A stretch of DNA of 64,000 nt from Methylobacterium sp. 10 (GTDB lineage: Bacteria > Pseudomonadota > Alphaproteobacteria > Rhizobiales > Beijerinckiaceae), in assembly GCF_000519085.1 (NCBI RefSeq), contig NZ_KI912577.1:1803331-1867330 (forward strand). Reading direction: 5' to 3'. Below are positions 1-64,000 of this stretch, piece by piece. Below the pieces are notes generated by a model. That model made no database searches. It saw only the letters and a list, made by a program, of their open reading frames with translations, and had not been told where the DNA came from. Position 1 is the first letter of the stretch, and each line of letters starts with the position of its first letter. The translations under genes and the position numbers were made by a program.

Positions 1-2
1 AG

Positions 3-437
3 GGCTATTGGCGCATGCGCGAGAAGACGGCGGCCGAGTTCAAGGCGGATGGGTTCTTCATCACCGGCGATCTCGGCAAGGTCGACGAGCGCGGCTACGT
101 CCATATCGTCGGGCGCGGCAAGGATCTCATCATCACCGGCGGCTACAACGTCTACCCGAAGGAAGTGGAGAACGAGATCGACGCGCTGCCGGGTGTGGTC
201 GAATCCGCCGTGATCGGCCTCGCCCATGCCGATTTCGGCGAGGGCGTCACGGCCATCGTCGTCGCCCGCCCGGATGCGCCGGGGGAGAGGGAGATCCTGA
301 GTATCCTCGAGGGGCGTCTCGCGCGGTTCAAATGCCCCAAGCGCGTCCTCTTCGCTGACGAGCTGCCGCGCAATGCCATGGGCAAGGTGCAGAAGAATCT
401 CCTGCGCGAGGAGCATGCCGGGCTCTATCGGTCCTGA
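3..437 (+). CDS. Malonyl-CoA / acyl-CoA synthetase, C-terminal part (5' truncated)
   Basis: This is the last 144 codons of an AMP-forming acyl-CoA synthetase; the frame is open to the left window edge, so the gene begins outside. The visible part is the mobile C-terminal domain. It shows the hinge-type stretch GDLGKVDERGYVHIVGRGKD, then ITGGYNVYPKEVE, and ends with the catalytic-lysine motif LPRNAMGKVQK. The segment GYWRMREKTAAEF before it resembles malonyl-CoA synthetase (MatB), which makes malonyl-CoA from malonate, ATP and CoA in the cytoplasm. The substrate is inferred from this resemblance alone, because the substrate-pocket domain lies outside the window. Confidence 0.8.
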   Translation, partial: GYWRMREKTAAEFKADGFFITGDLGKVDERGYVHIVGRGKDLIITGGYNVYPKEVENEIDALPGVVESAVIGLAHADFGEGVTAIVVARPDAPGEREILSILEGRLARFKCPKRVLFADELPRNAMGKVQKNLLREEHAGLYRS

Positions 438-524
438 AGGCCAGGGCGACGGAACGCTTTGGCGGGACGGCGGTTCTCGTCATCGAACGGCCAAGCTCGC
501 GCCGTCTCCCTCCCGGTTGCCGTC

Positions 525-1679
525 ATGCCTTCGTCTCAGCCTCAACATCCCGAGCCCGGGGAGTCGGGCTCTTCCCAGTCCCTGGCCTGGACCCTGGCCA
601 TGGGGGCGGCCCTCGTCGCCCTGTCGCTGGCGCCCCGGTCGCGCCGCCGGACGCAGGACGCGGGCGAACCCGCGTCGCGCCGCGACGAGGGCGCCCGCTC
701 GCATAGCGGGCGCAGCGCCGAATGGGTGGCAGCCACACAGGTCCATCGCGGCAGGGCGGCGGGCAGCCCCACCGAGATCACCCGCGCCGGTTGGAAGGAC
801 ATCGCCGTCCGCGTCTACCTGGAATTCAACAAGGACCGCGTGCTCGCTGTCGCCGCCGGGGTCACGTTCTTCACCCTGCTGTCGCTGTTTCCGGCCATCG
901 CCGCCCTGGTCTCCTGCTATGGGCTCGTGGCCGATGTGGGCGCGATCAACGAGCACCTCTCCAGCATGCGGGGGGTGCTACCTTCCAGCGCCATCGACAT
1001 CATCGGCGAACAGGTGAAGCGGATCGCCGCCAAGGACAACGGCACCCTGGGCCTGACCTTCTTCTCCAGCCTCGTCCTCTCGCTCTGGAGTGCCAACGCC
1101 GCCATGAAGGCGATGTTCGATGCGCTCAACGTCGTCTACGAGGAACAGGAGAAGCGCTCCTTCGTGATGCTGAACCTGCGCTCCCTGACCTTCACCGTCG
1201 GGGCGCTCCTCTTCACCATCCTGGCGCTCACCAGCATCGTCGTGCTGCCGGTCGTGTTCAATTTCTTCGGTTTCGGGCAGGGCGCCCGGCTGATCGCCCT
1301 GTTGCGCTGGCCATTCCTTCTCGTCGTCCTTCTCGGAGGCCTCTCGCTGCTCTACCGCTATGGCCCGAGCCGTGAGCGGCCGCGCTGGCGCTGGGTCGGT
1401 ACGGGCGGCGCCGTCGCCGGCCTGCTCTGGCTCGCTGCCTCGATCCTGTTCTCCTGGTACGTCGCCAGCTTCGGCAATTACAACGAGACCTACGGTTCCC
1501 TCGGCGCCGCCATCGGCTTCATGACGTGGATCTGGATCTCCACCACGATCGTGCTCCTGGGCGCCGAGATCAATGCGGAGATGGAGCACCAGACCGCACG
1601 CGACACAACCACCGGCCCGGAAAAGCCCATGGGCGAGCGCGAGGCGCGGATGGCCGATACGATCGGCGCGGCGGCGTGA
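525..1679 (+). CDS. YihY/BrkB family inner-membrane protein
   Basis: About 384 residues. The N-terminal ~90 residues are low-complexity and arginine-rich with one hydrophobic stretch. A typical YihY/BrkB domain follows, starting around GWKDIAVRVYLEF and containing GVTFFTLLSLFPAIAALVS, several further membrane segments and the conserved end YGSLGAAIGFMTWIWIS...LGAEINAE. The family is widespread and its function is unsettled; the virulence-factor and RNase BN names attached to it are historical. The ATG at 525 was preferred to a TTG at 459 because the extra 22 residues look non-coding. No clear ribosome binding site precedes either start. Confidence 0.82.
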   Translation: MPSSQPQHPEPGESGSSQSLAWTLAMGAALVALSLAPRSRRRTQDAGEPASRRDEGARSHSGRSAEWVAATQVHRGRAAGSPTEITRAGWKDIAVRVYLEFNKDRVLAVAAGVTFFTLLSLFPAIAALVSCYGLVADVGAINEHLSSMRGVLPSSAIDIIGEQVKRIAAKDNGTLGLTFFSSLVLSLWSANAAMKAMFDALNVVYEEQEKRSFVMLNLRSLTFTVGALLFTILALTSIVVLPVVFNFFGFGQGARLIALLRWPFLLVVLLGGLSLLYRYGPSRERPRWRWVGTGGAVAGLLWLAASILFSWYVASFGNYNETYGSLGAAIGFMTWIWISTTIVLLGAEINAEMEHQTARDTTTGPEKPMGEREARMADTIGAAA

Positions 1680-1743
1680 CAGGGTGCCGTATGCCCCTGG
1701 AATGCCTATCTCTCCGGAATATCCCGAAGAACCGGAGGCGACC

Positions 1744-2151
1744 ATGAGCGAGACCGAGGCAGACATTGGCCAGCGCACCGAGGCCGAGTGGCGCGAGATC
1801 CTGACGCCGGACCAGTACCGGGTCCTGCGCGAGCATGGCACGGAGCGGGCCGGGACGAGCTGCCTCAACGCCGAGAAGCGGCCCGGCACGTTCCACTGCG
1901 CGGGCTGCGATGCGCCGCTGTTCGAGAACACCACCAAGTTCGAGTCCGGCACCGGCTGGCCGAGCTTCTTCGATCCTCTCGACGGCGCGGTGGAGACGAA
2001 GTCCGACCGCAGTCACTGGATGGTACGGACCGAAGTGCATTGCGCCCGCTGCAAAGGTCATCTCGGCCACGTCTTCGACGATGGTCCGGCACCGACGGGG
2101 CTACGCTACTGCATGAACGGCATTTCATTGCGCTTCGAGCCGAATACCTGA
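1744..2151 (+). CDS. msrB: Peptide-methionine (R)-S-oxide reductase MsrB
   Basis: 135 residues, a normal length for MsrB. The enzyme reduces methionine-R-sulfoxide in proteins using thioredoxin. Two CxxC zinc pairs are visible (C52/C55 in CAGC and C100/C103 in CARC). The conserved GTGWPSFF and GHLGHVFDDGP blocks are present, as is the catalytic cysteine in RYCMN (C123). C40 in GTSCLN sits where some family members carry a resolving cysteine. The start at 1744 is supported by GGAGG at 1734-1738; the open frame extends upstream but that extension looks non-coding. No signal peptide is seen, so a cytoplasmic location is likely. Confidence 0.95.
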   Translation: MSETEADIGQRTEAEWREILTPDQYRVLREHGTERAGTSCLNAEKRPGTFHCAGCDAPLFENTTKFESGTGWPSFFDPLDGAVETKSDRSHWMVRTEVHCARCKGHLGHVFDDGPAPTGLRYCMNGISLRFEPNT

Positions 2152-2184
2152 GCCCATTGGGATGAATTCCAAAAAATCGGGAGG

Positions 2185-2202
2185 GGCCATGCACGTGTGG
2201 CC
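2185..2202 (+). terminator. Possible terminator hairpin after msrB
   Basis: GGCCA and TGGCC arms (2185-2189 and 2198-2202) can be extended by two wobble pairs. T-rich sequence follows (TTGATTT, then TTTTTTC about 15 bases on). The stem is short, so this is tentative. The rest of the 293-base gap between msrB and the next gene shows no recognisable feature. Confidence 0.3.
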
Positions 2203-2444
2203 TTGATTTAGTCCCATTTTTTCTTAGTCGAAAGAACGTGGCCTTCTGCGTTGTGCGCCGTCAGGCTCGCCAGGTTCGAGGCCCGTCGCGTCCGTAAGGC
2301 CCGTGCCGCCCGGTTTCCACAGGCCGGGTGTTCCGTCGCCGCCGAAACAGGATATGGCTACGAGCGGGGCCAGAGTGCGCCCACTGCACGGCGCTCCCGA
2401 GGGACCGCTTGCCGTGACGAGCCGATCCGGGGGGAGAAGAGTAC

Positions 2445-3338
2445 ATGAGTGTCGTTCGTCGGTTTCTGGTCGCGCCATCCCTCGTCCGCCTGATCCGCAA
2501 GGAACGCGGCGGTTCGAAGATCACCGAGGGCTATTTCGCTCCCCAGGCCGGTCGTACGTCCTATGTCCGCGTCGATGGCCAGAACTGCCACCTTGTCCTC
2601 GTCACCACGGCGCCGGACGGGACGTCGAGCGAGGAGCGGACCGACGTCCCCCGCGCCCATGGTGACGCGCTCCTCGATGTCTGCTCCGGCAAGGCGATCT
2701 ATGATCGTGCGGTCCTGGCCCTCGGCAACGGCCGTGAGGCTTTGGTCGACCGCTACGCGACGCCGGGCGCCCTCGATCTGCTCAGCGTCGTGTTCGACGA
2801 GCCCGGCCAGGCGGCGGCTTTCGTGCCTCCGGCCTGGTTCGGCGAGGACGTTTCCGAGAATGCCGCCTATGACCGGCATGCCGTGGCGATCCAGGGCGTG
2901 CCTCAGACCGGCGAGGTTGCCCTCAGCAACGCCGCCCTCGAGGCAATCCTCGATCTTCTCGAGCCTCGCTTCGGCTTCGGACGCTTCAATGCTCCGCCAC
3001 CGAAAGCCACCGAGGACGAGGCGACCCTTCGAGCCAATCGCCGAGCCGCGGTTCTGGCGGCCAAATCCGCCGCGCCCGCTGCCGTGCCGGTGGAAGAGCC
3101 CGCACCGCAGCCCGTCGCCGAAGAGCGCAGTGAGGAACGGCGCGAAGAGCCGGCCGCCGAGGAAGCCCCCGCCGCCGAGACCCCGATCCGGACAGATGCC
3201 CGGATCGATGACGTGATCGAGAGCCTGTCCCAGGCCCTCGGAGCGTCTCAGCCCACCCGTACCGCAGGTCGCGACGACGATCCGGCCGCCGAATTCGAGC
3301 GCTGGACCGTGCGTCCCCGCCGTACTCCACAGACCTGA
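2445..3338 (+). CDS. Conserved protein of unknown function with CYTH-like start
   Basis: 297 residues, preceded by a strong purine-rich ribosome binding site (GGGGGGAGAAG). Residues 1-45 (RRFLVAPSLVRLIRKERGGS, then EGYF) are reminiscent of the first strand of a CYTH/adenylate-cyclase-2 domain. The ExExK signature of active CYTH enzymes is not visible, so any such fold would be degenerate. Residues 185-255 are an Ala/Pro/Glu-rich, probably disordered linker. The last 50 residues contain a short predicted helix (IDDVIESLSQALG). There is no signal peptide or membrane segment. It stands alone between msrB and dctA. No function is assigned. Confidence 0.7.
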   Translation: MSVVRRFLVAPSLVRLIRKERGGSKITEGYFAPQAGRTSYVRVDGQNCHLVLVTTAPDGTSSEERTDVPRAHGDALLDVCSGKAIYDRAVLALGNGREALVDRYATPGALDLLSVVFDEPGQAAAFVPPAWFGEDVSENAAYDRHAVAIQGVPQTGEVALSNAALEAILDLLEPRFGFGRFNAPPPKATEDEATLRANRRAAVLAAKSAAPAAVPVEEPAPQPVAEERSEERREEPAAEEAPAAETPIRTDARIDDVIESLSQALGASQPTRTAGRDDDPAAEFERWTVRPRRTPQT

Positions 3339-3605
3339 ACCGTCTAAACCGGAGATGAGCTGGGCTCATCTGCGGGCGGCTTGGGGTGCCCCGGCGGCAC
3401 CGGGCATATCCGGCAAAGTCGGTGCACGACAATCGTATGCAATAACGCGGTAGAGCCTCATCGCGTTACAGAACCGGCCTATCCTCACGGTTTCAGCGGG
3501 AAACAAAGATTATCTCTCATAGCCTCGTTGAGGCGAGGGATTAAACTCGCTAGCGTCTCGACAAGACAGACGAGCGTGCGCCCAAAGAGGCGCCTGTGAG
3601 GGAAC

Positions 3606-4997
3606 ATGGCTCAGACCACCGTCCATGCCGGAGGCAGCGCGCCGGCAGCACCGACACCTCACGAGCCTTGGTACAAGGTCCTCTACATCCAAGTGCTGAT
3701 CGCCATCGCGCTTGGCATCCTTCTCGGATATCTGCACCCCGAATGGGGCAAGTCCGTCAAATGGCTGGGCGACGCCTTCATCGCGCTGATCAAGATGATG
3801 ATCGCACCGATCATCTTCTGTACCATCGTCCACGGCATCGCCTCAATCGGCGACTTGAAGAAAGTCGGCCGCGTAGGCCTGAAGGCGCTGGTCTACTTCG
3901 AGGTGGTCTCCACCATTGCGCTTCTGATTGGTATCCTTGTCGGTGAGGTGGTGAAGCCGGGTGCCGGTTTCAATGCCGATGTGAGCAAGCTCGACGGTAA
4001 ATCGGTGGAGAAATACGCCAAGATCGCGGCCGACGACTCCGTCACCGGCCACATCATGGCGCTGATCCCGAAGAGCTTCTTCGATGCCTTCGCCACGGGT
4101 GATCTTCTTCAGGTCCTGCTAATCTCGATCCTGACCGGCGTCGTCGTCACCGGCATGGGCAAGCGCGGCGAGGCCATCACGCACGCCATCGACACGGCGG
4201 GCCAGGTCTTCTTCCGCATCATCGGTCTCGTGGTGAAGCTCGCGCCCATCGGTGCTTTCGGCGCCATGGCCTTCACCATCGGCCAGTACGGCATCGGCAA
4301 GGTGATCGATCTCGCCTGGCTCGTAGGCACCTTCTACGTCACGGCCTTCCTGTTCGTGGTCCTTGTCCTGGGCGGCATTGCCCGTGTGGCCGGCTTCTCG
4401 ATCTTCAAGTTCCTGGCCTATATCAAGGACGAACTCCTCATCGTGCTCGGCACCTCGTCTTCCGAGACGGTGCTGCCGCACATGATGACGAAGATGCGTC
4501 GCCTCGGCGCCTCGGATTCCGTCGTGGGCCTCGTGATCCCCACCGGCTACTCGTTCAATCTCGACGGCACCAACATCTACATGACCCTGGCGACTCTGTT
4601 CCTGGCCCAGGCCGTGGGCGCTGACCTGTCCTTCGCCCAGTACGCCACCATTATCCTCGTGGCGATGCTGACCTCGAAGGGGGCCTCCGGCGTTACGGGT
4701 GCCGGCTTCATCACCCTCGCGGCCACGCTCAGTGCCATCCCCAACAACCCGGTACCCGTGGCCGCCATGACCCTGATCCTGGGCGTCGACAAGTTCATGT
4801 CGGAATGCAGGGCCATCACCAACCTGATCGGCAACGGCGTCGCCACGGTGGTGGTCAGCCGCTGGGAGGGCGAACTCGACCAGGAGAAGCTGAATCAGGT
4901 CATGGCGCATCCCTTCTCCATCGGCACAGACATCTCGGACCATGCGCCGAACATGGACCAGGAACCCGCTCCCCGTCCGGCCGTCGCCGCGCGGTAG
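3606..4997 (+). CDS. dctA: C4-dicarboxylate transport protein DctA
   Basis: 463 residues, a sodium/proton-dicarboxylate symporter of the DAACS (glutamate transporter) family that imports succinate, malate and fumarate across the inner membrane. Visible landmarks are the first membrane segment ([19 protein letters not shown]), the serine-rich hairpin SSSETVLP, the NLDGT motif in [19 protein letters not shown], and [17 protein letters not shown]. The start follows GAGGGA by three bases. The upstream 267 bases contain a possible weak sigma-70 promoter (TTGAGG around 3527, CTAGCG about 16 bases on) but no convincing sigma-54 box, and no dctBD pair lies nearby. The next gene begins nine bases after its stop. 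Confidence 0.95.
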
Positions 4998-5006
4998 AGC
5001 CGAGTC

Positions 5007-5927
5007 GTGGACCCGACGCGCCTGCGCATCGGGATCGACCTCGGCGGCACCAAGATCGCCGGCATCGTCCTCGATGCCGGTGGTGCCGTTCGTGCCGAGG
5101 CGCGGATCCCGACCCCGCGGAACGATTACGACGCCACCCTGGACGCGATCGCCGCGCTCGTCCTGCGCCTGGAGCGCGATGCCGGAGGCATTGGCAGCGT
5201 CGGCATCGGCATGCCGGGTGCGATCGCGCCCGGCACCGGCCTCGTGAAGAACGCCAACTCGGTCTGGCTGAACGGCAGGCCCTTCGTCATCGATCTCAAG
5301 GCACGGCTTGGCCGACCGGTCCGCGCCGAGAACGATGCCAATTGCCTCGCCGTCTCCGAGGCGGTGGACGGTGCGGGCGCCGGCTCGCGGGTCGTCTGGG
5401 CCATCATTCTCGGGACCGGCGTCGGCTCCGGCATCGCCATCGACGGGGTCGCCCTGTCGGGTGCCAACCGCATCGCCGGCGAATGGGGGCACAACCCGCT
5501 TCCCGCCCCTCGTGACGATGAGCGGCCTGGTCCATCCTGCTACTGCGGCCGGCATGGCTGTATCGAGACGTGGCTGTCCGGCCCCGGTCTCGCCGCCGAC
5601 CATGGCCGTCGGACCGGCACGGTCGCTCCGACCGGTGAATCCGTCATCGCCGCCGCGCGCGCCGGCGATGACGCCGCATGTGAGAGCATCGGCCGCTATC
5701 GGGAGCGGCTCGCGCGTGCAATGGCGGGCGTGATCAACATCCTGGACCCCGACGTGGTGGTCCTCGGCGGCGGATTGTCGACGGTGCCGGAGCTGATTGC
5801 CGATCTGGCAGGAGAGATCCTTCCGCACGTCTTCTCCCCGGGATGCGACACACCGATCCGGATGAGCCGCCACGGCGATGCATCCGGCGTACGGGGTGCA
5901 GCCTGGTTATGGCGCATCCCCACCTGA
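5007..5927 (+). CDS. mak: ROK family fructokinase/mannokinase (Mak type)
   Basis: 306 residues, sugar kinase of the ROK family; residue blocks match E. coli Mak, so fructose (and possibly mannose) phosphorylation by ATP is the best guess. Motifs run in the usual order: phosphate-1 DLGGTK (11-16), catalytic ENDANC (108-113), phosphate-2 ILGTGVGSG (134-142), GEWGHN (158-163), zinc site CYCGRHGCIE (178-187) and adenosine motif VVLGGG (251-256). It starts with GTG only nine bases after dctA, suggesting co-transcription. This regular ROK protein is a useful internal comparison for the permuted one at 33061-34140. Confidence 0.88.
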   Translation: MDPTRLRIGIDLGGTKIAGIVLDAGGAVRAEARIPTPRNDYDATLDAIAALVLRLERDAGGIGSVGIGMPGAIAPGTGLVKNANSVWLNGRPFVIDLKARLGRPVRAENDANCLAVSEAVDGAGAGSRVVWAIILGTGVGSGIAIDGVALSGANRIAGEWGHNPLPAPRDDERPGPSCYCGRHGCIETWLSGPGLAADHGRRTGTVAPTGESVIAAARAGDDAACESIGRYRERLARAMAGVINILDPDVVVLGGGLSTVPELIADLAGEILPHVFSPGCDTPIRMSRHGDASGVRGAAWLWRIPT

Positions 5928-5996
5928 ACCTCTCCCCATCGCGCCCCGTAGCCGGTATGGACGGGGACAATCACACAACGACGTGAGCGTATTTCC

Positions 5997-7274
5997 ATGA
6001 CGAGTCTGGCTTCCCTCGATCCCGCCGCCCGCGATGCGCTTCATGCGAAGACCCGCGAGGCCTACGAGGCCTTCAAGAGCCGCGGCCTCAAGCTCGACAT
6101 GACTCGTGGCAAGCCGGCGCCGGAGCAGCTCGACCTGTCGAGCGCGATGATGGCGCTGCCCGGCAACGGCGATCATTTCGCCGAGGCGGGTGACGATGCG
6201 CGCAACTATGGCGGCCTCCAGGGACTACCGGAAGCGCGCGCCCTGTTCGCGCCGATGGTACAGGCGCCGGCGGCCCAGATCGTCATCGGCGACAATTCGA
6301 GCCTAGCGCTCATGCACGATTGCATCGCCTGGGCTCTGCTGAAGGGCGTGCCCGGCTCGGTGAAGCCCTGGTCGAAGGAAGAGGATCCGGTCTTCCTCTG
6401 TCCCGTTCCCGGCTACGACCGTCACTTCGCCATCTGCGAAGCCCTAGGCATCCGCATGCTGCCCGTCCCCATGACCGGCCAGGGGCCGGACATGGACGTC
6501 GTCGAGAAACTGGCGGCCGATCCGGCCGTGAAGGGCATGTGGTGCGTGCCGAAATACGCCAATCCGAGCGGCGAGACCTATTCCGACGAGACCGTCCGGC
6601 GTCTCGCCGCCATGGAAACCGGCGCCCCCGATTTCCGACTGTTCTGGGACAACGCCTACACCGTCCACCACCTCACCGCCACGCGCCATCCCCTTGCCGA
6701 CATCCTCGCCCTCTGCGAGGAGGCCGGCCATCCCGACCGGCCCTTCATCTTCGCCTCGACCTCCAAGGTCACCCTGGCGGGAGCGGGCATCGCCGTGTTC
6801 GCCTCCTCCCCGGAGAACGTGCGCTGGTTCCTCGGCCGCTCCTTCTTCCGCACCATCGGGCCCGACAAGCTCAACCAGCTGCGCCACGTCCGCTTCCTGA
6901 AGGACATGGCCGGCATCGAGGCGCATATGGAGAAGCAGCGCGCATTGATCGCGCCGAAATTCCAGGCCGTCCTCGACGCTCTGGAGGCCCGGCTTGGTGG
7001 AACCGGCGCGGCGACCTGGACGAAGCCCGAAGGCGGCTACTTCATCACCGTCGATACGGTGGACGGCGCGGCCCAGCGGACCGTGGCGCTGGCCAAGGAG
7101 GCCGGCATCGCCCTGACGCCCGCCGGCGCGACCTCCCCCTATGGACGCGACCCGCATGACCGCACCCTGCGCCTCGCGCCGACCTTCCCCTCGCTCTCGG
7201 ACGTGAAGGCAGCGGCGGAGGGAATCGCATTGTGCATCCTCCTCGCCGGACTCGAGACCCGAACGGTTGCCTGA
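5997..7274 (+). CDS. Class I aminotransferase, aspartate aminotransferase type (Aminotran_MocR group)
   Basis: 425 residues, PLP-dependent. It resembles the long 'type I' aspartate aminotransferases seen in corynebacteria and alphaproteobacteria (Pfam Aminotran_MocR) rather than AspC. Visible are DMTRGKPAPEQLDLS near the N-terminus, the NYGGLQGLPEAR block, PKYANPSGETYS, the DNAY aspartate-tyrosine pair (about 218-221) that contacts PLP, and the Schiff-base lysine in STSKVTLAG (K257). There is no MocR-type DNA-binding domain. It most likely interconverts aspartate/oxaloacetate and glutamate/2-oxoglutarate. A strong hairpin follows the gene. Confidence 0.88.
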   Translation: MTSLASLDPAARDALHAKTREAYEAFKSRGLKLDMTRGKPAPEQLDLSSAMMALPGNGDHFAEAGDDARNYGGLQGLPEARALFAPMVQAPAAQIVIGDNSSLALMHDCIAWALLKGVPGSVKPWSKEEDPVFLCPVPGYDRHFAICEALGIRMLPVPMTGQGPDMDVVEKLAADPAVKGMWCVPKYANPSGETYSDETVRRLAAMETGAPDFRLFWDNAYTVHHLTATRHPLADILALCEEAGHPDRPFIFASTSKVTLAGAGIAVFASSPENVRWFLGRSFFRTIGPDKLNQLRHVRFLKDMAGIEAHMEKQRALIAPKFQAVLDALEARLGGTGAATWTKPEGGYFITVDTVDGAAQRTVALAKEAGIALTPAGATSPYGRDPHDRTLRLAPTFPSLSDVKAAAEGIALCILLAGLETRTVA

Positions 7275-7297
7275 CGCGAGCCGCCATTCCGGGCGCA

Positions 7298-7324
7298 CCC
7301 CCTCGCCAAATCTGGGCGGGGGGG
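7298..7324 (+). terminator. Terminator hairpin after the aminotransferase gene
   Basis: A 10-bp GC stem (CCCCCTCGCC at 7298-7307, GGCGGGGGGG at 7315-7324, one G-T wobble) encloses a 7-base loop and is followed by CTTTGCC. It lies 24 bases after the aminotransferase stop. Beyond it, up to gcrA at 7564, nothing else is recognisable. Confidence 0.5.
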
Positions 7325-7563
7325 CTTTGCCTGGAAAACGCGTCGCGGCGTCAGCTGAGGGGTGGGGAAGCTTTCGGGGCCGCCCGATCTCTCTCCCGCT
7401 CATTGCGGAAAGAGCCATGATTTTGCGATCCTCCGCCTCGCACTGGCGGACGGATTGCACGCTCATGGGATCAAGTGGGGACGCGCGCTCTCCCGACCTC
7501 CGACAGCACGGGACCCGTCACCGCCCGAGGTAAGCGGCGACAAATGAGCCGTGCGCTATAGAC

Positions 7564-8094
7564 TCAGCGGAAGCCGCCGACCCGGCGGTCGCGCTTGCGC
7601 TCGGCGGCGGGCTGATACGCGATCTCGGCGTGGTGCGTGCAATAGGGCAGGCCGGTGATCGAGCGGTCGCCGCAATAGTGAAACTCCGGCGTTGTCGGAT
7701 CCCCGAGGGGCCAGCGACACATGGATTCGCGCAGATCCATGATGGTCACGCGCTTGGACACGGCCAGAGGCATACCCTGGGCGGCGACCACCGCATTGAT
7801 CTCGGGAAACAGCGGGCTCGGGGCGGCAACTGGATCGGCTGCGGCCGCTAGCTCCACGACGTTGTCGGCCTCGGCCTCGGCATCGCGGATTGCAGGCTTC
7901 TTGCGACCATTGCCGGGCGAATCCGCCGCCTTGACGCGGCCCGACAGACCCAGCCGGTGGACCTTTCCGATGACGGCGTTGCGGGTGACGCCGCCGAGTT
8001 GCGTGGCGATCTGGCTCGCGCTCAGTCCCTCGTCCCAGAGACGTCGCAGTACCTCGACGCGCTCGTCCGTCCAGCCAGCACCGGTATCCGTCAT
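7564..8094 (-). CDS. gcrA: Cell-cycle regulator GcrA
   Basis: 176 residues. GcrA is an alphaproteobacterial transcription cofactor that binds RNA polymerase sigma-70 and acts at promoters carrying CcrM-methylated GANTC. The N-terminal helix-turn-helix is almost canonical: GWTDERVEVLRRLWDEGLSA, then SQIATQLGGVTRNAVIGKVH. The middle is a variable linker, and the conserved C-terminal sigma-binding region shows CRWPLGDP, FHYCG and YCTHH. The ATG at 8094 was chosen because GGAGG lies six bases upstream on the minus strand; an in-frame ATG at 8109 is the alternative. A GATTC (GANTC class) lies at 8116-8120. Confidence 0.95.
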   Translation of the reverse strand: MTDTGAGWTDERVEVLRRLWDEGLSASQIATQLGGVTRNAVIGKVHRLGLSGRVKAADSPGNGRKKPAIRDAEAEADNVVELAAAADPVAAPSPLFPEINAVVAAQGMPLAVSKRVTIMDLRESMCRWPLGDPTTPEFHYCGDRSITGLPYCTHHAEIAYQPAAERKRDRRVGGFR

Positions 8095-8115
8095 CGCCCC
8101 CTCCGACATCCGCTC

Positions 8116-8120
8116 GATTC
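8116..8120. promoter_or_regulatory. GANTC (CcrM) site upstream of gcrA
   Basis: GATTC lies 22 bases upstream of the gcrA start codon. GANTC is the CcrM methylation target that GcrA recognises. It is the only GANTC seen in the 385-base gap between gcrA and the divergent fbpC. A single five-base site can occur by chance. No other feature was recognised in that gap. Confidence 0.3.
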
Positions 8121-8479
8121 CCCCGACCGACACGGGACGATCCCTGCGACACCTCGCATGGCCACTCCGCCCGTTGCCAAACAGATGTTGGTCGCGCAGG
8201 GCACCCTTACGACGACGATCGGAACCGTACAGGACGCCTCGACACGGATGCAAGAGCGCCCGGAAGGAGGGGGGAACTTTCCACCGGCAAACCGTCGGGG
8301 GGCGTCCCGCATGCACTCCGAAAGAGCCGGCCGGGACGCGGCTCCGCCATGAGGGCGATGGCGCAATCCCTCGTTCGCCCCCGACCGAGCTGCCCGCAGG
8401 CCCAGCTTCCCCTTGACCTGAGGCGGTATCGGGCGAGAAGCGCGTGTTTCAACACGATCCGAACATTGAGGAACAGGTC

Positions 8480-9559
8480 ATGGCCGCGACCGATCCGATC
8501 GAGGGACGCTGCCCCGGCGAGGTGCCGCCGCGCCTTGAGACACGCGGGCTCAGCGTCGATTTCGGCCGCAAGCACGCTCTCGACCATGTTTCCCTCGCGG
8601 TCCGGGCGGGAGAAATCATCGCGCTTCTCGGTGATTCTGGTTGCGGCAAGAGCACCCTGTTGCGGGCGGTGGCAGGCCTCGAACAGCCGAGCGGCGGGCT
8701 TGTCCTTCTCGATGGTCAGGTGATGAGCGCCCAGACGCCGCCGGAAGAGCGCGGCGTCGGCCTGATGTTCCAGGATTACGCTCTGTTCCCCCATCTTACC
8801 GTCATGCAGAATGTCCGCTTCGGTCTCCACCGGCTACGCGCCGGCGACGCCGAGGCCGTCGCCAAGGCGCGGCTGGAACAAGTCGGCCTCGCCGACCGGG
8901 CTTCGAGCTATCCCGGCTCGCTGTCGGGCGGGGAGAGCCAGCGTGTGGCGCTTGCCCGCGCCCTGGCGCCGGGGCCGCGGGTGCTCCTTCTCGACGAGCC
9001 GTTCTCGAATCTCGATCGGCGCAACCGGGACAGGGTACGGGCCGACACGATCTCGGTCTTGCGCGCCACCGGCGCCACCGCGCTTCTGGTGACCCACGAC
9101 CCGGAGGAGGCGTTGCTGGTGAGTGACCGCATCGTCCTGATGCGGGGCGGGCGCATCGTCCAGATCGGCACCGGCGCGGAACTCTATCAGCACCCGCTTT
9201 CGCACTTCGCCGCAAATTTCTTCGGCGATCTCATTACTTTTCCCTCCCGCTGCACGAACGGCGCTGCTGCCACGCCGTTCGGCGCAGTTCCGGCACCCGG
9301 GATCGCGAACGGCGCACCGGTCACCGCCTGCGTCAGGCCCGAGGCGATCGGCCTGTTGGGCCCCGAATCCGGTCATCCGGCGCGGGTCATCCGCCGCCGT
9401 TTCCTCGGACCCGTCGTGGAACTGACCCTGGCGGCGGAGGGATTTCCCGAACCTTTCCGCCTCACGGTCGCCGACGAGACAGCGGCGGGGGAGGGTGATC
9501 GTGTCGGCCTGATCCTGGCCAAGGGGGCGGGGTTGGTTTTTTCCGCAGAATTGGATTAA
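8480..9559 (+). CDS. fbpC: Iron(III) ABC transporter, ATP-binding protein (FbpC type)
   Basis: 359 residues. Walker A is GDSGCGKST (51-59), the signature is LSGGESQR (148-155), Walker B is VLLLDEP (168-174) and the switch histidine is in VTHD. A C-terminal ~110-residue regulatory extension (TOBE-like, as in FbpC/PotA) follows. It powers the permease encoded two genes downstream. The ATG at 8480 has GAGGAA six bases upstream (8468-8473); a GTG at 8444 in the same frame is less likely. The binding-protein gene follows after 125 bases that contain a palindrome. Confidence 0.9.
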   Translation: MAATDPIEGRCPGEVPPRLETRGLSVDFGRKHALDHVSLAVRAGEIIALLGDSGCGKSTLLRAVAGLEQPSGGLVLLDGQVMSAQTPPEERGVGLMFQDYALFPHLTVMQNVRFGLHRLRAGDAEAVAKARLEQVGLADRASSYPGSLSGGESQRVALARALAPGPRVLLLDEPFSNLDRRNRDRVRADTISVLRATGATALLVTHDPEEALLVSDRIVLMRGGRIVQIGTGAELYQHPLSHFAANFFGDLITFPSRCTNGAAATPFGAVPAPGIANGAPVTACVRPEAIGLLGPESGHPARVIRRRFLGPVVELTLAAEGFPEPFRLTVADETAAGEGDRVGLILAKGAGLVFSAELD

Positions 9560-9596
9560 CCGAGCCTGGCTGTTCGTGTTCGGCAATATCCAGAAG

Positions 9597-9613
9597 TATA
9601 GTTTTGAACTATA
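9597..9613. promoter_or_regulatory. Perfect AT-rich palindrome before the iron-binding-protein gene
   Basis: TATAGTT, a 3-base spacer, then AACTATA (arms 9597-9603 and 9607-9613). It stands out as AT-rich in a GC-rich setting and lies about 70 bases upstream of fbpA. Position and symmetry suggest the operator of a dimeric, probably iron-responsive, repressor (Fur/Irr class). It does not match a consensus that I can quote with confidence. Confidence 0.45.
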
Positions 9614-9684
9614 ATAAACTGAGGACATAAGTCTTGCTTTTCCCGTGAAGATGCGGCCCAGAACCGGTCATTGAGGGAAGAGGG

Positions 9685-10713
9685 ATGGACGTCATGGTTG
9701 GTTGGGTCTCGAAATGTCTGGTCGGCGGTGCGACGGCCTTCGCCTGGATCGCCGGAGCGACGGCTGCCGAGGTCAACATCTACACCACTCGTGAACCCGG
9801 CCTGATCAAGCCCCTGCTCGATGCCTACACCGCCAAGAGCGGCGTCACCGTCAATACCGTCTTCGTGGAGAAGGGCCTCGCCGAGCGCGTGGCCTCCGAG
9901 GGCGAGCGGTCGAAGGCCGACGTGCTCATGACCGTGGATATCGGCAACCTCATCGAACTGGTGGATCGCGGCCTCGCGCAGCCGGTGCGTACGGAGACCC
10001 TGGAAGCCGCCGTCCCGTCGCCCCTGCGCGATGCCGGCGGCCTGTGGTACGCCCTCTCCATGCGCGCCCGCGTCGCGTATGCCGATAAGGACCTCGCGGA
10101 GAAGGCCCTGACCTACGAGGACCTCGTCGACCCGAAATGGAAGGGCAAGCTCTGCCTGCGCGCCGGCCAGCACCCCTACAACACGGCGCTTATCGCCCAT
10201 TACATCGTCAAGCACGGGCCGGAGAAGGCGAAGGACTGGCTGACGGGCGTAAAGGCCAACCTCGCGCGCAAGCCGGCCGGCGGCGACCGCGACGTCGCCC
10301 GCGATATCTTAGCTGGAACCTGCACCGTCGGGCTCGGCAACTCGTACTATGTCGGGCTGATGCGCTCGGGCAAGGGTGGCCCGGACCAGCAGAAATGGGG
10401 CGACGGGATCAAGGTCGTGCTACCGATCTTCACCAGCGGCGGCACCCATGTGAACGTCTCCGGTGCCGTAGTCGCCAAAAGCGCGCCGAACCGTGACGAG
10501 GCGGTCAAGCTTCTCGAATACCTCGTCTCCGACGAAGGCCAGGGCCTCTATGCGAAGGCCAATTTCGAGTACCCGGTGAAGGCGGGCGCGCCGATCGATC
10601 CCCGGCTTACGGCACTGGGCCCGTTGACCATCGATACCGTGCCCCTGGTCGAGATCGCCCGAAACCGCAAGGCGGCGAGCCTGCTGGTTGATACGGTGGG
10701 CTTCGACAACTGA
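9685..10713 (+). CDS. fbpA: Periplasmic iron(III)-binding protein (FbpA/FutA type)
   Basis: 342 residues. Residues 1 to about 28 form a signal peptide (hydrophobic core, cleavage near AGATAA/EV). The mature protein starts VNIYTTREPGLIKPLLDAY, typical of ferric-binding proteins. It carries the tyrosine pair in NSYYVGLM (Y221-Y222) that ligates Fe(III) in this family. The protein delivers iron to the FbpB permease. The start follows a strong GAGGGAAGAGGG. It lies between the ATPase and permease genes, and the palindrome in its promoter region suggests iron control. Confidence 0.92.
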   Translation: MDVMVGWVSKCLVGGATAFAWIAGATAAEVNIYTTREPGLIKPLLDAYTAKSGVTVNTVFVEKGLAERVASEGERSKADVLMTVDIGNLIELVDRGLAQPVRTETLEAAVPSPLRDAGGLWYALSMRARVAYADKDLAEKALTYEDLVDPKWKGKLCLRAGQHPYNTALIAHYIVKHGPEKAKDWLTGVKANLARKPAGGDRDVARDILAGTCTVGLGNSYYVGLMRSGKGGPDQQKWGDGIKVVLPIFTSGGTHVNVSGAVVAKSAPNRDEAVKLLEYLVSDEGQGLYAKANFEYPVKAGAPIDPRLTALGPLTIDTVPLVEIARNRKAASLLVDTVGFDN

Positions 10714-10724
10714 AGCCCCGGCCG

Positions 10725-12446
10725 ATGTCGGCCGCCGTCGAACTGGCCCGATCGCAGGCCTCGATCGGTTCCGATGCCGCTCCGAGGGCGGCGCAGCGTT
10801 TGCGCGCCGGGCCTATCGCCTGGGCGGCGGGAGCCCTGGCCTTGGCGGCCTTGATCCTCAGCCCGGTGGTGTCCCTGGCGCTGACGGCGGCGGGTGGGTC
10901 GAGCGAGGTCTGGCCGCATCTCCTGGCGCATGTCCTGCCTCAGGCGACGATCACCACGGCACTGCTCCTCGGCGGCGTCGGCCTCCTCGTCGTCATGCTC
11001 GGGGTCGGCTCGGCGTGGCTCGTCGCGGCCTACGAGTTCCGGGGGCGCGGCCTCTTGGAAATCGGGCTGCTGCTGCCCCTGGCGGTGCCGACCTATATCG
11101 TCGCCTTCGCCTATCTCGACCTGCTTCACCCCATCGGCCCGGTCCAGAGTACTCTGCGCGAGCTTCTCGGCGTCGCGCGGCCGAAGGATCTGCTGCTTCC
11201 GGAGATACGTTCCCTGCCGGGCTGCATCCTGCTCCTCGGCTTCGTGCTCTACCCGTATGTCTATCTGCCGACGCGGGCACTGTTCCTGATGCAGGCGGGC
11301 ACGTTCATCGAGGCGGCGCGCATCCTGGGACGGTCGCCGACGGCGGTCTTCTTCAGGATCGCCTTGCCGCTGGCGCGTCCCGCCATCGCGCTCGGCACCA
11401 GCCTTGCCCTCATGGAGACGCTCAACGACATCGGCGCCGCCGAATTTCTCGGCGTGAGGACACTCACGGTGCAGGTCTACGCCACCTGGATCAACCGGTC
11501 CGATCTGCCCGGCGCCGCACAGATCGCCCTGGTGATGCTGGCGATGGTGCTCCTGCTGCTCGCGGCCGAGCGCTGGGGGCGGCGCGGGCGCGGCTATGCT
11601 GGCACGGGCCAGCGCCAGCGCGACATGGCTCGCCATCGTCTGTCCGGTGCGCCGGCCTCGGCCGCCTTGTGTCTCGGCATCCTCCCCATCGCCATCGGCT
11701 TCCTGATCCCGGCGGCCTATCTCGCCCATTCCGCCTCTGCCCGCGTCACCCGGCTCGGATTTCCCCGGGGCGTCATCGCCGAGGCGGGCAACACCCTGCT
11801 CTATGCCAGCCTCGCCACCCTGCTCGCGGCCGCCTGCGGATTCCTCGTCGCCGCCGGCCCCCGGCTCGTCGCCAGGCGCTTCGGGCAGGGGCTGATCCGC
11901 ATCGCCGCCCTCGGCTACGCGCTCCCCGGGGCGATCCTGGCGATCGGGCTCCTCGGCCCGCTGGCCCTCGCCGATGCCTCCCTGTCCCGCATCACGACGG
12001 CACTCTTCGGCGTCGCCCCGGCGATCATCGGAGTCGGCGCGGGCGGCGCCCTCGTCATCGCCTATCTCGTGCGCTTCCTCGCGGTCGGTGTCGGAGCCTG
12101 CGAGGCGGGCTTGGCAAAGGTGCCGGGCTCCCTCGGAGAAGCCGGGCTCATGCTCGGCCGTGGCCCCGTCGGCACGCTGATGCGCGTACACCTGCCGATG
12201 ACATGGCCGGCTCTGCTCAGCGGCGCGCTCCTCGTATTCGTCGATTGCGTCAAGGAACTGCCGGCGACTCTGCTCCTGCGCCCGCTCAACGTGGAGACCC
12301 TGGCGACCCACCTCTACGGGGAGGCCGTGCGCGGCACCTACGAGGACGGCGCGGTGGCCGCCCTGCTCATCGTCGTCGTCGGCCTGATCCCGGTGGCGCT
12401 GCTCCTGCGCCTCGGCCCGGCGGAGCGCGGCCCGAGGGGCGGATAA
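10725..12446 (+). CDS. fbpB: Iron(III) ABC transporter permease, fused two-domain (FbpB type)
   Basis: 573 residues with about 12 predicted membrane segments in two homologous halves, as usual for FbpB/ThiP-like permeases. Each half carries an EAA-type ATPase contact loop: EAARILGRSPTAVFFRIALP in the first half and GEAGLMLGRGPVGTLMRVHLP in the second. Together with fbpC and fbpA it forms a complete ferric-iron importer. It begins 11 bases after fbpA, so the two are almost certainly co-transcribed. The central cytoplasmic linker between the halves is arginine-rich. Confidence 0.9.
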   Translation: MSAAVELARSQASIGSDAAPRAAQRLRAGPIAWAAGALALAALILSPVVSLALTAAGGSSEVWPHLLAHVLPQATITTALLLGGVGLLVVMLGVGSAWLVAAYEFRGRGLLEIGLLLPLAVPTYIVAFAYLDLLHPIGPVQSTLRELLGVARPKDLLLPEIRSLPGCILLLGFVLYPYVYLPTRALFLMQAGTFIEAARILGRSPTAVFFRIALPLARPAIALGTSLALMETLNDIGAAEFLGVRTLTVQVYATWINRSDLPGAAQIALVMLAMVLLLLAAERWGRRGRGYAGTGQRQRDMARHRLSGAPASAALCLGILPIAIGFLIPAAYLAHSASARVTRLGFPRGVIAEAGNTLLYASLATLLAAACGFLVAAGPRLVARRFGQGLIRIAALGYALPGAILAIGLLGPLALADASLSRITTALFGVAPAIIGVGAGGALVIAYLVRFLAVGVGACEAGLAKVPGSLGEAGLMLGRGPVGTLMRVHLPMTWPALLSGALLVFVDCVKELPATLLLRPLNVETLATHLYGEAVRGTYEDGAVAALLIVVVGLIPVALLLRLGPAERGPRGG

Positions 12447-12562
12447 CCTCCCGCTCTGCATCCTGTCGAGCGCGGCGTCAGGACCGGGTCCGGTGGCCGA
12501 GCGGCCGAACCTCGCGGGATGCCGACTCGGCAAGTCGCCGAGGGCCGAGGCAACAGAGGCCC

Positions 12563-12591
12563 TTGACGGGTGCGTGGGCCTCGCCCTAGAA
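12563..12591 (+). promoter_or_regulatory. Probable sigma-70 promoter of tRNA-Val
   Basis: TTGACG (12563-12568), a 17-base spacer, then CTAGAA (12586-12591). This is close to the alphaproteobacterial housekeeping consensus and ends 12 bases before the tRNA. The upstream part of the gap (12447-12560) has GC-rich short inverted repeats but no recognisable gene. Confidence 0.5.
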
Positions 12592-12603
12592 GGCCCTCGG
12601 TCC

Positions 12604-12678
12604 GGGTGCGTAGCTCAGCGGGAGAGCATTCGCTTCACACGCGAAGGGTCACAGGTTCGATCCCTGTCGCGCCCACCA
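12604..12678 (+). tRNA. tRNA-Val (anticodon CAC)
   Basis: The full cloverleaf can be drawn. The acceptor stem GGGTGCG pairs with CGCGCCC (one T-G wobble), the D arm is GCTC...GAGC, the anticodon stem TTCGC/GCGAA holds loop TTCACAC (anticodon CAC, reads GTG), and the T arm is ACAGG-TTCGATC-CCTGT. The 3' CCA is encoded. GTG is a heavily used valine codon in this GC-rich genome. Confidence 0.97.
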
Positions 12679-12684
12679 TTCCCC

Positions 12685-13374
12685 TCAGGCCACGGCAGAA
12701 GCCGGCACGAGGGCATCGACCGCCCCCATCAACTCATCGAAATGCTGGATCACCCGCGTGGGGCCTAGCTGCTCCACCGGCAGGTCGGTGTAGCCGAACG
12801 GCACCGCGATGACCGGAATCCCCGCCGCCTTCGCCGCATCGATATCGGCGCGGGAATCTCCCACCATCACGGCACGCAAAACATCGCCCTTCGCCTGCTC
12901 GACGGTGAGGGTGATATGGGCCGGGTTCGGCTTGTAGACCGGGAAGGTGTCGCGACCGCAGATGGCGGCGAAGCGTCCGGCGACGCCGAGCACCTCTAGC
13001 AGTTGTTTGGCGTGAGCCTCGACCTTGTTGGTGCAGACCGCGAGGAGGAAGCCACGCGCGCACAGGGCGTCGAGGGCCTCCTCGACGCCGGGGAACAGAT
13101 AGGAATGCTCGCTGAGATGCCGGCCGTAATGGTCGAGGAAATCGACGAAGAGCGTCTGCAGGCGGGCGTCGTCGATGGGCTCGCCCGCCGCCTCGAAGCC
13201 GCGCTGGATTAACGCTTTCGCTCCGGCGCCGATCATGTCACGCGCCCGGTCGAGGGGGAGAGTGGGCAGGCCCTCGCGGGCGAGGATCGCGTTGAGAGTC
13301 CCGACGAGGTCGCCCGCGGTCTCGGCGAGGGTTCCGTCGAGGTCGAACACGACGATGGGCGGCAGGCTTGGCAT
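12685..13374 (-). CDS. gph: Phosphoglycolate phosphatase, HAD superfamily
   Basis: 229 residues. Phosphoglycolate phosphatase removes the product of DNA 3'-end repair and of Rubisco oxygenation. HAD motif I is VVFDLDGTLAET, motif II is VCTNK, and motifs III/IV fall in YKPNPAHI and MVGDSRADIDAAKAAGIPVI. The helical cap between motifs I and II matches the Gph/PGP subgroup. The open frame continues about 100 codons upstream, but that part is of shadow type and the domain starts at MPSLPPIVVFD. Other HAD phosphatases have the same layout, so substrate identity is likely but not proven. It is convergent with the tRNA. Confidence 0.85.
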   Translation of the reverse strand: MPSLPPIVVFDLDGTLAETAGDLVGTLNAILAREGLPTLPLDRARDMIGAGAKALIQRGFEAAGEPIDDARLQTLFVDFLDHYGRHLSEHSYLFPGVEEALDALCARGFLLAVCTNKVEAHAKQLLEVLGVAGRFAAICGRDTFPVYKPNPAHITLTVEQAKGDVLRAVMVGDSRADIDAAKAAGIPVIAVPFGYTDLPVEQLGPTRVIQHFDELMGAVDALVPASAVA

Positions 13375-13652
13375 GAGGACTCGCAAGGTTCGTTGAATGG
13401 CGACGGGTGATCCCGGGCTGGATGACGGTGTCACGGCGGGCTGGGAGGTGGACGCTGCGTACCGGGAAAAAATCTGATGCGTACGCAAGAGCTTAACCAA
13501 CCGATCGGGCTTCTCTCCGTGCCATGATGCTGTAGAATCCGGCCATGATGCGATCAAGGCCGCCGCGAGCGGGTCACGGTTGCGCCTCAAGGCCGCTATA
13601 GGGGAGCGGCCACGAGAGTTCCCTTGCGAGTTTCCCCTGTCTGCATCAGGAC

Positions 13653-14207
13653 ATGAAGGCGACCATGCGTTCGACACCGCCGACCGACCGTGCGTTCATA
13701 TCCACCGTTCCCGCCGCATCCGCCCGTTCGGGAAGAGCCAGGGGATGCCGGGCCGGGATCGCGCTGGCGCTCCTCGCCTGCACGACCGGGGCCGCCGGCG
13801 CCGCCTCCTTCGAGTTCGTCCCCGCGCCGCAGATCGACCTCAACCGGGTCTACCGCGTCGACAAGGTCACGGGTGAGGTCACCTCTTGCCAGTACGGCCT
13901 GCGCGAAGGCGCGGTGGGCAGCGTAGGCCTCACCGTCTGCTACGGCTCCGGCGAGGGCGCCAGCGCCCAGGCCCCGTCCGAATACGGCCTCGTCGCCTCG
14001 CGCCACACCCGCGAGGCCGGGGTGTTCCGCGTGAACTACCGCACCGGCGAGATGAGCATTTGCTACGTCCAGCTCCAGAAGGAAGCGGTGGTGTGCACCG
14101 CCCAGGCGAACCCTGCCGCCAGCGGTCCCGAGGAAGCCGTGGCCACCGGACAGGCCCCAGGCCGTGCGGGGCCGAGTGCCACTCCGCCCCAGAACACCCG
14201 CCCTTGA
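13653..14207 (+). CDS. Exported protein of unknown function
   Basis: 184 residues. A basic N-terminus and a hydrophobic stretch ([19 protein letters not shown], about 36-54) suggest a signal peptide, possibly after a start at the second ATG (13665). The mature part has two similar blocks with paired features: [17 protein letters not shown] and [17 protein letters not shown], each with the pattern hydrophobic-RV-x-x-x-TGE-x-x-x-C. It looks like two copies of a short beta-hairpin unit with conserved cysteines. The C-terminus is low complexity. No family was recognised. AGGA precedes the start. Confidence 0.6.
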
Positions 14208-14355
14208 GGGCGATCGGTGCGGATGTTCGGCAACAGTCGCGTTGGACGGCGTTGCCAGCCGTGCTAGGGCCACCGGACTTTCAGCGGCCCAGCCCGTAGC
14301 CCGAGAGCCCGCCCATGCATCTCGCCCCCTCCCTCCCGATGAACGGGGCCTCCTC

Positions 14356-15066
14356 GTGAGCGGTCCCGACCTGCGTCGCGCCGCCGCCGCCCGTGCCCTT
14401 GATCTCGTCGAGGATGGGATGCGGCTCGGTATCGGAACCGGCAGCACCGCCAACGTGTTCGTGGAGCTTCTCGGTGCGCGGGTGCGCGACGGACTCAAGG
14501 TCACGGGCGTCCCGACCTCAGAGGCGACGCGCATCGCCGCCGAGGGCGCCGGCATTCCCCTGGCCAGTCTCGAAGATCTTCCCGAACTCGACCTGACCAT
14601 CGACGGCGCCGACGAGATCGACGCACGGATGCGTCTGGTGAAGGGCGGCGGCGGCGCTCTCCTTCGCGAGAAGATCGTGGCCTTCGCCAGTCGTCGTATG
14701 GTGGTGATCGCTGACGCGGCGAAATCCGTGACGACCCTCGGCGCGTTTCCGCTGCCGGTGGAGGTCAACCCGTTCGGCCTCGGCGCTACCCGCATCGCCG
14801 TGAGCCGGGCCATGGAGAGCGCCGGCTGCGCGGGCGACCTCGTCCTGCGTGCCGGCCCCGGCGGTACCCCCTTCGTGACCGATGGCGGCCATCTCATCCT
14901 CGACGCGCACCTGAAGGCGATCGCCGATCCGGAACGCCTGTCCGCCGCACTCTGGGCGGTGCCCGGCGTGGTCGAGCATGGTCTGTTCCTCGGCCTCGCC
15001 ACCGGCGCGGTCCTGGCGGAAGCCCGTGACGGGCAGGCGCACGTCACCTGTCTCGGCGCAGTCTGA
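14356..15066 (+). CDS. rpiA: Ribose-5-phosphate isomerase A
   Basis: 236 residues, typical for RpiA, the enzyme interconverting ribose-5-phosphate and ribulose-5-phosphate in the pentose phosphate pathway. Conserved blocks are [31 protein letters not shown] with the catalytic aspartates, and [14 protein letters not shown] with the catalytic lysine and glutamate. The GTG at 14356 is chosen because the protein then begins just before the conserved RRAAAARAL helix; the open frame runs further upstream through unconserved sequence. It may follow the exported-protein gene in one transcript. Confidence 0.92.
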
Positions 15067-15122
15067 CGCGCCTCTACCCTCCTTCGATATCCTGATCGAC
15101 ACGCCTTTCCGGAGCGTTCGCC

Positions 15123-15716
15123 ATGTCCCGCCGCCGCCTCTCTACCGTCCTGACCGCTTCCGTCCTCGCCGGAATCCTCTTGGTCTTGGCGCCGACCGCC
15201 GGCCAGGCGCAGGTGCAGAAGCCAGCCGCGCCGGCCAAGCCCGGTGCCAAACCCGCCGCGCCGGCTCCCTTGACGCCCGCCGCCCAGCAGCCGACCTTCA
15301 CCCCTAACCATCTGGCGCTGGCGCGGGAAGTCACTCTCAGCTCTGGCATCGCCCGCTCGTTCGATTCGATTCTTCCGGCCTTCGGTCAGCAGATCAAGCA
15401 GGCCGCCATTACCCGCCCGGACCTGACAAAGGATCTCGATGAGGTTCTCATCTCCCTGGCGCCGGAGATGGAACTGCAGAAGCAGATGATGATCGAGACG
15501 GCGGCCAAGATTTACGCGAGCCGCCTGTCCGAGGCTGAGCTCACCGAGATCGTCGCTTTCTTCCATTCGGCGGCGGGCAAGCGCTACGTCGAGACTCAGC
15601 CCCAGGTGCTCGACGAGATCGTCCAGGCCATGCAGAACTGGACCCAAGGGGTGTCCGAATACATGATGGTCCGCGTACGTGCCGAGATGGGCAAGCGCGG
15701 CCACGAGCTCCAGTAG
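15123..15716 (+). CDS. Exported DUF2059 domain protein
   Basis: 197 residues. Signal peptide 1-30 (cleavage near GQA/QVQ), then a Pro/Ala/Lys linker to about residue 60, then a DUF2059 domain of about 120 residues. This shows the typical pattern YASRLSEAELTEIVAFFHSAAGKRYVE followed by a helical end. DUF2059 proteins are periplasmic in many proteobacteria and have no established function. It lies 56 bases after rpiA on the same strand, so they may share a transcript. Confidence 0.82.
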   Translation: MSRRRLSTVLTASVLAGILLVLAPTAGQAQVQKPAAPAKPGAKPAAPAPLTPAAQQPTFTPNHLALAREVTLSSGIARSFDSILPAFGQQIKQAAITRPDLTKDLDEVLISLAPEMELQKQMMIETAAKIYASRLSEAELTEIVAFFHSAAGKRYVETQPQVLDEIVQAMQNWTQGVSEYMMVRVRAEMGKRGHELQ

Positions 15717-15738
15717 CCGCACGGCCCGACCCTCTACA

Positions 15739-17022
15739 ATGTCAGGTCTTCCTCCTCGATCGGAGACGGTCGCGTGTCTGCGCACCGCCGGCGCCGTTAC
15801 GCTCGCCATCCTTCCGGTGGCGATGGCGCTCGCCAATCGGTCGAGCCCGACCGTCATCGGCCTTGCCGCGTTGTTTTTCCTCGTCGCGGGGCTGATCGAG
15901 GATGCTCGCGCTACGATGCGGTTCGTGCTGAGGCCGCTCGTCACGCCGATCGGCCTTGCCGCCCTCGGCTTCGCCGTCTGGTCGCTGGTGAGCATCGCCT
16001 GGAGCCCAGCGCAGGATCTGTCCTGGCGCAACATCCAGGAATTCCTGCCGACCGTCGCGGGGGCCTATCTCCTCGCTCGCCTCGCGCCCGGGAACATGCC
16101 TCCCTTCACGCCCCGGCTCGCCGCCTGGTCTATTGCGCTCGCCGGCCTCTACATCGTCGTGGCCCTCGCCACCCATCTTCCCCTGCATCGGGCGATGGGC
16201 TCGCGGGTGGCGCTGTTCGTCTTCAACCGTCCCGCCTTGACGATCCTGCCCATCATGGGCCCTCTGGCCTATCTCCTTTACCGGCGCGGGCATGGCATCG
16301 CGGCGCTTCTCGTTCTCGTGATCAGTACCGGGGCGATCCTGCGATCGATCAGCGGCGCCGCCGCCATGGGGCTCGCAGCCGGGGCTGTCACGTCCCTCGT
16401 CGCCTCCCTGACCCCGCGCCGGGTCGGGCTCGCCATTGTGGGGGCAGTGCTGGCCCTCTCTCTCATCCTCGCGCCGGTGGAGGGGGATATCCTCCAGAAG
16501 GTCATGCCCGACGCTGTTCACGAACGGCTGGTGCAGAGCAGTTCGCGGGCACGGGTGGCCATCGCCCGCAGTTTCGGCGCGGCCGTGGCCCTCGATCCCT
16601 GGAGCGGGGCCGGATTCGGGACCTCGGCGCGGTTTATCGAGACGCCCGTCGCTGCACGGATCGAGCCGGGCCTGCGGCCGATGCTTGCGGTGGGCCACCC
16701 GCACAACATCTTTCTACAGATCTGGGCCGAGCTCGGCATCGTTGGTGCCGGCCTTGCCAGCGCGATCCTGATGATGATGCTGGCGCTCATCGCTCGCATG
16801 CCGCGCGGGGAAGGCGTGGTCGCCTTGAGCCTCGTGGGCTCCTGCTCGGCGGTGGCCTTCGTGGAGCACGGCGCCTGGCAGGGGTGGTGGATCGCGGTCC
16901 TCGGCGCTGCCGTCGCCTGGGTGCGCGAGGCTGGGATGGAACCCAGCCGCTGCGCCCCGTCAGTCCTGTGTCAGGCCGCTTCGGCTTCGACCCGGTTACG
17001 ACCGGAAGACTTGGCGCGGTAG
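15739..17022 (+). CDS. O-antigen-ligase-like (Wzy_C) membrane protein, copy 1
   Basis: 427 residues with about 10-12 predicted membrane helices and one large periplasmic loop, the layout of O-antigen ligase (WaaL)/Wzy_C proteins that join or polymerise surface glycans. The Wzy_C signature lies near GHPHNIFLQIWAELGIVGAGLAS, where HPHN is the conserved histidine region. The ATG at 15739 fits the first helix. No glycosyltransferases are nearby, so its glycan is unknown. The last 52 bases overlap the 3' end of the convergent pleD gene. A second protein of the same type lies at 38115-39386. Confidence 0.75.
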   Translation: MSGLPPRSETVACLRTAGAVTLAILPVAMALANRSSPTVIGLAALFFLVAGLIEDARATMRFVLRPLVTPIGLAALGFAVWSLVSIAWSPAQDLSWRNIQEFLPTVAGAYLLARLAPGNMPPFTPRLAAWSIALAGLYIVVALATHLPLHRAMGSRVALFVFNRPALTILPIMGPLAYLLYRRGHGIAALLVLVISTGAILRSISGAAAMGLAAGAVTSLVASLTPRRVGLAIVGAVLALSLILAPVEGDILQKVMPDAVHERLVQSSSRARVAIARSFGAAVALDPWSGAGFGTSARFIETPVAARIEPGLRPMLAVGHPHNIFLQIWAELGIVGAGLASAILMMMLALIARMPRGEGVVALSLVGSCSAVAFVEHGAWQGWWIAVLGAAVAWVREAGMEPSRCAPSVLCQAASASTRLRPEDLAR

Positions 17023-18344
17023 AGGGCGAGGTCGGCACGCTTGAGCATGTCGGCGGGTCCCTTGTCCTCGGCATGGCGGCAAGCCACTCCGATGGACACG
17101 GTGACGTGGATCTCCCGTGTCTCCTGGTCGATCAGGAACGGGACGGCCTCGATGCGCTCCCGAATACGCTCCGCGATGACATGGGCCGCCTCCGGCTCCG
17201 CATCGGGCAGGATGATGACGACCTCTTCGCCACCATAGCGGGCGACGATGTCGACGCCGCGTGTATGAAGGCGGATGCGGCCGGCGAAGGCACGGAGCAC
17301 CTCGTCGCCTGCCTCGTGACCGTAGGTGTCGTTGATCGACTTGAACCGGTCGATATCGAGCATCAGCATCGAGACGGCTCGATGGCGCAGGGCGGCGTCG
17401 TCGAACAGGACGGCGAGATGGCTGTCGAGGTAGCGCCGATTGTGGAGCCCGGTGAGCCCGTCGGTGACGGCCATCTCCATTGAGGCCTGGACGGCGTCGC
17501 GCAGGGTGTCCGAGAAACGGCTTCGCCGCACCTGGGTGCGCACCCGGGCCACGAGTTCGTTCCGGTCCACAGGGCGCATGAGATAGTCGTGCACGCCGAA
17601 TTCGAGGCCGCGGATCACCCGTGCCTTGTCGTTCTCCTCCGCGATCATCATCACCGGCATGGTGCGGGTACGGTCGAGGGACAGGACCTGGCTGCAGAGA
17701 CGCAGTCCGTCGAACCCCTGGAGATCGAGGCTGACGAGGGTCAGTTCGAAATCCCCCTCGGTGGCCAGCACCAGCGCGTCGTGCGGGTCCGCCACGACCG
17801 TGACCCGATGGTGCTGATTCAGGGCCGCGGAAAGCCGCTCGGCCGAATTCTTCCGGTCCTCCACCAGCAGGATCGACGCGTTCTGACCGTCCCCCGCGGC
17901 GGCGAGGGCCAAGGGATCGCCGATACCGAACTCCCGCGAGGCCAGCGCCCTGTCGCGAAGCTCATCAGTGACCGCCTTCAGCCGGACAAGGTTGCGCACC
18001 CGCGCGAACAGGGCGGTGTCGTCGATCGGTTTCGTCAGGAAGTCGTCGGCCCCCGCGTCGAGCCCCCGCAACCGATCCGATGGCTGATCGAGGGCCGTCA
18101 CCATCACGACAGGGAGATGGGCGGTGGTGGGATTGCGCTTGAGGCGACGGCACACCTCGAATCCGTCCATCCCGGGCATCATTACGTCGAGGAGGACGAG
18201 GTCGCACAGGCCCTTCTCGCAGATCGAGATGGCATCCGGCCCGTTCATGGCCGCCAGAACGTCGAAATACTCGAGGGACAGCTTCGTCTCGAGCAGCTTC
18301 ACGTTCGGAAAGAGATCATCGACGATCAGGATGCGGGCCGACAT
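16971..18344 (-). CDS. pleD: Response regulator PleD, diguanylate cyclase
   Basis: 457 residues, REC-REC-GGDEF order as in Caulobacter PleD. The first REC has its phospho-acceptor in LLDVMMPGMDG (D53); the second is adaptor-like (around LVSLDLQG). The GGDEF domain has an active GGEEV signature (371-375) and an intact inhibitory I-site RGVD (362-365), so it should make c-di-GMP with product inhibition. In Caulobacter, PleD is phosphorylated by DivJ and dephosphorylated by PleC to drive the swarmer-to-stalked transition. It lies 57 bases downstream of divK on the same strand, the usual arrangement. Confidence 0.95.
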   Translation of the reverse strand: MSARILIVDDLFPNVKLLETKLSLEYFDVLAAMNGPDAISICEKGLCDLVLLDVMMPGMDGFEVCRRLKRNPTTAHLPVVMVTALDQPSDRLRGLDAGADDFLTKPIDDTALFARVRNLVRLKAVTDELRDRALASREFGIGDPLALAAAGDGQNASILLVEDRKNSAERLSAALNQHHRVTVVADPHDALVLATEGDFELTLVSLDLQGFDGLRLCSQVLSLDRTRTMPVMMIAEENDKARVIRGLEFGVHDYLMRPVDRNELVARVRTQVRRSRFSDTLRDAVQASMEMAVTDGLTGLHNRRYLDSHLAVLFDDAALRHRAVSMLMLDIDRFKSINDTYGHEAGDEVLRAFAGRIRLHTRGVDIVARYGGEEVVIILPDAEPEAAHVIAERIRERIEAVPFLIDQETREIHVTVSIGVACRHAEDKGPADMLKRADLALYRAKSSGRNRVEAEAA

Positions 18345-18401
18345 CGTTCCTCGCGGGTTCTGACGGGTTCGATGGATCGACCCTGTCGACGGTGGCCCTC
18401 A

Positions 18402-18779
18402 TCAACGGGCTCCGTCGCCGAGGTAGAGACGGACGGTGGCGAGAAACTTCGCCACGGAGATCGGTTTCGAGAGATAGGCTTCGCAGCCGCCTTCGCGGAT
18501 GCGCTCCTCGTCACCCTTCATGGCGAAGGCCGTGATGGCGATGACGGGGATATGCTTGAGGTCGTCGTCTTCCTTCAGCCATTTGGTGACTTCGAGGCCG
18601 GAGACCTCAGGAAGCTGGATGTCCATCAGGATCAAGTCGGGCCGGTGGGCGCGGGCGAGCTCGATCGCCTCGATTCCATTGGCGGTCTTGAGTGTTGCAT
18701 AGCCGTGCCCTTCCAACAGATCGTTGAAGAGCTTCATATTAAGTTCGTTGTCCTCGACGATGAGCACGGTCTTCGGCAT
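18402..18779 (-). CDS. divK: Single-domain response regulator DivK
   Basis: 125 residues, one REC domain only. The sequence is very close to Div[20 protein letters not shown], phospho-acceptor D53 in [12 protein letters not shown], threonine in [12 protein letters not shown] and lysine in YLSKPISV. DivK passes cell-polarity signals from the PleC/DivJ kinases to DivL and CckA, and so to CtrA. It is followed by pleD in an apparent operon. No CtrA box or GANTC is visible in the 76 bases before it. Confidence 0.95.
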
Positions 18780-18855
18780 GGCTCATTGTTCCCGGCAGGC
18801 TGGCGGCGCATTCTGGAAGGACCGGCGTCCCGCTCGATGAGAACCTAAGGGATAC

Positions 18856-19161
18856 ATGTTGACGAAACGCAAATCCGACCGTCCCGAGGAATCCGCCGAG
18901 CATCTCGCCATCTCGGTGCTCGGATGGCTCGCCGAAGACGGCGACAGGCTCCTACCCTTTATGGCCTCCTCCGGTTTGACGCCCGACACGTTACGGGAAA
19001 GCGCCACCGATCCGGCCTTCCTCGCGGCGGTCCTCGATCATCTCATGGGCGACGAGGCGGTGCTGATCGCCTGCGCCACGGCCCTCGACGTGAAGCCCGA
19101 AAGGATCGTTGCCGCCTGGCGCCGGCTCGGTCCGCCCGATCCCGACGCCGAATTCGGATGA
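18856..19161 (+). CDS. DUF3572 family protein
   Basis: 101 residues, matching the short helical DUF3572 family of Hyphomicrobiales: AEHLAISVLGWLAEDGDRL, then FMASSGLTPDTLRE and VAAWRRLGPPDPDA. These proteins are commonly found next to divK-pleD, as here, transcribed divergently from divK. The function is unknown, and the neighbourhood hints at cell-cycle signalling. No membrane segment or signal peptide is seen. Confidence 0.82.
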   Translation: MLTKRKSDRPEESAEHLAISVLGWLAEDGDRLLPFMASSGLTPDTLRESATDPAFLAAVLDHLMGDEAVLIACATALDVKPERIVAAWRRLGPPDPDAEFG

Positions 19162-19258
19162 ATAGGAAGTGCGGGGGTGGCCAACGTAAGGGTGCGCCCT
19201 GCATCCTGCGAGCGACCCCAACCGGCCGTCCCTCACGGGCTCCGGACGACGTGACGTG

Positions 19259-20119
19259 TCAGGGCTTGCACTCGGTCTCCGTCTTCGCCTCGACCTTGTG
19301 GAGGTCGAGGCGGCTGAGGTCGCCGGCGATGGTGAAGTCGCCGTAATTCAGACTGAGCCCCCCGCTGACGCCATTCTCGTAGAGGAGGAAGGTGAGGACG
19401 TAGACGGGGGTGCGCTCACCCTGTCCGGGGGTGAAGTAACTCAAGGTCACCGGCCAGCGCCGCATCGCCGCCATCTCGCCCTCCCGCAGAGGCTTGTCCC
19501 TGTCGGCGCCGCCATCCTTAGCCGGTTCTTCGGCCGTGATCGCCTTGCCGATCACGGCGAGCGTGTCGAAGATCTTGCGGCCGTCGTCCGACCCGTCGAA
19601 CACCTTGGCCGACATCGTCGTCTCGCCGGCCTGGGCCGCCTCGATCATGCGGCGCATGTGGAGGGTCGGGAACAGCACGGGACCGGTCTCGGTGTACTGG
19701 TCGCGCTTGGGCTCCTTCAGCCTGACCTTCAGCGACTCGGGGCCGTTCTCTGCCGTTCCGTCCACCGATGTCGATGCGCTGCCGTTGAGCACCGTGTTGG
19801 TCTTGAAGCGGAAACTATGGCCGTCACCGCCCTCGAAGGTGGTGTTGCGCAGATCGGAGAGGCGCTTGCCGGTCTCGCCGCTATCGAGCTCCGTCACCTG
19901 CCGGGTCTGCATCGTGTAGCCCTTGCAGGCATCTCCGCTGAAATCGAGGACGATGCGTCCCCGCGCGCTCTCCACCGCCCGCGCGCCCCGACTCTCGGCC
20001 AGCGAGAGGTCGTACACCGCGCGGTGGCCGGCCAATCGCATCGGCGCGGCCTCGGCAAAGGCCGCGGAAGCGGCAAGGGCGCCGAACGCGATGGCGAGGG
20101 TGGAGCTTGGCAACCGCAT
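19259..20119 (-). CDS. eipB: EipB/DUF1849 family cell-envelope protein
   Basis: 286 residues. Signal peptide 1-24 (cleavage near AFAEA). The mature protein begins LAGHRAVYDLSLAESRG and contains CKGYTMQTRQV and a C-terminal cysteine in TECKP, the pair expected to form the disulfide seen in EipB (DUF1849). Brucella EipB is a periplasmic spiral beta protein needed for envelope integrity. The start at 20119 is supported by GGGAGA on the minus strand; the longer open frame upstream is not conserved. It lies downstream of the lipase-like gene on the same strand. Confidence 0.85.
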   Translation of the reverse strand: MRLPSSTLAIAFGALAASAAFAEAAPMRLAGHRAVYDLSLAESRGARAVESARGRIVLDFSGDACKGYTMQTRQVTELDSGETGKRLSDLRNTTFEGGDGHSFRFKTNTVLNGSASTSVDGTAENGPESLKVRLKEPKRDQYTETGPVLFPTLHMRRMIEAAQAGETTMSAKVFDGSDDGRKIFDTLAVIGKAITAEEPAKDGGADRDKPLREGEMAAMRRWPVTLSYFTPGQGERTPVYVLTFLLYENGVSGGLSLNYGDFTIAGDLSRLDLHKVEAKTETECKP

Positions 20120-20260
20120 GAGGTCTCCCGGTGGACGCGCCGGTCGAAGCGAGCAGCGTGCCGACGCGCCGTCACAGATAGGGGCCCGACGCCCGAGCGG
20201 CAACGGCGGTCGCCTGCCTCCTGCGCTCTACGTGGTCCCGGCATGAGCGGTCGTGGCGCC

Positions 20261-21079
20261 TCACCGGGCCGTTGCGGTATCCTGCGCCGCCTCCTCGACG
20301 TCAGGTGCGTCTCGGAAGCGGCCGTGCCGGATGAAGCGTAGCGAAGCGGTGATCGCGGCGCGGTTCAGGATCATCAGGTCGTGGGTGGTGTGGAGGGTGA
20401 GGTGGTCGCTCATGCCGGAGACCCGCGTCCGCGCCACGCTCACGCGCCCGTCATTGGGGCGGGGCAGGATCAGGAAGGATTCGATCAGCCAGACCGAGCG
20501 GTCCGCCGCGATGACCCCCAGGGGAAAATCGATATCGCCGAGGAGCGCGGTGAGGGCCTCCGAGCGGTGGGTGGTGAGTTGTGCGCCCGCCGGCCCGAAG
20601 AACAGCCGGTATGGCCTCATCCGATGGAGAAAGTCCGCCACTTCACTGCCGCCGTTCGGCGGTCCCAGCATCACCACGCGGCCGAGATTGGCCGGGCGAT
20701 GCCGGGTGATGATCCCCCGCGCCACGAGCCCGCCCATTGAATGGGTGACGAAATGCAGGCGGCGGAGGCCGGACGCGAACGCCGTCACCGCTGGCGCGGC
20801 GCCCTCGACGATCGTCTGCAATGTGGCCTTTCGCCCGGGGTAGTCGAGGTTGAGGGTGCGGTACCCCTCGGCGCGAAATGCGTGTTCCATCCGACCGAGG
20901 GAGGCTGAGCGGCGGGCGATACCGTGAAGCAGCACGATCCCCTCCGCACCGTCCATCTTCCTCGCGTACGCGCTCCTGCCGTTGAGGTCGACTGGCGAAG
21001 CCGTCATCGGGTTGCTCCCCGCAGCACTGCGCCCGACACTCGCCGGGGCGGCGGTCGAGGTAGTGCCGGCGCTCGCCAT
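20261..21079 (-). CDS. Alpha/beta-hydrolase (lipase-like)
   Basis: 272 residues from the ATG at 21079. The hydrolase domain starts at GIVLLHGIARRSASL (oxyanion-hole region). The nucleophile motif is THSMGG, with GHSMG changed to THSMG, and a histidine near the end is a candidate catalytic base. It resembles PGAP1/lipase-type esterases acting on acyl esters. The first 35 residues are Ser/Thr/Ala-rich. An alternative GTG at 21112 would add VAGIVRFLACVM, which could serve as a short signal sequence. It is divergent from the MFS gene, whose start is about 40 bases away. Confidence 0.75.
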   Translation of the reverse strand: MASAGTTSTAAPASVGRSAAGSNPMTASPVDLNGRSAYARKMDGAEGIVLLHGIARRSASLGRMEHAFRAEGYRTLNLDYPGRKATLQTIVEGAAPAVTAFASGLRRLHFVTHSMGGLVARGIITRHRPANLGRVVMLGPPNGGSEVADFLHRMRPYRLFFGPAGAQLTTHRSEALTALLGDIDFPLGVIAADRSVWLIESFLILPRPNDGRVSVARTRVSGMSDHLTLHTTHDLMILNRAAITASLRFIRHGRFRDAPDVEEAAQDTATAR

Positions 21080-21118
21080 GACGCAAGCGAGGAAACGCAC
21101 GATGCCGGCCACACTCGC

Positions 21119-22312
21119 GTGAGCGACCGTACCGACGACCGTCGGCTGCTGGCCGGCCATCTCGCCCTCTTCGTCGCGCTCTATGCCGGTTACGGGGCGC
21201 TCTCGCCATTCCTGCCGCTGTTCCTCGAACGGCGTGGGCTGCCCGCGCACGAGATCGCCTGGCTCCTCGCCCTCGCGATCCTGGCGCGGATGGTGACCGG
21301 GCCGCTCGCCGGGCGGATCGCCGACCGGTGGGGCATCGTCCGCCCGGTCCTGGCCGGTGCGGCCGTGCTCGCGGGGCTTGCCGCCTTCGGGCATCTCGCG
21401 GTGACGGGATTCGCGGCCCTGCTGGTCGTCGGCCTCGCCTATGCCGTCCTCACCGCCCCCCTGGCGCCGTTCAGCGACGCCCTCGCCCTGGCCGCCTCGC
21501 GAAACGGCCGGCGCTTCGTCTACGGCTGGGTGAGGGGCGCCGGCTCGGCCGCCTTTATCCTCGCGACGAGCCTGGTCGGCTGGCTGGTGCCGGGGCTCGG
21601 GATCGAGGCCGCTATCCTGGTCGGGGGCGGTCTCTTTCTCGCCGCCGGTCTCGCTGCGAATGGACTTGTGAGGGCCAGACCGCCGGAGGTAGCGACCAGA
21701 TCCATGCCGCCGCGGGGCTTCTTGGAGGTGCTGGCGAACCGGCGCTTCCGTCGCGTCGTCCTGGCGGCCTCCCTCGTCATGGGCGCGCATGCCATGCACG
21801 ATGCCTTCGCGATGATCCTGTGGAGCCGGAACTCCATCCCGGCCGGTACCGCTGGCCTGCTCTGGTCGGAGGCGGTGGCGGCGGAGATCCTCGTCTTCCT
21901 CATCGCCGGGCCGTGGATCCTGAGGCGGCTGGATCCGGGCTGGGCGATCGGGCTGGCAGCCGTTGCGGGGGCATTGCGGTGGGGGATCAGTGCCGAGACC
22001 GTGGCACTCCCGGCGCTCGTTGCGATCCAGTGCTTGCACGGGCTCACCTTCGCGCTCCTGCATCTCGCCTGCCTGAAGGAGATCGGCCGCTGCGTGCCGC
22101 CGGACCTCACCGCCACCGCGCTGACGCTCTATGGTCCCCTCGGGCTCGGCCTGTCCTCTGCCTTGTTCACGCTTGCGGCCGGTCCGCTCTTCGCCGCTTA
22201 CGGGGCGTCGGGGTTCTGGGCCATGAGCGGGGTCAGCCTCGCGGCTCTTCCGGTGGCAGTCCTTCTGGCGCGCGGCGACCGGTCGCGATCGGGCGAGAGA
22301 GTACATAGATAG
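21119..22312 (+). CDS. MFS transporter, 3-phenylpropionate/HcaT-like (MFS_1_like) group
   Basis: 397 residues, 12 predicted membrane helices. The first helix is LALFVALYAGYGALSPFLPLFL, followed by the MFS loop-2 motif (GPLAGRIADRWG). The PLxPFSDALAL stretch in helix 4-5 and LHGLTFALLH in helix 10 are typical of the PPP-family/nucleoside-like MFS_1_like carriers. Its substrate cannot be read from sequence. The GTG at 21119 sits at the natural N-terminus; the longer upstream frame is not hydrophobic and crosses the divergent promoter. priA begins 26 bases downstream. Confidence 0.82.
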   Translation: MSDRTDDRRLLAGHLALFVALYAGYGALSPFLPLFLERRGLPAHEIAWLLALAILARMVTGPLAGRIADRWGIVRPVLAGAAVLAGLAAFGHLAVTGFAALLVVGLAYAVLTAPLAPFSDALALAASRNGRRFVYGWVRGAGSAAFILATSLVGWLVPGLGIEAAILVGGGLFLAAGLAANGLVRARPPEVATRSMPPRGFLEVLANRRFRRVVLAASLVMGAHAMHDAFAMILWSRNSIPAGTAGLLWSEAVAAEILVFLIAGPWILRRLDPGWAIGLAAVAGALRWGISAETVALPALVAIQCLHGLTFALLHLACLKEIGRCVPPDLTATALTLYGPLGLGLSSALFTLAAGPLFAAYGASGFWAMSGVSLAALPVAVLLARGDRSRSGERVHR

Positions 22313-22338
22313 AACATGGTTCCCATGCAGAAGAGCCC

Positions 22339-24522
22339 ATGCCCAGCGTCGCCGATATCCTGATCCCGCTCGCGCTCGACAACGCCTATAGCTACGCCGT
22401 GCCCGCCGGGCTGGTCCTGTCGCCGGGCGATGTCGTGCAGGTGCCGCTCGGGCCGCGTGAGACGGTGGGGGTGGTCTGGCAGGTGGCGGAGAGTCCCGGT
22501 GGCTCGAACCTGCGGCAGGTGACGGGGCGGCTCGAGGCGCCGCCCCTGTCCGACTCCTTGCGCGAACTGGTCGATTGGCTCGCCCGCTACACCCTGGCGC
22601 CGAAGGGCTCGGCTCTGGCCATGGCCCTGCGCCTGCCCGACGAGGCGGCGCGCGGCGAGACTTCGCGGATCGGCGTGCGCGGTTCGGGCAAGCCGCCCGC
22701 CCGGCCGACGGCGGCGCGGATGAAGGTGCTGGCGGTCACCGCCGATGGGACGATGCGCGGCAAGAGCGCGCTCGCCAAGGAGGCGGGCGTCTCGCTCAGC
22801 GTGGTCGACGGCCTCATCGATGATGGCGCCCTCGAAGCCGTCGCCCTCGCGCCGGAGCCGGTGGCGCTCCCGCCCGATCCGGACCATCCCCGCGTTCCCC
22901 TGTCGGAGGCGCAGGGAGAGGCGGCACTGGATCTCATCGCCCGTGCCTTCCAAGACTCGGAGGGTGGGGAGGCGAAAGCGCCGACGATCCTCCTCGAAGG
23001 CGTCACCGGTTCGGGCAAGACGGAGGTCTATTTCGAGGCCGTGGCCGAAGCCGTCCGGCGGGGACACCAGGCACTCATCCTGATGCCGGAGATCGCGCTC
23101 ACGGCGCAGTTCCTCGACCGGTTCGCCGAGCGGTTCGGCGTTCGTCCGGCGACCTGGCATTCGGGCATCGGCTCGAAGCGCCGCGAGCGCCTGCGCGCCG
23201 GCGTGGCGGCGGGCGAAGTCGCGGTGGTGGTCGGCGCCCGCTCGGCCCTGTTCCTGCCCTTTAGCGATCTCGGCCTCGTCGTCGTCGACGAGGAGCACGA
23301 GGCTGCCTACAAGCAGGAGGACGGGGTCCATTACCACGCCCGCGACATGGCGGTGGTGCGCGGCCGTCTCGAGAATTGCCCGGTGGTCCTCGCCTCGGCG
23401 ACCCCCTCCATCGAGACCAAGGTCAATGCCGAGAAGGGGCGCTACGCCCATATCGTCCTGCCGGAGCGGTTCGGCGGACGGCGGCTGCCGGACATCCATG
23501 CCATCGACATGCGCCTCGACAAACCGGAGAAGGGCCGGTTCATCGCCCCGCCCCTGGTCAACGCCGTGCGCGCCACCATCGAGGCCGGCGATCAGGCGCT
23601 GCTGTTCCTGAACCGGCGGGGCTATGCGCCGCTCACCCTCTGCCGGGCCTGCGGCCACCGCTACCAGTGCCGCAATTGCTCGACTTGGCTGGTGGAGCAT
23701 CGCTTCCGCCGAGCGCTGGTCTGCCACCAATGCGGCTATGCCGAGCGGCGGCCCGACGCCTGCACCGAATGCGGCACGTTCGACAACCTCACCCCGTGCG
23801 GGCCGGGGGTGGAGCGCATCGCCGAGGAGGTGACGGAGCTGTTTCCCGACAAGCGCGTGATCGTGCTCTCCTCCGACTTTCCCGGCGGGGCCGAGCGTCT
23901 GCGGGCCGAGCTGCAGAGCGTGGCCGACGGAGAATGCGACATCGTCATCGGCACCCAGCTCGTCGCCAAGGGCCATAATTTCCCGCATCTGACCCTCGTT
24001 GGCGTGCTCGACGCCGATATCGGCTTGACCTCCGGCGATCCCCGCGCCGCCGAACGCACTTTCCAGCTGCTCCAGCAGGTGACGGGCCGTGCCGGGCGCG
24101 GCGACAAGCCGGGCCGTGCCCTGGTCCAGACCTACCAGCCCGATCATCCCGTGATCGCAGCATTGCTCTCTGGCGATGCCACCCGATTCTACGAGGAAGA
24201 GATCGCCTCGCGGGAGGCCGCCGGCCTGCCGCCGTTCGGGCGGCTCGCCGCACTCATCGTCTCGGCCAACGAGCGCGAGGTGGCGGAGGCGCATGGGCAG
24301 GCCCTGGCGCGTGCCGCCGAACCGCCGCAGGGCGTCATGGTGCTGGGGCCGGCCGAGGCACCCCTCGCGCTGATCCGAGGGCGCTACCGGTTCAGGCTGC
24401 TGGTGAAGACCGAGCGGGCCGTGGATCTCCAAGCCTACCTGCGCGATTGGCTCGGGCGCGGGCCGAAGGTTCGCGGCAACGTGAAGGTCGCCATCGACGT
24501 GGACCCTCAGAGTTTCCTATAA
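22339..24522 (+). CDS. priA: Primosomal replication restart helicase PriA
   Basis: 727 residues, a DEAH-type 3'-5' helicase that reloads the replisome at stalled forks. The N-terminal 3'-DNA-binding region starts VADILIPLALDNAYSYAVP. Walker A is GVTGSGKTE (221-229) and Walker B is DEEH (317-320). The zinc-binding insert has paired cysteines (CRACGHRYQCRNC, then CHQCG and CTECG). C-terminal helicase motifs include GTQLVAKGHNFPHLTLVGVLDAD and QVTGRAGRG. All catalytic parts are present. Co-transcription with the MFS gene is possible. Confidence 0.96.
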   Translation: MPSVADILIPLALDNAYSYAVPAGLVLSPGDVVQVPLGPRETVGVVWQVAESPGGSNLRQVTGRLEAPPLSDSLRELVDWLARYTLAPKGSALAMALRLPDEAARGETSRIGVRGSGKPPARPTAARMKVLAVTADGTMRGKSALAKEAGVSLSVVDGLIDDGALEAVALAPEPVALPPDPDHPRVPLSEAQGEAALDLIARAFQDSEGGEAKAPTILLEGVTGSGKTEVYFEAVAEAVRRGHQALILMPEIALTAQFLDRFAERFGVRPATWHSGIGSKRRERLRAGVAAGEVAVVVGARSALFLPFSDLGLVVVDEEHEAAYKQEDGVHYHARDMAVVRGRLENCPVVLASATPSIETKVNAEKGRYAHIVLPERFGGRRLPDIHAIDMRLDKPEKGRFIAPPLVNAVRATIEAGDQALLFLNRRGYAPLTLCRACGHRYQCRNCSTWLVEHRFRRALVCHQCGYAERRPDACTECGTFDNLTPCGPGVERIAEEVTELFPDKRVIVLSSDFPGGAERLRAELQSVADGECDIVIGTQLVAKGHNFPHLTLVGVLDADIGLTSGDPRAAERTFQLLQQVTGRAGRGDKPGRALVQTYQPDHPVIAALLSGDATRFYEEEIASREAAGLPPFGRLAALIVSANEREVAEAHGQALARAAEPPQGVMVLGPAEAPLALIRGRYRFRLLVKTERAVDLQAYLRDWLGRGPKVRGNVKVAIDVDPQSFL

Positions 24523-24573
24523 GTCTGGCCCGACGTTCGCTTGGGTAGCGTTCGACCCGACCAGGAGTGATGC

Positions 24574-24933
24574 ATGCTGACCTACACCAAGACACCGGAC
24601 TCGAACGTCGCCGAGATCGTCGTCGACGGCCAGATCACCGATCAGGATATGAACACCGTCATCACCGCCATGCAGGCCGATCTCGACAAGGGCGGCAAGC
24701 TCAAGCTGCTGGAGGACGTGCGCGAGTTCAAGGGCATGGAACCGGCGGCCTTCTTCAAGGACGTGCGCTTCGGCCTCGCCATGATGAAGGGCGTCAGTCA
24801 CGTCGCCCTGGTCACGGACGCGTCCTGGCTGCGCATGGTCGCCGACACGTTCGGCAAGGTCTCGCCGGCCCAGATCAAGACCTTCGACCGCGCCCATATC
24901 GACGAGGCCCGGAGCTGGCTCGCCGCTGCCTGA
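24574..24933 (+). CDS. SpoIIAA-like (STAS fold) protein
   Basis: 119 residues of the SpoIIAA-like/DUF3478 family, a STAS/CRAL-TRIO-like fold found singly in many bacteria. Typical blocks are VAEIVVDGQITDQDMNTV, KLKLLEDVREFKGM and VALVTDASWLRMVADTFG, ending with DEARSWLA. The role is unknown; a small-molecule or lipid binding role has been proposed for the family. It stops three bases before the convergent exported-protein gene. A GACCAGGAG ribosome binding site precedes the start. Confidence 0.85.
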   Translation: MLTYTKTPDSNVAEIVVDGQITDQDMNTVITAMQADLDKGGKLKLLEDVREFKGMEPAAFFKDVRFGLAMMKGVSHVALVTDASWLRMVADTFGKVSPAQIKTFDRAHIDEARSWLAAA

Positions 24934-24936
24934 AAA

Positions 24937-25329
24937 CTAGTCCGCCTGGGCGGTGCGCGTCGCCTGACGCCGCGCCGTCCAGCGGCCCGAGCACAGGGAG
25001 GAAACCTTCCAGGTGCCGCTGCCGGAATTCGACTGGAGGCGACCCGAGACCGCGCCCGTGGCGGTGCCGTTCGAGACACTGAGACCCAGGGTGCCGTCCG
25101 CGCCCACTCGTCCCGTGAGGCTCGCGCTCTGCCCGGAGACGAGGCGCACCTGCCCCTCCTGCACCGAGACCGAGTAGCTGTAGCGACTGTCGCAGACCAT
25201 GCCGCTTTCCGTCACGAGGTCCACCGACCACGCGCCGTTGAAAGTGCCGGCATCGCGCGCGGCGGCCGGCAGCATGACGGCCGAGGACAGGCTGGCTCCA
25301 AGAAGGAGCAGAGCGGCGGAGTTGGACAT
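24937..25329 (-). CDS. Small exported protein of unknown function
   Basis: 130 residues. Signal peptide about 1-24 (cleavage AARDA). The mature part begins FNGAWSVDLVTESGMVC and runs as beta-rich Gly/Ser sequence to a second cysteine in SSLCSGRW. The pattern 'GxWxVxLxTexGxC' resembles small lipocalin-like or invasion-associated exported proteins of Methylobacterium and Bradyrhizobium. No function can be given. The 300 bases upstream (25330-25629) contain TTGTG...CACAA at 25441-25458, of unclear meaning, and no gene. Confidence 0.65.
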   Translation of the reverse strand: MSNSAALLLLGASLSSAVMLPAAARDAGTFNGAWSVDLVTESGMVCDSRYSYSVSVQEGQVRLVSGQSASLTGRVGADGTLGLSVSNGTATGAVSGRLQSNSGSGTWKVSSLCSGRWTARRQATRTAQAD

Positions 25330-25629
25330 GCATCATCCTTCGTCAAAAACGCCCGGTTCGATCCGGCCATGACGGCCAGACTGTATCCCGAAAAGACGTT
25401 CAATGAAGAGTGATCGCAGGATACATGACGAGGCGGCAGGATTGTGACGGGCGCCACAATCTGAATATCAGCACAAGGAACGAACCGATCTGAACCTGCG
25501 ATGACTGGCGCGGCTCCGGCGGTTTAACTTCGCTGTTGCCGGGAAGTGGATGGTCCTCGTGCGGCACTACGCTCGCGCTTCGGCGTAATGGCTAGAACGT
25601 CTTGCCTTCGCATCGTTCCGCGCGTCTGC

Positions 25630-26628
25630 TCAGCGGTCGTAGAACGCTTGCAACGCCGCGCGCTCACGCGTGATTGGCAGGGCGAGCAGCGCCAACACCC
25701 GTGCCTTGTCGGGCGACAGGTCGTCGGCGAAGACCGCCCCGGCCTCGCGCAGAGTCTGGCCGCCGCCCTTGAAGCCGTAGACGGGCAGCGCGCGGCCATT
25801 GGCGAGCAGGCTCGCGACGATCACCACCACGCCTCGTGCCGCGGCCTCGACCACCGCATCGTGGAGGGCATCGTTGACGTTGCCGAAGCCGTAGGCGGCA
25901 AGCACTACGGCGTCGGCGCCGCTCTCCACGGCGTGGCGCAACTGGGAACCGTCGGCACCGGCCACCATCGGCACCACATCGATACGGGGCAATGCCGCCG
26001 GGAGCGGCAGAGTCTGGCGCCGCAGGGATTTTCGCGAGAAGACCACGCGGTCCTCGTCCACGGTGCCGAGGAACCCAATGGTGCCGGAATTGAAGGTCTC
26101 GACGTTGTTGGTGTGGGTCTTCCGGACTTCGCGGGCGGCGTTGATGTTGTGGTTGAGCGTCACCGTCACGCCCATGTCGCAGGCCCCTGGCGCCAGGATC
26201 TGACGCACGGCGTTGAGGAGGTTGCGGCCGCCGTCGCCGTCCGGATCGGAGGCGTTGCGCTGTGCGCCGATCACCACCACCGGCTTGTCGCCGGTCAGGG
26301 TCAGGTCGAGAAAGTAGGCGGTCTGGTCGAGGGTGTCGGTGCCGTGGAGGACCACCAATCCGGCGATGTCGTCCCGCGTCAGCAGGCTCTCCACCGTGCG
26401 GGTCAGGTCGGGCCAAAGGGCCGGCCCCATATAGGCGCTCGGCAGGTTGGCGAACTCCACCACCTCGATGGTCGCGAGTCCAGCAAGGCCCGGCACCGCC
26501 GCCACGAGATCGGCACCCGACAAGGCCGGGACGGGGGCGCCGGTCTCTGGGTCGTTCTTCATGGCAATGGTACCGCCCGTGGCGACGACGGCCACGCGCG
26601 GAAGGGCGACGGTCTCGAAATGGTTCAC
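25630..26628 (-). CDS. Type II-like L-asparaginase
   Basis: 332 residues, hydrolysing asparagine to aspartate and ammonia. The first catalytic motif is VVATGGTIAMK (T17, T20) and the second is HGTDTLDQTAYFLDLT (95-110) with the Thr-Asp pair. The conserved PVVVIGAQRNASDPDGDGGRNLLNA and the C-terminal GFGNVN block complete the family fold. No signal peptide is seen, so despite the type II-like sequence it is probably cytoplasmic. It is followed (10 bases upstream in coordinates of the minus strand) by the Trm112-type gene, suggesting one operon with it. Confidence 0.9.
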   Translation of the reverse strand: MNHFETVALPRVAVVATGGTIAMKNDPETGAPVPALSGADLVAAVPGLAGLATIEVVEFANLPSAYMGPALWPDLTRTVESLLTRDDIAGLVVLHGTDTLDQTAYFLDLTLTGDKPVVVIGAQRNASDPDGDGGRNLLNAVRQILAPGACDMGVTVTLNHNINAAREVRKTHTNNVETFNSGTIGFLGTVDEDRVVFSRKSLRRQTLPLPAALPRIDVVPMVAGADGSQLRHAVESGADAVVLAAYGFGNVNDALHDAVVEAAARGVVVIVASLLANGRALPVYGFKGGGQTLREAGAVFADDLSPDKARVLALLALPITRERAALQAFYDR

Positions 26629-26638
26629 GGATGCCGAC

Positions 26639-26842
26639 TCAGTCGAGGGGCCGCGCCTCTTCGGGCAGCATGATCGGAATGCCGTCGCGGATCGGATAGG
26701 CGAGCTTGGCCGAGCGGCTGACCAGTTCCTGGCGGACGGAATCGTATTCCAACGTCTGCTTGGTCAGGGGGCAGACCAAGAGTTCGAGGAGTTTAGGATC
26801 GACGCGTGTGGCTTCCACGGCGGTGGGGATTTCATCGGTCAT
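26639..26842 (-). CDS. Trm112 family protein
   Basis: 67 residues, similar to YcaR/Trm112 proteins: [17 protein letters not shown], then [18 protein letters not shown]. Bacterial members often have CPxCK...C; here only the first cysteine of that pattern is left, so zinc binding is doubtful. Eukaryotic and archaeal Trm112 proteins are activators of methyltransferases; the bacterial role is not settled. It lies between the Lon-N protein and asparaginase genes on the same strand. Confidence 0.85.
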
Positions 26843-26867
26843 CGTGTTCTGTCCTCAAGGCGCAGCT

Positions 26868-27536
26868 TCACTGTAGGGTCGGCTCGGACCCCGATCCACG
26901 CACCAACTCCATCTCGGTCACCGCAATCAAGACCTCCGCGCGGGTCTTGAGGTCGGCTGCCTCCAGCATCGCCTGTTTTTCGCGGGAGCCGAACGGGCTC
27001 ATCATGCAGAGCGCGTTGACAAGAGCTTCGTTCGGCGCCTCGTCGATGCCGGCCCAGTCGACCTTGAGGTCGTTCACCTCGACGAAGTCCTTCAGGGCCT
27101 TCAGGACGCCCTCGCGGTCCACCGCGTCCTCGCCCGCTCGCGGTTCGAAGTCGCTGAGGAAGTCGTCGTAGGAGACTTGGCAGCGCCGGTAACGGGTGGT
27201 GGTGGCGAGTTCGCTCTCGACGCGGAACCGCGCGATGCCGGTGAGCGAGATGAGGTAGCGTCCATCGCCGGTCTCGGCGAACTGGGTGATCCGGCCGATG
27301 CAGCCGACACGGAAGAGCTTGGGCGTCATCGGCGACGCTCCGCTCTCCACGTCGGGCTGTATCATGCCGATGACGCGATCGGTCTTCAGGGCATCGTCCA
27401 CCATGGCGAGGTAGCGCGGCTCGAAGATGTTGAGCGGCATCTGTCCACGGGGCAGGAGCAAAGCGCCGGGCAGGGGGAAGACGGGGATGACGCCGGGGCA
27501 GTCGCCCGGTCCCTTGTAGCCAGCGTGGGTGCTCAT
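26868..27536 (-). CDS. Lon substrate-binding-domain protein (LON_substr_bdg)
   Basis: 222 residues consisting of the Lon N-terminal (PUA-like) domain without the ATPase or protease: VIPVFPLPGALLLPRGQMPLNIFEPRYLAMVDDAL, written here as overlapping family blocks FPLPGALLLP and NIFEPRY, then GCIGRITQF and a helical C-terminus. Stand-alone Lon-N proteins are common in alphaproteobacteria next to a thioredoxin-like gene, as here, and may act in protein quality control. The ATG at 27536 has GGAGAG upstream on the minus strand. Confidence 0.88.
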   Translation of the reverse strand: MSTHAGYKGPGDCPGVIPVFPLPGALLLPRGQMPLNIFEPRYLAMVDDALKTDRVIGMIQPDVESGASPMTPKLFRVGCIGRITQFAETGDGRYLISLTGIARFRVESELATTTRYRRCQVSYDDFLSDFEPRAGEDAVDREGVLKALKDFVEVNDLKVDWAGIDEAPNEALVNALCMMSPFGSREKQAMLEAADLKTRAEVLIAVTEMELVRGSGSEPTLQ

Positions 27537-27564
27537 TGCGTCTCTCCGCCCCGGCATCGATGCG

Positions 27565-28494
27565 TCATGCGAAGACCAGCGTCGACAGTCGTCGCCGGCC
27601 GCGGATCGAAGCCTTGTCCATGAGGCCCCAGGCTTCGAAGAACGTGAGGAGCTGCTTACGGGCCGCCCCGTCGTTCCAGGTCTTGTCCCGCCGCTCGATC
27701 TCGATCAGTTCGTCCACCGCCTCGTCGCGCTTGCCAAGACCGTTGAGACCGAGGGCGAAATCGAACCGAGCTTGGTAATCGGCGGGATCGGCGGCGATGC
27801 GCTTCTGGAACACGCCGAGATCGCCGAGGGAGGCCGCCTGCTCGGCCAGCTCCACCGCCGCACGGATGCTCGCCAGGGCCGGATCGCCGGTCTTTTCCGG
27901 CGGCGCCATGTCGAGGATCTGGCGCGCGTTGGCGACCTCGCCGGAATCGAGCTGGATCTTCGCGAGAGCCGCGAGTGCGACGAGGTTTCCGGGCTCCTCG
28001 CCGAGCACCGCGGCATAAAGTTCGGAGGCTCCGGCGAGATCGCCTTCCCCGAGGGCGACCTCCGCCTCGGTCATCATCGCCTCAACTGGCGTCGGGCCGG
28101 CCGGACCGGAGAGCCGGGCAATGAATTCCTTGATCTCGCTCTCCGGCAGGGCTCCGACGAACCCATCCACGGGACGGCCCTTGTCGATGGCGATGACGGC
28201 GGGAATCGATTGCAATCCGAGTTGCTGGCTGATCTGCGACCAGATTGCCGGATTTTCGTCGATGTTCACCTTGGCGAGGATGACGGCGCCCTTGGCGGCG
28301 GTCACGGCCTTCTCCAGCAGGGGAGTCAGCTGCTTGCAGGGGCCGCACCACGTCGCCCAGAAATCCACCAGCACCGGCTGTTGCAGGGAGGCGGTGATGA
28401 CCTCGTCGCGGAATGTCGCGGTAGTGACGTCCTTGATGAGATTCGCGGGACCGCCGGCGGGACTCACCCCGGCGGTGGAAACGTCGTTCAGCAT
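27565..28494 (-). CDS. cnoX: Thioredoxin-fold co-chaperone CnoX/YbbN
   Basis: 309 residues. Thioredoxin domain 20-130 with active site WCGPC (C50, C53), then TPR-like repeats typical of YbbN (EGDLAGASELYAAVLGEEPG, then GLGKRDEAVDELIEIERRD). E. coli CnoX protects proteins from hypochlorous acid damage and hands them to GroEL/DnaK; its catalytic site there is SxxC. This copy keeps the full CxxC, as in Caulobacter-type homologues, so it may have reductase activity too. It is the first gene of an apparent operon with the Lon-N and Trm112-like genes. Confidence 0.9.
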   Translation of the reverse strand: MLNDVSTAGVSPAGGPANLIKDVTTATFRDEVITASLQQPVLVDFWATWCGPCKQLTPLLEKAVTAAKGAVILAKVNIDENPAIWSQISQQLGLQSIPAVIAIDKGRPVDGFVGALPESEIKEFIARLSGPAGPTPVEAMMTEAEVALGEGDLAGASELYAAVLGEEPGNLVALAALAKIQLDSGEVANARQILDMAPPEKTGDPALASIRAAVELAEQAASLGDLGVFQKRIAADPADYQARFDFALGLNGLGKRDEAVDELIEIERRDKTWNDGAARKQLLTFFEAWGLMDKASIRGRRRLSTLVFA

Positions 28495-28664
28495 GCCGTC
28501 CTCAACTCTCGCACTCGGGTCAACGGCACGGGAGCCGCCGGTGGCCGATCAGATTCGTCCTTGCCCTAGATGGGCGCCCCGCCTCGACGGGACCAGAGCG
28601 GTACTCGGGCTATTCGCACCATCCCGGCATGCACGCCTCTCGGCTGTCGCATTGAGGCACGGCC

Positions 28665-29141
28665 TCAGGGTTTCGGTGCGCCGGGGGGCGTCTTCGCGTC
28701 CGTGACAAAACGGGCTTCGTAACGGCCCTTTGCGGAGGTCGCCTCGCAGGTGATCGCGGTCTTGCCCTCCTGCGGATTGCTGAAGCTGCAAGACCCAACG
28801 GCCGCGAGCGGTCCACGAACCACGCCCTCGTCGGTCTTCTCGCCGGGAACGACGAGATTGATCGGTTGGAGCGCATCGGTTTCCTCTGTTCGCTCCTGCT
28901 GCGCCCCGCTGCCGCTAAAGCTCAGGGACCGGCCGTCCCAGGCGGAGAAGTCGAAACTCGTCCGGTTGCGGGACACGGTGTTCATCATCGTGTCCTTGCA
29001 GTTCTGGGTCACGTCCAATCCCGCCACGATCAGCTTCTCGCATGTACCTTCGAGCTTGATCGCGGTCTGGGCGCTTGCAGGACTTGCCATGGCGACAAGG
29101 ACGGCGAGGACGGGCAGGATGAGGGCGGTTGGTGGCTTCAT
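28665..29141 (-). CDS. Exported protein of unknown function
   Basis: 158 residues. Signal peptide 1-25 (cleavage ASA/QTA). The mature part has two cysteines near the start (CEKL, NCKD), then SFDFSAWDGRSLSFSGSG and a third and fourth cysteine (GSCSF, TCEAT), so two disulfides are likely. No domain was recognised. The ATG at 29141 gives a clean signal peptide; the longer open frame does not. It lies between cnoX and the glutathionyl-hydroquinone reductase gene, all on the minus strand. Confidence 0.65.
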   Translation of the reverse strand: MKPPTALILPVLAVLVAMASPASAQTAIKLEGTCEKLIVAGLDVTQNCKDTMMNTVSRNRTSFDFSAWDGRSLSFSGSGAQQERTEETDALQPINLVVPGEKTDEGVVRGPLAAVGSCSFSNPQEGKTAITCEATSAKGRYEARFVTDAKTPPGAPKP

Positions 29142-29200
29142 GGCGCTGATGTATGTCCGTCGTCGGATCTGTCGAGGGCAATGTCGCGAACGTCGCGGCG

Positions 29201-30178
29201 TCATGCGCCGAAGCGTAACGCCCTGTCGTTGGGAGCGTCGAGATCGAGCTCGGGGCCTTTCGGCACGATTCCCGTCGGATTCAGGGTCGGATGGCTCCCG
29301 TAATAGTGCTTCTTGATGTGGGTGAGGTTCACCGTGCCGGCGATGCCGGGCAGGGCATAGAGATCGCGCAGGTAGTGTGAGAGGTTCGGATAGTCAGCGA
29401 TCCGGCGCAGGTTGCACTTGAAGTGCCCGACATAGACCGGATCGAACCGCACCAGAGTTGTGAACAGGCGAATATCGGCCTCGGTCAGCGCCGCGCCGCA
29501 CAGGTACCGGGCCTTGCCCAGCCGCTCGTCGAGGGAATCGAGTTCGGCGAAGAGGGCATCGAAGGCTTCTTCGTAGGCGTCCTGCGTCGTCGCGAAGCCG
29601 GCCTTGTAGACCCCGTTGTTGACGGCATCGTACACGCGGGCGTTCACCGCATCGATCTCGCCGCGCAGGGCTTCCGGATAGAGGTCGGGGCCGGCGCCGC
29701 CGAACGCGTCGTTCAGCATGCGGATGATCTCGGACGATTCGTTCGAGACGATGGTGCGGCGCTGCTTGTCCCACAGGACGGGGACGGTGACGCGGCCGGT
29801 GAAGTCCGGCACCGCCTTCAGATAGACCTCGTAGAGGCGGTTCGCGCCGTTCACCGTGTCGGGGGTGGCGCCCGGTGAACCGCCGAAGAGCCAGCCTTCC
29901 GATCCCATATGCGGATCGACCACCGAGACTGTGATCGCCTCCTCCAGCCCCTTCAGGGCACGCATGATGAGGGTGCGGTGCGCCCAGGGGCAGGAGAGCG
30001 AGACGTAGAGATGATAGCGGCCGGCCTCACCCCGAAAGCCGCCCTCGCCGGATGGGCCGGGCTCGCCGTCGGCGGTGACCCAGTTGCGGAACTTGGCGTC
30101 CGTTCGCTTGAACCGGCCGCCGGTCTCCTTCGTGTCGTACCAGGCATCCTGCCAGGTGCCGTCGACCAGCAATCCCAT
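29201..30178 (-). CDS. yqjG: Glutathionyl-hydroquinone reductase (Xi-class GST, YqjG type)
   Basis: 325 residues, strongly similar to E. coli YqjG from the first residue (MGLLVDGTWQDAWYDTKETGG-type start). The catalytic cysteine is in LSCPWAHR (C63), the hallmark of glutathionyl-hydroquinone reductases, which strip glutathione from S-glutathionyl-hydroquinones. The NESSEIIRMLN and ALTEADIRLFTTLVRFDPVYVGHFKCN blocks are also family-specific. The ATG at 30178 was chosen by homology and has GGGAGA upstream. It is divergent from the 2H phosphoesterase gene with 105 bases between them. Confidence 0.93.
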   Translation of the reverse strand: MGLLVDGTWQDAWYDTKETGGRFKRTDAKFRNWVTADGEPGPSGEGGFRGEAGRYHLYVSLSCPWAHRTLIMRALKGLEEAITVSVVDPHMGSEGWLFGGSPGATPDTVNGANRLYEVYLKAVPDFTGRVTVPVLWDKQRRTIVSNESSEIIRMLNDAFGGAGPDLYPEALRGEIDAVNARVYDAVNNGVYKAGFATTQDAYEEAFDALFAELDSLDERLGKARYLCGAALTEADIRLFTTLVRFDPVYVGHFKCNLRRIADYPNLSHYLRDLYALPGIAGTVNLTHIKKHYYGSHPTLNPTGIVPKGPELDLDAPNDRALRFGA

Positions 30179-30283
30179 CCGTCGTCTCCCACCAGACTCT
30201 CCGATAGCGAGATGAGCCATGAGCAGCCTGTCGGAAAGAGAAAAATGGCGGGAACAGGTCTGCGTCCGTACGGTTTGCCGGCG

Positions 30284-30820
30284 ATGAGCACCTTGCCCGA
30301 TGCGCCCACGGCCGATCCGCTGATCCTCACCCTGGAGATGGACCCGGAGACCTTCGCGCATTTCGACGGGCTGAGACGGCGGCATTTCCCGCAAAAGCTC
30401 AACGTCATTCCGGCCCACGCCACCCTGTTCCACCACCTGCCGGGCCTGGAGGAGGAGGGCATCGCAGCGTTCCTATCCGAACTCACGGCGGAGCGGGAAC
30501 CGGCGGAGGTCGCCGTCACCGACCTTCGCTTCATGGGGCGCGGCGTCGCCTTCGCCATCGCCTCCGACGCCATGTTCCGGCTTCGCGACGAGATCGCCAG
30601 GCGCTACGCGGAGGCTTTGACCGCGCAGGATCGGCAGGGCTGGCGGCCCCACATCACCGTCCAGAACAAGGTCGCACCGGATGTCGCCCGCGCCCTGCAT
30701 CACACGCTGGAGCGCGATTTCGAGCCGTTCCGATTCACCTCCCCGGGGCTGATCCTCTGGCGCTACCTCGGTGGGCCGTGGCAACAGCGGGGACGCTTCG
30801 CCTTCGGGCGGCATCGATGA
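30284..30820 (+). CDS. 2H phosphoesterase (2'-5' RNA ligase-like)
   Basis: 178 residues. Two HxTx motifs mark the 2H phosphoesterase fold: HATLF (45-49) and HITVQ (123-127). Relatives hydrolyse cyclic phosphodiesters or act as 2'-5' RNA ligases (ThpR, YjcG groups); the real substrate here is unknown. An in-frame ATG at 30245 would add 13 residues. Its stop codon overlaps the start of the PAP2 gene (ATGA), so the two are translationally coupled. Confidence 0.85.
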   Translation: MSTLPDAPTADPLILTLEMDPETFAHFDGLRRRHFPQKLNVIPAHATLFHHLPGLEEEGIAAFLSELTAEREPAEVAVTDLRFMGRGVAFAIASDAMFRLRDEIARRYAEALTAQDRQGWRPHITVQNKVAPDVARALHHTLERDFEPFRFTSPGLILWRYLGGPWQQRGRFAFGRHR

Positions 30821-31614
30821 GCGAGGAGCCACGAACCGATGACGAAGGCCCCAGCATGAAGGCGCCCCTCCCGACCTATCTCCAGCATCCGCTATTCAGC
30901 CACGCCACGGCCCTATGGCTGCGCCTGCGCCTCAACGAGGTCGGCCCCCTCGTGGCGTTGTTGGGCGTGAGCTTCCTCGGCTACGCCTTCTTCTTCCTCG
31001 CCGACGAGGTCGGGGAGGGGTCCACCGAGGCGCTCGACCGCAAGATTCTGCTCGCCCTGCGCAACCCCGCCGACCTGTCAGACCCCATCGGGCCTCGCTG
31101 GCTCGAGGAGACCATGCGCGACATCACGGGCCTCGGCAGCGTCTTCACCATAACCTTCGTCACCCTGAGCGCGGTCGCCTACCTAGCGCTGACCCGGCGG
31201 CATCGCATCGCCGCCTTCGTGCTCGGCGCCATCGGCGGGGGATTGCTCGTCTCCACGGTGCTGAAGATGTTCTACCATCGGCCGCGGCCGGATCTCGTCC
31301 CGCACGGCATGGACGTGTTCACCGCGAGCTTTCCCAGCGGCCACGCGATGATGTCCGCCATCGCCTACCTCACCCTGGCGACGCTGCTTGCCCGCGTCGA
31401 TCCGAACCGGTCAGTGAAGGTGCTGGTCCTTATCCTCGGCGTTGGGATGACGCTCATCGTAGGTGTGAGCCGGATCTATCTCGGAGTGCACTGGCCGAGC
31501 GACGTCCTGGCCGGCTGGTGCATCGGCGCGGCCTGGGCCTCCCTATGCTGGTTCGTGGCGCTGATCCTCCAGCGCAGGGGCGAAGTCGAGTCCCCCGATC
31601 CTCCGCCGGGCTGA
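30817..31614 (+). CDS. PAP2-type membrane phosphatase
   Basis: 265 residues, about six membrane helices. The three motifs of the PAP2 superfamily are complete: K150...HRPRPDL, PSGH (173-176) and SRIYLGVHWPSD (218-229) with the catalytic histidine. Such enzymes dephosphorylate lipid phosphates such as phosphatidic acid or undecaprenyl pyrophosphate on the periplasmic side. The N-terminal 45 residues are cytoplasmic. The start overlaps the 2H phosphoesterase stop by four bases. rppH begins about 105 bases downstream. Confidence 0.9.
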   Translation: MSEEPRTDDEGPSMKAPLPTYLQHPLFSHATALWLRLRLNEVGPLVALLGVSFLGYAFFFLADEVGEGSTEALDRKILLALRNPADLSDPIGPRWLEETMRDITGLGSVFTITFVTLSAVAYLALTRRHRIAAFVLGAIGGGLLVSTVLKMFYHRPRPDLVPHGMDVFTASFPSGHAMMSAIAYLTLATLLARVDPNRSVKVLVLILGVGMTLIVGVSRIYLGVHWPSDVLAGWCIGAAWASLCWFVALILQRRGEVESPDPPPG

Positions 31615-31719
31615 CTCGGTACCGAGGTTTTGCCGACGGGCGGTACAAAGCGAGCGCTTTCGCGCGATCGTCCCGTGAACTGCCTCTCGCCGCATTGCGG
31701 GCCATCGTCGCGCTGACCT

Positions 31720-32292
31720 ATGATCCCGCCAATGAAGTTCACCGTCCCCGAACCCGACCTGCCGTATCGGCCCTGCGTCGGAATCATGCTCATCGCCCCA
31801 CCGGGGTCCGTCTTCATCGGCCGTCGCCGTCACGAGGCCGGGCCGGAGCATGTGCAGGGCGACCTCGCCTGGCAGATGCCGCAGGGTGGAATCGATGAGG
31901 GGGAGGCTCCTCTCGCAGCGGCCCTGCGCGAACTGCACGAGGAGACCAACGTCTCGGCCGGCTCGGTCGTGCTCCTCGGGGAGACGGCCGGCTGGCTCGC
32001 CTACGACCTGCCGCCCGCCGTGCTGAAACAGGCCTGGAAGGGCCGTTATCGTGGGCAGACGCAGAAGTGGTTCGCCTTCGGTCTCGTCGGGGACGAGGCG
32101 GAGATCGATGTGCTCTCACCCGGCGGCGGCCTGCACAAATCCGAGTTCGATGCCTGGCGTTGGGAGCCCATGGACGGATTGGCCAACCTCATCGTGCCGT
32201 TCAAGCGGCCGGTCTACGAGGCCGTGGTCGCCGAGTTCGCGGACTTCTCCGGGTGGAGTGAGCGGGCGCAGAGGGCTGCACTGTCGCGATGA
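31720..32292 (+). CDS. rppH: RNA pyrophosphohydrolase RppH
   Basis: 190 residues, Nudix hydrolase. RppH removes pyrophosphate from 5'-triphosphate RNA and so starts mRNA decay. The domain begins [11 protein letters not shown], and the Nudix box GGIDEGE...RELHEETNV spans about 56-78. Q-rich QMPQGG before it and [10 protein letters not shown] at the end are family features. ATGs at 31720 and 31732 are both possible and neither has a clear ribosome binding site. Its stop overlaps the start of the DUF2939 gene (ATGA). Confidence 0.92.
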
Positions 32293-32963
32293 TGCGATTG
32301 TGGTGGATCCCGATTTCACTGTTTCTGACGTGGTTCGTCTTCACGTTGACGCCGTTCTGGATGCTCTATGACCTCGCCTCGGCGGTGCAGGCGCGGGACG
32401 TCGGCTACGTCGAGCGGCACGTCAACTTCCGCATATTGCGCCAATCCATGATCCGGCAGATCTCAGCCGCCGCCTCTCAGCCGAGAGGTCAGCCCGGTTC
32501 CGAGGTCGAACTCTCCCGGGATCGGCAGCGGTTGATCGAGGCTGCGGCGGCCCTGGCCGAACCCCTGACCGAATCCCTGGTGACGGCACAGTCGGTCATC
32601 GATCTCCTTGATGACGGCATTCCGCAATCCCTCGATCTTGGCCCCCTCGGCGGCGATGCCGCCGGTTCCGACGCCGAGCGCAAGATCGACGCCCCCGCCG
32701 GATTGAGGATCGACACGATCTCCCGGCTGATTCCGTACTACCTCTCATCGGAGATGCGAGGATTTCGCACCCTCGTCATTGCCGTACCACCCGAGGCGTC
32801 CCGGTCGCAGCGGTTTCGCTTGCGCCTTCGCCTGCGAGGGTGGTCGTGGCGGCTGGTGGAGATCGAACTGCCGAGCGACTTGCGCTTCCGGATCGCCAGC
32901 AAGGTCGCCCGCGCGAGCAGCCGTACAGACCAGGATGCCGCACCACCGCCCCCCCTGCGCTGA
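32289..32963 (+). CDS. DUF2939 family membrane-anchored protein
   Basis: 224 residues. One N-terminal membrane segment ([20 protein letters not shown]) followed by the DUF2939 signature [19 protein letters not shown] and a periplasmic helical region, with a basic C-terminal part ([20 protein letters not shown]). The function is unknown. It is translationally coupled to rppH by a four-base overlap. A strong hairpin lies 62 bases downstream. Confidence 0.8.
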
Positions 32964-33025
32964 GCAGATTTCGCGAAGGGTGTCGTCAGTCTTGCGCGGG
33001 ATGGACCTGCGATCCTCCAAGCCAT

Positions 33026-33057
33026 GCACACCGCGCGTCGAGAGACGCGCGGTGTGC
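33026..33057. terminator. Strong bidirectional terminator hairpin
   Basis: A perfect 14-bp inverted repeat (33026-33039 and 33044-33057, arms GCACACCGCGCGTC / GACGCGCGGTGTGC) with the four-base loop GAGA, a GNRA-type tetraloop. It lies between two convergent genes, only three bases beyond the stop of the minus-strand ROK gene, and can serve both strands. No U-tract follows on either side. Confidence 0.7.
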
Positions 33058-33060
33058 TCC

Positions 33061-34140
33061 TCAATGCACCGTGTCGGGAAGCCGCCGGTTCGTGAAGCGG
33101 GCATTGCCGAGGCCGGTACCGATGGTGAGCACGCCCCACCGCGCGACGCCCCTCATGTCCGACATGGCGGAGAGGCCCTGCACCACGGCATCGTTGTGCA
33201 TCAGCACCACGGTGTCGTGATCCCCGATGGTGGGGATGGCGTCCACCAGCCGTTCGGCGAGGTTGAAACGGCTGCTCTCCCAGTCGCCGGGCAAGTTCTG
33301 TCCACCCCGTTCGATGGTCCCGTCGGCGGCGATGACGCCCGGGCACCCGACTCCGATGAAGGGGGCGAGTTTCAGGCGCGAGCGCTCGGCCCGCGAGATC
33401 AGGTCGTTCAGCATCGCGATCAGGCGGTCGACCGCCTCGTCGCGGCTCGGGGCCGGGTCCTCGTCGCGGTGGCGCCAGAGCTCCGAGCGCCAGATCTCGG
33501 CGCGCGACAGGTCGGAGGCCTTCTTCAGGTTCGTGGTAACGACCCCCGCCCGGATGTTGCTGCCTCCGATATCGACGGCGAGCAGGCTGTCGTAGCCGGA
33601 AAAGATCCAGGACGGCGCGAGGTGAACTGCCCCGATCAGCCCGGCCTCGTCCGGATGATGGCGGATGGGTTCGAGGTTCAGGGCGAGGCCGCCGGCACGG
33701 AGGACCACGCTGGCCCTATCGATGGCGAGCCGTCCAGCGAGGCTGTCGCTGAAACCGCCGCCGACGACGATGCTCTGCGTATCGCGCCACCCCTTCTGAC
33801 GCAGGAAGCGCCGTACTACGGTCGCGAGTTCCTGGGCGAATTCCTCGATCGCGCCGAAGACCACGCCAGCGGCCAGCGGGGGGCCGTCGATCAAGAGATC
33901 GTCGAGGCGCCGCTTACTGAAATCGTGGCTCGCCTTCGCGCCCAGGGGATCGGGGCCGAGCTTGCGTAGCTTCTCGCGCCAATCCTCGACGAGATCGCGG
34001 AAAGCCTTCTTCGATACGCGGTCACCGACGAAGCCCTCGCCATTCTTCAGTTCGATGTTGTAGTCGTCGAGGATGACCGAGGGCAGGTCGCTCGGCGCGT
34101 GGGAAAGGCTCGATCCACGCGTTACCGTATCCGTGCCCAT
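33061..34140 (-). CDS. ROK/hexokinase-fold protein with circularly permuted motif order
   Basis: 359 residues. All core motifs of a ROK sugar kinase are recognisable but in rotated order. First come the C-terminal elements of a normal ROK protein: VVGGGF (125-130, adenosine motif) and GLIGAVHL (167-174). Then follow the N-terminal elements: DIGGSN (190-195, phosphate-1), GCPG (265-268), the catalytic candidate HND (315-317) and TIGTGLGNA (339-347, phosphate-2), after which the protein ends. The zinc site CxCGxxGCxE of ordinary ROK kinases is absent. Residues 1-100 (for example DPLGAKASHDFSKRRLDDL) are not recognised. All nucleotide-binding parts are kept, so kinase activity on an unknown sugar is plausible. 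No sugar transporter is nearby. No signal peptide. Confidence 0.8.
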   Translation of the reverse strand: MGTDTVTRGSSLSHAPSDLPSVILDDYNIELKNGEGFVGDRVSKKAFRDLVEDWREKLRKLGPDPLGAKASHDFSKRRLDDLLIDGPPLAAGVVFGAIEEFAQELATVVRRFLRQKGWRDTQSIVVGGGFSDSLAGRLAIDRASVVLRAGGLALNLEPIRHHPDEAGLIGAVHLAPSWIFSGYDSLLAVDIGGSNIRAGVVTTNLKKASDLSRAEIWRSELWRHRDEDPAPSRDEAVDRLIAMLNDLISRAERSRLKLAPFIGVGCPGVIAADGTIERGGQNLPGDWESSRFNLAERLVDAIPTIGDHDTVVLMHNDAVVQGLSAMSDMRGVARWGVLTIGTGLGNARFTNRRLPDTVH

Positions 34141-34291
34141 GCTCGATCGATCCTTTCAGAAAGAGAGTAATGCCGGCCGTCAAGGTCCGGCCGCACTGGC
34201 CCGCCGAGAAGATTCGGCATGGCCAGCGGTGCAAGCGTTCTCGTCGCGCGGGTGTTCCCTCGGCGACGCGTTCCACATCTCGCGAGAGGGG

Positions 34292-34675
34292 CTACTTCGA
34301 CTTGGCGGGAACGGTCTCGCCGGGGGGCGCCTTCGGTTGGCGGGCCTCCATCAGGTCCTCCGCCTTCTCTTCGTCGGTATCGCCACTCTGCTCGATCGCC
34401 TTCTCGGGGTTGGTGGCAAGCGCCTTGATGATCGCGACGAGGCGATCGCACTCGCCCTCGTACTTGTACGTCTCGAGGATGATCGCAGCGTCGCGCAGGG
34501 TGCGCAGGTCGCGCACCGCCTGCTTGTTGGCAGTCTCTCGAAGCTCGGACTTGTCGGCGATAGCCTCTTCGAGCTTCGCCCCCTTCACGTCGCACGCGGC
34601 CTTGGCGTTTCCTGTCGTATAGGCGCTGAGCGTCGTGGCGAAGAGGACGAGAGCGGTGGCGAGCAGGGTACGCAT
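34292..34675 (-). CDS. Small exported protein of unknown function
   Basis: 127 residues. Signal peptide 1-26 (cleavage NAKA/ACD). The mature part is mostly helical and charged, with two cysteines (CDVKGAKLEEAIADKSELRE as first block, then GECDRLVAIIKAL) that could form a disulfide. The C-terminal 35 residues are Glu/Lys/Pro-rich. No family recognised. The 151 bases between it and the ROK gene contain a weak GCCGG/CCGGC hairpin (34173-34195) and no other feature. Confidence 0.6.
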   Translation of the reverse strand: MRTLLATALVLFATTLSAYTTGNAKAACDVKGAKLEEAIADKSELRETANKQAVRDLRTLRDAAIILETYKYEGECDRLVAIIKALATNPEKAIEQSGDTDEEKAEDLMEARQPKAPPGETVPAKSK

Positions 34676-34714
34676 GGGGGAGGGGGCTCCGGGAGTGATG
34701 GGGCGCGGTTGCGC

Positions 34715-35143
34715 TCAGGCGTAGTGGGGGAAACGGCGCAGGAGGCCATTGGCGAGGGCGATGAGCTGGCTCGGGCGGTAGGGCTTCGGCACGAAGATTG
34801 ATTCCGTCACCGCATCCGCCTGCGAGAGGCTCCCACGTCCGCCCGACGTGTAGATGACCGGAAGGTTCGGACGCAGGCGCCGCGCCCGGCGGGCAAGGGA
34901 GAGGCCATTGGTGTTGCGGGCCAAATCGATATCGGTGAAGAGCAGATCGACCCGTTCCCGAGCCAGGATGTCCTCGGCCTCCTCGGCATCGGCGGCGCTG
35001 AGGACGCGATAGCCTTCGTCGATGAGAGCTTCGACGGCTAGTTCGCACACCATGGCTTCATCCTCCACCACCAGAACGGTTTCGGATCCGCGGACGGAGC
35101 CGAAGTTTGGCAGCGCAGAGGCAGCGTAAGCGACAGGGATCAT
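34715..35143 (-). CDS. Single-domain response regulator
   Basis: 142 residues: a short N-terminal extension and one REC domain (VLVVEDEAMVCELAVEALI; phospho-acceptor aspartate in LLFTDIDLA; TSG in place of the usual Thr/Ser switch; lysine in FVPKPYRPSQL). It resembles the stand-alone regulators coupled to HWE/HisKA_2 kinases in this order. No kinase gene is adjacent. The ATG at 35143 has GGAG upstream on the minus strand. It is 39 bases upstream of the exported-protein gene on the same strand. Confidence 0.85.
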   Translation of the reverse strand: MIPVAYAASALPNFGSVRGSETVLVVEDEAMVCELAVEALIDEGYRVLSAADAEEAEDILARERVDLLFTDIDLARNTNGLSLARRARRLRPNLPVIYTSGGRGSLSQADAVTESIFVPKPYRPSQLIALANGLLRRFPHYA

Positions 35144-35335
35144 GACGCAACTCCAACTCACCCGGGGCGGGACGAGAAGCCCGACGCCGGATCGTCACAC
35201 CAACGGGAGTGGCGGCCGCGATGTTCGGTCCCGTTCACTCGAATTGCGCGGACTTGGTAAGCAATGCCTTAACCCTACCGGACCGGCCTCGGTCGTCCCG
35301 GGACGGAATGGGGCGGCGGGACAGCGCACGCTCCC

Positions 35336-35365
35336 ATGAGCCGGACCTTGTCATGAGCCGGACCT
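35336..35365 (+). repeat. 13-bp direct repeat over a start codon
   Basis: ATGAGCCGGACCT occurs at 35336-35348 and again at 35353-35365, period 17. The second copy contains the start codon of the DUF1275 gene. The period is not a multiple of three, so the first ATG is out of frame and would begin a different reading frame. It looks like a recent small tandem duplication. Confidence 0.8.
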
Positions 35366-36024
35366 GGCATCTCGGCTTCGGCCTTGTCCTCACCGCGCTG
35401 GCCGGCTACGTGGACGCCCTCGGGTTCATCCGGCTGGGCGGCCTGTACACCTCGTTCATGAGTGGCAACACCACCCAGTTCGCCGTGGCGATGGGGCACG
35501 ACACGCCCCTCCTGGCGATCCTGCCGGCTCTTCTCATATTCGCTTTCTTCCTCGGCAGCCTGTGCGGTGGCGGGCTCTCGGCGCTGACCCCGGCCCGGTG
35601 GAGCACCTCGGTTCTCCTCGGCTTCGAGACCGTCCTGATATCCGGCGCCTATCTCACGGCGGTGGAGGACCCGAGCCCCGGCCACGCCTCGCTGCTTCTC
35701 GCCCTCGCCATGGGCGCGCAAAACGCCGCCCTCGCCCATGTCCAGGGGTTCCGAGCTGGCACCACCTTCGTCACGGGGGCGCTGTTCAGCACCGGCCAGA
35801 AGCTCGCTTCCGCGCTCGCGGGGCGAGGACCCCGCTTTGGCTGGGTGGGCGACGGCCTCGTCTGGCTCTCGCTGCTGTGCGGTTCACTGCTCGGGGCGGT
35901 CGCCTATGGCCGCTTCGCGTTGTATGCCCTCGCCATTCCCGCCGGCATCGCCGGTTGTCTCACCCTGGTCGCGACGGTCATGACGGTGCTGAAATCGGCG
36001 CCGGACGCTGCGTCTGCGTCCTGA
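35353..36024 (+). CDS. DUF1275 (YoaK) family membrane protein
   Basis: 223 residues, about six membrane helices. Family features: GYVDALGFIRLGGLYTSFMS, GNTTQ, then AMGAQNAALAHVQGFRAGTTFVTGAL. DUF1275/YoaK proteins are distributed through proteobacteria and have no firmly established function. The ATG at 35353 is chosen because the first helix begins right after it; the frame is open further upstream without conserved sequence. A 13-bp duplication covers the start. The WD40 gene follows after 14 bases. Confidence 0.85.
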   Translation: MSRTWHLGFGLVLTALAGYVDALGFIRLGGLYTSFMSGNTTQFAVAMGHDTPLLAILPALLIFAFFLGSLCGGGLSALTPARWSTSVLLGFETVLISGAYLTAVEDPSPGHASLLLALAMGAQNAALAHVQGFRAGTTFVTGALFSTGQKLASALAGRGPRFGWVGDGLVWLSLLCGSLLGAVAYGRFALYALAIPAGIAGCLTLVATVMTVLKSAPDAASAS

Positions 36025-36038
36025 GAGGTTCTTAGCCG

Positions 36039-37046
36039 ATGAGCGCCAGCGCTCCCTCACTCGTCGATCACGTCGTTCCGCTGGAGGCGGGTGCCCATGT
36101 CTCTGGGGCCGTCTGGCTGAAGGACGTCCTGGCCCTGGCGCTGGGCGATGGCGCCGTGATGCTGGTCGGCCCCCACGAGACGCGGCGCGTGGAGGCTCAT
36201 CCAGATGCCGGCATCCTGGTGGCGTCGGGCGACGGCCGGCGGATCGTGACGGGCGGCGACGACGGTCGCATCGTGGCCGTCGCGGCCGATGGCGACATGA
36301 CCGAAGTGGCCGTCGCCAAGGGCGGGGCCTGGATCGACGCCCTGGCGCTCCATTCCGATGGCGCCATCGCCTATGCCGCCGGCCGCAACGTCGTCGCCCG
36401 CGACGCCAAGGGCCGGGAGAAGGTCTTCGCCGCGCCCACGACGGCGCGGGGGCTTGCGTTCGCGCCCAAGGGCTACCGCCTCGCCGTGGCGCATTACAAT
36501 GGCGCTACCCTCTGGTACCCGAATCTCGAGACCGCCCCCGATTTCGTGGAATGGAAGGGCTCGCATCTCGACGTCACCTGGTCACCGGACGGCCGCTTCG
36601 TCGTGACGACGATGCAGGAGAACTCGCTCCACGGCTGGCGCCTCCAGCCCGACCGCGGCCACATGCGGATGTCGGGCTATCCCGGCAAGGTCCGCTCGGT
36701 GAGCTGGTCGGGGGACGGCAACTGGCTCGCCACGAGCGGCGCGGAAGCCGCCATCATCTGGCCGTTCGACTCGAAGGAAGGCCCCACCGGCAAGGCGCCG
36801 CGCGAATGCGGCATCCGCCCGGCCCGCGTCACGCGGGTGGCGTTCCACCCCAAGGCCCTGGTCCTCGCCATCGGCTACGAGGACGGCTGCATCCTGCTCG
36901 TGCGCTTCGCCGATGCCTCGGAACTGCTGGTCCGGCCCGCCACCAAGGGCGGAGCGATCTCGGCCCTGGCCTGGGACGGGCGCGGCGGCCGGCTCGCCTT
37001 CGGCTGTGCCGGCGGCATGGCCGGCATCCTGACGCTGCCGGGTTGA
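36039..37046 (+). CDS. WD40-repeat beta-propeller protein
   Basis: 335 residues made of about seven degenerate WD40 blades (for example LALALGDGAVMLV, IVTGGDDGRIVAVAADGD, LDVTWSPDGRFVVTTMQENSLHGW, SVSWSGDGNWLATSGAEAAIIWPF). It should form a closed propeller used for protein-protein contacts in the cytoplasm, as no signal peptide is present. Single WD40 proteins of this type are conserved in Hyphomicrobiales. The gene is followed after seven bases by a small conserved gene, so they form a pair. Confidence 0.85.
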   Translation: MSASAPSLVDHVVPLEAGAHVSGAVWLKDVLALALGDGAVMLVGPHETRRVEAHPDAGILVASGDGRRIVTGGDDGRIVAVAADGDMTEVAVAKGGAWIDALALHSDGAIAYAAGRNVVARDAKGREKVFAAPTTARGLAFAPKGYRLAVAHYNGATLWYPNLETAPDFVEWKGSHLDVTWSPDGRFVVTTMQENSLHGWRLQPDRGHMRMSGYPGKVRSVSWSGDGNWLATSGAEAAIIWPFDSKEGPTGKAPRECGIRPARVTRVAFHPKALVLAIGYEDGCILLVRFADASELLVRPATKGGAISALAWDGRGGRLAFGCAGGMAGILTLPG

Positions 37047-37053
37047 GGCCGGG

Positions 37054-37320
37054 ATGGCGCTCTTTGGCCTCGGACGCCGACGCGAACCGGCCGACGATAC
37101 CGCGCGACGCCGGGTCGAGGCGTGGATCCGCGCCCTCATCGAGCCCGAATCCGTGGTGAAGATCAACGAGATCCTGTGCCCGGACCCCTCCTGTCCCGGC
37201 CTGGAGACGGTCATCCTCGTCATGAGGCCGGGGCGGAAGACGCAGGCCGCGAAGGTGGCCAAACCCCTGGCCGAGGTGACGCGGGCGGAGGTGCAGGCCG
37301 CGTTGGCGGACGTCCCCTGA
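37054..37320 (+). CDS. Small conserved protein with CPDPSCPG motif
   Basis: 88 residues, no signal peptide. The N-terminal half is basic and helical (RRRVEAWIRALIEP). The centre has VVKINEILCPDPSCPGLETV, with two cysteines five residues apart that could hold a metal or a redox pair. The C-terminus is a short helix (AEVTRAEVQAAL). It is coupled to the WD40 gene by position (seven-base gap). No family name is recognised. Confidence 0.65.
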   Translation: MALFGLGRRREPADDTARRRVEAWIRALIEPESVVKINEILCPDPSCPGLETVILVMRPGRKTQAAKVAKPLAEVTRAEVQAALADVP

Positions 37321-37440
37321 CCATTCGGGAACCGCCACGAGGCCGCCCTTTCGTGCGCCATCCGACCGCTTGGGAACCGCCATGAAGCGGCCCTTGATGC
37401 GCCATCCGGCCATTCGGGAACCGCCACGCGGCTCGGCCTT
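37321..37440. repeat. Three tandem copies of a ~45-bp intergenic repeat
   Basis: Copies start at 37321 (45 bases), 37366 (44 bases) and 37410 (partial). They share the cores GGGAACCGCCA and, in copies 1 and 2, GCGCCATCCG. The copy length changes by one base, so the repeat is not kept in a reading frame and is unlikely to encode protein. It fills the gap between the 88-residue gene and the DUF2937 gene. Confidence 0.75.
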
Positions 37441-37469
37441 TTGTCTGACGACGTCATGAGGGATGAATC

Positions 37470-37988
37470 GTGCTGCGTGTGATCCGGACCCTTGGCCTCG
37501 CCCTCGGCATCCTCGGCGGCATCGTCGCCGCGCAGGGGCCTGAATTCGCGCAGCAATATGCGCAGCGGCTCGGAGGCACCCTCGACGAGTTGCGACGCTC
37601 CATCGCCGCCCTCGACGCGGACGCCGCCGCGAGCGGGACCAATCGTCAGGGGGCCGTCGACCGCCTGCGCGGCAACGGCGACGCCCTGGTGGCCCGTCGC
37701 GGCGAAGCCGCCCGTGCCGATATCGAGCGCTTGCAGCGTCTCGACGCGCAGAAGCTGGCTCTGACCGAGGCGGGTGGTCCCATGGGCCGTTTCGCGGCGC
37801 TGCTGCGCGACCCCGACATGGCGCTGGCCCGCGCCACCTACCAGGATTACGTCCCCGCCGTCCCGGCGAGCGCCGACGGGATCATCGCCGGATTCCTTGG
37901 ATTCCTGGCCACCTGGGCGGGCTGGCGCGTACTGACGGATGTCGGCCGGCGGCTGGCTTCGGGCCGGCGACAACCGAAGGCCGCATGA
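37470..37988 (+). CDS. DUF2937 family membrane-associated protein
   Basis: 172 residues. N-terminal membrane segment (TLGLALGILGGIVAAQGP), then the DUF2937 signature EFAQQYAQRLGGTLDELRR and a long helical region, and a second membrane segment near the C-terminus (GIIAGFLGFLATWAGWRVL). Function unknown. It begins with GTG after GAGGGATG. The tandem repeats end 30 bases upstream, so its promoter, if separate, must lie in or near them. Confidence 0.78.
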   Translation: MLRVIRTLGLALGILGGIVAAQGPEFAQQYAQRLGGTLDELRRSIAALDADAAASGTNRQGAVDRLRGNGDALVARRGEAARADIERLQRLDAQKLALTEAGGPMGRFAALLRDPDMALARATYQDYVPAVPASADGIIAGFLGFLATWAGWRVLTDVGRRLASGRRQPKAA

Positions 37989-38114
37989 ATGCACGCGGCG
38001 GAGGAAGCACGGGTGTTGCACGACATCTACAGCCCGCACCGGCTCCCTGCACTACGACTCGACCGGTAGCGCACGGGCGGACTCGTGGCGCCGTCGAACG
38101 GCTGCAAACGCACC

Positions 38115-39386
38115 ATGGCCCGCGCGTCCACCTCACGACCCTCCATCGACCCGGCCCTCGACGCGGCGGCCCTGCTCCGGCGCGTGGGGTTCTTCGGCCT
38201 GTTCGTCCTGCTGCCCGTGGCCGCGCAGGTGGCCCGCCGCGCCACGGTGATCCTGGCCCCCATCGCCATCGCGCTGATCGTCATCGCCAGCGCCATCGAC
38301 GGCAAGCAGCGGTCGCTCCGGGTGACGGCAACCCGCATGCTGACGTCCACGGCGTTCCTGGCAGGGGGGCTGGTCATCCTCTGGTCGGCCCTGTCCCTGG
38401 TCTGGACGCCGTTCCTCGGACCGGCGACGGAGCGTCTGCTGAACCTCACGGCCACCATCCTGATGACCCTGGCCGCCTATCTCGCGCTGCCGGACCGGAT
38501 GCGCTCGGCCAACCTCTACCTGCTGCCGCTGGGCGTCATCGCCGCGTCCATCGTCTCCATCGTGTTCGGGCTGTTCGGCGACACGCTCCTGCGCAACATG
38601 CCCGAAGACCAGAGTTCGGTGGATCGCGGGCTGACGGTCCTCGCCCTGCTGGTCTGGCCCTCCGTGGCGTGGCTGCGCTCGCGCGGGCGTGACCTGGAGG
38701 CCCTCGGCACGGCCATCCTCGTGGCTTTGGCCCTCTCGATCTCGCCGAACGTGACCCGGATCCTGGCGCTCGCCGTCGGCGCGGTGGCGTTCGCCCTCAC
38801 GACCTATCGCCCGCTCGTGGGCGTTCGCGCGGTGGCCCTGATCTGCGGCGGTCTGCTGGTGAGCGCGCCGTTCCTGCCGTTCATCGCCCGGCCCATCGGC
38901 ATCGTCGCCTTCGGTCCGACGGCGCCCGGCGTCCTCACCATCAAGGCGTGGCAGAAGGTGGTGACCACCGAGCCGGTCCGGCTCGTGACCGGGCACGGGT
39001 TCGAGACCGCCTCGCGCGGCCGGTTCGTGAACCTGCTGCCGAGCAATGCCCCGACCACGATGCTGTTCGAACTCTGGTACGAACTCGGGATCGTCGGCGC
39101 CTTCGCCGCAGCCTTCGCCCTCCACGCGGCGATCCGGCATAGCGGCCGCTCGGCCACCGCCGCCACGCCCGGCGCGATCGCACCCGGAGCGATGGCCGCC
39201 TTCGCCAGCGCCTTCACCATCGCCTGTATCGGCGTCGGCCTGACGGTGATCTGGTGGGTCACGACGCTGACCATCACGGTGCTCGTCTTCATCGCCGTGG
39301 AGCGCGGGCAGTTCCGCACCCGTCGCCCGAAGGCCAGCCTGCTCAGGCCGCGGGCGGCGAGCCCGCGCCCCGCCAACGACGATTGA
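38115..39386 (+). CDS. O-antigen-ligase-like (Wzy_C) membrane protein, copy 2
   Basis: 423 residues, about 11 predicted membrane helices with a large loop in the second half. The motif region GHGFETASRG...NLLPSNAPTTMLFELWYELGIVGAF matches the Wzy_C/O-antigen ligase pattern, although the usual HNxxL histidine is replaced by SNAPTTM. The layout matches the protein at 15739-17022, but the two are clearly diverged. No glycan genes are adjacent. The ATG at 38115 is preferred to a GTG at 38085. Confidence 0.7.
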   Translation: MARASTSRPSIDPALDAAALLRRVGFFGLFVLLPVAAQVARRATVILAPIAIALIVIASAIDGKQRSLRVTATRMLTSTAFLAGGLVILWSALSLVWTPFLGPATERLLNLTATILMTLAAYLALPDRMRSANLYLLPLGVIAASIVSIVFGLFGDTLLRNMPEDQSSVDRGLTVLALLVWPSVAWLRSRGRDLEALGTAILVALALSISPNVTRILALAVGAVAFALTTYRPLVGVRAVALICGGLLVSAPFLPFIARPIGIVAFGPTAPGVLTIKAWQKVVTTEPVRLVTGHGFETASRGRFVNLLPSNAPTTMLFELWYELGIVGAFAAAFALHAAIRHSGRSATAATPGAIAPGAMAAFASAFTIACIGVGLTVIWWVTTLTITVLVFIAVERGQFRTRRPKASLLRPRAASPRPANDD

Positions 39387-39492
39387 CCGCAAGCGGCGCT
39401 GACTTCCACCGATGGTCGTCCTCGGCGCGTTCGGCGGAGACTCGCCGCCGCGCTGGCAGACGATGATGACTCACCACCGTCTGGGTATGACG

Positions 39493-39912
39493 TCAGTCTT
39501 CCGCCGCCGCCTCGATGGCAGTCATGTCGTCGTCGGACAGACCCATATGGTGGCCGATCTCGTGGACGAGGACATGGGTGACGAGGTGGCCGAGGGTCTC
39601 CTCGTGCTCGGCCCAATAGTCGAGGAGCGGCCTGCGGTAGAGCCAGACCCGGTTGTGCAACTGCCCGGTCGCCACCTCGCCACCCTGCGCCAGGCCGATG
39701 CCCCGGAACAGGCCGAGCAAGTCGAACTCGCTCTCGCATTCCATCTCGCGAAGCGTGTCGGCGTCGGGAAAATCCTCCACATGGATCGTCACGCCCTCGC
39801 ACGAAGCGAGGAACTCCGGCGGCAGGCGAGCCAGGGCGTCGCGCGCCAGGATCTCCACGTCGTCGAGGGAGGGCGCCTGGAGATCGGACCAGTTCCGGAC
39901 GGAAGCGGTCAT
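39493..39912 (-). CDS. Zincin-like metallopeptidase
   Basis: 139 residues. The zinc-binding motif HEIGHHMGLSDDD (117-129) is complete, with the extended HExxH...D arrangement of the small 'metallopeptidase family' (PF06262-type) proteins. The rest is an alpha/beta minimal zincin: VTIHVEDFPDADTL, GQLHNRVWLYRRPLLDYW. These proteins are cytoplasmic and their substrates are unknown. Its start overlaps the stop of the nucleotidase gene by four bases, so the two are coupled. Confidence 0.9.
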   Translation of the reverse strand: MTASVRNWSDLQAPSLDDVEILARDALARLPPEFLASCEGVTIHVEDFPDADTLREMECESEFDLLGLFRGIGLAQGGEVATGQLHNRVWLYRRPLLDYWAEHEETLGHLVTHVLVHEIGHHMGLSDDDMTAIEAAAED

Positions 39913-40676
39913 CCGAGGACCGGGAGCACCCGCTCGCCCAGGAAGGCGGCGAGGTCGTTGGTGATGTGGTCGATATGCGGCTCCTTCACCGCCTCCTGCT
40001 CGAAAGCCTCGCGGAACGGATCGATGGTGCGGGGCACGACCAGGACCGTCGCCATCCCGATCTCGTGGGGCACGACGAGGTTGCGGGCGATGTCCTCGAA
40101 CAGGGCCGAGCGGTACGGGTCGACCCCGTGCCGGTCGAGGAACCGCTCGTAGGTGGAACGCTCGGGCTTCGGAATGAAATCGGCGGCGGCGATATCGAAC
40201 ACGTCCTCGAAATGGTCGAGGATGCCGAGCCTGGCGGCCACCTTCTCGGCATGGCGCCGCGAGCCGTTGGTGAGGATCAGCTTGCGGCCCGGAAGCCGCT
40301 CGATGGCGTCACCCAAAGCCGCGTCCAGGCGGATCGTCGAATGGTCGATGTCGTGGGCGAAATCGAGGAAGTGGTAGGGGTCGACGTTCTCCTCCACCAT
40401 CAGCGCCTTCAGGGTGGTGCCGTAGCGATGGTAAAAATGTTTCTGCAGCGCCCGCGCCGAGATCCCGTCGAGCCCGTAGAGTTGCATGACGTACAGGGTG
40501 ATCCGCTCGTCGACCTGCGGCCAGACGAGGGCGTCGCTGGGATAGAGCGTGTTGTCGAGATCGAACACCCAGGTGTCGACGCTCGAGAAGCCACGGGAGC
40601 CAGCGCTGGAGAGATGGCTTTCGCCGGGAAGGAACAAGGCGGCTGAACGGGGTTCGAGGCGGCGGGACCGGTCCAT
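39909..40676 (-). CDS. Pyrimidine 5'-nucleotidase (HAD superfamily)
   Basis: 255 residues. HAD motif I is WVFDLDNTLYPSD, motif II is ILTNGS, and motif III/IV lies around FIPKPERSTYERFL and ALFEDIARNLVVPHEIG. It belongs to the SDT1-like pyrimidine 5'-nucleotidases, which remove phosphate from UMP/CMP, and alphaproteobacterial members are usually annotated so. The ATG at 40676 is the natural start; 35 unconserved residues precede the domain. It is the first gene of a two-gene operon with the zincin. Confidence 0.87.
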   Translation of the reverse strand: MDRSRRLEPRSAALFLPGESHLSSAGSRGFSSVDTWVFDLDNTLYPSDALVWPQVDERITLYVMQLYGLDGISARALQKHFYHRYGTTLKALMVEENVDPYHFLDFAHDIDHSTIRLDAALGDAIERLPGRKLILTNGSRRHAEKVAARLGILDHFEDVFDIAAADFIPKPERSTYERFLDRHGVDPYRSALFEDIARNLVVPHEIGMATVLVVPRTIDPFREAFEQEAVKEPHIDHITNDLAAFLGERVLPVLG

Positions 40677-40905
40677 GACCGATGTGGTCGGCAACGGTTA
40701 CGATGAAATTGCGCCCTGCGAAAGGAAGCTCGGCCATTCGATCGGGGCAATCGCCCGAAGCGCGTGTCCTGGCCTTCTCGCCGGCCTCAGTCGTCGGCGC
40801 CCGCCTCCGCGGGCTCAGGCTTTCGCTCCGCTCGGGGCTCTTCGCGACGAGAAGCGGCTCACAGGGCTTCGAGCGATCGCCCTGGCCATTGGATCCCTCC
40901 CGGTG

Positions 40906-40929
40906 ACGAAACGGCCGTACGGCCGTTTC
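40906..40929. promoter_or_regulatory. Perfect 24-bp palindrome in the divergent gap
   Basis: CGAAACGGCCGT is followed directly by its reverse complement ACGGCCGTTTCG. It lies in the 352-base gap between the divergent nucleotidase and GGDEF/EAL genes. It could be an operator, or a hairpin (10-bp stem with loop GTAC). No T-run follows. Nothing else was recognised in the gap. Confidence 0.5.
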
Positions 40930-41028
40930 GCGTTCCCTTGCCGCATCGGCCGAATGATGGTGGCGGTTCGAAGGAAAGGGTAGGAGTATCGCAAGGTTGA
41001 TCCGTGTAACGTACACCGCGAAACGTCC

Positions 41029-44000
41029 GTGACGCAGTGTCGATCGACGCCATCGGCAGGACGGATAGCGTCGGCTTGCTTTCCTGGATGGTGCGACTTG
41101 CAAGATCAGGCACACGACCGAGGCGACGGGGAACGGAAGGGTGCCGTCGGGGCGGAGTCCAGGCACCCGAGCGATCGTGACCCGGATCCTCATCTCGACG
41201 CCGTGTGCCGCACCGCTTCGGCCCTGTTCCGCGTTCCCATCGTCCTCGTCCCCCTCATCGACACCGAATTTCCCGCGCCGAAGGCGGGACCGGGCACCGG
41301 GGGAGCGATGCCGGGGCGCGCCGATGCGTTCGTCGGACAGGCCTTCGCGGACGAATCCGACGGGCCGGTGGTGATCCGCGATCTCCTCGCCGAGCCCAAA
41401 TTCGCCGACCATCCCCTGGTGACGGGTGAGCTCCGGGCCCGGTTCTACGCCGGCGTGCCCCTCGCGCTCCGCCCCGGGCACCGGACCGGCACGCTGTGCC
41501 TGATCGACACCGTCCCGCGTCCCGACTTCACGGACGAACACCTGGTCCAGCTCGAGGATCTCGCCCTCATCGTCACCGGCCACCTGCGCCTCCACGAAGC
41601 CAATGCGGAGCGCGAGGCGGAGCTGCGGGAGCGCCTGCGCGTCGCGACCATGCTCACCCGCCGCGAAGCCCATCTCGAAGCGGCCTTGGCATCCCAGCGC
41701 ATGGCCGAGGAGATCGCGGGCTTCGGACATTGGCGCATCGACGTCGTCGAAGCCTGCGTCGAATGGTCGGCGGGGATGGCGCGGATCCATGGCCGCGCGC
41801 CCGCGGATCTCGCGCGCATCCCCCTCGACGAGCATCTGGCCTTCTACCATCCCCAGGATCGGGAGCGTGTCCGCTGGCATCTCGACGATGCCGTGGCAGG
41901 CTCGGGGGCGTTCGCGCGCGACGATTACGAACACCGGTCGCGCATCATCCGCCCGGGCGGGGATTGCCGGGTGGTCGCCGAGCGCGGAATCGTCGAACGG
42001 GATCCGGACGGGAGCATCCGGGCCATCTCCGGGATCTGCCTCGACGTCACCGATCTGGCCCGTTCGGACCAGCATCTGCGCGAGACGACGGACCTCCTGC
42101 GCGTCACCCTGGAGAGCATCGACGAAGGCCTCGTCATGGTCGATGCGGACGACCGGGTCAGGGTCCATAACGAGCGCCTGAACCTGCTCCTCGACCTGCC
42201 CCAGGGCATGCTCCACGACGGTGTCCCCTTCGACGACCTCCGCCGCTACATCGACGAACGGGACGGTTCGCTGCCGGCGACCCTGGACAGGCGGGTCCGC
42301 GACGCGAAACGCGATCACGGCGAGGCGGGTGCCAGCGGCGAGCACCTGCAACGGGATGGGACCCTCCTCGAACTCTGCGGCGTGCCGCTGGCGGACGGCA
42401 GCACCGTCTATACCTTCGCCGACATCACCGCCCGGCACAGGGCCGAACGCTCGCTCCGGGAGAGCGAGGCGTCCTACCGACTGCTCGCGGATTTCCTGCC
42501 CCAGATGGTCTGGATCACGAACGATCGCGACGACACCACCTACTGCAACCGCCATTTCGGGCGCTATTACGGACGGCTCGTCATCTCCCTCCCGGAGCGG
42601 ATCGAATTCTATCACCCGGACGATCGCATCCGCGTCCATGGCGAAGTCTGCGAGCGCCGCGACGCGTGGCAGGATTACGACTTCGAGATCCGCATCCGCC
42701 GCGCGGATGGCGTCTACCGCTGGCACAAGATCAGCAAGCGCCCGATCCGCCTCCTCGACGGCGAGCCCGGATGGCTCGCCACGGCCCTGGACATCGACGA
42801 CATCATCACCGCCAGGATCGCGCTGGAGCGCACGGGCGACCTGCTGCGCCTCGCCCAGGATGCGGCGGAGGCGGGGGTCTGGGAGTGGGAGGTGGCCTCG
42901 GGCCGAATCTGGCAGTCCCAGGAAAGCGCGCGGATGCAGGGATTGCCCCTCGATGAGGCGGATCCGGCCGCCGGCCTCCTGATGACCCTGGCGGAGTGGG
43001 AGCGCAACGTTCCGGCCGAGGACTTGGTCCGGGTCCGGGCGGAGGCGAGCCGGGCCATCGCGACGCGCACCAACCACAGGGTGGAATTTCGCGTCCTGCA
43101 CCCGTCGACCGGCGAATGCCGCTGGTTCCAGGGTTTCGGCCGCGCCGTCCTCGACCCGGATACGGGCGAGGTCTGCCGCTTCGTCGGCATGAATCTCCAC
43201 ATCACCGCCCGCAAGGAGACCGAAGAGGCGTTCAAGGCGAGCGACGCACGCCGCCGCGTGAGCGAGGAGCGGCTGGCCCTCGCACTCGACAGCGGCCGGG
43301 ACGGCATGTGGGATGCCGACTTCCAGACCGGCCAGGTCTGGTTCTCCGACCGGGCTCAGAACATGCTCGGCTACGCGGCCGGCGAGTTCGGCCGGTCCTT
43401 CGACTACATCAACTCCCTGATCCACCCCGACGATAGGGACGGTTGCCGGCAGGCAGCCGTCGTGCATTTCGAGGGACGGCAGCCGACCTTCGAGATCGAG
43501 GTCCGGGTCCGCACGAAGCCGGGAGGCTACATCTGGCTCCTCGCCCGCGGCAAAGTCGTCACCCGCGCCCCCGACGGCACCCCAATCCGTTTCGTAGGAA
43601 CCCATATCGACATCACGGCGCGAAAGGAGGCGGACCAGCGGATCGCCCATCTCGCCTGCCACGACGCCCTCACCGGGCTGCCCAACAGGTCGATGTTCCA
43701 CGGCCGCCTGGAACAGGCCCTCGGCTCGGTGCGAAGCGGCAGTGGCGCGATGGCGGTCCTCTGTCTCGATCTCGACCGGTTCAAGGCGATCAACGACACG
43801 TTCGGACACGTGGCGGGCGACATCCTGTTGACGATCGTCGCCGAACGCATGAGCGACGTCCTGAGGCCGTGCGATATCGTCTCCCGCCTCGGCGGCGACG
43901 AGTTCGGCATCATCCTCGTCAATATCCGCGGGGTCGACGAGGCAGTCGAGGTCGCCCGCAGGGTGATCGACGCCATCGCGCAGCCGGTCAAGCTGAACGG

Positions 44001-44940
44001 ACACCTGGCCAATATCGGGATCAGCATCGGCATCGCCCATGCCCCGGCGGACGGACTCGAGGCCGATCCCCTGCTGAGGCATGCCGATCTCGCGCTCTAC
44101 CGGGCGAAGGCCGCCGGGCGGAACACCGCCCGCGTCTACGAAGCCAGCATGGACGCGGCGATCGAGGAGCGGATCCAGCTCGAATTCGAGCTGCGCGAGG
44201 CCATCCTGCGCCGCGACCTGACCCTGCATTACCAGCCCGTGGTCGATCTCGCGACCGACACCGTGAGCGGCGTCGAAGCGCTGATGCGCTGGCCCCATCC
44301 CACCCGCGGGATGATCCCACCCTCGACCTTCATCGAAATCGCCGAGGAAACCGGCCTGATCGTCGAACTCGGAAACTGGGCCCTGCACGAAGCCTGCCGC
44401 GAGGCCGCGTCCTGGACGCATTCGGCCCGGATCGCGGTCAACGTGTCGGCGGTGCAGTTTCGCGAGCCGGGTCTCGATCAGTGCGTGATCATGGCCCTGT
44501 CGGCGTCCGGCCTCGCGGCGGACAGGCTGGAGCTCGAGATCACCGAGAGCGTCCTCATCCAGGATACCGAGGCGGTGATCGCCTGCCTGCACCGCCTGCG
44601 CTACCTCGGCGTCCGCATCGCCCTCGACGATTTCGGGACGGGCTACTCCTCCCTGAGCTACCTGCGGCAGTTCCCGTTCGACAAGATCAAGATCGACCGC
44701 TCCTTCATCCGCGAGATCGCCGACCCCGACACCGCCGCCATCGTGCGCGCCATCGTCGGGCTCGGGGAGAGACGCGGAACGACGATCACGGCGGAGGGCG
44801 TGGAGACCCGGGCGCAGCTCGATCTCGTGCGGGCGGAAGGATGCAACGAGGTCCAGGGCTTCTTCTACAGCAAGCCCGTTCCGGCGCGGGACCTGCCCGG
44901 TGCCGTCGCCAGGTTGTCACGCGCCGAGAGAGCGGCCTGA
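41029..44940 (+). CDS. GAF/multi-PAS GGDEF-EAL cyclic-di-GMP protein
   Basis: About 1303 residues from a GTG at 41029. The N-terminal GAF (about 60-185) is followed by about five PAS domains (for example around 230-340, 470-590, 600-735, 745-860), a GGDEF domain (GGDEF at 955-959 with I-site RPCD nine residues before) and an EAL domain (EALMRW, E1083; later DDFGTGYSSLSYL and AEGVET). Both catalytic signatures are intact, so it may make and break c-di-GMP. PAS ligands are not predictable. The first ~45 residues are unconserved and the start is uncertain (a TTG near 41098 is possible). It faces the LOV kinase operon. Confidence 0.88.
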   Translation: MTQCRSTPSAGRIASACFPGWCDLQDQAHDRGDGERKGAVGAESRHPSDRDPDPHLDAVCRTASALFRVPIVLVPLIDTEFPAPKAGPGTGGAMPGRADAFVGQAFADESDGPVVIRDLLAEPKFADHPLVTGELRARFYAGVPLALRPGHRTGTLCLIDTVPRPDFTDEHLVQLEDLALIVTGHLRLHEANAEREAELRERLRVATMLTRREAHLEAALASQRMAEEIAGFGHWRIDVVEACVEWSAGMARIHGRAPADLARIPLDEHLAFYHPQDRERVRWHLDDAVAGSGAFARDDYEHRSRIIRPGGDCRVVAERGIVERDPDGSIRAISGICLDVTDLARSDQHLRETTDLLRVTLESIDEGLVMVDADDRVRVHNERLNLLLDLPQGMLHDGVPFDDLRRYIDERDGSLPATLDRRVRDAKRDHGEAGASGEHLQRDGTLLELCGVPLADGSTVYTFADITARHRAERSLRESEASYRLLADFLPQMVWITNDRDDTTYCNRHFGRYYGRLVISLPERIEFYHPDDRIRVHGEVCERRDAWQDYDFEIRIRRADGVYRWHKISKRPIRLLDGEPGWLATALDIDDIITARIALERTGDLLRLAQDAAEAGVWEWEVASGRIWQSQESARMQGLPLDEADPAAGLLMTLAEWERNVPAEDLVRVRAEASRAIATRTNHRVEFRVLHPSTGECRWFQGFGRAVLDPDTGEVCRFVGMNLHITARKETEEAFKASDARRRVSEERLALALDSGRDGMWDADFQTGQVWFSDRAQNMLGYAAGEFGRSFDYINSLIHPDDRDGCRQAAVVHFEGRQPTFEIEVRVRTKPGGYIWLLARGKVVTRAPDGTPIRFVGTHIDITARKEADQRIAHLACHDALTGLPNRSMFHGRLEQALGSVRSGSGAMAVLCLDLDRFKAINDTFGHVAGDILLTIVAERMSDVLRPCDIVSRLGGDEFGIILVNIRGVDEAVEVARRVIDAIAQPVKLNGHLANIGISIGIAHAPADGLEADPLLRHADLALYRAKAAGRNTARVYEASMDAAIEERIQLEFELREAILRRDLTLHYQPVVDLATDTVSGVEALMRWPHPTRGMIPPSTFIEIAEETGLIVELGNWALHEACREAASWTHSARIAVNVSAVQFREPGLDQCVIMALSASGLAADRLELEITESVLIQDTEAVIACLHRLRYLGVRIALDDFGTGYSSLSYLRQFPFDKIKIDRSFIREIADPDTAAIVRAIVGLGERRGTTITAEGVETRAQLDLVRAEGCNEVQGFFYSKPVPARDLPGAVARLSRAERAA

Positions 44941-44960
44941 CGCGACGGGACGGCGCGGAG

Positions 44961-45401
44961 TCAGCCGGCGAGACTGTCGAGATAGCCGGGGGCGAGCCGC
45001 AGGCCCAGCGGCAGGGGCGAGACCGGAGGCGGGGTCCGGATGCATTCCTCGAGGAAGACCATCGTGTTCCCGATGATCGCCTCGGAGAAGGGCTTGGCGA
45101 TCACGGCCACCGCACCGGCGAAATCGTCGTGGAAGCCACTGGCATTCGCGGTGAGGAAGACCAGCATCATCGCGGGCTCGTCCGCCAGATGCTTCGCCAC
45201 GTCGAGGCCGGAGGAGCCGCCCTTCAGCTGCAGGTCGATGAGGACGATGTCGGGCCGGGTCCGCCGGGCCACCGCGACGGCGTCCCTGGCGGACACGGCC
45301 GTGCCCACGACCTCGTGACCCGCCTCTTCGAGCAGGATCTCGAGCTGCATCACGATCAGGGCTTCGTCTTCGACGACGACGATCCGAAGAGGTTCACTCA
45401 C
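44961..45401 (-). CDS. Response regulator paired with LOV kinase
   Basis: 146 residues. One REC domain (IVVVEDEALIVMQLEILLEE, phospho-acceptor D56 in VLIDLQLKGGSSG, threonine in FLTANASG, lysine in VIAKPFSE) followed by a short proline-rich tail. It belongs to the type that partners HWE/HisKA_2 kinases. Its start codon overlaps the stop of the kinase gene by four bases (ATGA), so they are translated together. No DNA-binding domain is present; output must be by protein contact. Confidence 0.9.
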   Translation of the reverse strand: MSEPLRIVVVEDEALIVMQLEILLEEAGHEVVGTAVSARDAVAVARRTRPDIVLIDLQLKGGSSGLDVAKHLADEPAMMLVFLTANASGFHDDFAGAVAVIAKPFSEAIIGNTMVFLEECIRTPPPVSPLPLGLRLAPGYLDSLAG

Positions 45402-46519
45402 GTTGGCTCCCTATGGCCCGTCCCACCGCGGGGCAGGCGGATCTCGATCCGGGTCCCGGGATCGGCCGGGTGCCAAGCGATATCGGCATTCAACTGGCGC
45501 ACGAGACTTTCGATCAGGCGCTTGCCGAAGGTGCGGCCGCCGACGACGTTCACCGGCATGCCGATCCCATCATCGGCGATCGTGATGCGGATCTCCCCGC
45601 CCTCTGGCTTGACGGAGACCGAGAGCCGGCCGCCCGCGTCACGCGGGAAGGCGTGCTTGAGGGCGTTGGTCAGCAGCTCGTTCATCACCAGGGCCACCGG
45701 GGGGGCCTGTTCGACGGCGACCTCCACGGGGACGACGTCGACATCCAGGTCGATCCCCTGCCGCCCGGAGCCGCGCACCAGATCGACGGCGAGTTCCTGC
45801 GCGAAGGCGGCGACGTCGAAACGCTGGACGTCGTTGGACTGGTAGAGACGCTTATGCACCGTGCCGAGGGCCTCGACGCGGGCCAGCATGGATTTGAGCG
45901 AGGCCTTGGCATCCGGGTCGGTGATGGTCCGCGTCTGCAGGGTGAGGAGCGAGGCGATCATCTGGAGGTTGTTCTTCACCCGGTGGTCCACCTCGTGGAC
46001 CAGCATCGTCTTGGCCGCCAGCGCCTCAGTGAGCTCCCGGGTGCGCTTCTCCACCTCGCGCTCGAAATGCAGCTTCTCGTTGCGCGTCTGCATGAGCGTG
46101 TCGATCCGGTCCGTCACGTCGAGCTGCGACGCGAAGAAATACACGGTCTCGCCCTCGTCGCTGCTCACGGGGCTGACGTAGAGCGCGTTCCAGAACTGGC
46201 TGCCGTCCTTGCGATAGTTGAGGATGTCGATGGCCACGTCGCGCTTCTCCGCAATCGCGTCGCGGATCTGACCCACGGCGTCGGGATCCGTGTCGTCACC
46301 CTGCAGAAGGCGGCAGTTCCGGCCCATGACCTCGGCGCGGCTGTAGCCGGTCATCCTGAGGAAGGCGTCGTTGACGAAGACGATGGGATTGTCCGCCTGC
46401 CGCGGATCGGTGATCAGCATCGCCATGCGCGTCGCGCGGATGGCCGCCGCGAAAGGGTCGCCCCTTCCGTGCTCGGCCCCCAATCGGTCTGTGAGGTGCC
46501 AGGCGTCGTCCGCTTCCAT
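45398..46519 (-). CDS. LOV-domain histidine kinase (HisKA_2 type), putative blue-light sensor
   Basis: 373 residues. A PAS/LOV domain at about 30-135 has the flavin-binding signature GRNCRLLQG (66-74) with the adduct-forming cysteine C69, and the LOV features NDAFLRMTGYS and NYRKDGSQFWN. A coiled linker leads to a HisKA_2 dimerisation domain (HEVDHRVKNNLQ, H179 the probable phospho-acceptor) and an HATPase (NELLTNALKHAFP, DDGIGMP). Blue light should form a flavin-cysteine adduct and change kinase activity. The ATG at 46519 has GGGAAGG upstream; an in-frame ATG at 46621 would add 34 unconserved residues. Confidence 0.92.
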   Translation of the reverse strand: MEADDAWHLTDRLGAEHGRGDPFAAAIRATRMAMLITDPRQADNPIVFVNDAFLRMTGYSRAEVMGRNCRLLQGDDTDPDAVGQIRDAIAEKRDVAIDILNYRKDGSQFWNALYVSPVSSDEGETVYFFASQLDVTDRIDTLMQTRNEKLHFEREVEKRTRELTEALAAKTMLVHEVDHRVKNNLQMIASLLTLQTRTITDPDAKASLKSMLARVEALGTVHKRLYQSNDVQRFDVAAFAQELAVDLVRGSGRQGIDLDVDVVPVEVAVEQAPPVALVMNELLTNALKHAFPRDAGGRLSVSVKPEGGEIRITIADDGIGMPVNVVGGRTFGKRLIESLVRQLNADIAWHPADPGTRIEIRLPRGGTGHREPT

Positions 46520-46853
46520 TCTGCCTTCCCGTGTTGCCCGGCGCGTCTCGCCGCCAGGGCGAATGTCGTCGGCCACGACGAAGAAGCTTCGCCGTCGCAA
46601 GGAATCGCACTGCCTCGTCATGACGTCGGGTTATGCCACGCGAATGACGAGAGTCGATGTCGTTTTAAGGTGATATCAATGACATAGGGAGGCTCATCCA
46701 TTCGACAAGCTTCGGTGTGCCGCAGCGTTCCAGTCGTTCGATGGTGATTGCGCGGAACGTGTGTCGGAACACCGCCTTAAAACCGTTGCTGATCCATCAC
46801 TCGCGGTGCCGATCGGGTTCGCCACAGCCGGCGACGATTGCCCGTCATTGCCC

Positions 46854-46879
46854 GGAACGGTAGAATGGCCAAGCTCGTT
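46854..46879 (+). promoter_or_regulatory. EcfG-type (general stress response) promoter
   Basis: GGAAC (46854-46858), a 17-base spacer, then CGTT (46876-46879). This matches the GGAAC-N16/17-CGTT pattern used by the alphaproteobacterial extracytoplasmic stress sigma factor EcfG. It lies 64 bases before the ATG at 46944 of the patatin gene and on the same strand. The remaining part of the 424-base gap (46520-46853) shows nothing recognisable. Confidence 0.55.
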
Positions 46880-46943
46880 ATCGTTGAGCTTGACGCTCCG
46901 TACGCCGATGGCGACGCAGGTCGAACGCCAGGAACACCCCGCC

Positions 46944-48143
46944 ATGTCGACATTTCGCCGGTTCGGATGGGTCAAGGGCGCGGCCGCTCTCGTCATGGCC
47001 GCGCAGCTGGCCGCCTGCGGCTCGATCCCGCGCGTGGCCTATACCGCCGACCAGGCCTCGGCGGCGGTCCCGGCCGGCATGGATCTCACCGTTCGCGCCT
47101 ATGCCGACGCGTCGGAGAACACCTTCACCGAAATGGTGGCGCGGCCGGAGCGCTCGAAGCGCGCCTTCGCTTATCTCGCCCTGTCGGGCGGCGGCGGTGA
47201 CGGTGCCTACGGCGCCGGTATCCTCAACGGCTGGTCGGAATCCGGCAAGCGGCCCGAATTCGCCCTCGTCTCGGGGGTGAGCACCGGCGCCCTGATCGCG
47301 CCCTTCGCCTTCCTCGGCTCGGCCTACGATTCCACCCTCACCGACATCTACACCAGCGGCGTCGCCTCGACCCTGGTGCAATCGCCGAGCGTGACCAACA
47401 TCGTGTTCGGATCGGGCCTCTTCGGGGACGGACGTCTCCGCGACCTCGTCCGCCGCTACGTGACGTCCGATCTCCTCGCCGCCATCGCCGAGCAGCACGC
47501 CAAGGGCCGCCGCCTCCTCGTGGTGACGACGAACCTCGATTCCCAGCGCGCGGTCATCTGGAACATGGGCGCCATCGCCGCCAATGGCGGACCCAACGCC
47601 GTCGCGCTGTTCACGGACGTGCTGACGGCCTCCGCCAGCATCCCCGCCGTGTTCCCGCCGCAACTCCTCGATGTGCAGGCGGAGGGAAGGGCGTTCCAGG
47701 AGATGCATGTGGACGGGTCGGTGGTGACGCCGGTCTTCACCCTGCCGCAATCGTTCCTGCTGCGGGACAACCGCCTGCGCGCGGCGGGCAAGACCGACAT
47801 CTACGTCATCATCAACGGTCGGCTGGAGCCGGAATTCAACGTGGCGGAGAACAACACGCTGTCCATCGTCGAGCGCTCGTTCACCACCGCGAGCCGGGCG
47901 CGCAGCCGCGCGACGCTGGCGGCCACCTATGCCTTCACCCGCGGCAGCGGCATGGGCTTCAACCTGACCTATATCGACGAATCCGCGCCGAACACCACGA
48001 CGGCGAAAGGCTTCGACACCGGCTACATGCGCCAGCTCTACGAGAGCGGGCGGGAGACCGGCCGGGCCGGAACCTTCTGGCGCAAGAGCGTGCCCACCGC
48101 TCCCCTGGTTAAGGCGATCGCCGCCGGCGTCGAGCGGAACTGA
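46944..48143 (+). CDS. Patatin-like phospholipase, predicted lipoprotein
   Basis: 399 residues. Lipoprotein signal peptide 1-21 with lipobox LAAC (first residue of mature protein is the cysteine). The patatin domain has the oxyanion motif SGGGGDGAYGAG, the nucleophile GVSTG, and the DGS aspartate in HVDGSVVTP, completing the Ser-Asp dyad. Such enzymes hydrolyse membrane lipid acyl chains, here probably from the outer-membrane inner leaflet. An ATG at 46908 in the same frame would give a poorer signal peptide. An EcfG-type promoter lies upstream, suggesting stress induction. Confidence 0.88.
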   Translation: MSTFRRFGWVKGAAALVMAAQLAACGSIPRVAYTADQASAAVPAGMDLTVRAYADASENTFTEMVARPERSKRAFAYLALSGGGGDGAYGAGILNGWSESGKRPEFALVSGVSTGALIAPFAFLGSAYDSTLTDIYTSGVASTLVQSPSVTNIVFGSGLFGDGRLRDLVRRYVTSDLLAAIAEQHAKGRRLLVVTTNLDSQRAVIWNMGAIAANGGPNAVALFTDVLTASASIPAVFPPQLLDVQAEGRAFQEMHVDGSVVTPVFTLPQSFLLRDNRLRAAGKTDIYVIINGRLEPEFNVAENNTLSIVERSFTTASRARSRATLAATYAFTRGSGMGFNLTYIDESAPNTTTAKGFDTGYMRQLYESGRETGRAGTFWRKSVPTAPLVKAIAAGVERN

Positions 48144-48149
48144 CGGGCA

Positions 48150-48177
48150 GGCGCCATCCCCCCGGCGGGGTGGTGCC
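48150..48177 (+). terminator. Possible terminator hairpin after the patatin gene
   Basis: GGCGCCATCCCC (48150-48161) can pair with GGGGTGGTGCC (48167-48177) with one wobble and one bulged T. It begins seven bases after the patatin stop. No T-run follows. Confidence 0.35.
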
Positions 48178-48281
48178 CTGCGCCGCCCGCCCTCGCGCTC
48201 GTTGCTGCACTGCGATAGGAGTGGCTCCATCCCCCGTGTGGCCACCGGCCCCGCATCTCCCTTGCGTATGGCCGCTGACCC

Positions 48282-49907
48282 ATGATCCAGATCGAAGACC
48301 TCACCTTCAGCGCCTGGGGCCGGCGCTTCTTCGATCGCGCCAGCGTCGCGGTCCCTCCCGGCTCGAAGGTCGGCCTCGTGGGGCGCAACGGCGTCGGCAA
48401 GTCGACCCTGTTCAAGATCATCCTCGGCGAGTTCCAGCCCGATAGCGGCGCCATCCTGCTGCCGAAGACCGCCCGCGTCGCGTCGGTGGACCAGGAGCAC
48501 CCGGCGACGCCGGTGAGCCTGATCGACACGATCCTCGCCGCCGATCTCGAACGCGAAGCCCTCAACCTCGAACTCGAAACCGCCGAGCCCGAGCGCATGG
48601 GCGAGATCTACGGCCGGTTGATCGAGATCGACGCCGACCGGGCTCCGGCGCGGGCGGGCGAGATCCTGGCAGGTCTCGGCTTCTCGGTGGAGGACCTGAC
48701 CCGGCCGATGTCGGAATTCTCCGGCGGCTGGCGCATGCGCGTGGCGCTCGCCGCGGCGCTCTTCGCCGAGCCCGACATGCTGCTCCTCGACGAGCCCACC
48801 AACTACCTCGATCTGGAGGGCGCCCTGTGGCTCGAGGCGCGGCTCAAGCGCTATCCGCATTCGGCGCTGATCATCAGCCACGACCGCGAACTCCTGAACA
48901 ACTCGGTGGACGCGATCCTGCACGTCGCCAACGGGAAGCTCGAGCTCTACACCGGCGGCTACGACGATTTCGAGAAGCGCCGGGCCGAGAAGGCCCGCCT
49001 CCAGGCCTCCACCAAGATGAAGCAGGACGCGGAGCGCGCCCATCTCCAGAGCTTCGTCGACCGGTTCAAGGCGTCGGCCTCGAAGGCGGCCCAGGCCCAG
49101 TCGCGCATGAAGCGCCTCGCCAAGATGGAGCCCATCGCCACCACCATCGAGGAGCATGTGGCGCCATTCCACCTGCCCTCGCCGAAGCGTCCCCTGGCGC
49201 CGCCGTTGATGCATCTCACCGATGCCACCATCGGCTATGGCGACGACGAGCCGGTGCTGCGCGACCTCAACCTGACCCTCGACGTCGACGACCGGATCGG
49301 TCTTCTCGGCGTCAACGGCGCCGGCAAGTCGACCTTCGCCAAGATGGCGGCCGGCGCCCTGAAGCTGCGCGACGGGCGCATGGTCCGCGAGGGCAGGGTG
49401 CAGGTCGGCTGGTTCCACCAGCACCAGATCGAAGCCCTCGACCCGAAGGATACACCGCTCGCCATCATCCGCCGCGAGCGGCCGGACGACAGCGAATCCG
49501 GGCGTCGGGCCAAGCTCGCGAGCTTCGGCCTGGCCTTCGACAAGCAGGAGACCACGGTGGACGCCCTGTCGGGTGGCGAGCGGGCGAGACTCCTGCTCAA
49601 CCTCGTGGCGATGCAGGCGCCCCACCTGCTCATCCTCGACGAGCCGACGAACCATCTCGACATCGACAGCCGCCGGGCCTTGCTCGACGCGCTGAACGAT
49701 TACGCCGGCGCCGTCATCCTCATCACCCACGACCGGTCGTTAATGGAACTCGTGGCCGACCGGCTCTGGCTCGCCGCCGACAGGACCGTGAAGCCCTTCG
49801 CCGGCGACATGGACGACTACGCCCGCTTCGTCCTCGACCGCTCGAAGACGGGAAAGACCGCGCCGGGCCAGGGCCGGGAGAAGAAGAACAAGCGCAAGGC
49901 GGCTTGA
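48282..49907 (+). CDS. ABC-F ATPase (ribosome-associated type)
   Basis: 541 residues, two ABC domains without membrane segments. First: Walker A GRNGVGKSTL, signature SGGWRMR and Walker B LLLDEPTNYLD. Second: Walker A GVNGAGKSTF, signature SGGERAR and Walker B LILDEPTNHLD. The charged linker between them is the arm that contacts the ribosome in ABC-F proteins (Uup/EttA/YheS group). It matches the YheS-like subgroup in linker style, and the exact type is not certain. The C-terminus is Lys/Arg-rich, a common feature of Uup-like members. Confidence 0.93.
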   Translation: MIQIEDLTFSAWGRRFFDRASVAVPPGSKVGLVGRNGVGKSTLFKIILGEFQPDSGAILLPKTARVASVDQEHPATPVSLIDTILAADLEREALNLELETAEPERMGEIYGRLIEIDADRAPARAGEILAGLGFSVEDLTRPMSEFSGGWRMRVALAAALFAEPDMLLLDEPTNYLDLEGALWLEARLKRYPHSALIISHDRELLNNSVDAILHVANGKLELYTGGYDDFEKRRAEKARLQASTKMKQDAERAHLQSFVDRFKASASKAAQAQSRMKRLAKMEPIATTIEEHVAPFHLPSPKRPLAPPLMHLTDATIGYGDDEPVLRDLNLTLDVDDRIGLLGVNGAGKSTFAKMAAGALKLRDGRMVREGRVQVGWFHQHQIEALDPKDTPLAIIRRERPDDSESGRRAKLASFGLAFDKQETTVDALSGGERARLLLNLVAMQAPHLLILDEPTNHLDIDSRRALLDALNDYAGAVILITHDRSLMELVADRLWLAADRTVKPFAGDMDDYARFVLDRSKTGKTAPGQGREKKNKRKAA

Positions 49908-49944
49908 ACGACAGGTTGAACCGCCCGTCATCCACCCCACTCAC

Positions 49945-49985
49945 CTCATCCTTCGAGACCGCTCGCGCGGCACCTCAGGATGGGG
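49945..49985. repeat. Short imperfect palindrome (REP-like)
   Basis: The stretch beginning CCTCATCCTTCGAGACC and ending CACCTCAGGATGGGG folds back on itself through CATCCT / AGGATG arms and a GC-rich middle. Elements of this style are scattered between genes in Hyphomicrobiales. It lies shortly after the ABC-F gene. Confidence 0.5.
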
Positions 49986-50091
49986 TCCGTGTTAGGAGGG
50001 TGAGACGGTTTCGTGTCGGGGCGGATACGGCGCACGCTTCTTCGCCCATGCGGCGCGACGGCATTCGCAGAGGTCGCGGGATGCCCTCCTG

Positions 50092-50191
50092 CCCCTTGTG
50101 GGGAGGAGTTGGAGGTGGGGGTGGTCCCGCTAGCCTCGGCCGAGTGAGGGTCGCCCGACCACCCCCACTCCTAACCTCTCCCCACAAGGGG
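50092..50191. repeat. Large inverted repeat, MITE-like
   Basis: Arms of 35 bases at 50092-50126 and 50157-50191 match in 30 of 35 positions and flank a 30-base centre. The outer 14 bases (CCCCTTGTGGGGAG) and the inner 11 (GGGGGTGGTC region) are perfect. The whole would fold into one long hairpin. No transposase or target duplication was recognised. The other sequence between 49908 and 50273 has no gene. Confidence 0.75.
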
Positions 50192-50273
50192 GGAGAGGGA
50201 CGCGGTCCGCCTGCAAGCGCGGATGGGAGAACCCAGTAGCCCCGCCTGCGGACAGAGGGGATTTTTACCGTAC

Positions 50274-50402
50274 TTACTTCCGCAGGATCTTCGTCACGAG
50301 GCGGCCGATCGGGTTGCTCGAATCGTAGTTGCGGTCGTCGCGGACGACGGGGCGGTTGTCGTTGCCGAGAAGCTTGGTGACGAGGCGTCCGATGAGGCTC
50401 AT
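50274..50402 (-). CDS. 42-residue cationic small ORF with duplicated motif
   Basis: An ATG at 50402 (minus strand) opens 42 codons to a TAA at 50274-50276. The protein has 11 Arg/Lys residues and two copies of one helix-like motif: IGRLVTKLL (4-12) and IGRLVTKIL (32-40), joined by GNDNRPVVRDDRNYDSSNP. A ribosome binding site (AAGGGAAA) lies about six bases upstream on the minus strand. It is not a fragment of a larger frame. No homologue is known to me. The motif could be amphipathic, so a membrane or nucleic-acid contact is possible. Length makes it uncertain, but the start signal and motif duplication support a real gene. Confidence 0.6.
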   Translation of the reverse strand: MSLIGRLVTKLLGNDNRPVVRDDRNYDSSNPIGRLVTKILRK

Positions 50403-50554
50403 GGCTGTTTCCCTTCAAACCGATTATGCGCCGCATTACGGCGCAGCTTGACGGTCAACACGCCGGACGTCCTCCCGTTCCGGATGAAACCCGACATGAT
50501 GCGCGCCTGCCCCGGCATCGACCTTGCTCCGGGTCTCGCAAAAGGCGAGGGCCG

Positions 50555-51802
50555 ATGATCGACAGACTGTTCCATGCCGGAGCGAGCCTCGCGCTGCTTC
50601 TCGCCGTCGCGATCCTGTTCTCCATCAACCGCCGGGCGATCCAGCCCCGCGTCGTGATCGCGGCCCTCGCCCTCCAGGTGGCGATCGGGGCGATCGTCCT
50701 GTTCGTGCCGCTGGGGCGGCAGGCCCTCGATGCGGCCGCCGCCCTGGTGCAGACGGTGCTCGGCTATGGCGACCGCGGCGTCCTCTTCCTGTTCGGCGGC
50801 CTCGTGGAGCCGCGCATGTTCGAGCTGTTCGGCGGCAGCGGCTTCATCCTGGCCCTGCGGGTGCTGCCGCAGATCCTCTATGTCTCCGCGCTCATCGCCA
50901 TCCTGTATCATCTCAAGGTGATGCAGACCCTCGCCCGCATCATCGGCGCCGGCTTGCAGCGGGTGATCGGCACCTCGCCCATCGAGACCTTCTCGGCGGT
51001 CATCACCATCGTCATCGGCCAGAGCGAGATCGCGGTTGCCCTGCGGCCGTTCCTCGGCCTGCTGACCGGGGCCGAATTGTTCGCCGTCATGTCGAGCGGG
51101 GCCGCCTCCACCGCCGGCTCGATCCTGGCCGGCTACGCGGCGCTGGGCGTGCCGATGGAATACCTGCTGGCGGCCGGCGTGATGGCGATCCCCGGCGGGC
51201 TCCTCTACGCCAAGATCCTGATGCCCACGACGGAGCCGACGCGGGTGACGACGATGCGGGTCGAGTTCGCCGAGACGCGTGCGGTGAACCTGATCGAGGC
51301 GGCGGCCGACGGCACGCAAAAGGGCCTCGTCATTGCGGTCTCGGTGGGAGCCATGCTGATCGCCTTCACCGGGCTCATCGCGTTGCTCAACGGCATCGCG
51401 GGATGGGGCGGCGGGCTCGTCGGCTATCCGGCCCTGAGCATCGAGGGTGTGCTCGGGCTCGCCTTCGCGCCCCTGGCCTGGCTGATGGGTGTGCCCTGGA
51501 GCGAGGCCGGTCTGGTCGGCGGCGCCATCGGGCAGAAGATCGCGTTCAACGAGTTTCTGGCCTATGCCCAGCTCTCGCCGACGCTGAAATCGGGCGCCCT
51601 CGACGCGCGGACCACCGCCATCGTCTGCTTCGCCCTGTGCGGCTTCGCCAATCTCGCCTCCATCGCGATCCAGCTCGCTAGCTTGGCGAGCCTCGTCCCC
51701 GAGAGGCGGTCCGAGATCGCGCGCTACGGAATGCGCGCGATCCTGGCCGGTACGTTGTCGAACCTGACGAGTGCGACCATCGCCGGGCTGTTCATCGCCT
51801 GA
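50555..51802 (+). CDS. Concentrative nucleoside transporter (NupC/CNT family)
   Basis: 415 residues, about 8-10 membrane helices. Family hallmarks are GLVEPRMFELFGGSGFILALRVLPQIL as first block (positions 80-110), GQSEIAV in the nucleoside-site hairpin, and GGAIGQKIAFNEFLAY and CGFANLASIAIQL in the second half. It imports nucleosides with sodium or protons. The ATG at 50555 follows GGCGAGGG; the open frame upstream is not conserved. It is convergent with minE, ten bases away. Confidence 0.92.
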   Translation: MIDRLFHAGASLALLLAVAILFSINRRAIQPRVVIAALALQVAIGAIVLFVPLGRQALDAAAALVQTVLGYGDRGVLFLFGGLVEPRMFELFGGSGFILALRVLPQILYVSALIAILYHLKVMQTLARIIGAGLQRVIGTSPIETFSAVITIVIGQSEIAVALRPFLGLLTGAELFAVMSSGAASTAGSILAGYAALGVPMEYLLAAGVMAIPGGLLYAKILMPTTEPTRVTTMRVEFAETRAVNLIEAAADGTQKGLVIAVSVGAMLIAFTGLIALLNGIAGWGGGLVGYPALSIEGVLGLAFAPLAWLMGVPWSEAGLVGGAIGQKIAFNEFLAYAQLSPTLKSGALDARTTAIVCFALCGFANLASIAIQLASLASLVPERRSEIARYGMRAILAGTLSNLTSATIAGLFIA

Positions 51803-51812
51803 CGGGACGCGG

Positions 51813-52118
51813 TCACGCGGCCGCGCGCTTGGCCTTGGACGCCTTGGCGGATGCCGGGGCGGCCTTGGCCGGAGCCGTCACCGGGAGTTCGATGTCGACG
51901 CCGAGCGTCGACATGTCCTGGCCCCGTTCCAGGCGGATCTGGACCTTGTCCCGCTCCACCGTGACATGCTTGGCGATGACGGCGAGGATCTCCTCCCGCA
52001 GGATCATCACCAGATCGGAGCCGCCGGCCCCGGCCCGCTCATGGGCCAGGATCAGCTGGAGACGGTCGCGTGCCGTCGGGGCCGAAGCGCGCTTGTTGAA
52101 GAGGTTCCGCAGGCTCAT
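51813..52118 (-). CDS. minE: Cell-division topological specificity factor MinE
   Basis: 101 residues. MinE stimulates the MinD ATPase and confines division inhibition to the poles. The anti-MinCD region (ARDRLQLILAHERA) and the dimerisation part (ILREEILAVIAKHVTVERDKVQIRLERG) are typical. The last 22 residues form an Ala/Lys-rich tail, longer than usual. Its start overlaps the minD stop by four bases. Transcribed with minD and minC. Confidence 0.94.
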   Translation of the reverse strand: MSLRNLFNKRASAPTARDRLQLILAHERAGAGGSDLVMILREEILAVIAKHVTVERDKVQIRLERGQDMSTLGVDIELPVTAPAKAAPASAKASKAKRAAA

Positions 52119-52930
52119 GCCGCCCTCCGGGTGAACAGCTTGTTGAGGAGGGACTTCTTGTCGGACGGCACGGTCATCGGCACCGTATCGCCCTTCAGGC
52201 GGCGGACGGCGTCGATATAGGCCCGGGCCGGGGCGCTCAGCGGGTTGTTCATCGTCACCGGGCAGCCGACGTTGGAAGCGCGCAGGACTTCGAGGCTCTC
52301 CGGGATGATGGCGAGGAGCGGGATCGAGAGGATCTCGAGCACGTCGTCGACCTTGAGCATGTCGCCGCGGTCGGCGCGGGCGGGGTCGTAGCGGGTGAGG
52401 ATGAGGTGTTTCTCCATCACCTCGCCGCGCTCGGCCTTCAGCGTCTTCGAATCGAGGAGACCGATGATGCGGTCGGAATCGCGCACCGAGGAGACTTCCG
52501 GGTTCGTGACGACGACGGCGAGATCGGCGTGGCGCATGGCCAGGGTCGCTCCGCGCTCGATGCCGGCCGGGGAATCGCAGATCACCCAGTCGAACTTCTC
52601 GCGCAGTTCTTCCATCACCTTGGCGACGCCCTCGTCGGTGAGGGCATCCTTGTCGCGGGTCTGCGAGGCGGGCAGCAGCGACAGGTTCTCAAGCCGCTTG
52701 TCGCGGATCAGCGCCTGGTTGAGCTTGGCGTCGCCGTTGACCACATTGATGAGGTCGTAGACCACGCGCCGCTCGGCGCCCATCACGAGGTCGAGGTTGC
52801 GCAGGCCGACGTCGAAATCGACGACGGCGACGCTCTGTCCGGCCTGCGCGAGTGCCGCGCCGAGAGCCGCCGTGGTGGTCGTCTTGCCGACGCCGCCCTT
52901 GCCAGATGTAACGACCAGAACCTTGGCCAT
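52115..52930 (-). CDS. minD: Septum-site ATPase MinD
   Basis: 271 residues, ParA/MinD-type ATPase. The deviant Walker A is SGKGGVGKTTTTA (about 9-21), the signature lysine and aspartate region DFDVGLRNLDLVMG follows, and the C-terminus ends in a basic amphipathic stretch for membrane binding (KKSLLNKLFTRR). It recruits MinC to the membrane. It lies 14 bases downstream of minC1 and overlaps minE by four bases. Confidence 0.95.
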   Translation of the reverse strand: MAKVLVVTSGKGGVGKTTTTAALGAALAQAGQSVAVVDFDVGLRNLDLVMGAERRVVYDLINVVNGDAKLNQALIRDKRLENLSLLPASQTRDKDALTDEGVAKVMEELREKFDWVICDSPAGIERGATLAMRHADLAVVVTNPEVSSVRDSDRIIGLLDSKTLKAERGEVMEKHLILTRYDPARADRGDMLKVDDVLEILSIPLLAIIPESLEVLRASNVGCPVTMNNPLSAPARAYIDAVRRLKGDTVPMTVPSDKKSLLNKLFTRRAA

Positions 52931-52944
52931 GTTCGTATCTCTCC

Positions 52945-53643
52945 TTAATCCAAGGTTGCCATTTTGATGGAGCCGCTATCGAGCCAGATCTGCACGGGTT
53001 TCCCGCGCAGGGTCGTGCCCATGTCCTCGGCCGTGCGGACGAGGCGATCGATCCCGAGCAGTTCGGGCTCGAACTTGCGGCAGTAGATTCGGGCGCGGGG
53101 GTTGCGGGCGGCACCGGCGATGGCCCGGCCGCGAAGCGCCCCGTAGACGTGGATCGAGCCGCCGGCGAGGATCTCGGCGCCGGAGGCCACCGAGCCCATG
53201 ACGGTGACGTCACCGGTGGGATGCGTGATCGACTGGCCGGACCGGACCGAGCCCTCGATCATGAGGGACGTGGTTTCCGGCTCGGCATCCTTCGGGATCT
53301 CGATGCCGATGGTGGGCCGTCCATCTATCAGGAGCGGGGGCAGGGCGAGGCCGTCGAGCATCGTCGTTCCCGCCAGGGTCGCCGCCGCGCCCTCGATGCC
53401 GAGGATGCGGATGCGGCGGGCTCCGAGATCGGCCAGGACCTTGCCGAGCACGTCCGGGTCCGACCCGAGCGCCGCGATGTCGAGGATGAGGGGGCGTCCG
53501 TCGAGGAGGGTCGGCGAACGCTTCAGCGAGGCATCCAGATCGGCGAACCAATCGGGAAGCGGAGCCTCCGGGGCCAGGACGAGCGCCTTGAAGGCGCGGC
53601 CTCGAAGCTGGACGGATCGGCGGGATGGAGGGGCGTGTGTCAC
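52945..53643 (-). CDS. minC: Septum-site inhibitor MinC, copy 1 (next to minD)
   Basis: 232 residues from a GTG at 53643. The N-terminal domain (RGRAFKALVLAPEAPLPDWFADL-type start) contacts FtsZ. The C-terminal beta-helix has the MinC signature GSVRSGQSITHPTGDVTVMG, then SGAEILAGGSIHVYGALRGRAIAGA and YCRKFEPELLGI, used for dimerisation and MinD binding. It is the first gene of minC-minD-minE. A GANTC and a CtrA-like site lie just upstream. A second minC follows at 53765-54457. Confidence 0.93.
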   Translation of the reverse strand: MTHAPPSRRSVQLRGRAFKALVLAPEAPLPDWFADLDASLKRSPTLLDGRPLILDIAALGSDPDVLGKVLADLGARRIRILGIEGAAATLAGTTMLDGLALPPLLIDGRPTIGIEIPKDAEPETTSLMIEGSVRSGQSITHPTGDVTVMGSVASGAEILAGGSIHVYGALRGRAIAGAARNPRARIYCRKFEPELLGIDRLVRTAEDMGTTLRGKPVQIWLDSGSIKMATLD

Positions 53644-53653
53644 GGGCTCTCGC

Positions 53654-53702
53654 GATTCCTTACCGAACCATTGACGTCCCTTATGGTTACCGGTTGGTTA
53701 AC
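53654..53702. promoter_or_regulatory. GANTC and CtrA-like sites upstream of minC copy 1
   Basis: GATTC (GANTC, the CcrM target) lies at 53654-53658, 11 bases upstream of the minC1 start. TTAC-N7-TTAAC at 53687-53702 (TTAC, CGGTTGG, TTAAC) differs by one base from the CtrA consensus TTAA-N7-TTAAC. Both sit in the 121-base gap between the two minC genes, in front of minC1, so cell-cycle control of minCDE is possible. Confidence 0.35.
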
Positions 53703-53764
53703 GAGCGGGCTTTCCGTGATCCTGTGAGCCGATAATCCTGCAATCCCGGGTTCCTGTGACGGCG

Positions 53765-54457
53765 CTACTCCAGCGCGGCGACCTTGATCGCATCCCCTTC
53801 CAGGCGGATCTGCGCCGGTTGGCCCCGGCGGTCCGGCCCGAGATCGTCGGCCGTCCGATACAGGCCGTCGATGGCGAGCAGTTCGGGCTCGAACTTGCGG
53901 CAGGTGATGCGGGCATCGGGATTGCCGGAAGCGCCCGCGATGGCCCGCCCCCGCAACGCCCCGTAGATGTGGATCGAGCCGCCGGCGATCACTTCCGCCC
54001 CGGAGGCCACTGATCCCATGATGGTGATGTCGCCGTCGAGATGCAGGATCGTCTGGCCCGAGCGGACCGGCTGGTCGAGGATCAGCGAGCGGGGCGGGCG
54101 CGGGGGCTCGGCGGGGGCCGGCGTGTCCGGCGTGGCGACCTCGTCCACGGGCCGTCCTCCGGCCGGGGCCGGGGGCAGCCCTTCTCCGAGGCTTCCGGAT
54201 TTCGCCCCCTCGATCCCCATTACCGTGACGTCCCGCGCCTTGAGGTCGCTCACTAGGGCGGTGAGATCCGCCCGGTCGAGGCCGAGGCCGGACACGTCGA
54301 GGATGACCGGACGGCCGACGAAGAAGGCCGGGGATCGGCGGGCCAGGGCGTCGAGATCCTCGAGCCAGTCGTGCACCGGTGCCGAGGGAGCCAGCACGAG
54401 GGCCATGAACGAGCGGCCACGGAAACGGATCGGGGGGCGGGAATTCGGCTGTGTCAC
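53765..54457 (-). CDS. Septum-site inhibitor MinC, copy 2 (tandem paralogue)
   Basis: 230 residues from a GTG at 54457. The C-terminal domain follows copy 1 closely: SGQTILHLDGDITIMG, SGAEVIAGGSIHIYGALRGRAIAGA and CRKFEPELLAI, then RTADDLG. The N-terminal half is similar in layout (FRGRSFMALVLAPSAPVHDW) but more diverged, and its linker (about 105-140) is longer and rich in proline and alanine. It is on the same strand as copy 1, 121 bases upstream of it. Two minC genes in tandem are unusual; both have intact cores, so neither looks like a pseudogene. Confidence 0.85.
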   Translation of the reverse strand: MTQPNSRPPIRFRGRSFMALVLAPSAPVHDWLEDLDALARRSPAFFVGRPVILDVSGLGLDRADLTALVSDLKARDVTVMGIEGAKSGSLGEGLPPAPAGGRPVDEVATPDTPAPAEPPRPPRSLILDQPVRSGQTILHLDGDITIMGSVASGAEVIAGGSIHIYGALRGRAIAGASGNPDARITCRKFEPELLAIDGLYRTADDLGPDRRGQPAQIRLEGDAIKVAALE

Positions 54458-54625
54458 GCGGTGGCGTTTCTGTTGTTCCGGGATCAAAGGACGGCGTCGC
54501 GGGAGACCATATCGGCAGAATCGGCCGAACGCTCCCCTCCCGGTATCGTCGCCCACGCCTGTTTCCGCCTTTCTCTCGCCGATCTCCTGCAGACGACCCT
54601 TTCCCCTTGCCATGCGGCCGGATCG

Positions 54626-54647
54626 GACATAAACATATCTTTATGTC
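54626..54647. promoter_or_regulatory. Palindromic operator over the start codon of the ArsR-type gene
   Basis: GACATAAA (54626-54633), six bases, TTTATGTC (54640-54647): perfect 8-base arms. The right arm contains the ATG at 54643-54645. The site is AT-rich in a GC-rich region. It is a likely operator for autoregulation by the ArsR-family protein encoded here; a CATATC core lies between the arms. Confidence 0.6.
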
Positions 54648-55659
54648 TCAAGAGAGCGCCGAGGCGAAGACCGCCCTTCCTTTCGCCGATGCCCTCGGCG
54701 TGCTGCGCGCCACCGCGGAGGAAACGCGGCTGCGCATCCTCGCGCTGCTCATGCAGGGCGAGCTCTCGGTCTCCGATCTCACCGACATCCTCGGCCAGTC
54801 GCAACCGCGGATCTCGCGCCATCTCAAGCTTCTCGTCGAGGCCGGTCTGGTGGAACGGCACCGGGAGGGCGCCTGGGCGTTCTTCCGCCTCATCGAGGCG
54901 AGGGCCGGACTGGTGGAGCCCCTGGTCGGCAGCCTCGACCGCGGGAGTCCGCCCCTGTCCGAAGACCGGGCCCGCCTGGATGGCGTGCGGACCCAGCGCG
55001 CGGATGCGGCGCAGACCTTCTTCGCGCGCCTCGCCCCGAAATGGGACCAGCTTCGCTCGCTCCACGTGCCGGAGGCGATGGTGGAAGCGGCGGTGATCGA
55101 GACGCTCGGGCCCCGCCCCGTGAGGAACCTCATCGATCTCGGCACCGGCACGGGACGGATGCTCGGTCTGCTGGCCCCGCGTGCCGGCCGCGCCACGGGT
55201 CTCGACTCGAACCATGCCATGCTCTCCGTCGCCCGCGCCAATCTCGAGCGGGCCGGCTTGTCCGGGGTCGACCTGCGCCAGGGCGACATCCACGCGCCGC
55301 CCTTCGGTCGGGGCGGCTTCGACCTCGTCGTGGTGCATCAGGTACTGCATTATCTCGACGATCCGGCCCGTGCCCTGCGCGAGGCGGGACGACTCGTGGC
55401 GCCGGGCGGCCGTCTTCTCGTGGTGGATTTCGCGCCGCACGATCTCGAATTTCTGCGTGAGGACCAGGCCCATCGGCGCCTGGGCTTCGCCGCCGAACAG
55501 GTCACGGGCTGGCTCGCCGATGCCGGCCTCGGCACGGTCTCCACCCGGCACCTCTCCCCCGGCGACGAGAGCGGCGACCAACTCACCGTCACTCTCTGGC
55601 TCGCCGCCGCCGCAGCCGAGCCAGCCCTCGATTCCGAGGTGGAGCGCGCGGTGGCCTGA
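54643..55659 (+). CDS. ArsR-family regulator fused to SAM methyltransferase
   Basis: 338 residues. The winged-helix ArsR domain (about 15-95) contains EETRLRILALLMQGELSVSD, SQPRISRHLKLLVEAGLVERH and a short linker; the class I methyltransferase (about 125-320) has motif I LIDLGTGTGRML (165-171 core) and GGRLLVVDFAPHDLEFLRED. Fusions of this type sit beside methionine-cycle genes in many alphaproteobacteria, as here before metF and metH, and probably sense SAM or SAH. Whether the methyltransferase half still catalyses anything is unknown. A palindrome covers its start codon. Confidence 0.9.
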   Translation: MSQESAEAKTALPFADALGVLRATAEETRLRILALLMQGELSVSDLTDILGQSQPRISRHLKLLVEAGLVERHREGAWAFFRLIEARAGLVEPLVGSLDRGSPPLSEDRARLDGVRTQRADAAQTFFARLAPKWDQLRSLHVPEAMVEAAVIETLGPRPVRNLIDLGTGTGRMLGLLAPRAGRATGLDSNHAMLSVARANLERAGLSGVDLRQGDIHAPPFGRGGFDLVVVHQVLHYLDDPARALREAGRLVAPGGRLLVVDFAPHDLEFLREDQAHRRLGFAAEQVTGWLADAGLGTVSTRHLSPGDESGDQLTVTLWLAAAAAEPALDSEVERAVA

Positions 55660-55722
55660 CCGGCCTTCGTCTGTCCGCCTCGACCCTTCACGTCTGAACC
55701 GACCGATCTTGAGGACGACCCG

Positions 55723-56676
55723 ATGCCCACCGCTTCCCATCACCGCGCCAGCCGCGACGGCTACCGCCCGATCCAGGTCTCCATCGAGTTCTTCCCGCCG
55801 AAGACTGACGAGATGGAGAAGGTCCTGTGGTCGTCGATCGAGCGGCTCGCCCCGCTGCAGCCGAAATTCGTCTCGGTGACCTACGGCGCCGGCGGCTCCA
55901 CCCGCGAGCGCACCCACAACACCGTGGCGCGGATGATCAAGGAAACCAGCCTCAAGCCGGCCGCTCATCTCACCTGCGTGGACGCCACCCGCGAGGAGAT
56001 CGACGAAGTCGTACAATCCTACTGGGATGCCGGGGTGCGCCACATCGTGGCCCTGCGCGGCGACCCGCAGGACGGCGTGGGCACCGCCTATCGTCCACAT
56101 CCTGGCGGGTATGCCAGGACCAGCGATCTCGTGGCCGGCATCAAGCGGATCGGCGACTTCAAGGTCTCGGTCTCCGCCTATCCCGAGAAGCACCCCGAGG
56201 CCGCCTCGCTGGACGCTGATATCGACGCGCTGAAGGCCAAGGTCGATGCGGGCGCCGACCAGGCGATCACGCAGTTCTTCTTCGAGAACGACGTCTATCT
56301 CCGCTACGTCGACAAGGTCCGCGCGGCCGGGATCGACATCCCGATCATCCCCGGCATCCTGCCGGTTCAGAACTTCAAGCAATCGGCCAATTTCGCCCGC
56401 CGCACCGGCGCCTCGGTGCCGTATTGGCTGGCCGCCCGGTTCGAGGGACTGGACAACGACGTCGACACCCGCCGCCTGATCGCCGCCGCCGTCGCGGCCG
56501 AGCAGGTGCTGGATCTGGTGGACGAAGGCGTCAACGACTTCCATTTCTACTCGATGAACCGCTCCGACCTCGTCTATGCGATCTGCCACCTGCTCGGCCT
56601 GCGCGCGCAGGCGCCGAAGGTGGCGGCCAAGGAGCCTGTCCAGGATGCTGCCAAGGCATCCGCAAAGGCCGCCTGA
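55723..56676 (+). CDS. metF: Methylenetetrahydrofolate reductase
   Basis: 317 residues, a FAD-dependent TIM barrel that reduces methylenetetrahydrofolate to methyltetrahydrofolate for MetH. Conserved blocks: [73 protein letters not shown] with the folate-site residues, and [10 protein letters not shown]. The C-terminal 20 residues are Ala/Lys-rich. It lies 63 bases after the ArsR-methyltransferase gene and before metH, forming the methyl-cycle cluster. Confidence 0.95.
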
Positions 56677-56683
56677 CCTATCC

Positions 56684-56829
56684 CGTCATCCCGGGGCGCC
56701 GACAGGCGAGCCCGGGTTCCAGACGCACCGATCCCGTCGAGGGTGACACCCCGGCAACCGATAAGTCCCATCCGGAGCCCATGAGGCACTGGATTCCGGG
56801 CTCCGCTCCGCGGCCCCGGAATGACAGCG
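56684..56829. repeat. Intergenic palindromic repeat between metF and metH
   Basis: The gap carries an imperfect inverted repeat: CCGTCATCCCGGGGCGC...GAGCCCGGGTTCCAG near 56684-56720 and CTGGATTCCGGGCTCCGC...GGCCCCGGAATGAC near 56788-56827. The outer ends (TCATCCCGGGG and CCCCGGAATGA) mirror each other. It resembles widely scattered intergenic elements of this order. It holds no gene and no riboswitch was recognised. Confidence 0.6.
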
Positions 56830-56837
56830 AGACATCC

Positions 56838-60590
<3,753 letters not shown>

Positions 60591-60759
60591 GACCCGATCT
60601 CGATGAGTCCAACCTATGGGTCGGGCTCACTGAGATTTGGTGTAAGGCACGTGATTGGGTCGAATGGAGCGCAGGTGTGTCCCGGCGAGGCTTGACCGTC
60701 GGACTGCCCGCGCTTCAATGCGGACCGTTGATTAAGCGGCTGAGCGGAGCGCGACCACG

Positions 60760-61194
60760 TTGAACCGGACCACCGGAATCCTGGCCGTCGCGGTCACGCT
60801 CGCCCTCGGGGTCTCCGGCTGTACCGGTTTCTCCTACCTGTCGAAGAACTACGCCACCGTGGGCGTCCAAGTGGTGACCATCGGCTGCAAGGATCCCTAT
60901 TCGGTCTACGACCAGCGCCGCGTGAGCAAGATGCTCGTTGTCTCCGATGGTTTGCGGGAGATCGCGGGCTGCGGCATCGACGAGCGCTACGACGGGCAGG
61001 GCGGCCCGGCGGAGACCCGTGCCAAGCGGTTGCGCGAGGCGGCGCGGACCTTCCTCGACGAGACGGCCCGCGAGAATTGCAAGATCACCGGAGAGTCGGT
61101 CTTTTCCGACCTGCAGACCGAGTTCTCCTACATCTGCAAGCCGACGCCGGAAGAGCGCGGCCTCAAGGTGCCGAGGCTTCCCGGGCGCGGATGA
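60760..61194 (+). CDS. Small lipoprotein of unknown function
   Basis: 144 residues from a TTG at 60760. Lipoprotein signal 1-20 with lipobox VSGC. The mature part contains VVTIGCKDPYSVYDQRRVSKMLVVSDG in short blocks, then GCGIDERYDGQGG, a helical RAKRLREAARTFLDETARENC, and a last CK pair. Five cysteines after the lipobox suggest disulfides. No family recognised. It lies 170 bases after metH; a weak CCCGA/TCGGG hairpin (60593-60626) sits in that gap. Confidence 0.65.
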   Translation: MNRTTGILAVAVTLALGVSGCTGFSYLSKNYATVGVQVVTIGCKDPYSVYDQRRVSKMLVVSDGLREIAGCGIDERYDGQGGPAETRAKRLREAARTFLDETARENCKITGESVFSDLQTEFSYICKPTPEERGLKVPRLPGRG

Positions 61195-61212
61195 ATAGGG
61201 TGGTCTGACGCG

Positions 61213-61434
61213 TCACGTCCCGCTCGGTGAGGACGGGCGCGGAAACGTCCGCTCGGCCGCGTCTCCCGAGGCCGCGAGCAGGGCGCGGGCGAGATCGCGC
61301 GCCTCCCGCCGGTCGAGGGCGAGAATGGCCGTGAAGGGCGTCCCGGACAGGTCCGCCAGGCCCAGTTCGAGCCGCACACCGTCCGGCAATGCGGCGACGG
61401 CGAGACTCCAGTCCCGTTCCTGCTGCCCGTTCAT
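61213..61434 (-). CDS. Short conserved ORF of unknown function
   Basis: 73 residues from an ATG at 61434, which has GGAG eight bases upstream. Sequence: an N-terminal SLAVAALPDGVRLELGLADL block with beta pattern, then DRREARDLARALLAAS helix and a Pro/Ser tail. No signal or membrane segment. It is convergent with the lipoprotein gene (18 bases apart) and divergent from the Fae-like gene. The longer open frame upstream does not look coding. Confidence 0.5.
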   Translation of the reverse strand: MNGQQERDWSLAVAALPDGVRLELGLADLSGTPFTAILALDRREARDLARALLAASGDAAERTFPRPSSPSGT

Positions 61435-61691
61435 TCGCCCCACTCCCGTTCGGCTCGCGGCATCGGCCCGACGATGGGCTGCGATCCATCGGACGATGCC
61501 GATGACGCGATGCCCGAAACCGCGCATGGAATGACCGATTGCGGCCTGCGAGGCCAGAGGGGAAGCGCGGGCCGCGAAACTCTCTCGGACGCGAACGATT
61601 GACGGGCAGCGGCGGAACGGTGTTTGTCCGCCCGCGAAACGGCCGGATCGCCGGCCGGGCAACACTCGCCCAGGAATAAGGAAACGCCGAC

Positions 61692-62231
61692 ATGTCCGAG
61701 ATCTGGTTCCGCACCGGAGAGGCCACCGTTCTCGCTGCCGACGGCCAGTACACCGACGCGATGCCGGAGGTGCTGATCGGCTCCACCCGCGGCCCGGTGG
61801 GCCAGGCCTTCGCCGGCATGATGGGGCAGGTCCAGGGCCATACCCGCATGTTCGTGGTGCGCGACCTGAACCAGCTCGTGCGTCCCTCCACGATGATGAC
61901 CACCAAGGCGACGATCCACACGGCGGAGTACGTGAACCTGCTGGGCGGGGTGGTTCAGGCCGCCACGGGCGACGCCATCGTCGATTGCGTGATCGAGGGC
62001 ATCCTGCCGAAGGACGGCCTCGACGATCTGTGCATGATCATCATGATCTGGCTCGACCCGCGCTGCGCCGAGGATGCCAATCTCGACCAGAAGGATCTCT
62101 ACCGCACCAATTACGAGGCGACGAAGCTCGCCATCGCCCGCGCCATCAAGGGCGAGCCGACCATCGACGAGCTCATCGCCAACCGCAAGACGGTGAAGCA
62201 CTACGCGCTCGAGGACATCGTCGAGTACTGA
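61692..62231 (+). CDS. Formaldehyde-activating enzyme (Fae) paralogue
   Basis: 179 residues. The Fae fold is recognisable (VLIGSTRGPVGQAFAGMM, TIHTAEYVNLLGGVVQAA, VIEGILPKDGLDDLCMIIMIWL, NYEATKLAIARAIKGEP). Fae condenses formaldehyde with tetrahydromethanopterin. Aligned by eye with M. extorquens Fae, the catalytic His17 region (AHIDLIIG) corresponds to AMPEVLIG here, so a methionine (M24) replaces the histidine. It is therefore a Fae2/Fae3-like paralogue that may not catalyse the classic reaction. It supports a methylotroph origin. A hairpin follows the stop. Confidence 0.85.
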   Translation: MSEIWFRTGEATVLAADGQYTDAMPEVLIGSTRGPVGQAFAGMMGQVQGHTRMFVVRDLNQLVRPSTMMTTKATIHTAEYVNLLGGVVQAATGDAIVDCVIEGILPKDGLDDLCMIIMIWLDPRCAEDANLDQKDLYRTNYEATKLAIARAIKGEPTIDELIANRKTVKHYALEDIVEY

Positions 62232-62249
62232 GAGACCGGACAACCTCGG

Positions 62250-62281
62250 GGACGGAGGGATGCGCCGGCATCCCTCCGTCC
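62250..62281 (+). terminator. Terminator hairpin after the Fae paralogue
   Basis: GGACGGAGGGATGC (62250-62263), loop GCCG (62264-62267), GCATCCCTCCGTCC (62268-62281): a perfect 14-bp stem 18 bases after the stop. No U-tract follows. It separates the Fae-like gene from the convergent sensor kinase. The remaining bases to 62410 hold no supported gene. Confidence 0.6.
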
Positions 62282-62410
62282 GCCGGCCGTCAGTCCGGCA
62301 GGATGCGGCCCACCGAGCACAGGGTGCGGATCGAGCCCGACGGGTCGGTGTCGCAGCTCGCCGACCCTCCCTGTCCGAAGAACGCGGCCTGACGGCGAGG
62401 ATGGTCGCCG

Positions 62411-64000
<1,590 letters not shown>

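Follow-up and report, generated by a model that had tools for sequence, protein, structure and literature searches.

One reverse-strand gene of the window, by which we mean the whole analysed stretch of 64,000 nucleotides from Methylobacterium sp. 10, appears to encode a naturally occurring, circularly permuted member of the ROK branch within the actin-like (ASKHA) sugar kinases, a reading to which we assign a probability of roughly 0.78. At the level of sequence profiles the conserved circular permutant is real, and it comes with a confident structural model. The two halves of the protein correspond to the two parts of the ROK domain in exchanged order (Table 1). The N-terminal half contains the adenosine motif VVGGGF (residues 125-130) and DEAGLIGA (164-171), and the C-terminal half contains DIGGSN (190), GGQNLPGDW (279-287), HND (315) and TIGTGLGN (339). 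A sequence-only reading of the window had proposed that the ROK core is circularly permuted in this protein, and this proposal is now supported by profile-profile alignment, by shuffled controls, by the order kept in relatives and by structure prediction. The places it gave for VVGGGF, GLIGAVHL (167), DIGGSN, HND and TIGTGLGNA are all correct, but the tail behind the phosphate-2 motif, which it counted as eleven residues, has twelve when counted from the A of GTGLGNA. It had also contrasted the protein with a fructokinase at 5007-5927 in the usual ROK order, and that gene product indeed matches the Pfam ROK model in normal order over positions 2-292 of 294.

Table 1. Features of the window around the permuted gene (positions counted from the first nucleotide of the window).
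Feature	Position	Strand	Remarks
Gene of the permuted ROK-type protein	33061..34140	-	359 aa plus stop; start codon at 34140, stop at 33061-33063
N-terminal half, residues 1-180	33601..34140	-	residues 75-177 correspond to the ROK C-terminal part (ROK 209-304)
C-terminal half, residues 181-359	33064..33600	-	corresponds to the ROK N-terminal part (ROK 6-147)
Linker from old C terminus to old N terminus, about residues 177-186, SWIFSGYDSL	33583..33612	-
Possible EcfG-type promoter of the window clade, GGAAC-N16-CGCT	34234..34258	-	118 bp upstream of the start codon
Small 127-aa protein, signal-like N terminus (by eye)	34292-34675	-	upstream of the permuted gene
Stand-alone response-regulator receiver domain	34715-35161	-	two genes upstream of the permuted gene
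DUF2939 protein	32289-32963	+	convergent with the permuted gene
NUDIX protein	31720-32292	+	convergent with the permuted gene
PAP2 protein	30778-31614	+	convergent with the permuted gene

For profile comparisons the permuted family was represented by an alignment (A1) of 50 of the 52 cluster representatives (<75% identity) of 146 loci, and ROK by a reference profile of 20 normal-order ROK-fold proteins that includes the polyphosphate-glucokinase-like protein L180. The Pfam ROK model aligns to residues 187-352 of the window protein with its positions 2-142 of 294 (E 2.6e-5), and the score of 24.3 bits lies above the gathering cut-off of 22.9 with half of the domain only; 49 of the 50 family members match this model at E <=1. 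The window protein has no uninterrupted ROK domain of normal order, as Pfam covers model positions 2-142 only and the C-terminal part sits upstream of them. With the single protein sequence, rotation left the Pfam match no longer than before (24.6 bits after and 24.3 bits before rotation), and we therefore turned to profile-profile alignment, since the signal needs profiles. In its native order the family profile aligned to ROK in two pieces with hhalign, residues 185-352 to ROK 6-147 (score 96.6) and residues 75-177 to ROK 209-304 (50.9). After rotation at residue 180 the same profile aligned in a single piece, 5-356 to ROK 6-304, with a score of 126.0 and an E-value of 2.6e-17. When the native profile was compared with a tandem ROK-ROK profile, the alignment ran across the junction (75-352 to 209-453, E 3.6e-18). 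Among 18 rotation points at steps of 20 residues, position 180 gave the top score, followed by 140 and 160 with 110.3.

Taken separately, the C-half profile aligned to ROK with a score of 95.5 (E 3.5e-14) and the N-half profile aligned to the 20 normal-order proteins with a score of 50.7 (E 6.1e-7). When the columns of the N-half were shuffled (n=200), the score never exceeded 26.4 for the N-half alone (50.7 unshuffled) or 103.8 for the rotated profile (126 unshuffled). At the profile level, the alignment of residues 75-177 to ROK 209-304 puts residues 125-175 where ROK has its C-terminal adenosine-binding part, as had been expected of a permutant. One could still argue that the N-terminal half is foreign to ROK, a leader in which VVGGG and GLIGA arose by chance, because Pfam found no match in the N-half alone and a PDB sequence search with the N-half profile returned no ROK among its matches. 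However, the profile match falls at the correct place of ROK and far above 200 shuffles, ROK-type proteins lead the structural matches of the N-half (see below), and rotation turns two pieces into one full-length alignment. A foreign leader is thus largely refuted and very improbable. Residues 1 to about 74 have no reliable hhalign alignment to ROK; in one MAFFT alignment the invariant His14 comes to lie near the ROK ExGH motif, with a GDRxS stretch close to where the zinc motif ends.

The AlphaFold2 model built with alignment A1 reached a pLDDT of 92.2 and a pTM of 0.89. The block around the linker between the old termini has a pLDDT of 96-98 in this model, and W178 and D184 within it are nearly invariant in the 50-sequence alignment. 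A Foldseek search with the full model gave 52 matches at E <=0.001. The top match was 2yhy (N-acetylmannosamine kinase) over 182 columns, and ranks 3, 4, 6 and 11, which are probably ROKs, aligned over 168-179 columns, roughly half the length of the model. Tandem hexokinases aligned over 413-431 columns with an rmsd of 30-34. Such long alignments are expected when a permuted chain bridges a duplicated fold, yet they are not specific: long and poor alignments were also obtained for Hsp70s, with up to 367 columns at an rmsd of 18, and for single glucokinases, with about 291-295 columns at an rmsd of 11-12, and the tandem hexokinases were dropped as proof of permutation. The N-half was modelled separately from 28 sequences (A2, residues 1-179) with a mediocre pLDDT of 75.3. 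In the Foldseek search with this model no match fell under E 0.001, and the top 17 matches, with E-values from 0.0069 to 8e-2, were ROK-type kinases or repressors by name. Judged by Foldseek, both predicted halves would thus resemble ROK structures, the N-half weakly.

Many bacteria from soil or associated with plants share the permuted arrangement. Of the 146 family loci, L001 is the window itself; three pairs of loci share one protein each, which leaves 143 distinct proteins. All 146 contain the six core motifs in permuted order by a relaxed regular expression (139 by a strict one), which answers the question whether homologues conserve the order, and in all of them the protein ends 6-53 residues after GTGLGN. 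The closest named relatives, among the best 80 of at least 552, are Methylobacterium proteins with 95-98% identity. Codon differences between the window gene and its counterparts in L002, L003 and L004 are mostly synonymous (62 synonymous and 9 non-synonymous, 60 and 8, and 68 and 14, respectively), and the more distant L019 differs by 96 of each kind. At E <=0.001 the taxonomic family yielded matches in 44 of 199 genomes, the order in 43 of 297 and the phylum in 45 of 398, counts that include weak matches to ordinary ROKs and fragments and are based on up to 10, 6 and 5 scored candidates per genome, respectively. The phylum set contained full-length members from outside the class (L142-L146). 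Matches were also present in 206 plasmid records, mostly of Rhizobium and Sinorhizobium; in 204 of these a single place accounts for at least 80% of the query, and each of the 40 plasmid matches listed consists of one piece. Phage records gave no match at E 1e-5. A search of 299 genomes with the rotated profile found both halves in 16 genomes at 18 loci, each time as two adjacent pieces in swapped order. Its other matches were to the first half only, several of them at ordinary ROK loci, plus one fragment of 33 positions, and a normal-order full-length relative was not seen among the up to seven candidates scored per genome. An assembly or annotation artefact has next to no probability, as many genomes, with 146 loci and 143 distinct proteins between them, show the same order, and nearly all of the matching plasmid records align over most of the query in one place; a local assembly error, which the sequence-only reading had named as a possible refutation, is ruled out by this sharing. 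Three genomes (G148, G365 and G387) contain two full-length permuted copies each, and in G365 the additional 33-position fragment lies about 3.6 kb from one of these copies.

Where the matches listed carry an annotation, it reads 'ROK family protein'. Automatic annotation conceals the permutation, because it is based on a half-domain match only. We searched full-text literature for an account of a permuted ROK and found none in that search. To our knowledge, natural permutants of actin-like sugar kinases have rarely or never been reported. Circular permutation among the fold groups of kinases is in itself a known general theme (PMC1079889). The permuted order described here has remained stable in many genera and is plausible for a working catalyst, and it offers a natural test of which chain connections a cleft of the hexokinase type needs for closure and catalysis.

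All nucleotide-contact motifs were said to be kept in the window protein, and in the 50 aligned sequences their key residues are indeed invariant or nearly so. Invariant are D190, G192, G193 and N195 of phosphate-1, H315-N316-D317, T339 and G341-N346 of phosphate-2, and G127-G129 of the adenosine motif; I340 within TIGTGLGN (residues 339-346) is nearly invariant, and the QNLPGxW loop is invariant except for one nearly invariant residue. The phosphate-1, catalytic ND, phosphate-2 and adenosine motifs are present at all 146 loci. In ROKs and hexokinases the phosphate-1, HND, phosphate-2 and GGG motifs serve in binding of the Mg-nucleotide and in-line transfer. ROKs contact the sugar with Glu residues in ExGH and GCxE. 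Neither of these Glu residues is obviously kept in the permuted family, and in one MAFFT alignment only the invariant His14 and Asp40 lie nearby. The QNLPGxW loop occupies what is presumably the position where ROKs hold the sugar.

At the level of sequence profiles, the chain starts inside the segment that follows the phosphate-2 hairpin in ROKs and continues with the C-terminal lobe and its adenosine motif. A short conserved linker then crosses the old C-to-N junction, and the chain ends with the N-terminal lobe, which brings phosphate-1, the substrate loop, the catalytic Asp and phosphate-2. Folded in this way, the protein should form the usual two-lobed cleft, in which ATP-Mg or polyphosphate would be bound between phosphate-1, phosphate-2 and VVGGG. 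A hexose, most likely glucose, would be held by the QNLPGxW loop, and Asp317 of HND would act as the catalytic base in phosphorylation of a hexose hydroxyl. We regard this cleft, its phosphoryl donors and the Asp317-based phosphorylation of a hexose as probable on the basis of the conserved residues, and the protein is most likely a putative active hexose kinase. Alternatively, it could be a catalytically dead permuted ROK that works as a sugar or nucleotide sensor or as a scaffold, comparable to ROK repressors without their DNA-binding domain. This would agree with the zinc motif found at 0 of 146 loci, with the missing sugar-binding Glu residues, and with the comparison of 68 long loci, in which no operon partner common to the lineages was recognised. 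However, one would not expect after a loss of activity that HND, the catalytic motif, and the key nucleotide-motif residues stay invariant over 50 diverse sequences, and the zinc motif is missing also from normal-order ROKs that resemble polyphosphate glucokinases. Therefore, a dead sensor or scaffold seems unlikely, and we continue with the putative hexose kinase.

The absence of the zinc site had been noted before for the window protein, and CxCGxxGC is absent from the whole family. The motif is not universal in the ROK fold either, being exact in 15 of the 20 normal-order reference proteins. Five normal-order ROK-fold proteins of Alphaproteobacteria with 242-271 aa (L180, L192-L194 and L223) lack it, and three of these (L180, L192 and L193) reach 111-121 bits against a cut-off of 250 for NF045942, the model of polyphosphate-glucose phosphotransferase, though they resemble polyphosphate glucokinase. 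Since these normal-order proteins are also without the zinc motif, its absence from the permuted family is probably not a result of the cut. At E <=0.1, 45 of the 50 family members match NF045942 (best E 2.6e-7) and 41 match the NCBIfam model of ROK glucokinase (best E 9.6e-10); the window protein stays far below both cut-offs, with 22.4 against 250 bits for NF045942. Trees were calculated separately for the lobes. The N-terminal-lobe tree had 37 rows (13 of the family, 5 of the polyphosphate group and 19 ROKs, with L227 and L226 left out), and in it the family joined the zinc-less polyphosphate-glucokinase-like ROKs with a support of 92/84 and with long-branch warnings. In the C-terminal-lobe tree the placement of the family was not resolved. 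An affiliation of the family's first lobe with the zinc-less group thus has moderate support, and because the permuted family groups with zinc-less normal-order ROKs, the loss of zinc may have preceded the permutation.

The different behaviour of the two lobes could also imply a chimera, in which a polyphosphate-glucokinase-like lineage supplied the N-terminal lobe and another ROK lineage the C-terminal lobe that was placed ahead of it. Besides the grouping of the N-terminal lobe, for which the C-terminal lobe shows no counterpart, the family aligns in its C-half slightly better to the polyphosphate group (101.4) than to ROK (96.6), and for its N-half an alignment is obtained with ordinary ROK (50.7) but not with the polyphosphate group (15.4). 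The stems of the family are very long, however, with 3.38 and 3.76 changes per column, and make the placement unsure. Moreover, the polyphosphate group has a shortened C-lobe and its profile comprises only 6 sequences, which means that a missed alignment is to be expected. We therefore consider a chimera improbable and retain circular permutation of a single ROK core.

Compared with known systems, the permuted family shares phosphate-1, the PG loop, ND, GTGxG and GGG with the ROK family (PF00480), to which the fructokinase-like protein at 5007-5927 and the ROK hexokinase 3vov belong. It differs from that family by its swapped halves, by the lack of CxCGxxGC, by an ExGH Glu that is not evident and by GG(S/T)N instead of GGTK in phosphate-1. 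With the polyphosphate-glucose phosphotransferase group (NF045942; L180, L192-L194 and L223) it has in common the absence of the zinc motif as well as NDA/D-x-VQG and GTGxGxAxF-like motifs, but the members of that group have the normal order, 242-271 aa and a shorter C-lobe. The Hexokinase model of Pfam (PF00349) matched 34 of the 50 permuted members at E <=1 (best 9.3e-4). Hexokinases of this family have a GGTN signature in phosphate-1, which resembles that of the permuted proteins, and hexokinases occur among the Foldseek matches. In contrast to the permuted family, they are eukaryote-type, much longer and of normal order.

Sequences upstream of many permuted genes may point to the general stress response. 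EcfG-type promoters were described by the motif GGAAC-N16-CGTT in R. etli (PMC3892343) and by GGAAC-N17-20-GTT in Sphingomonas (PMC6599016). A first, looser pattern was present at 38 of the 146 loci, against 15 on the reverse strand and a mean of 2.1 (maximum 8) in mononucleotide shuffles. The pattern GGAAC-N16-18-BGTT (B = C, G or T) occurred within 150 bp upstream in 19 of the 52 representatives. This is a density of 2.4 per kb, while the reverse strand has 0.38 and the rest of the loci 0.037 per kb, and in 500 mononucleotide shuffles the mean was 0.15 of 52 and the maximum 3. Over all 146 loci the pattern was present at 33. A relaxed test allowed one mismatch to GGAAC-N15-18-CGTT within 120 bp. 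The Methylobacterium group had such a site at 7 of 26 loci, with 0 of 26 exact, and loci outside the class at 0 of 5. The 115 other loci are alphaproteobacterial by label or kinship, except for L046 (a MAG of Gammaproteobacteria), which has no promoter motif, and L079 (labelled Proteobacteria only), which has one with one mismatch. At 89 of these 115 a site was found; it was exact at 22 loci, and at 68 of the 89 its distance to the gene was 50-69 bp. The controls in the 115 gave 23 on the reverse strand, 6 far upstream and 32 within the gene, so the relaxed form has a high background, and the comparison is confounded by relatedness and GC content. Among four further named species outside Methylobacterium, exact sites 63-78 bp upstream were present in all four, R. 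johnstonii pRL10, Bradyrhizobium p195_2, S. meliloti 1021 and Phyllobacterium zundukense.

The candidate of the window clade (Table 1) has one mismatch to GGAAC-N16-CGTT and is found also in L002-L004 and L082, and M. bullatum (L158) has a similar GGAAC-N16-CGCT near-match. No such near-match was found in L026, the protein of which is 95% identical to that of the window. We consider transcription driven by EcfG fairly probable for many of the alphaproteobacterial relatives and rather doubtful for the window's own clade. Accordingly graded, stress control of the permuted gene is likely in several lineages, and in the window's clade it is only possible, since the near-match there lies as far as 118 bp upstream and is missing from L026. 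If the promoter link is true, the permuted protein would add an as yet unstudied enzyme to the general stress response of rhizobia and further Alphaproteobacteria. In Bradyrhizobium, trehalose synthesis was found to be under EcfG control (PMC8092242). EcfG control of the permuted gene would fit a supply of hexose phosphate under stress, for example towards trehalose. A connection of the permuted kinase with trehalose is a guess taken from one neighbouring otsB gene. The combined picture of a ROK-fold permutant near the zinc-less polyphosphate-glucokinase branch that acts in the general stress response and phosphorylates glucose from ATP or polyphosphate for trehalose-type metabolism is tentative, and we hold it to be possible at best.

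The gene neighbourhood differs between lineages. In the 68 long loci, compared through the 45 largest ORF clusters, recurrent neighbours were not the same and no functional partner common to the lineages was recognised. In the window, the small protein encoded directly upstream had no Pfam match at E 0.01. Neighbours at loci of the Bradyrhizobium type look, on reading of their sequences, like L21, L27, a GNAT, a DMT transporter and Obg. In S. meliloti 1021 the permuted gene lies at about 477065-478135 of pSymB; an assignment to the locus tags SMb20482-SMb20486 was wrong, as SMb20484-20487 are the SupA-D transporter genes. Two neighbourhoods, neither of them general, bring the gene next to annotated genes in divergent orientation: a trehalose-phosphatase gene, otsB, in R. 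johnstonii pRL10 (L155, 7058-9047), and a peptidase of the NAGGN osmoprotectant system in S. meliloti (L190, 4639-7041).
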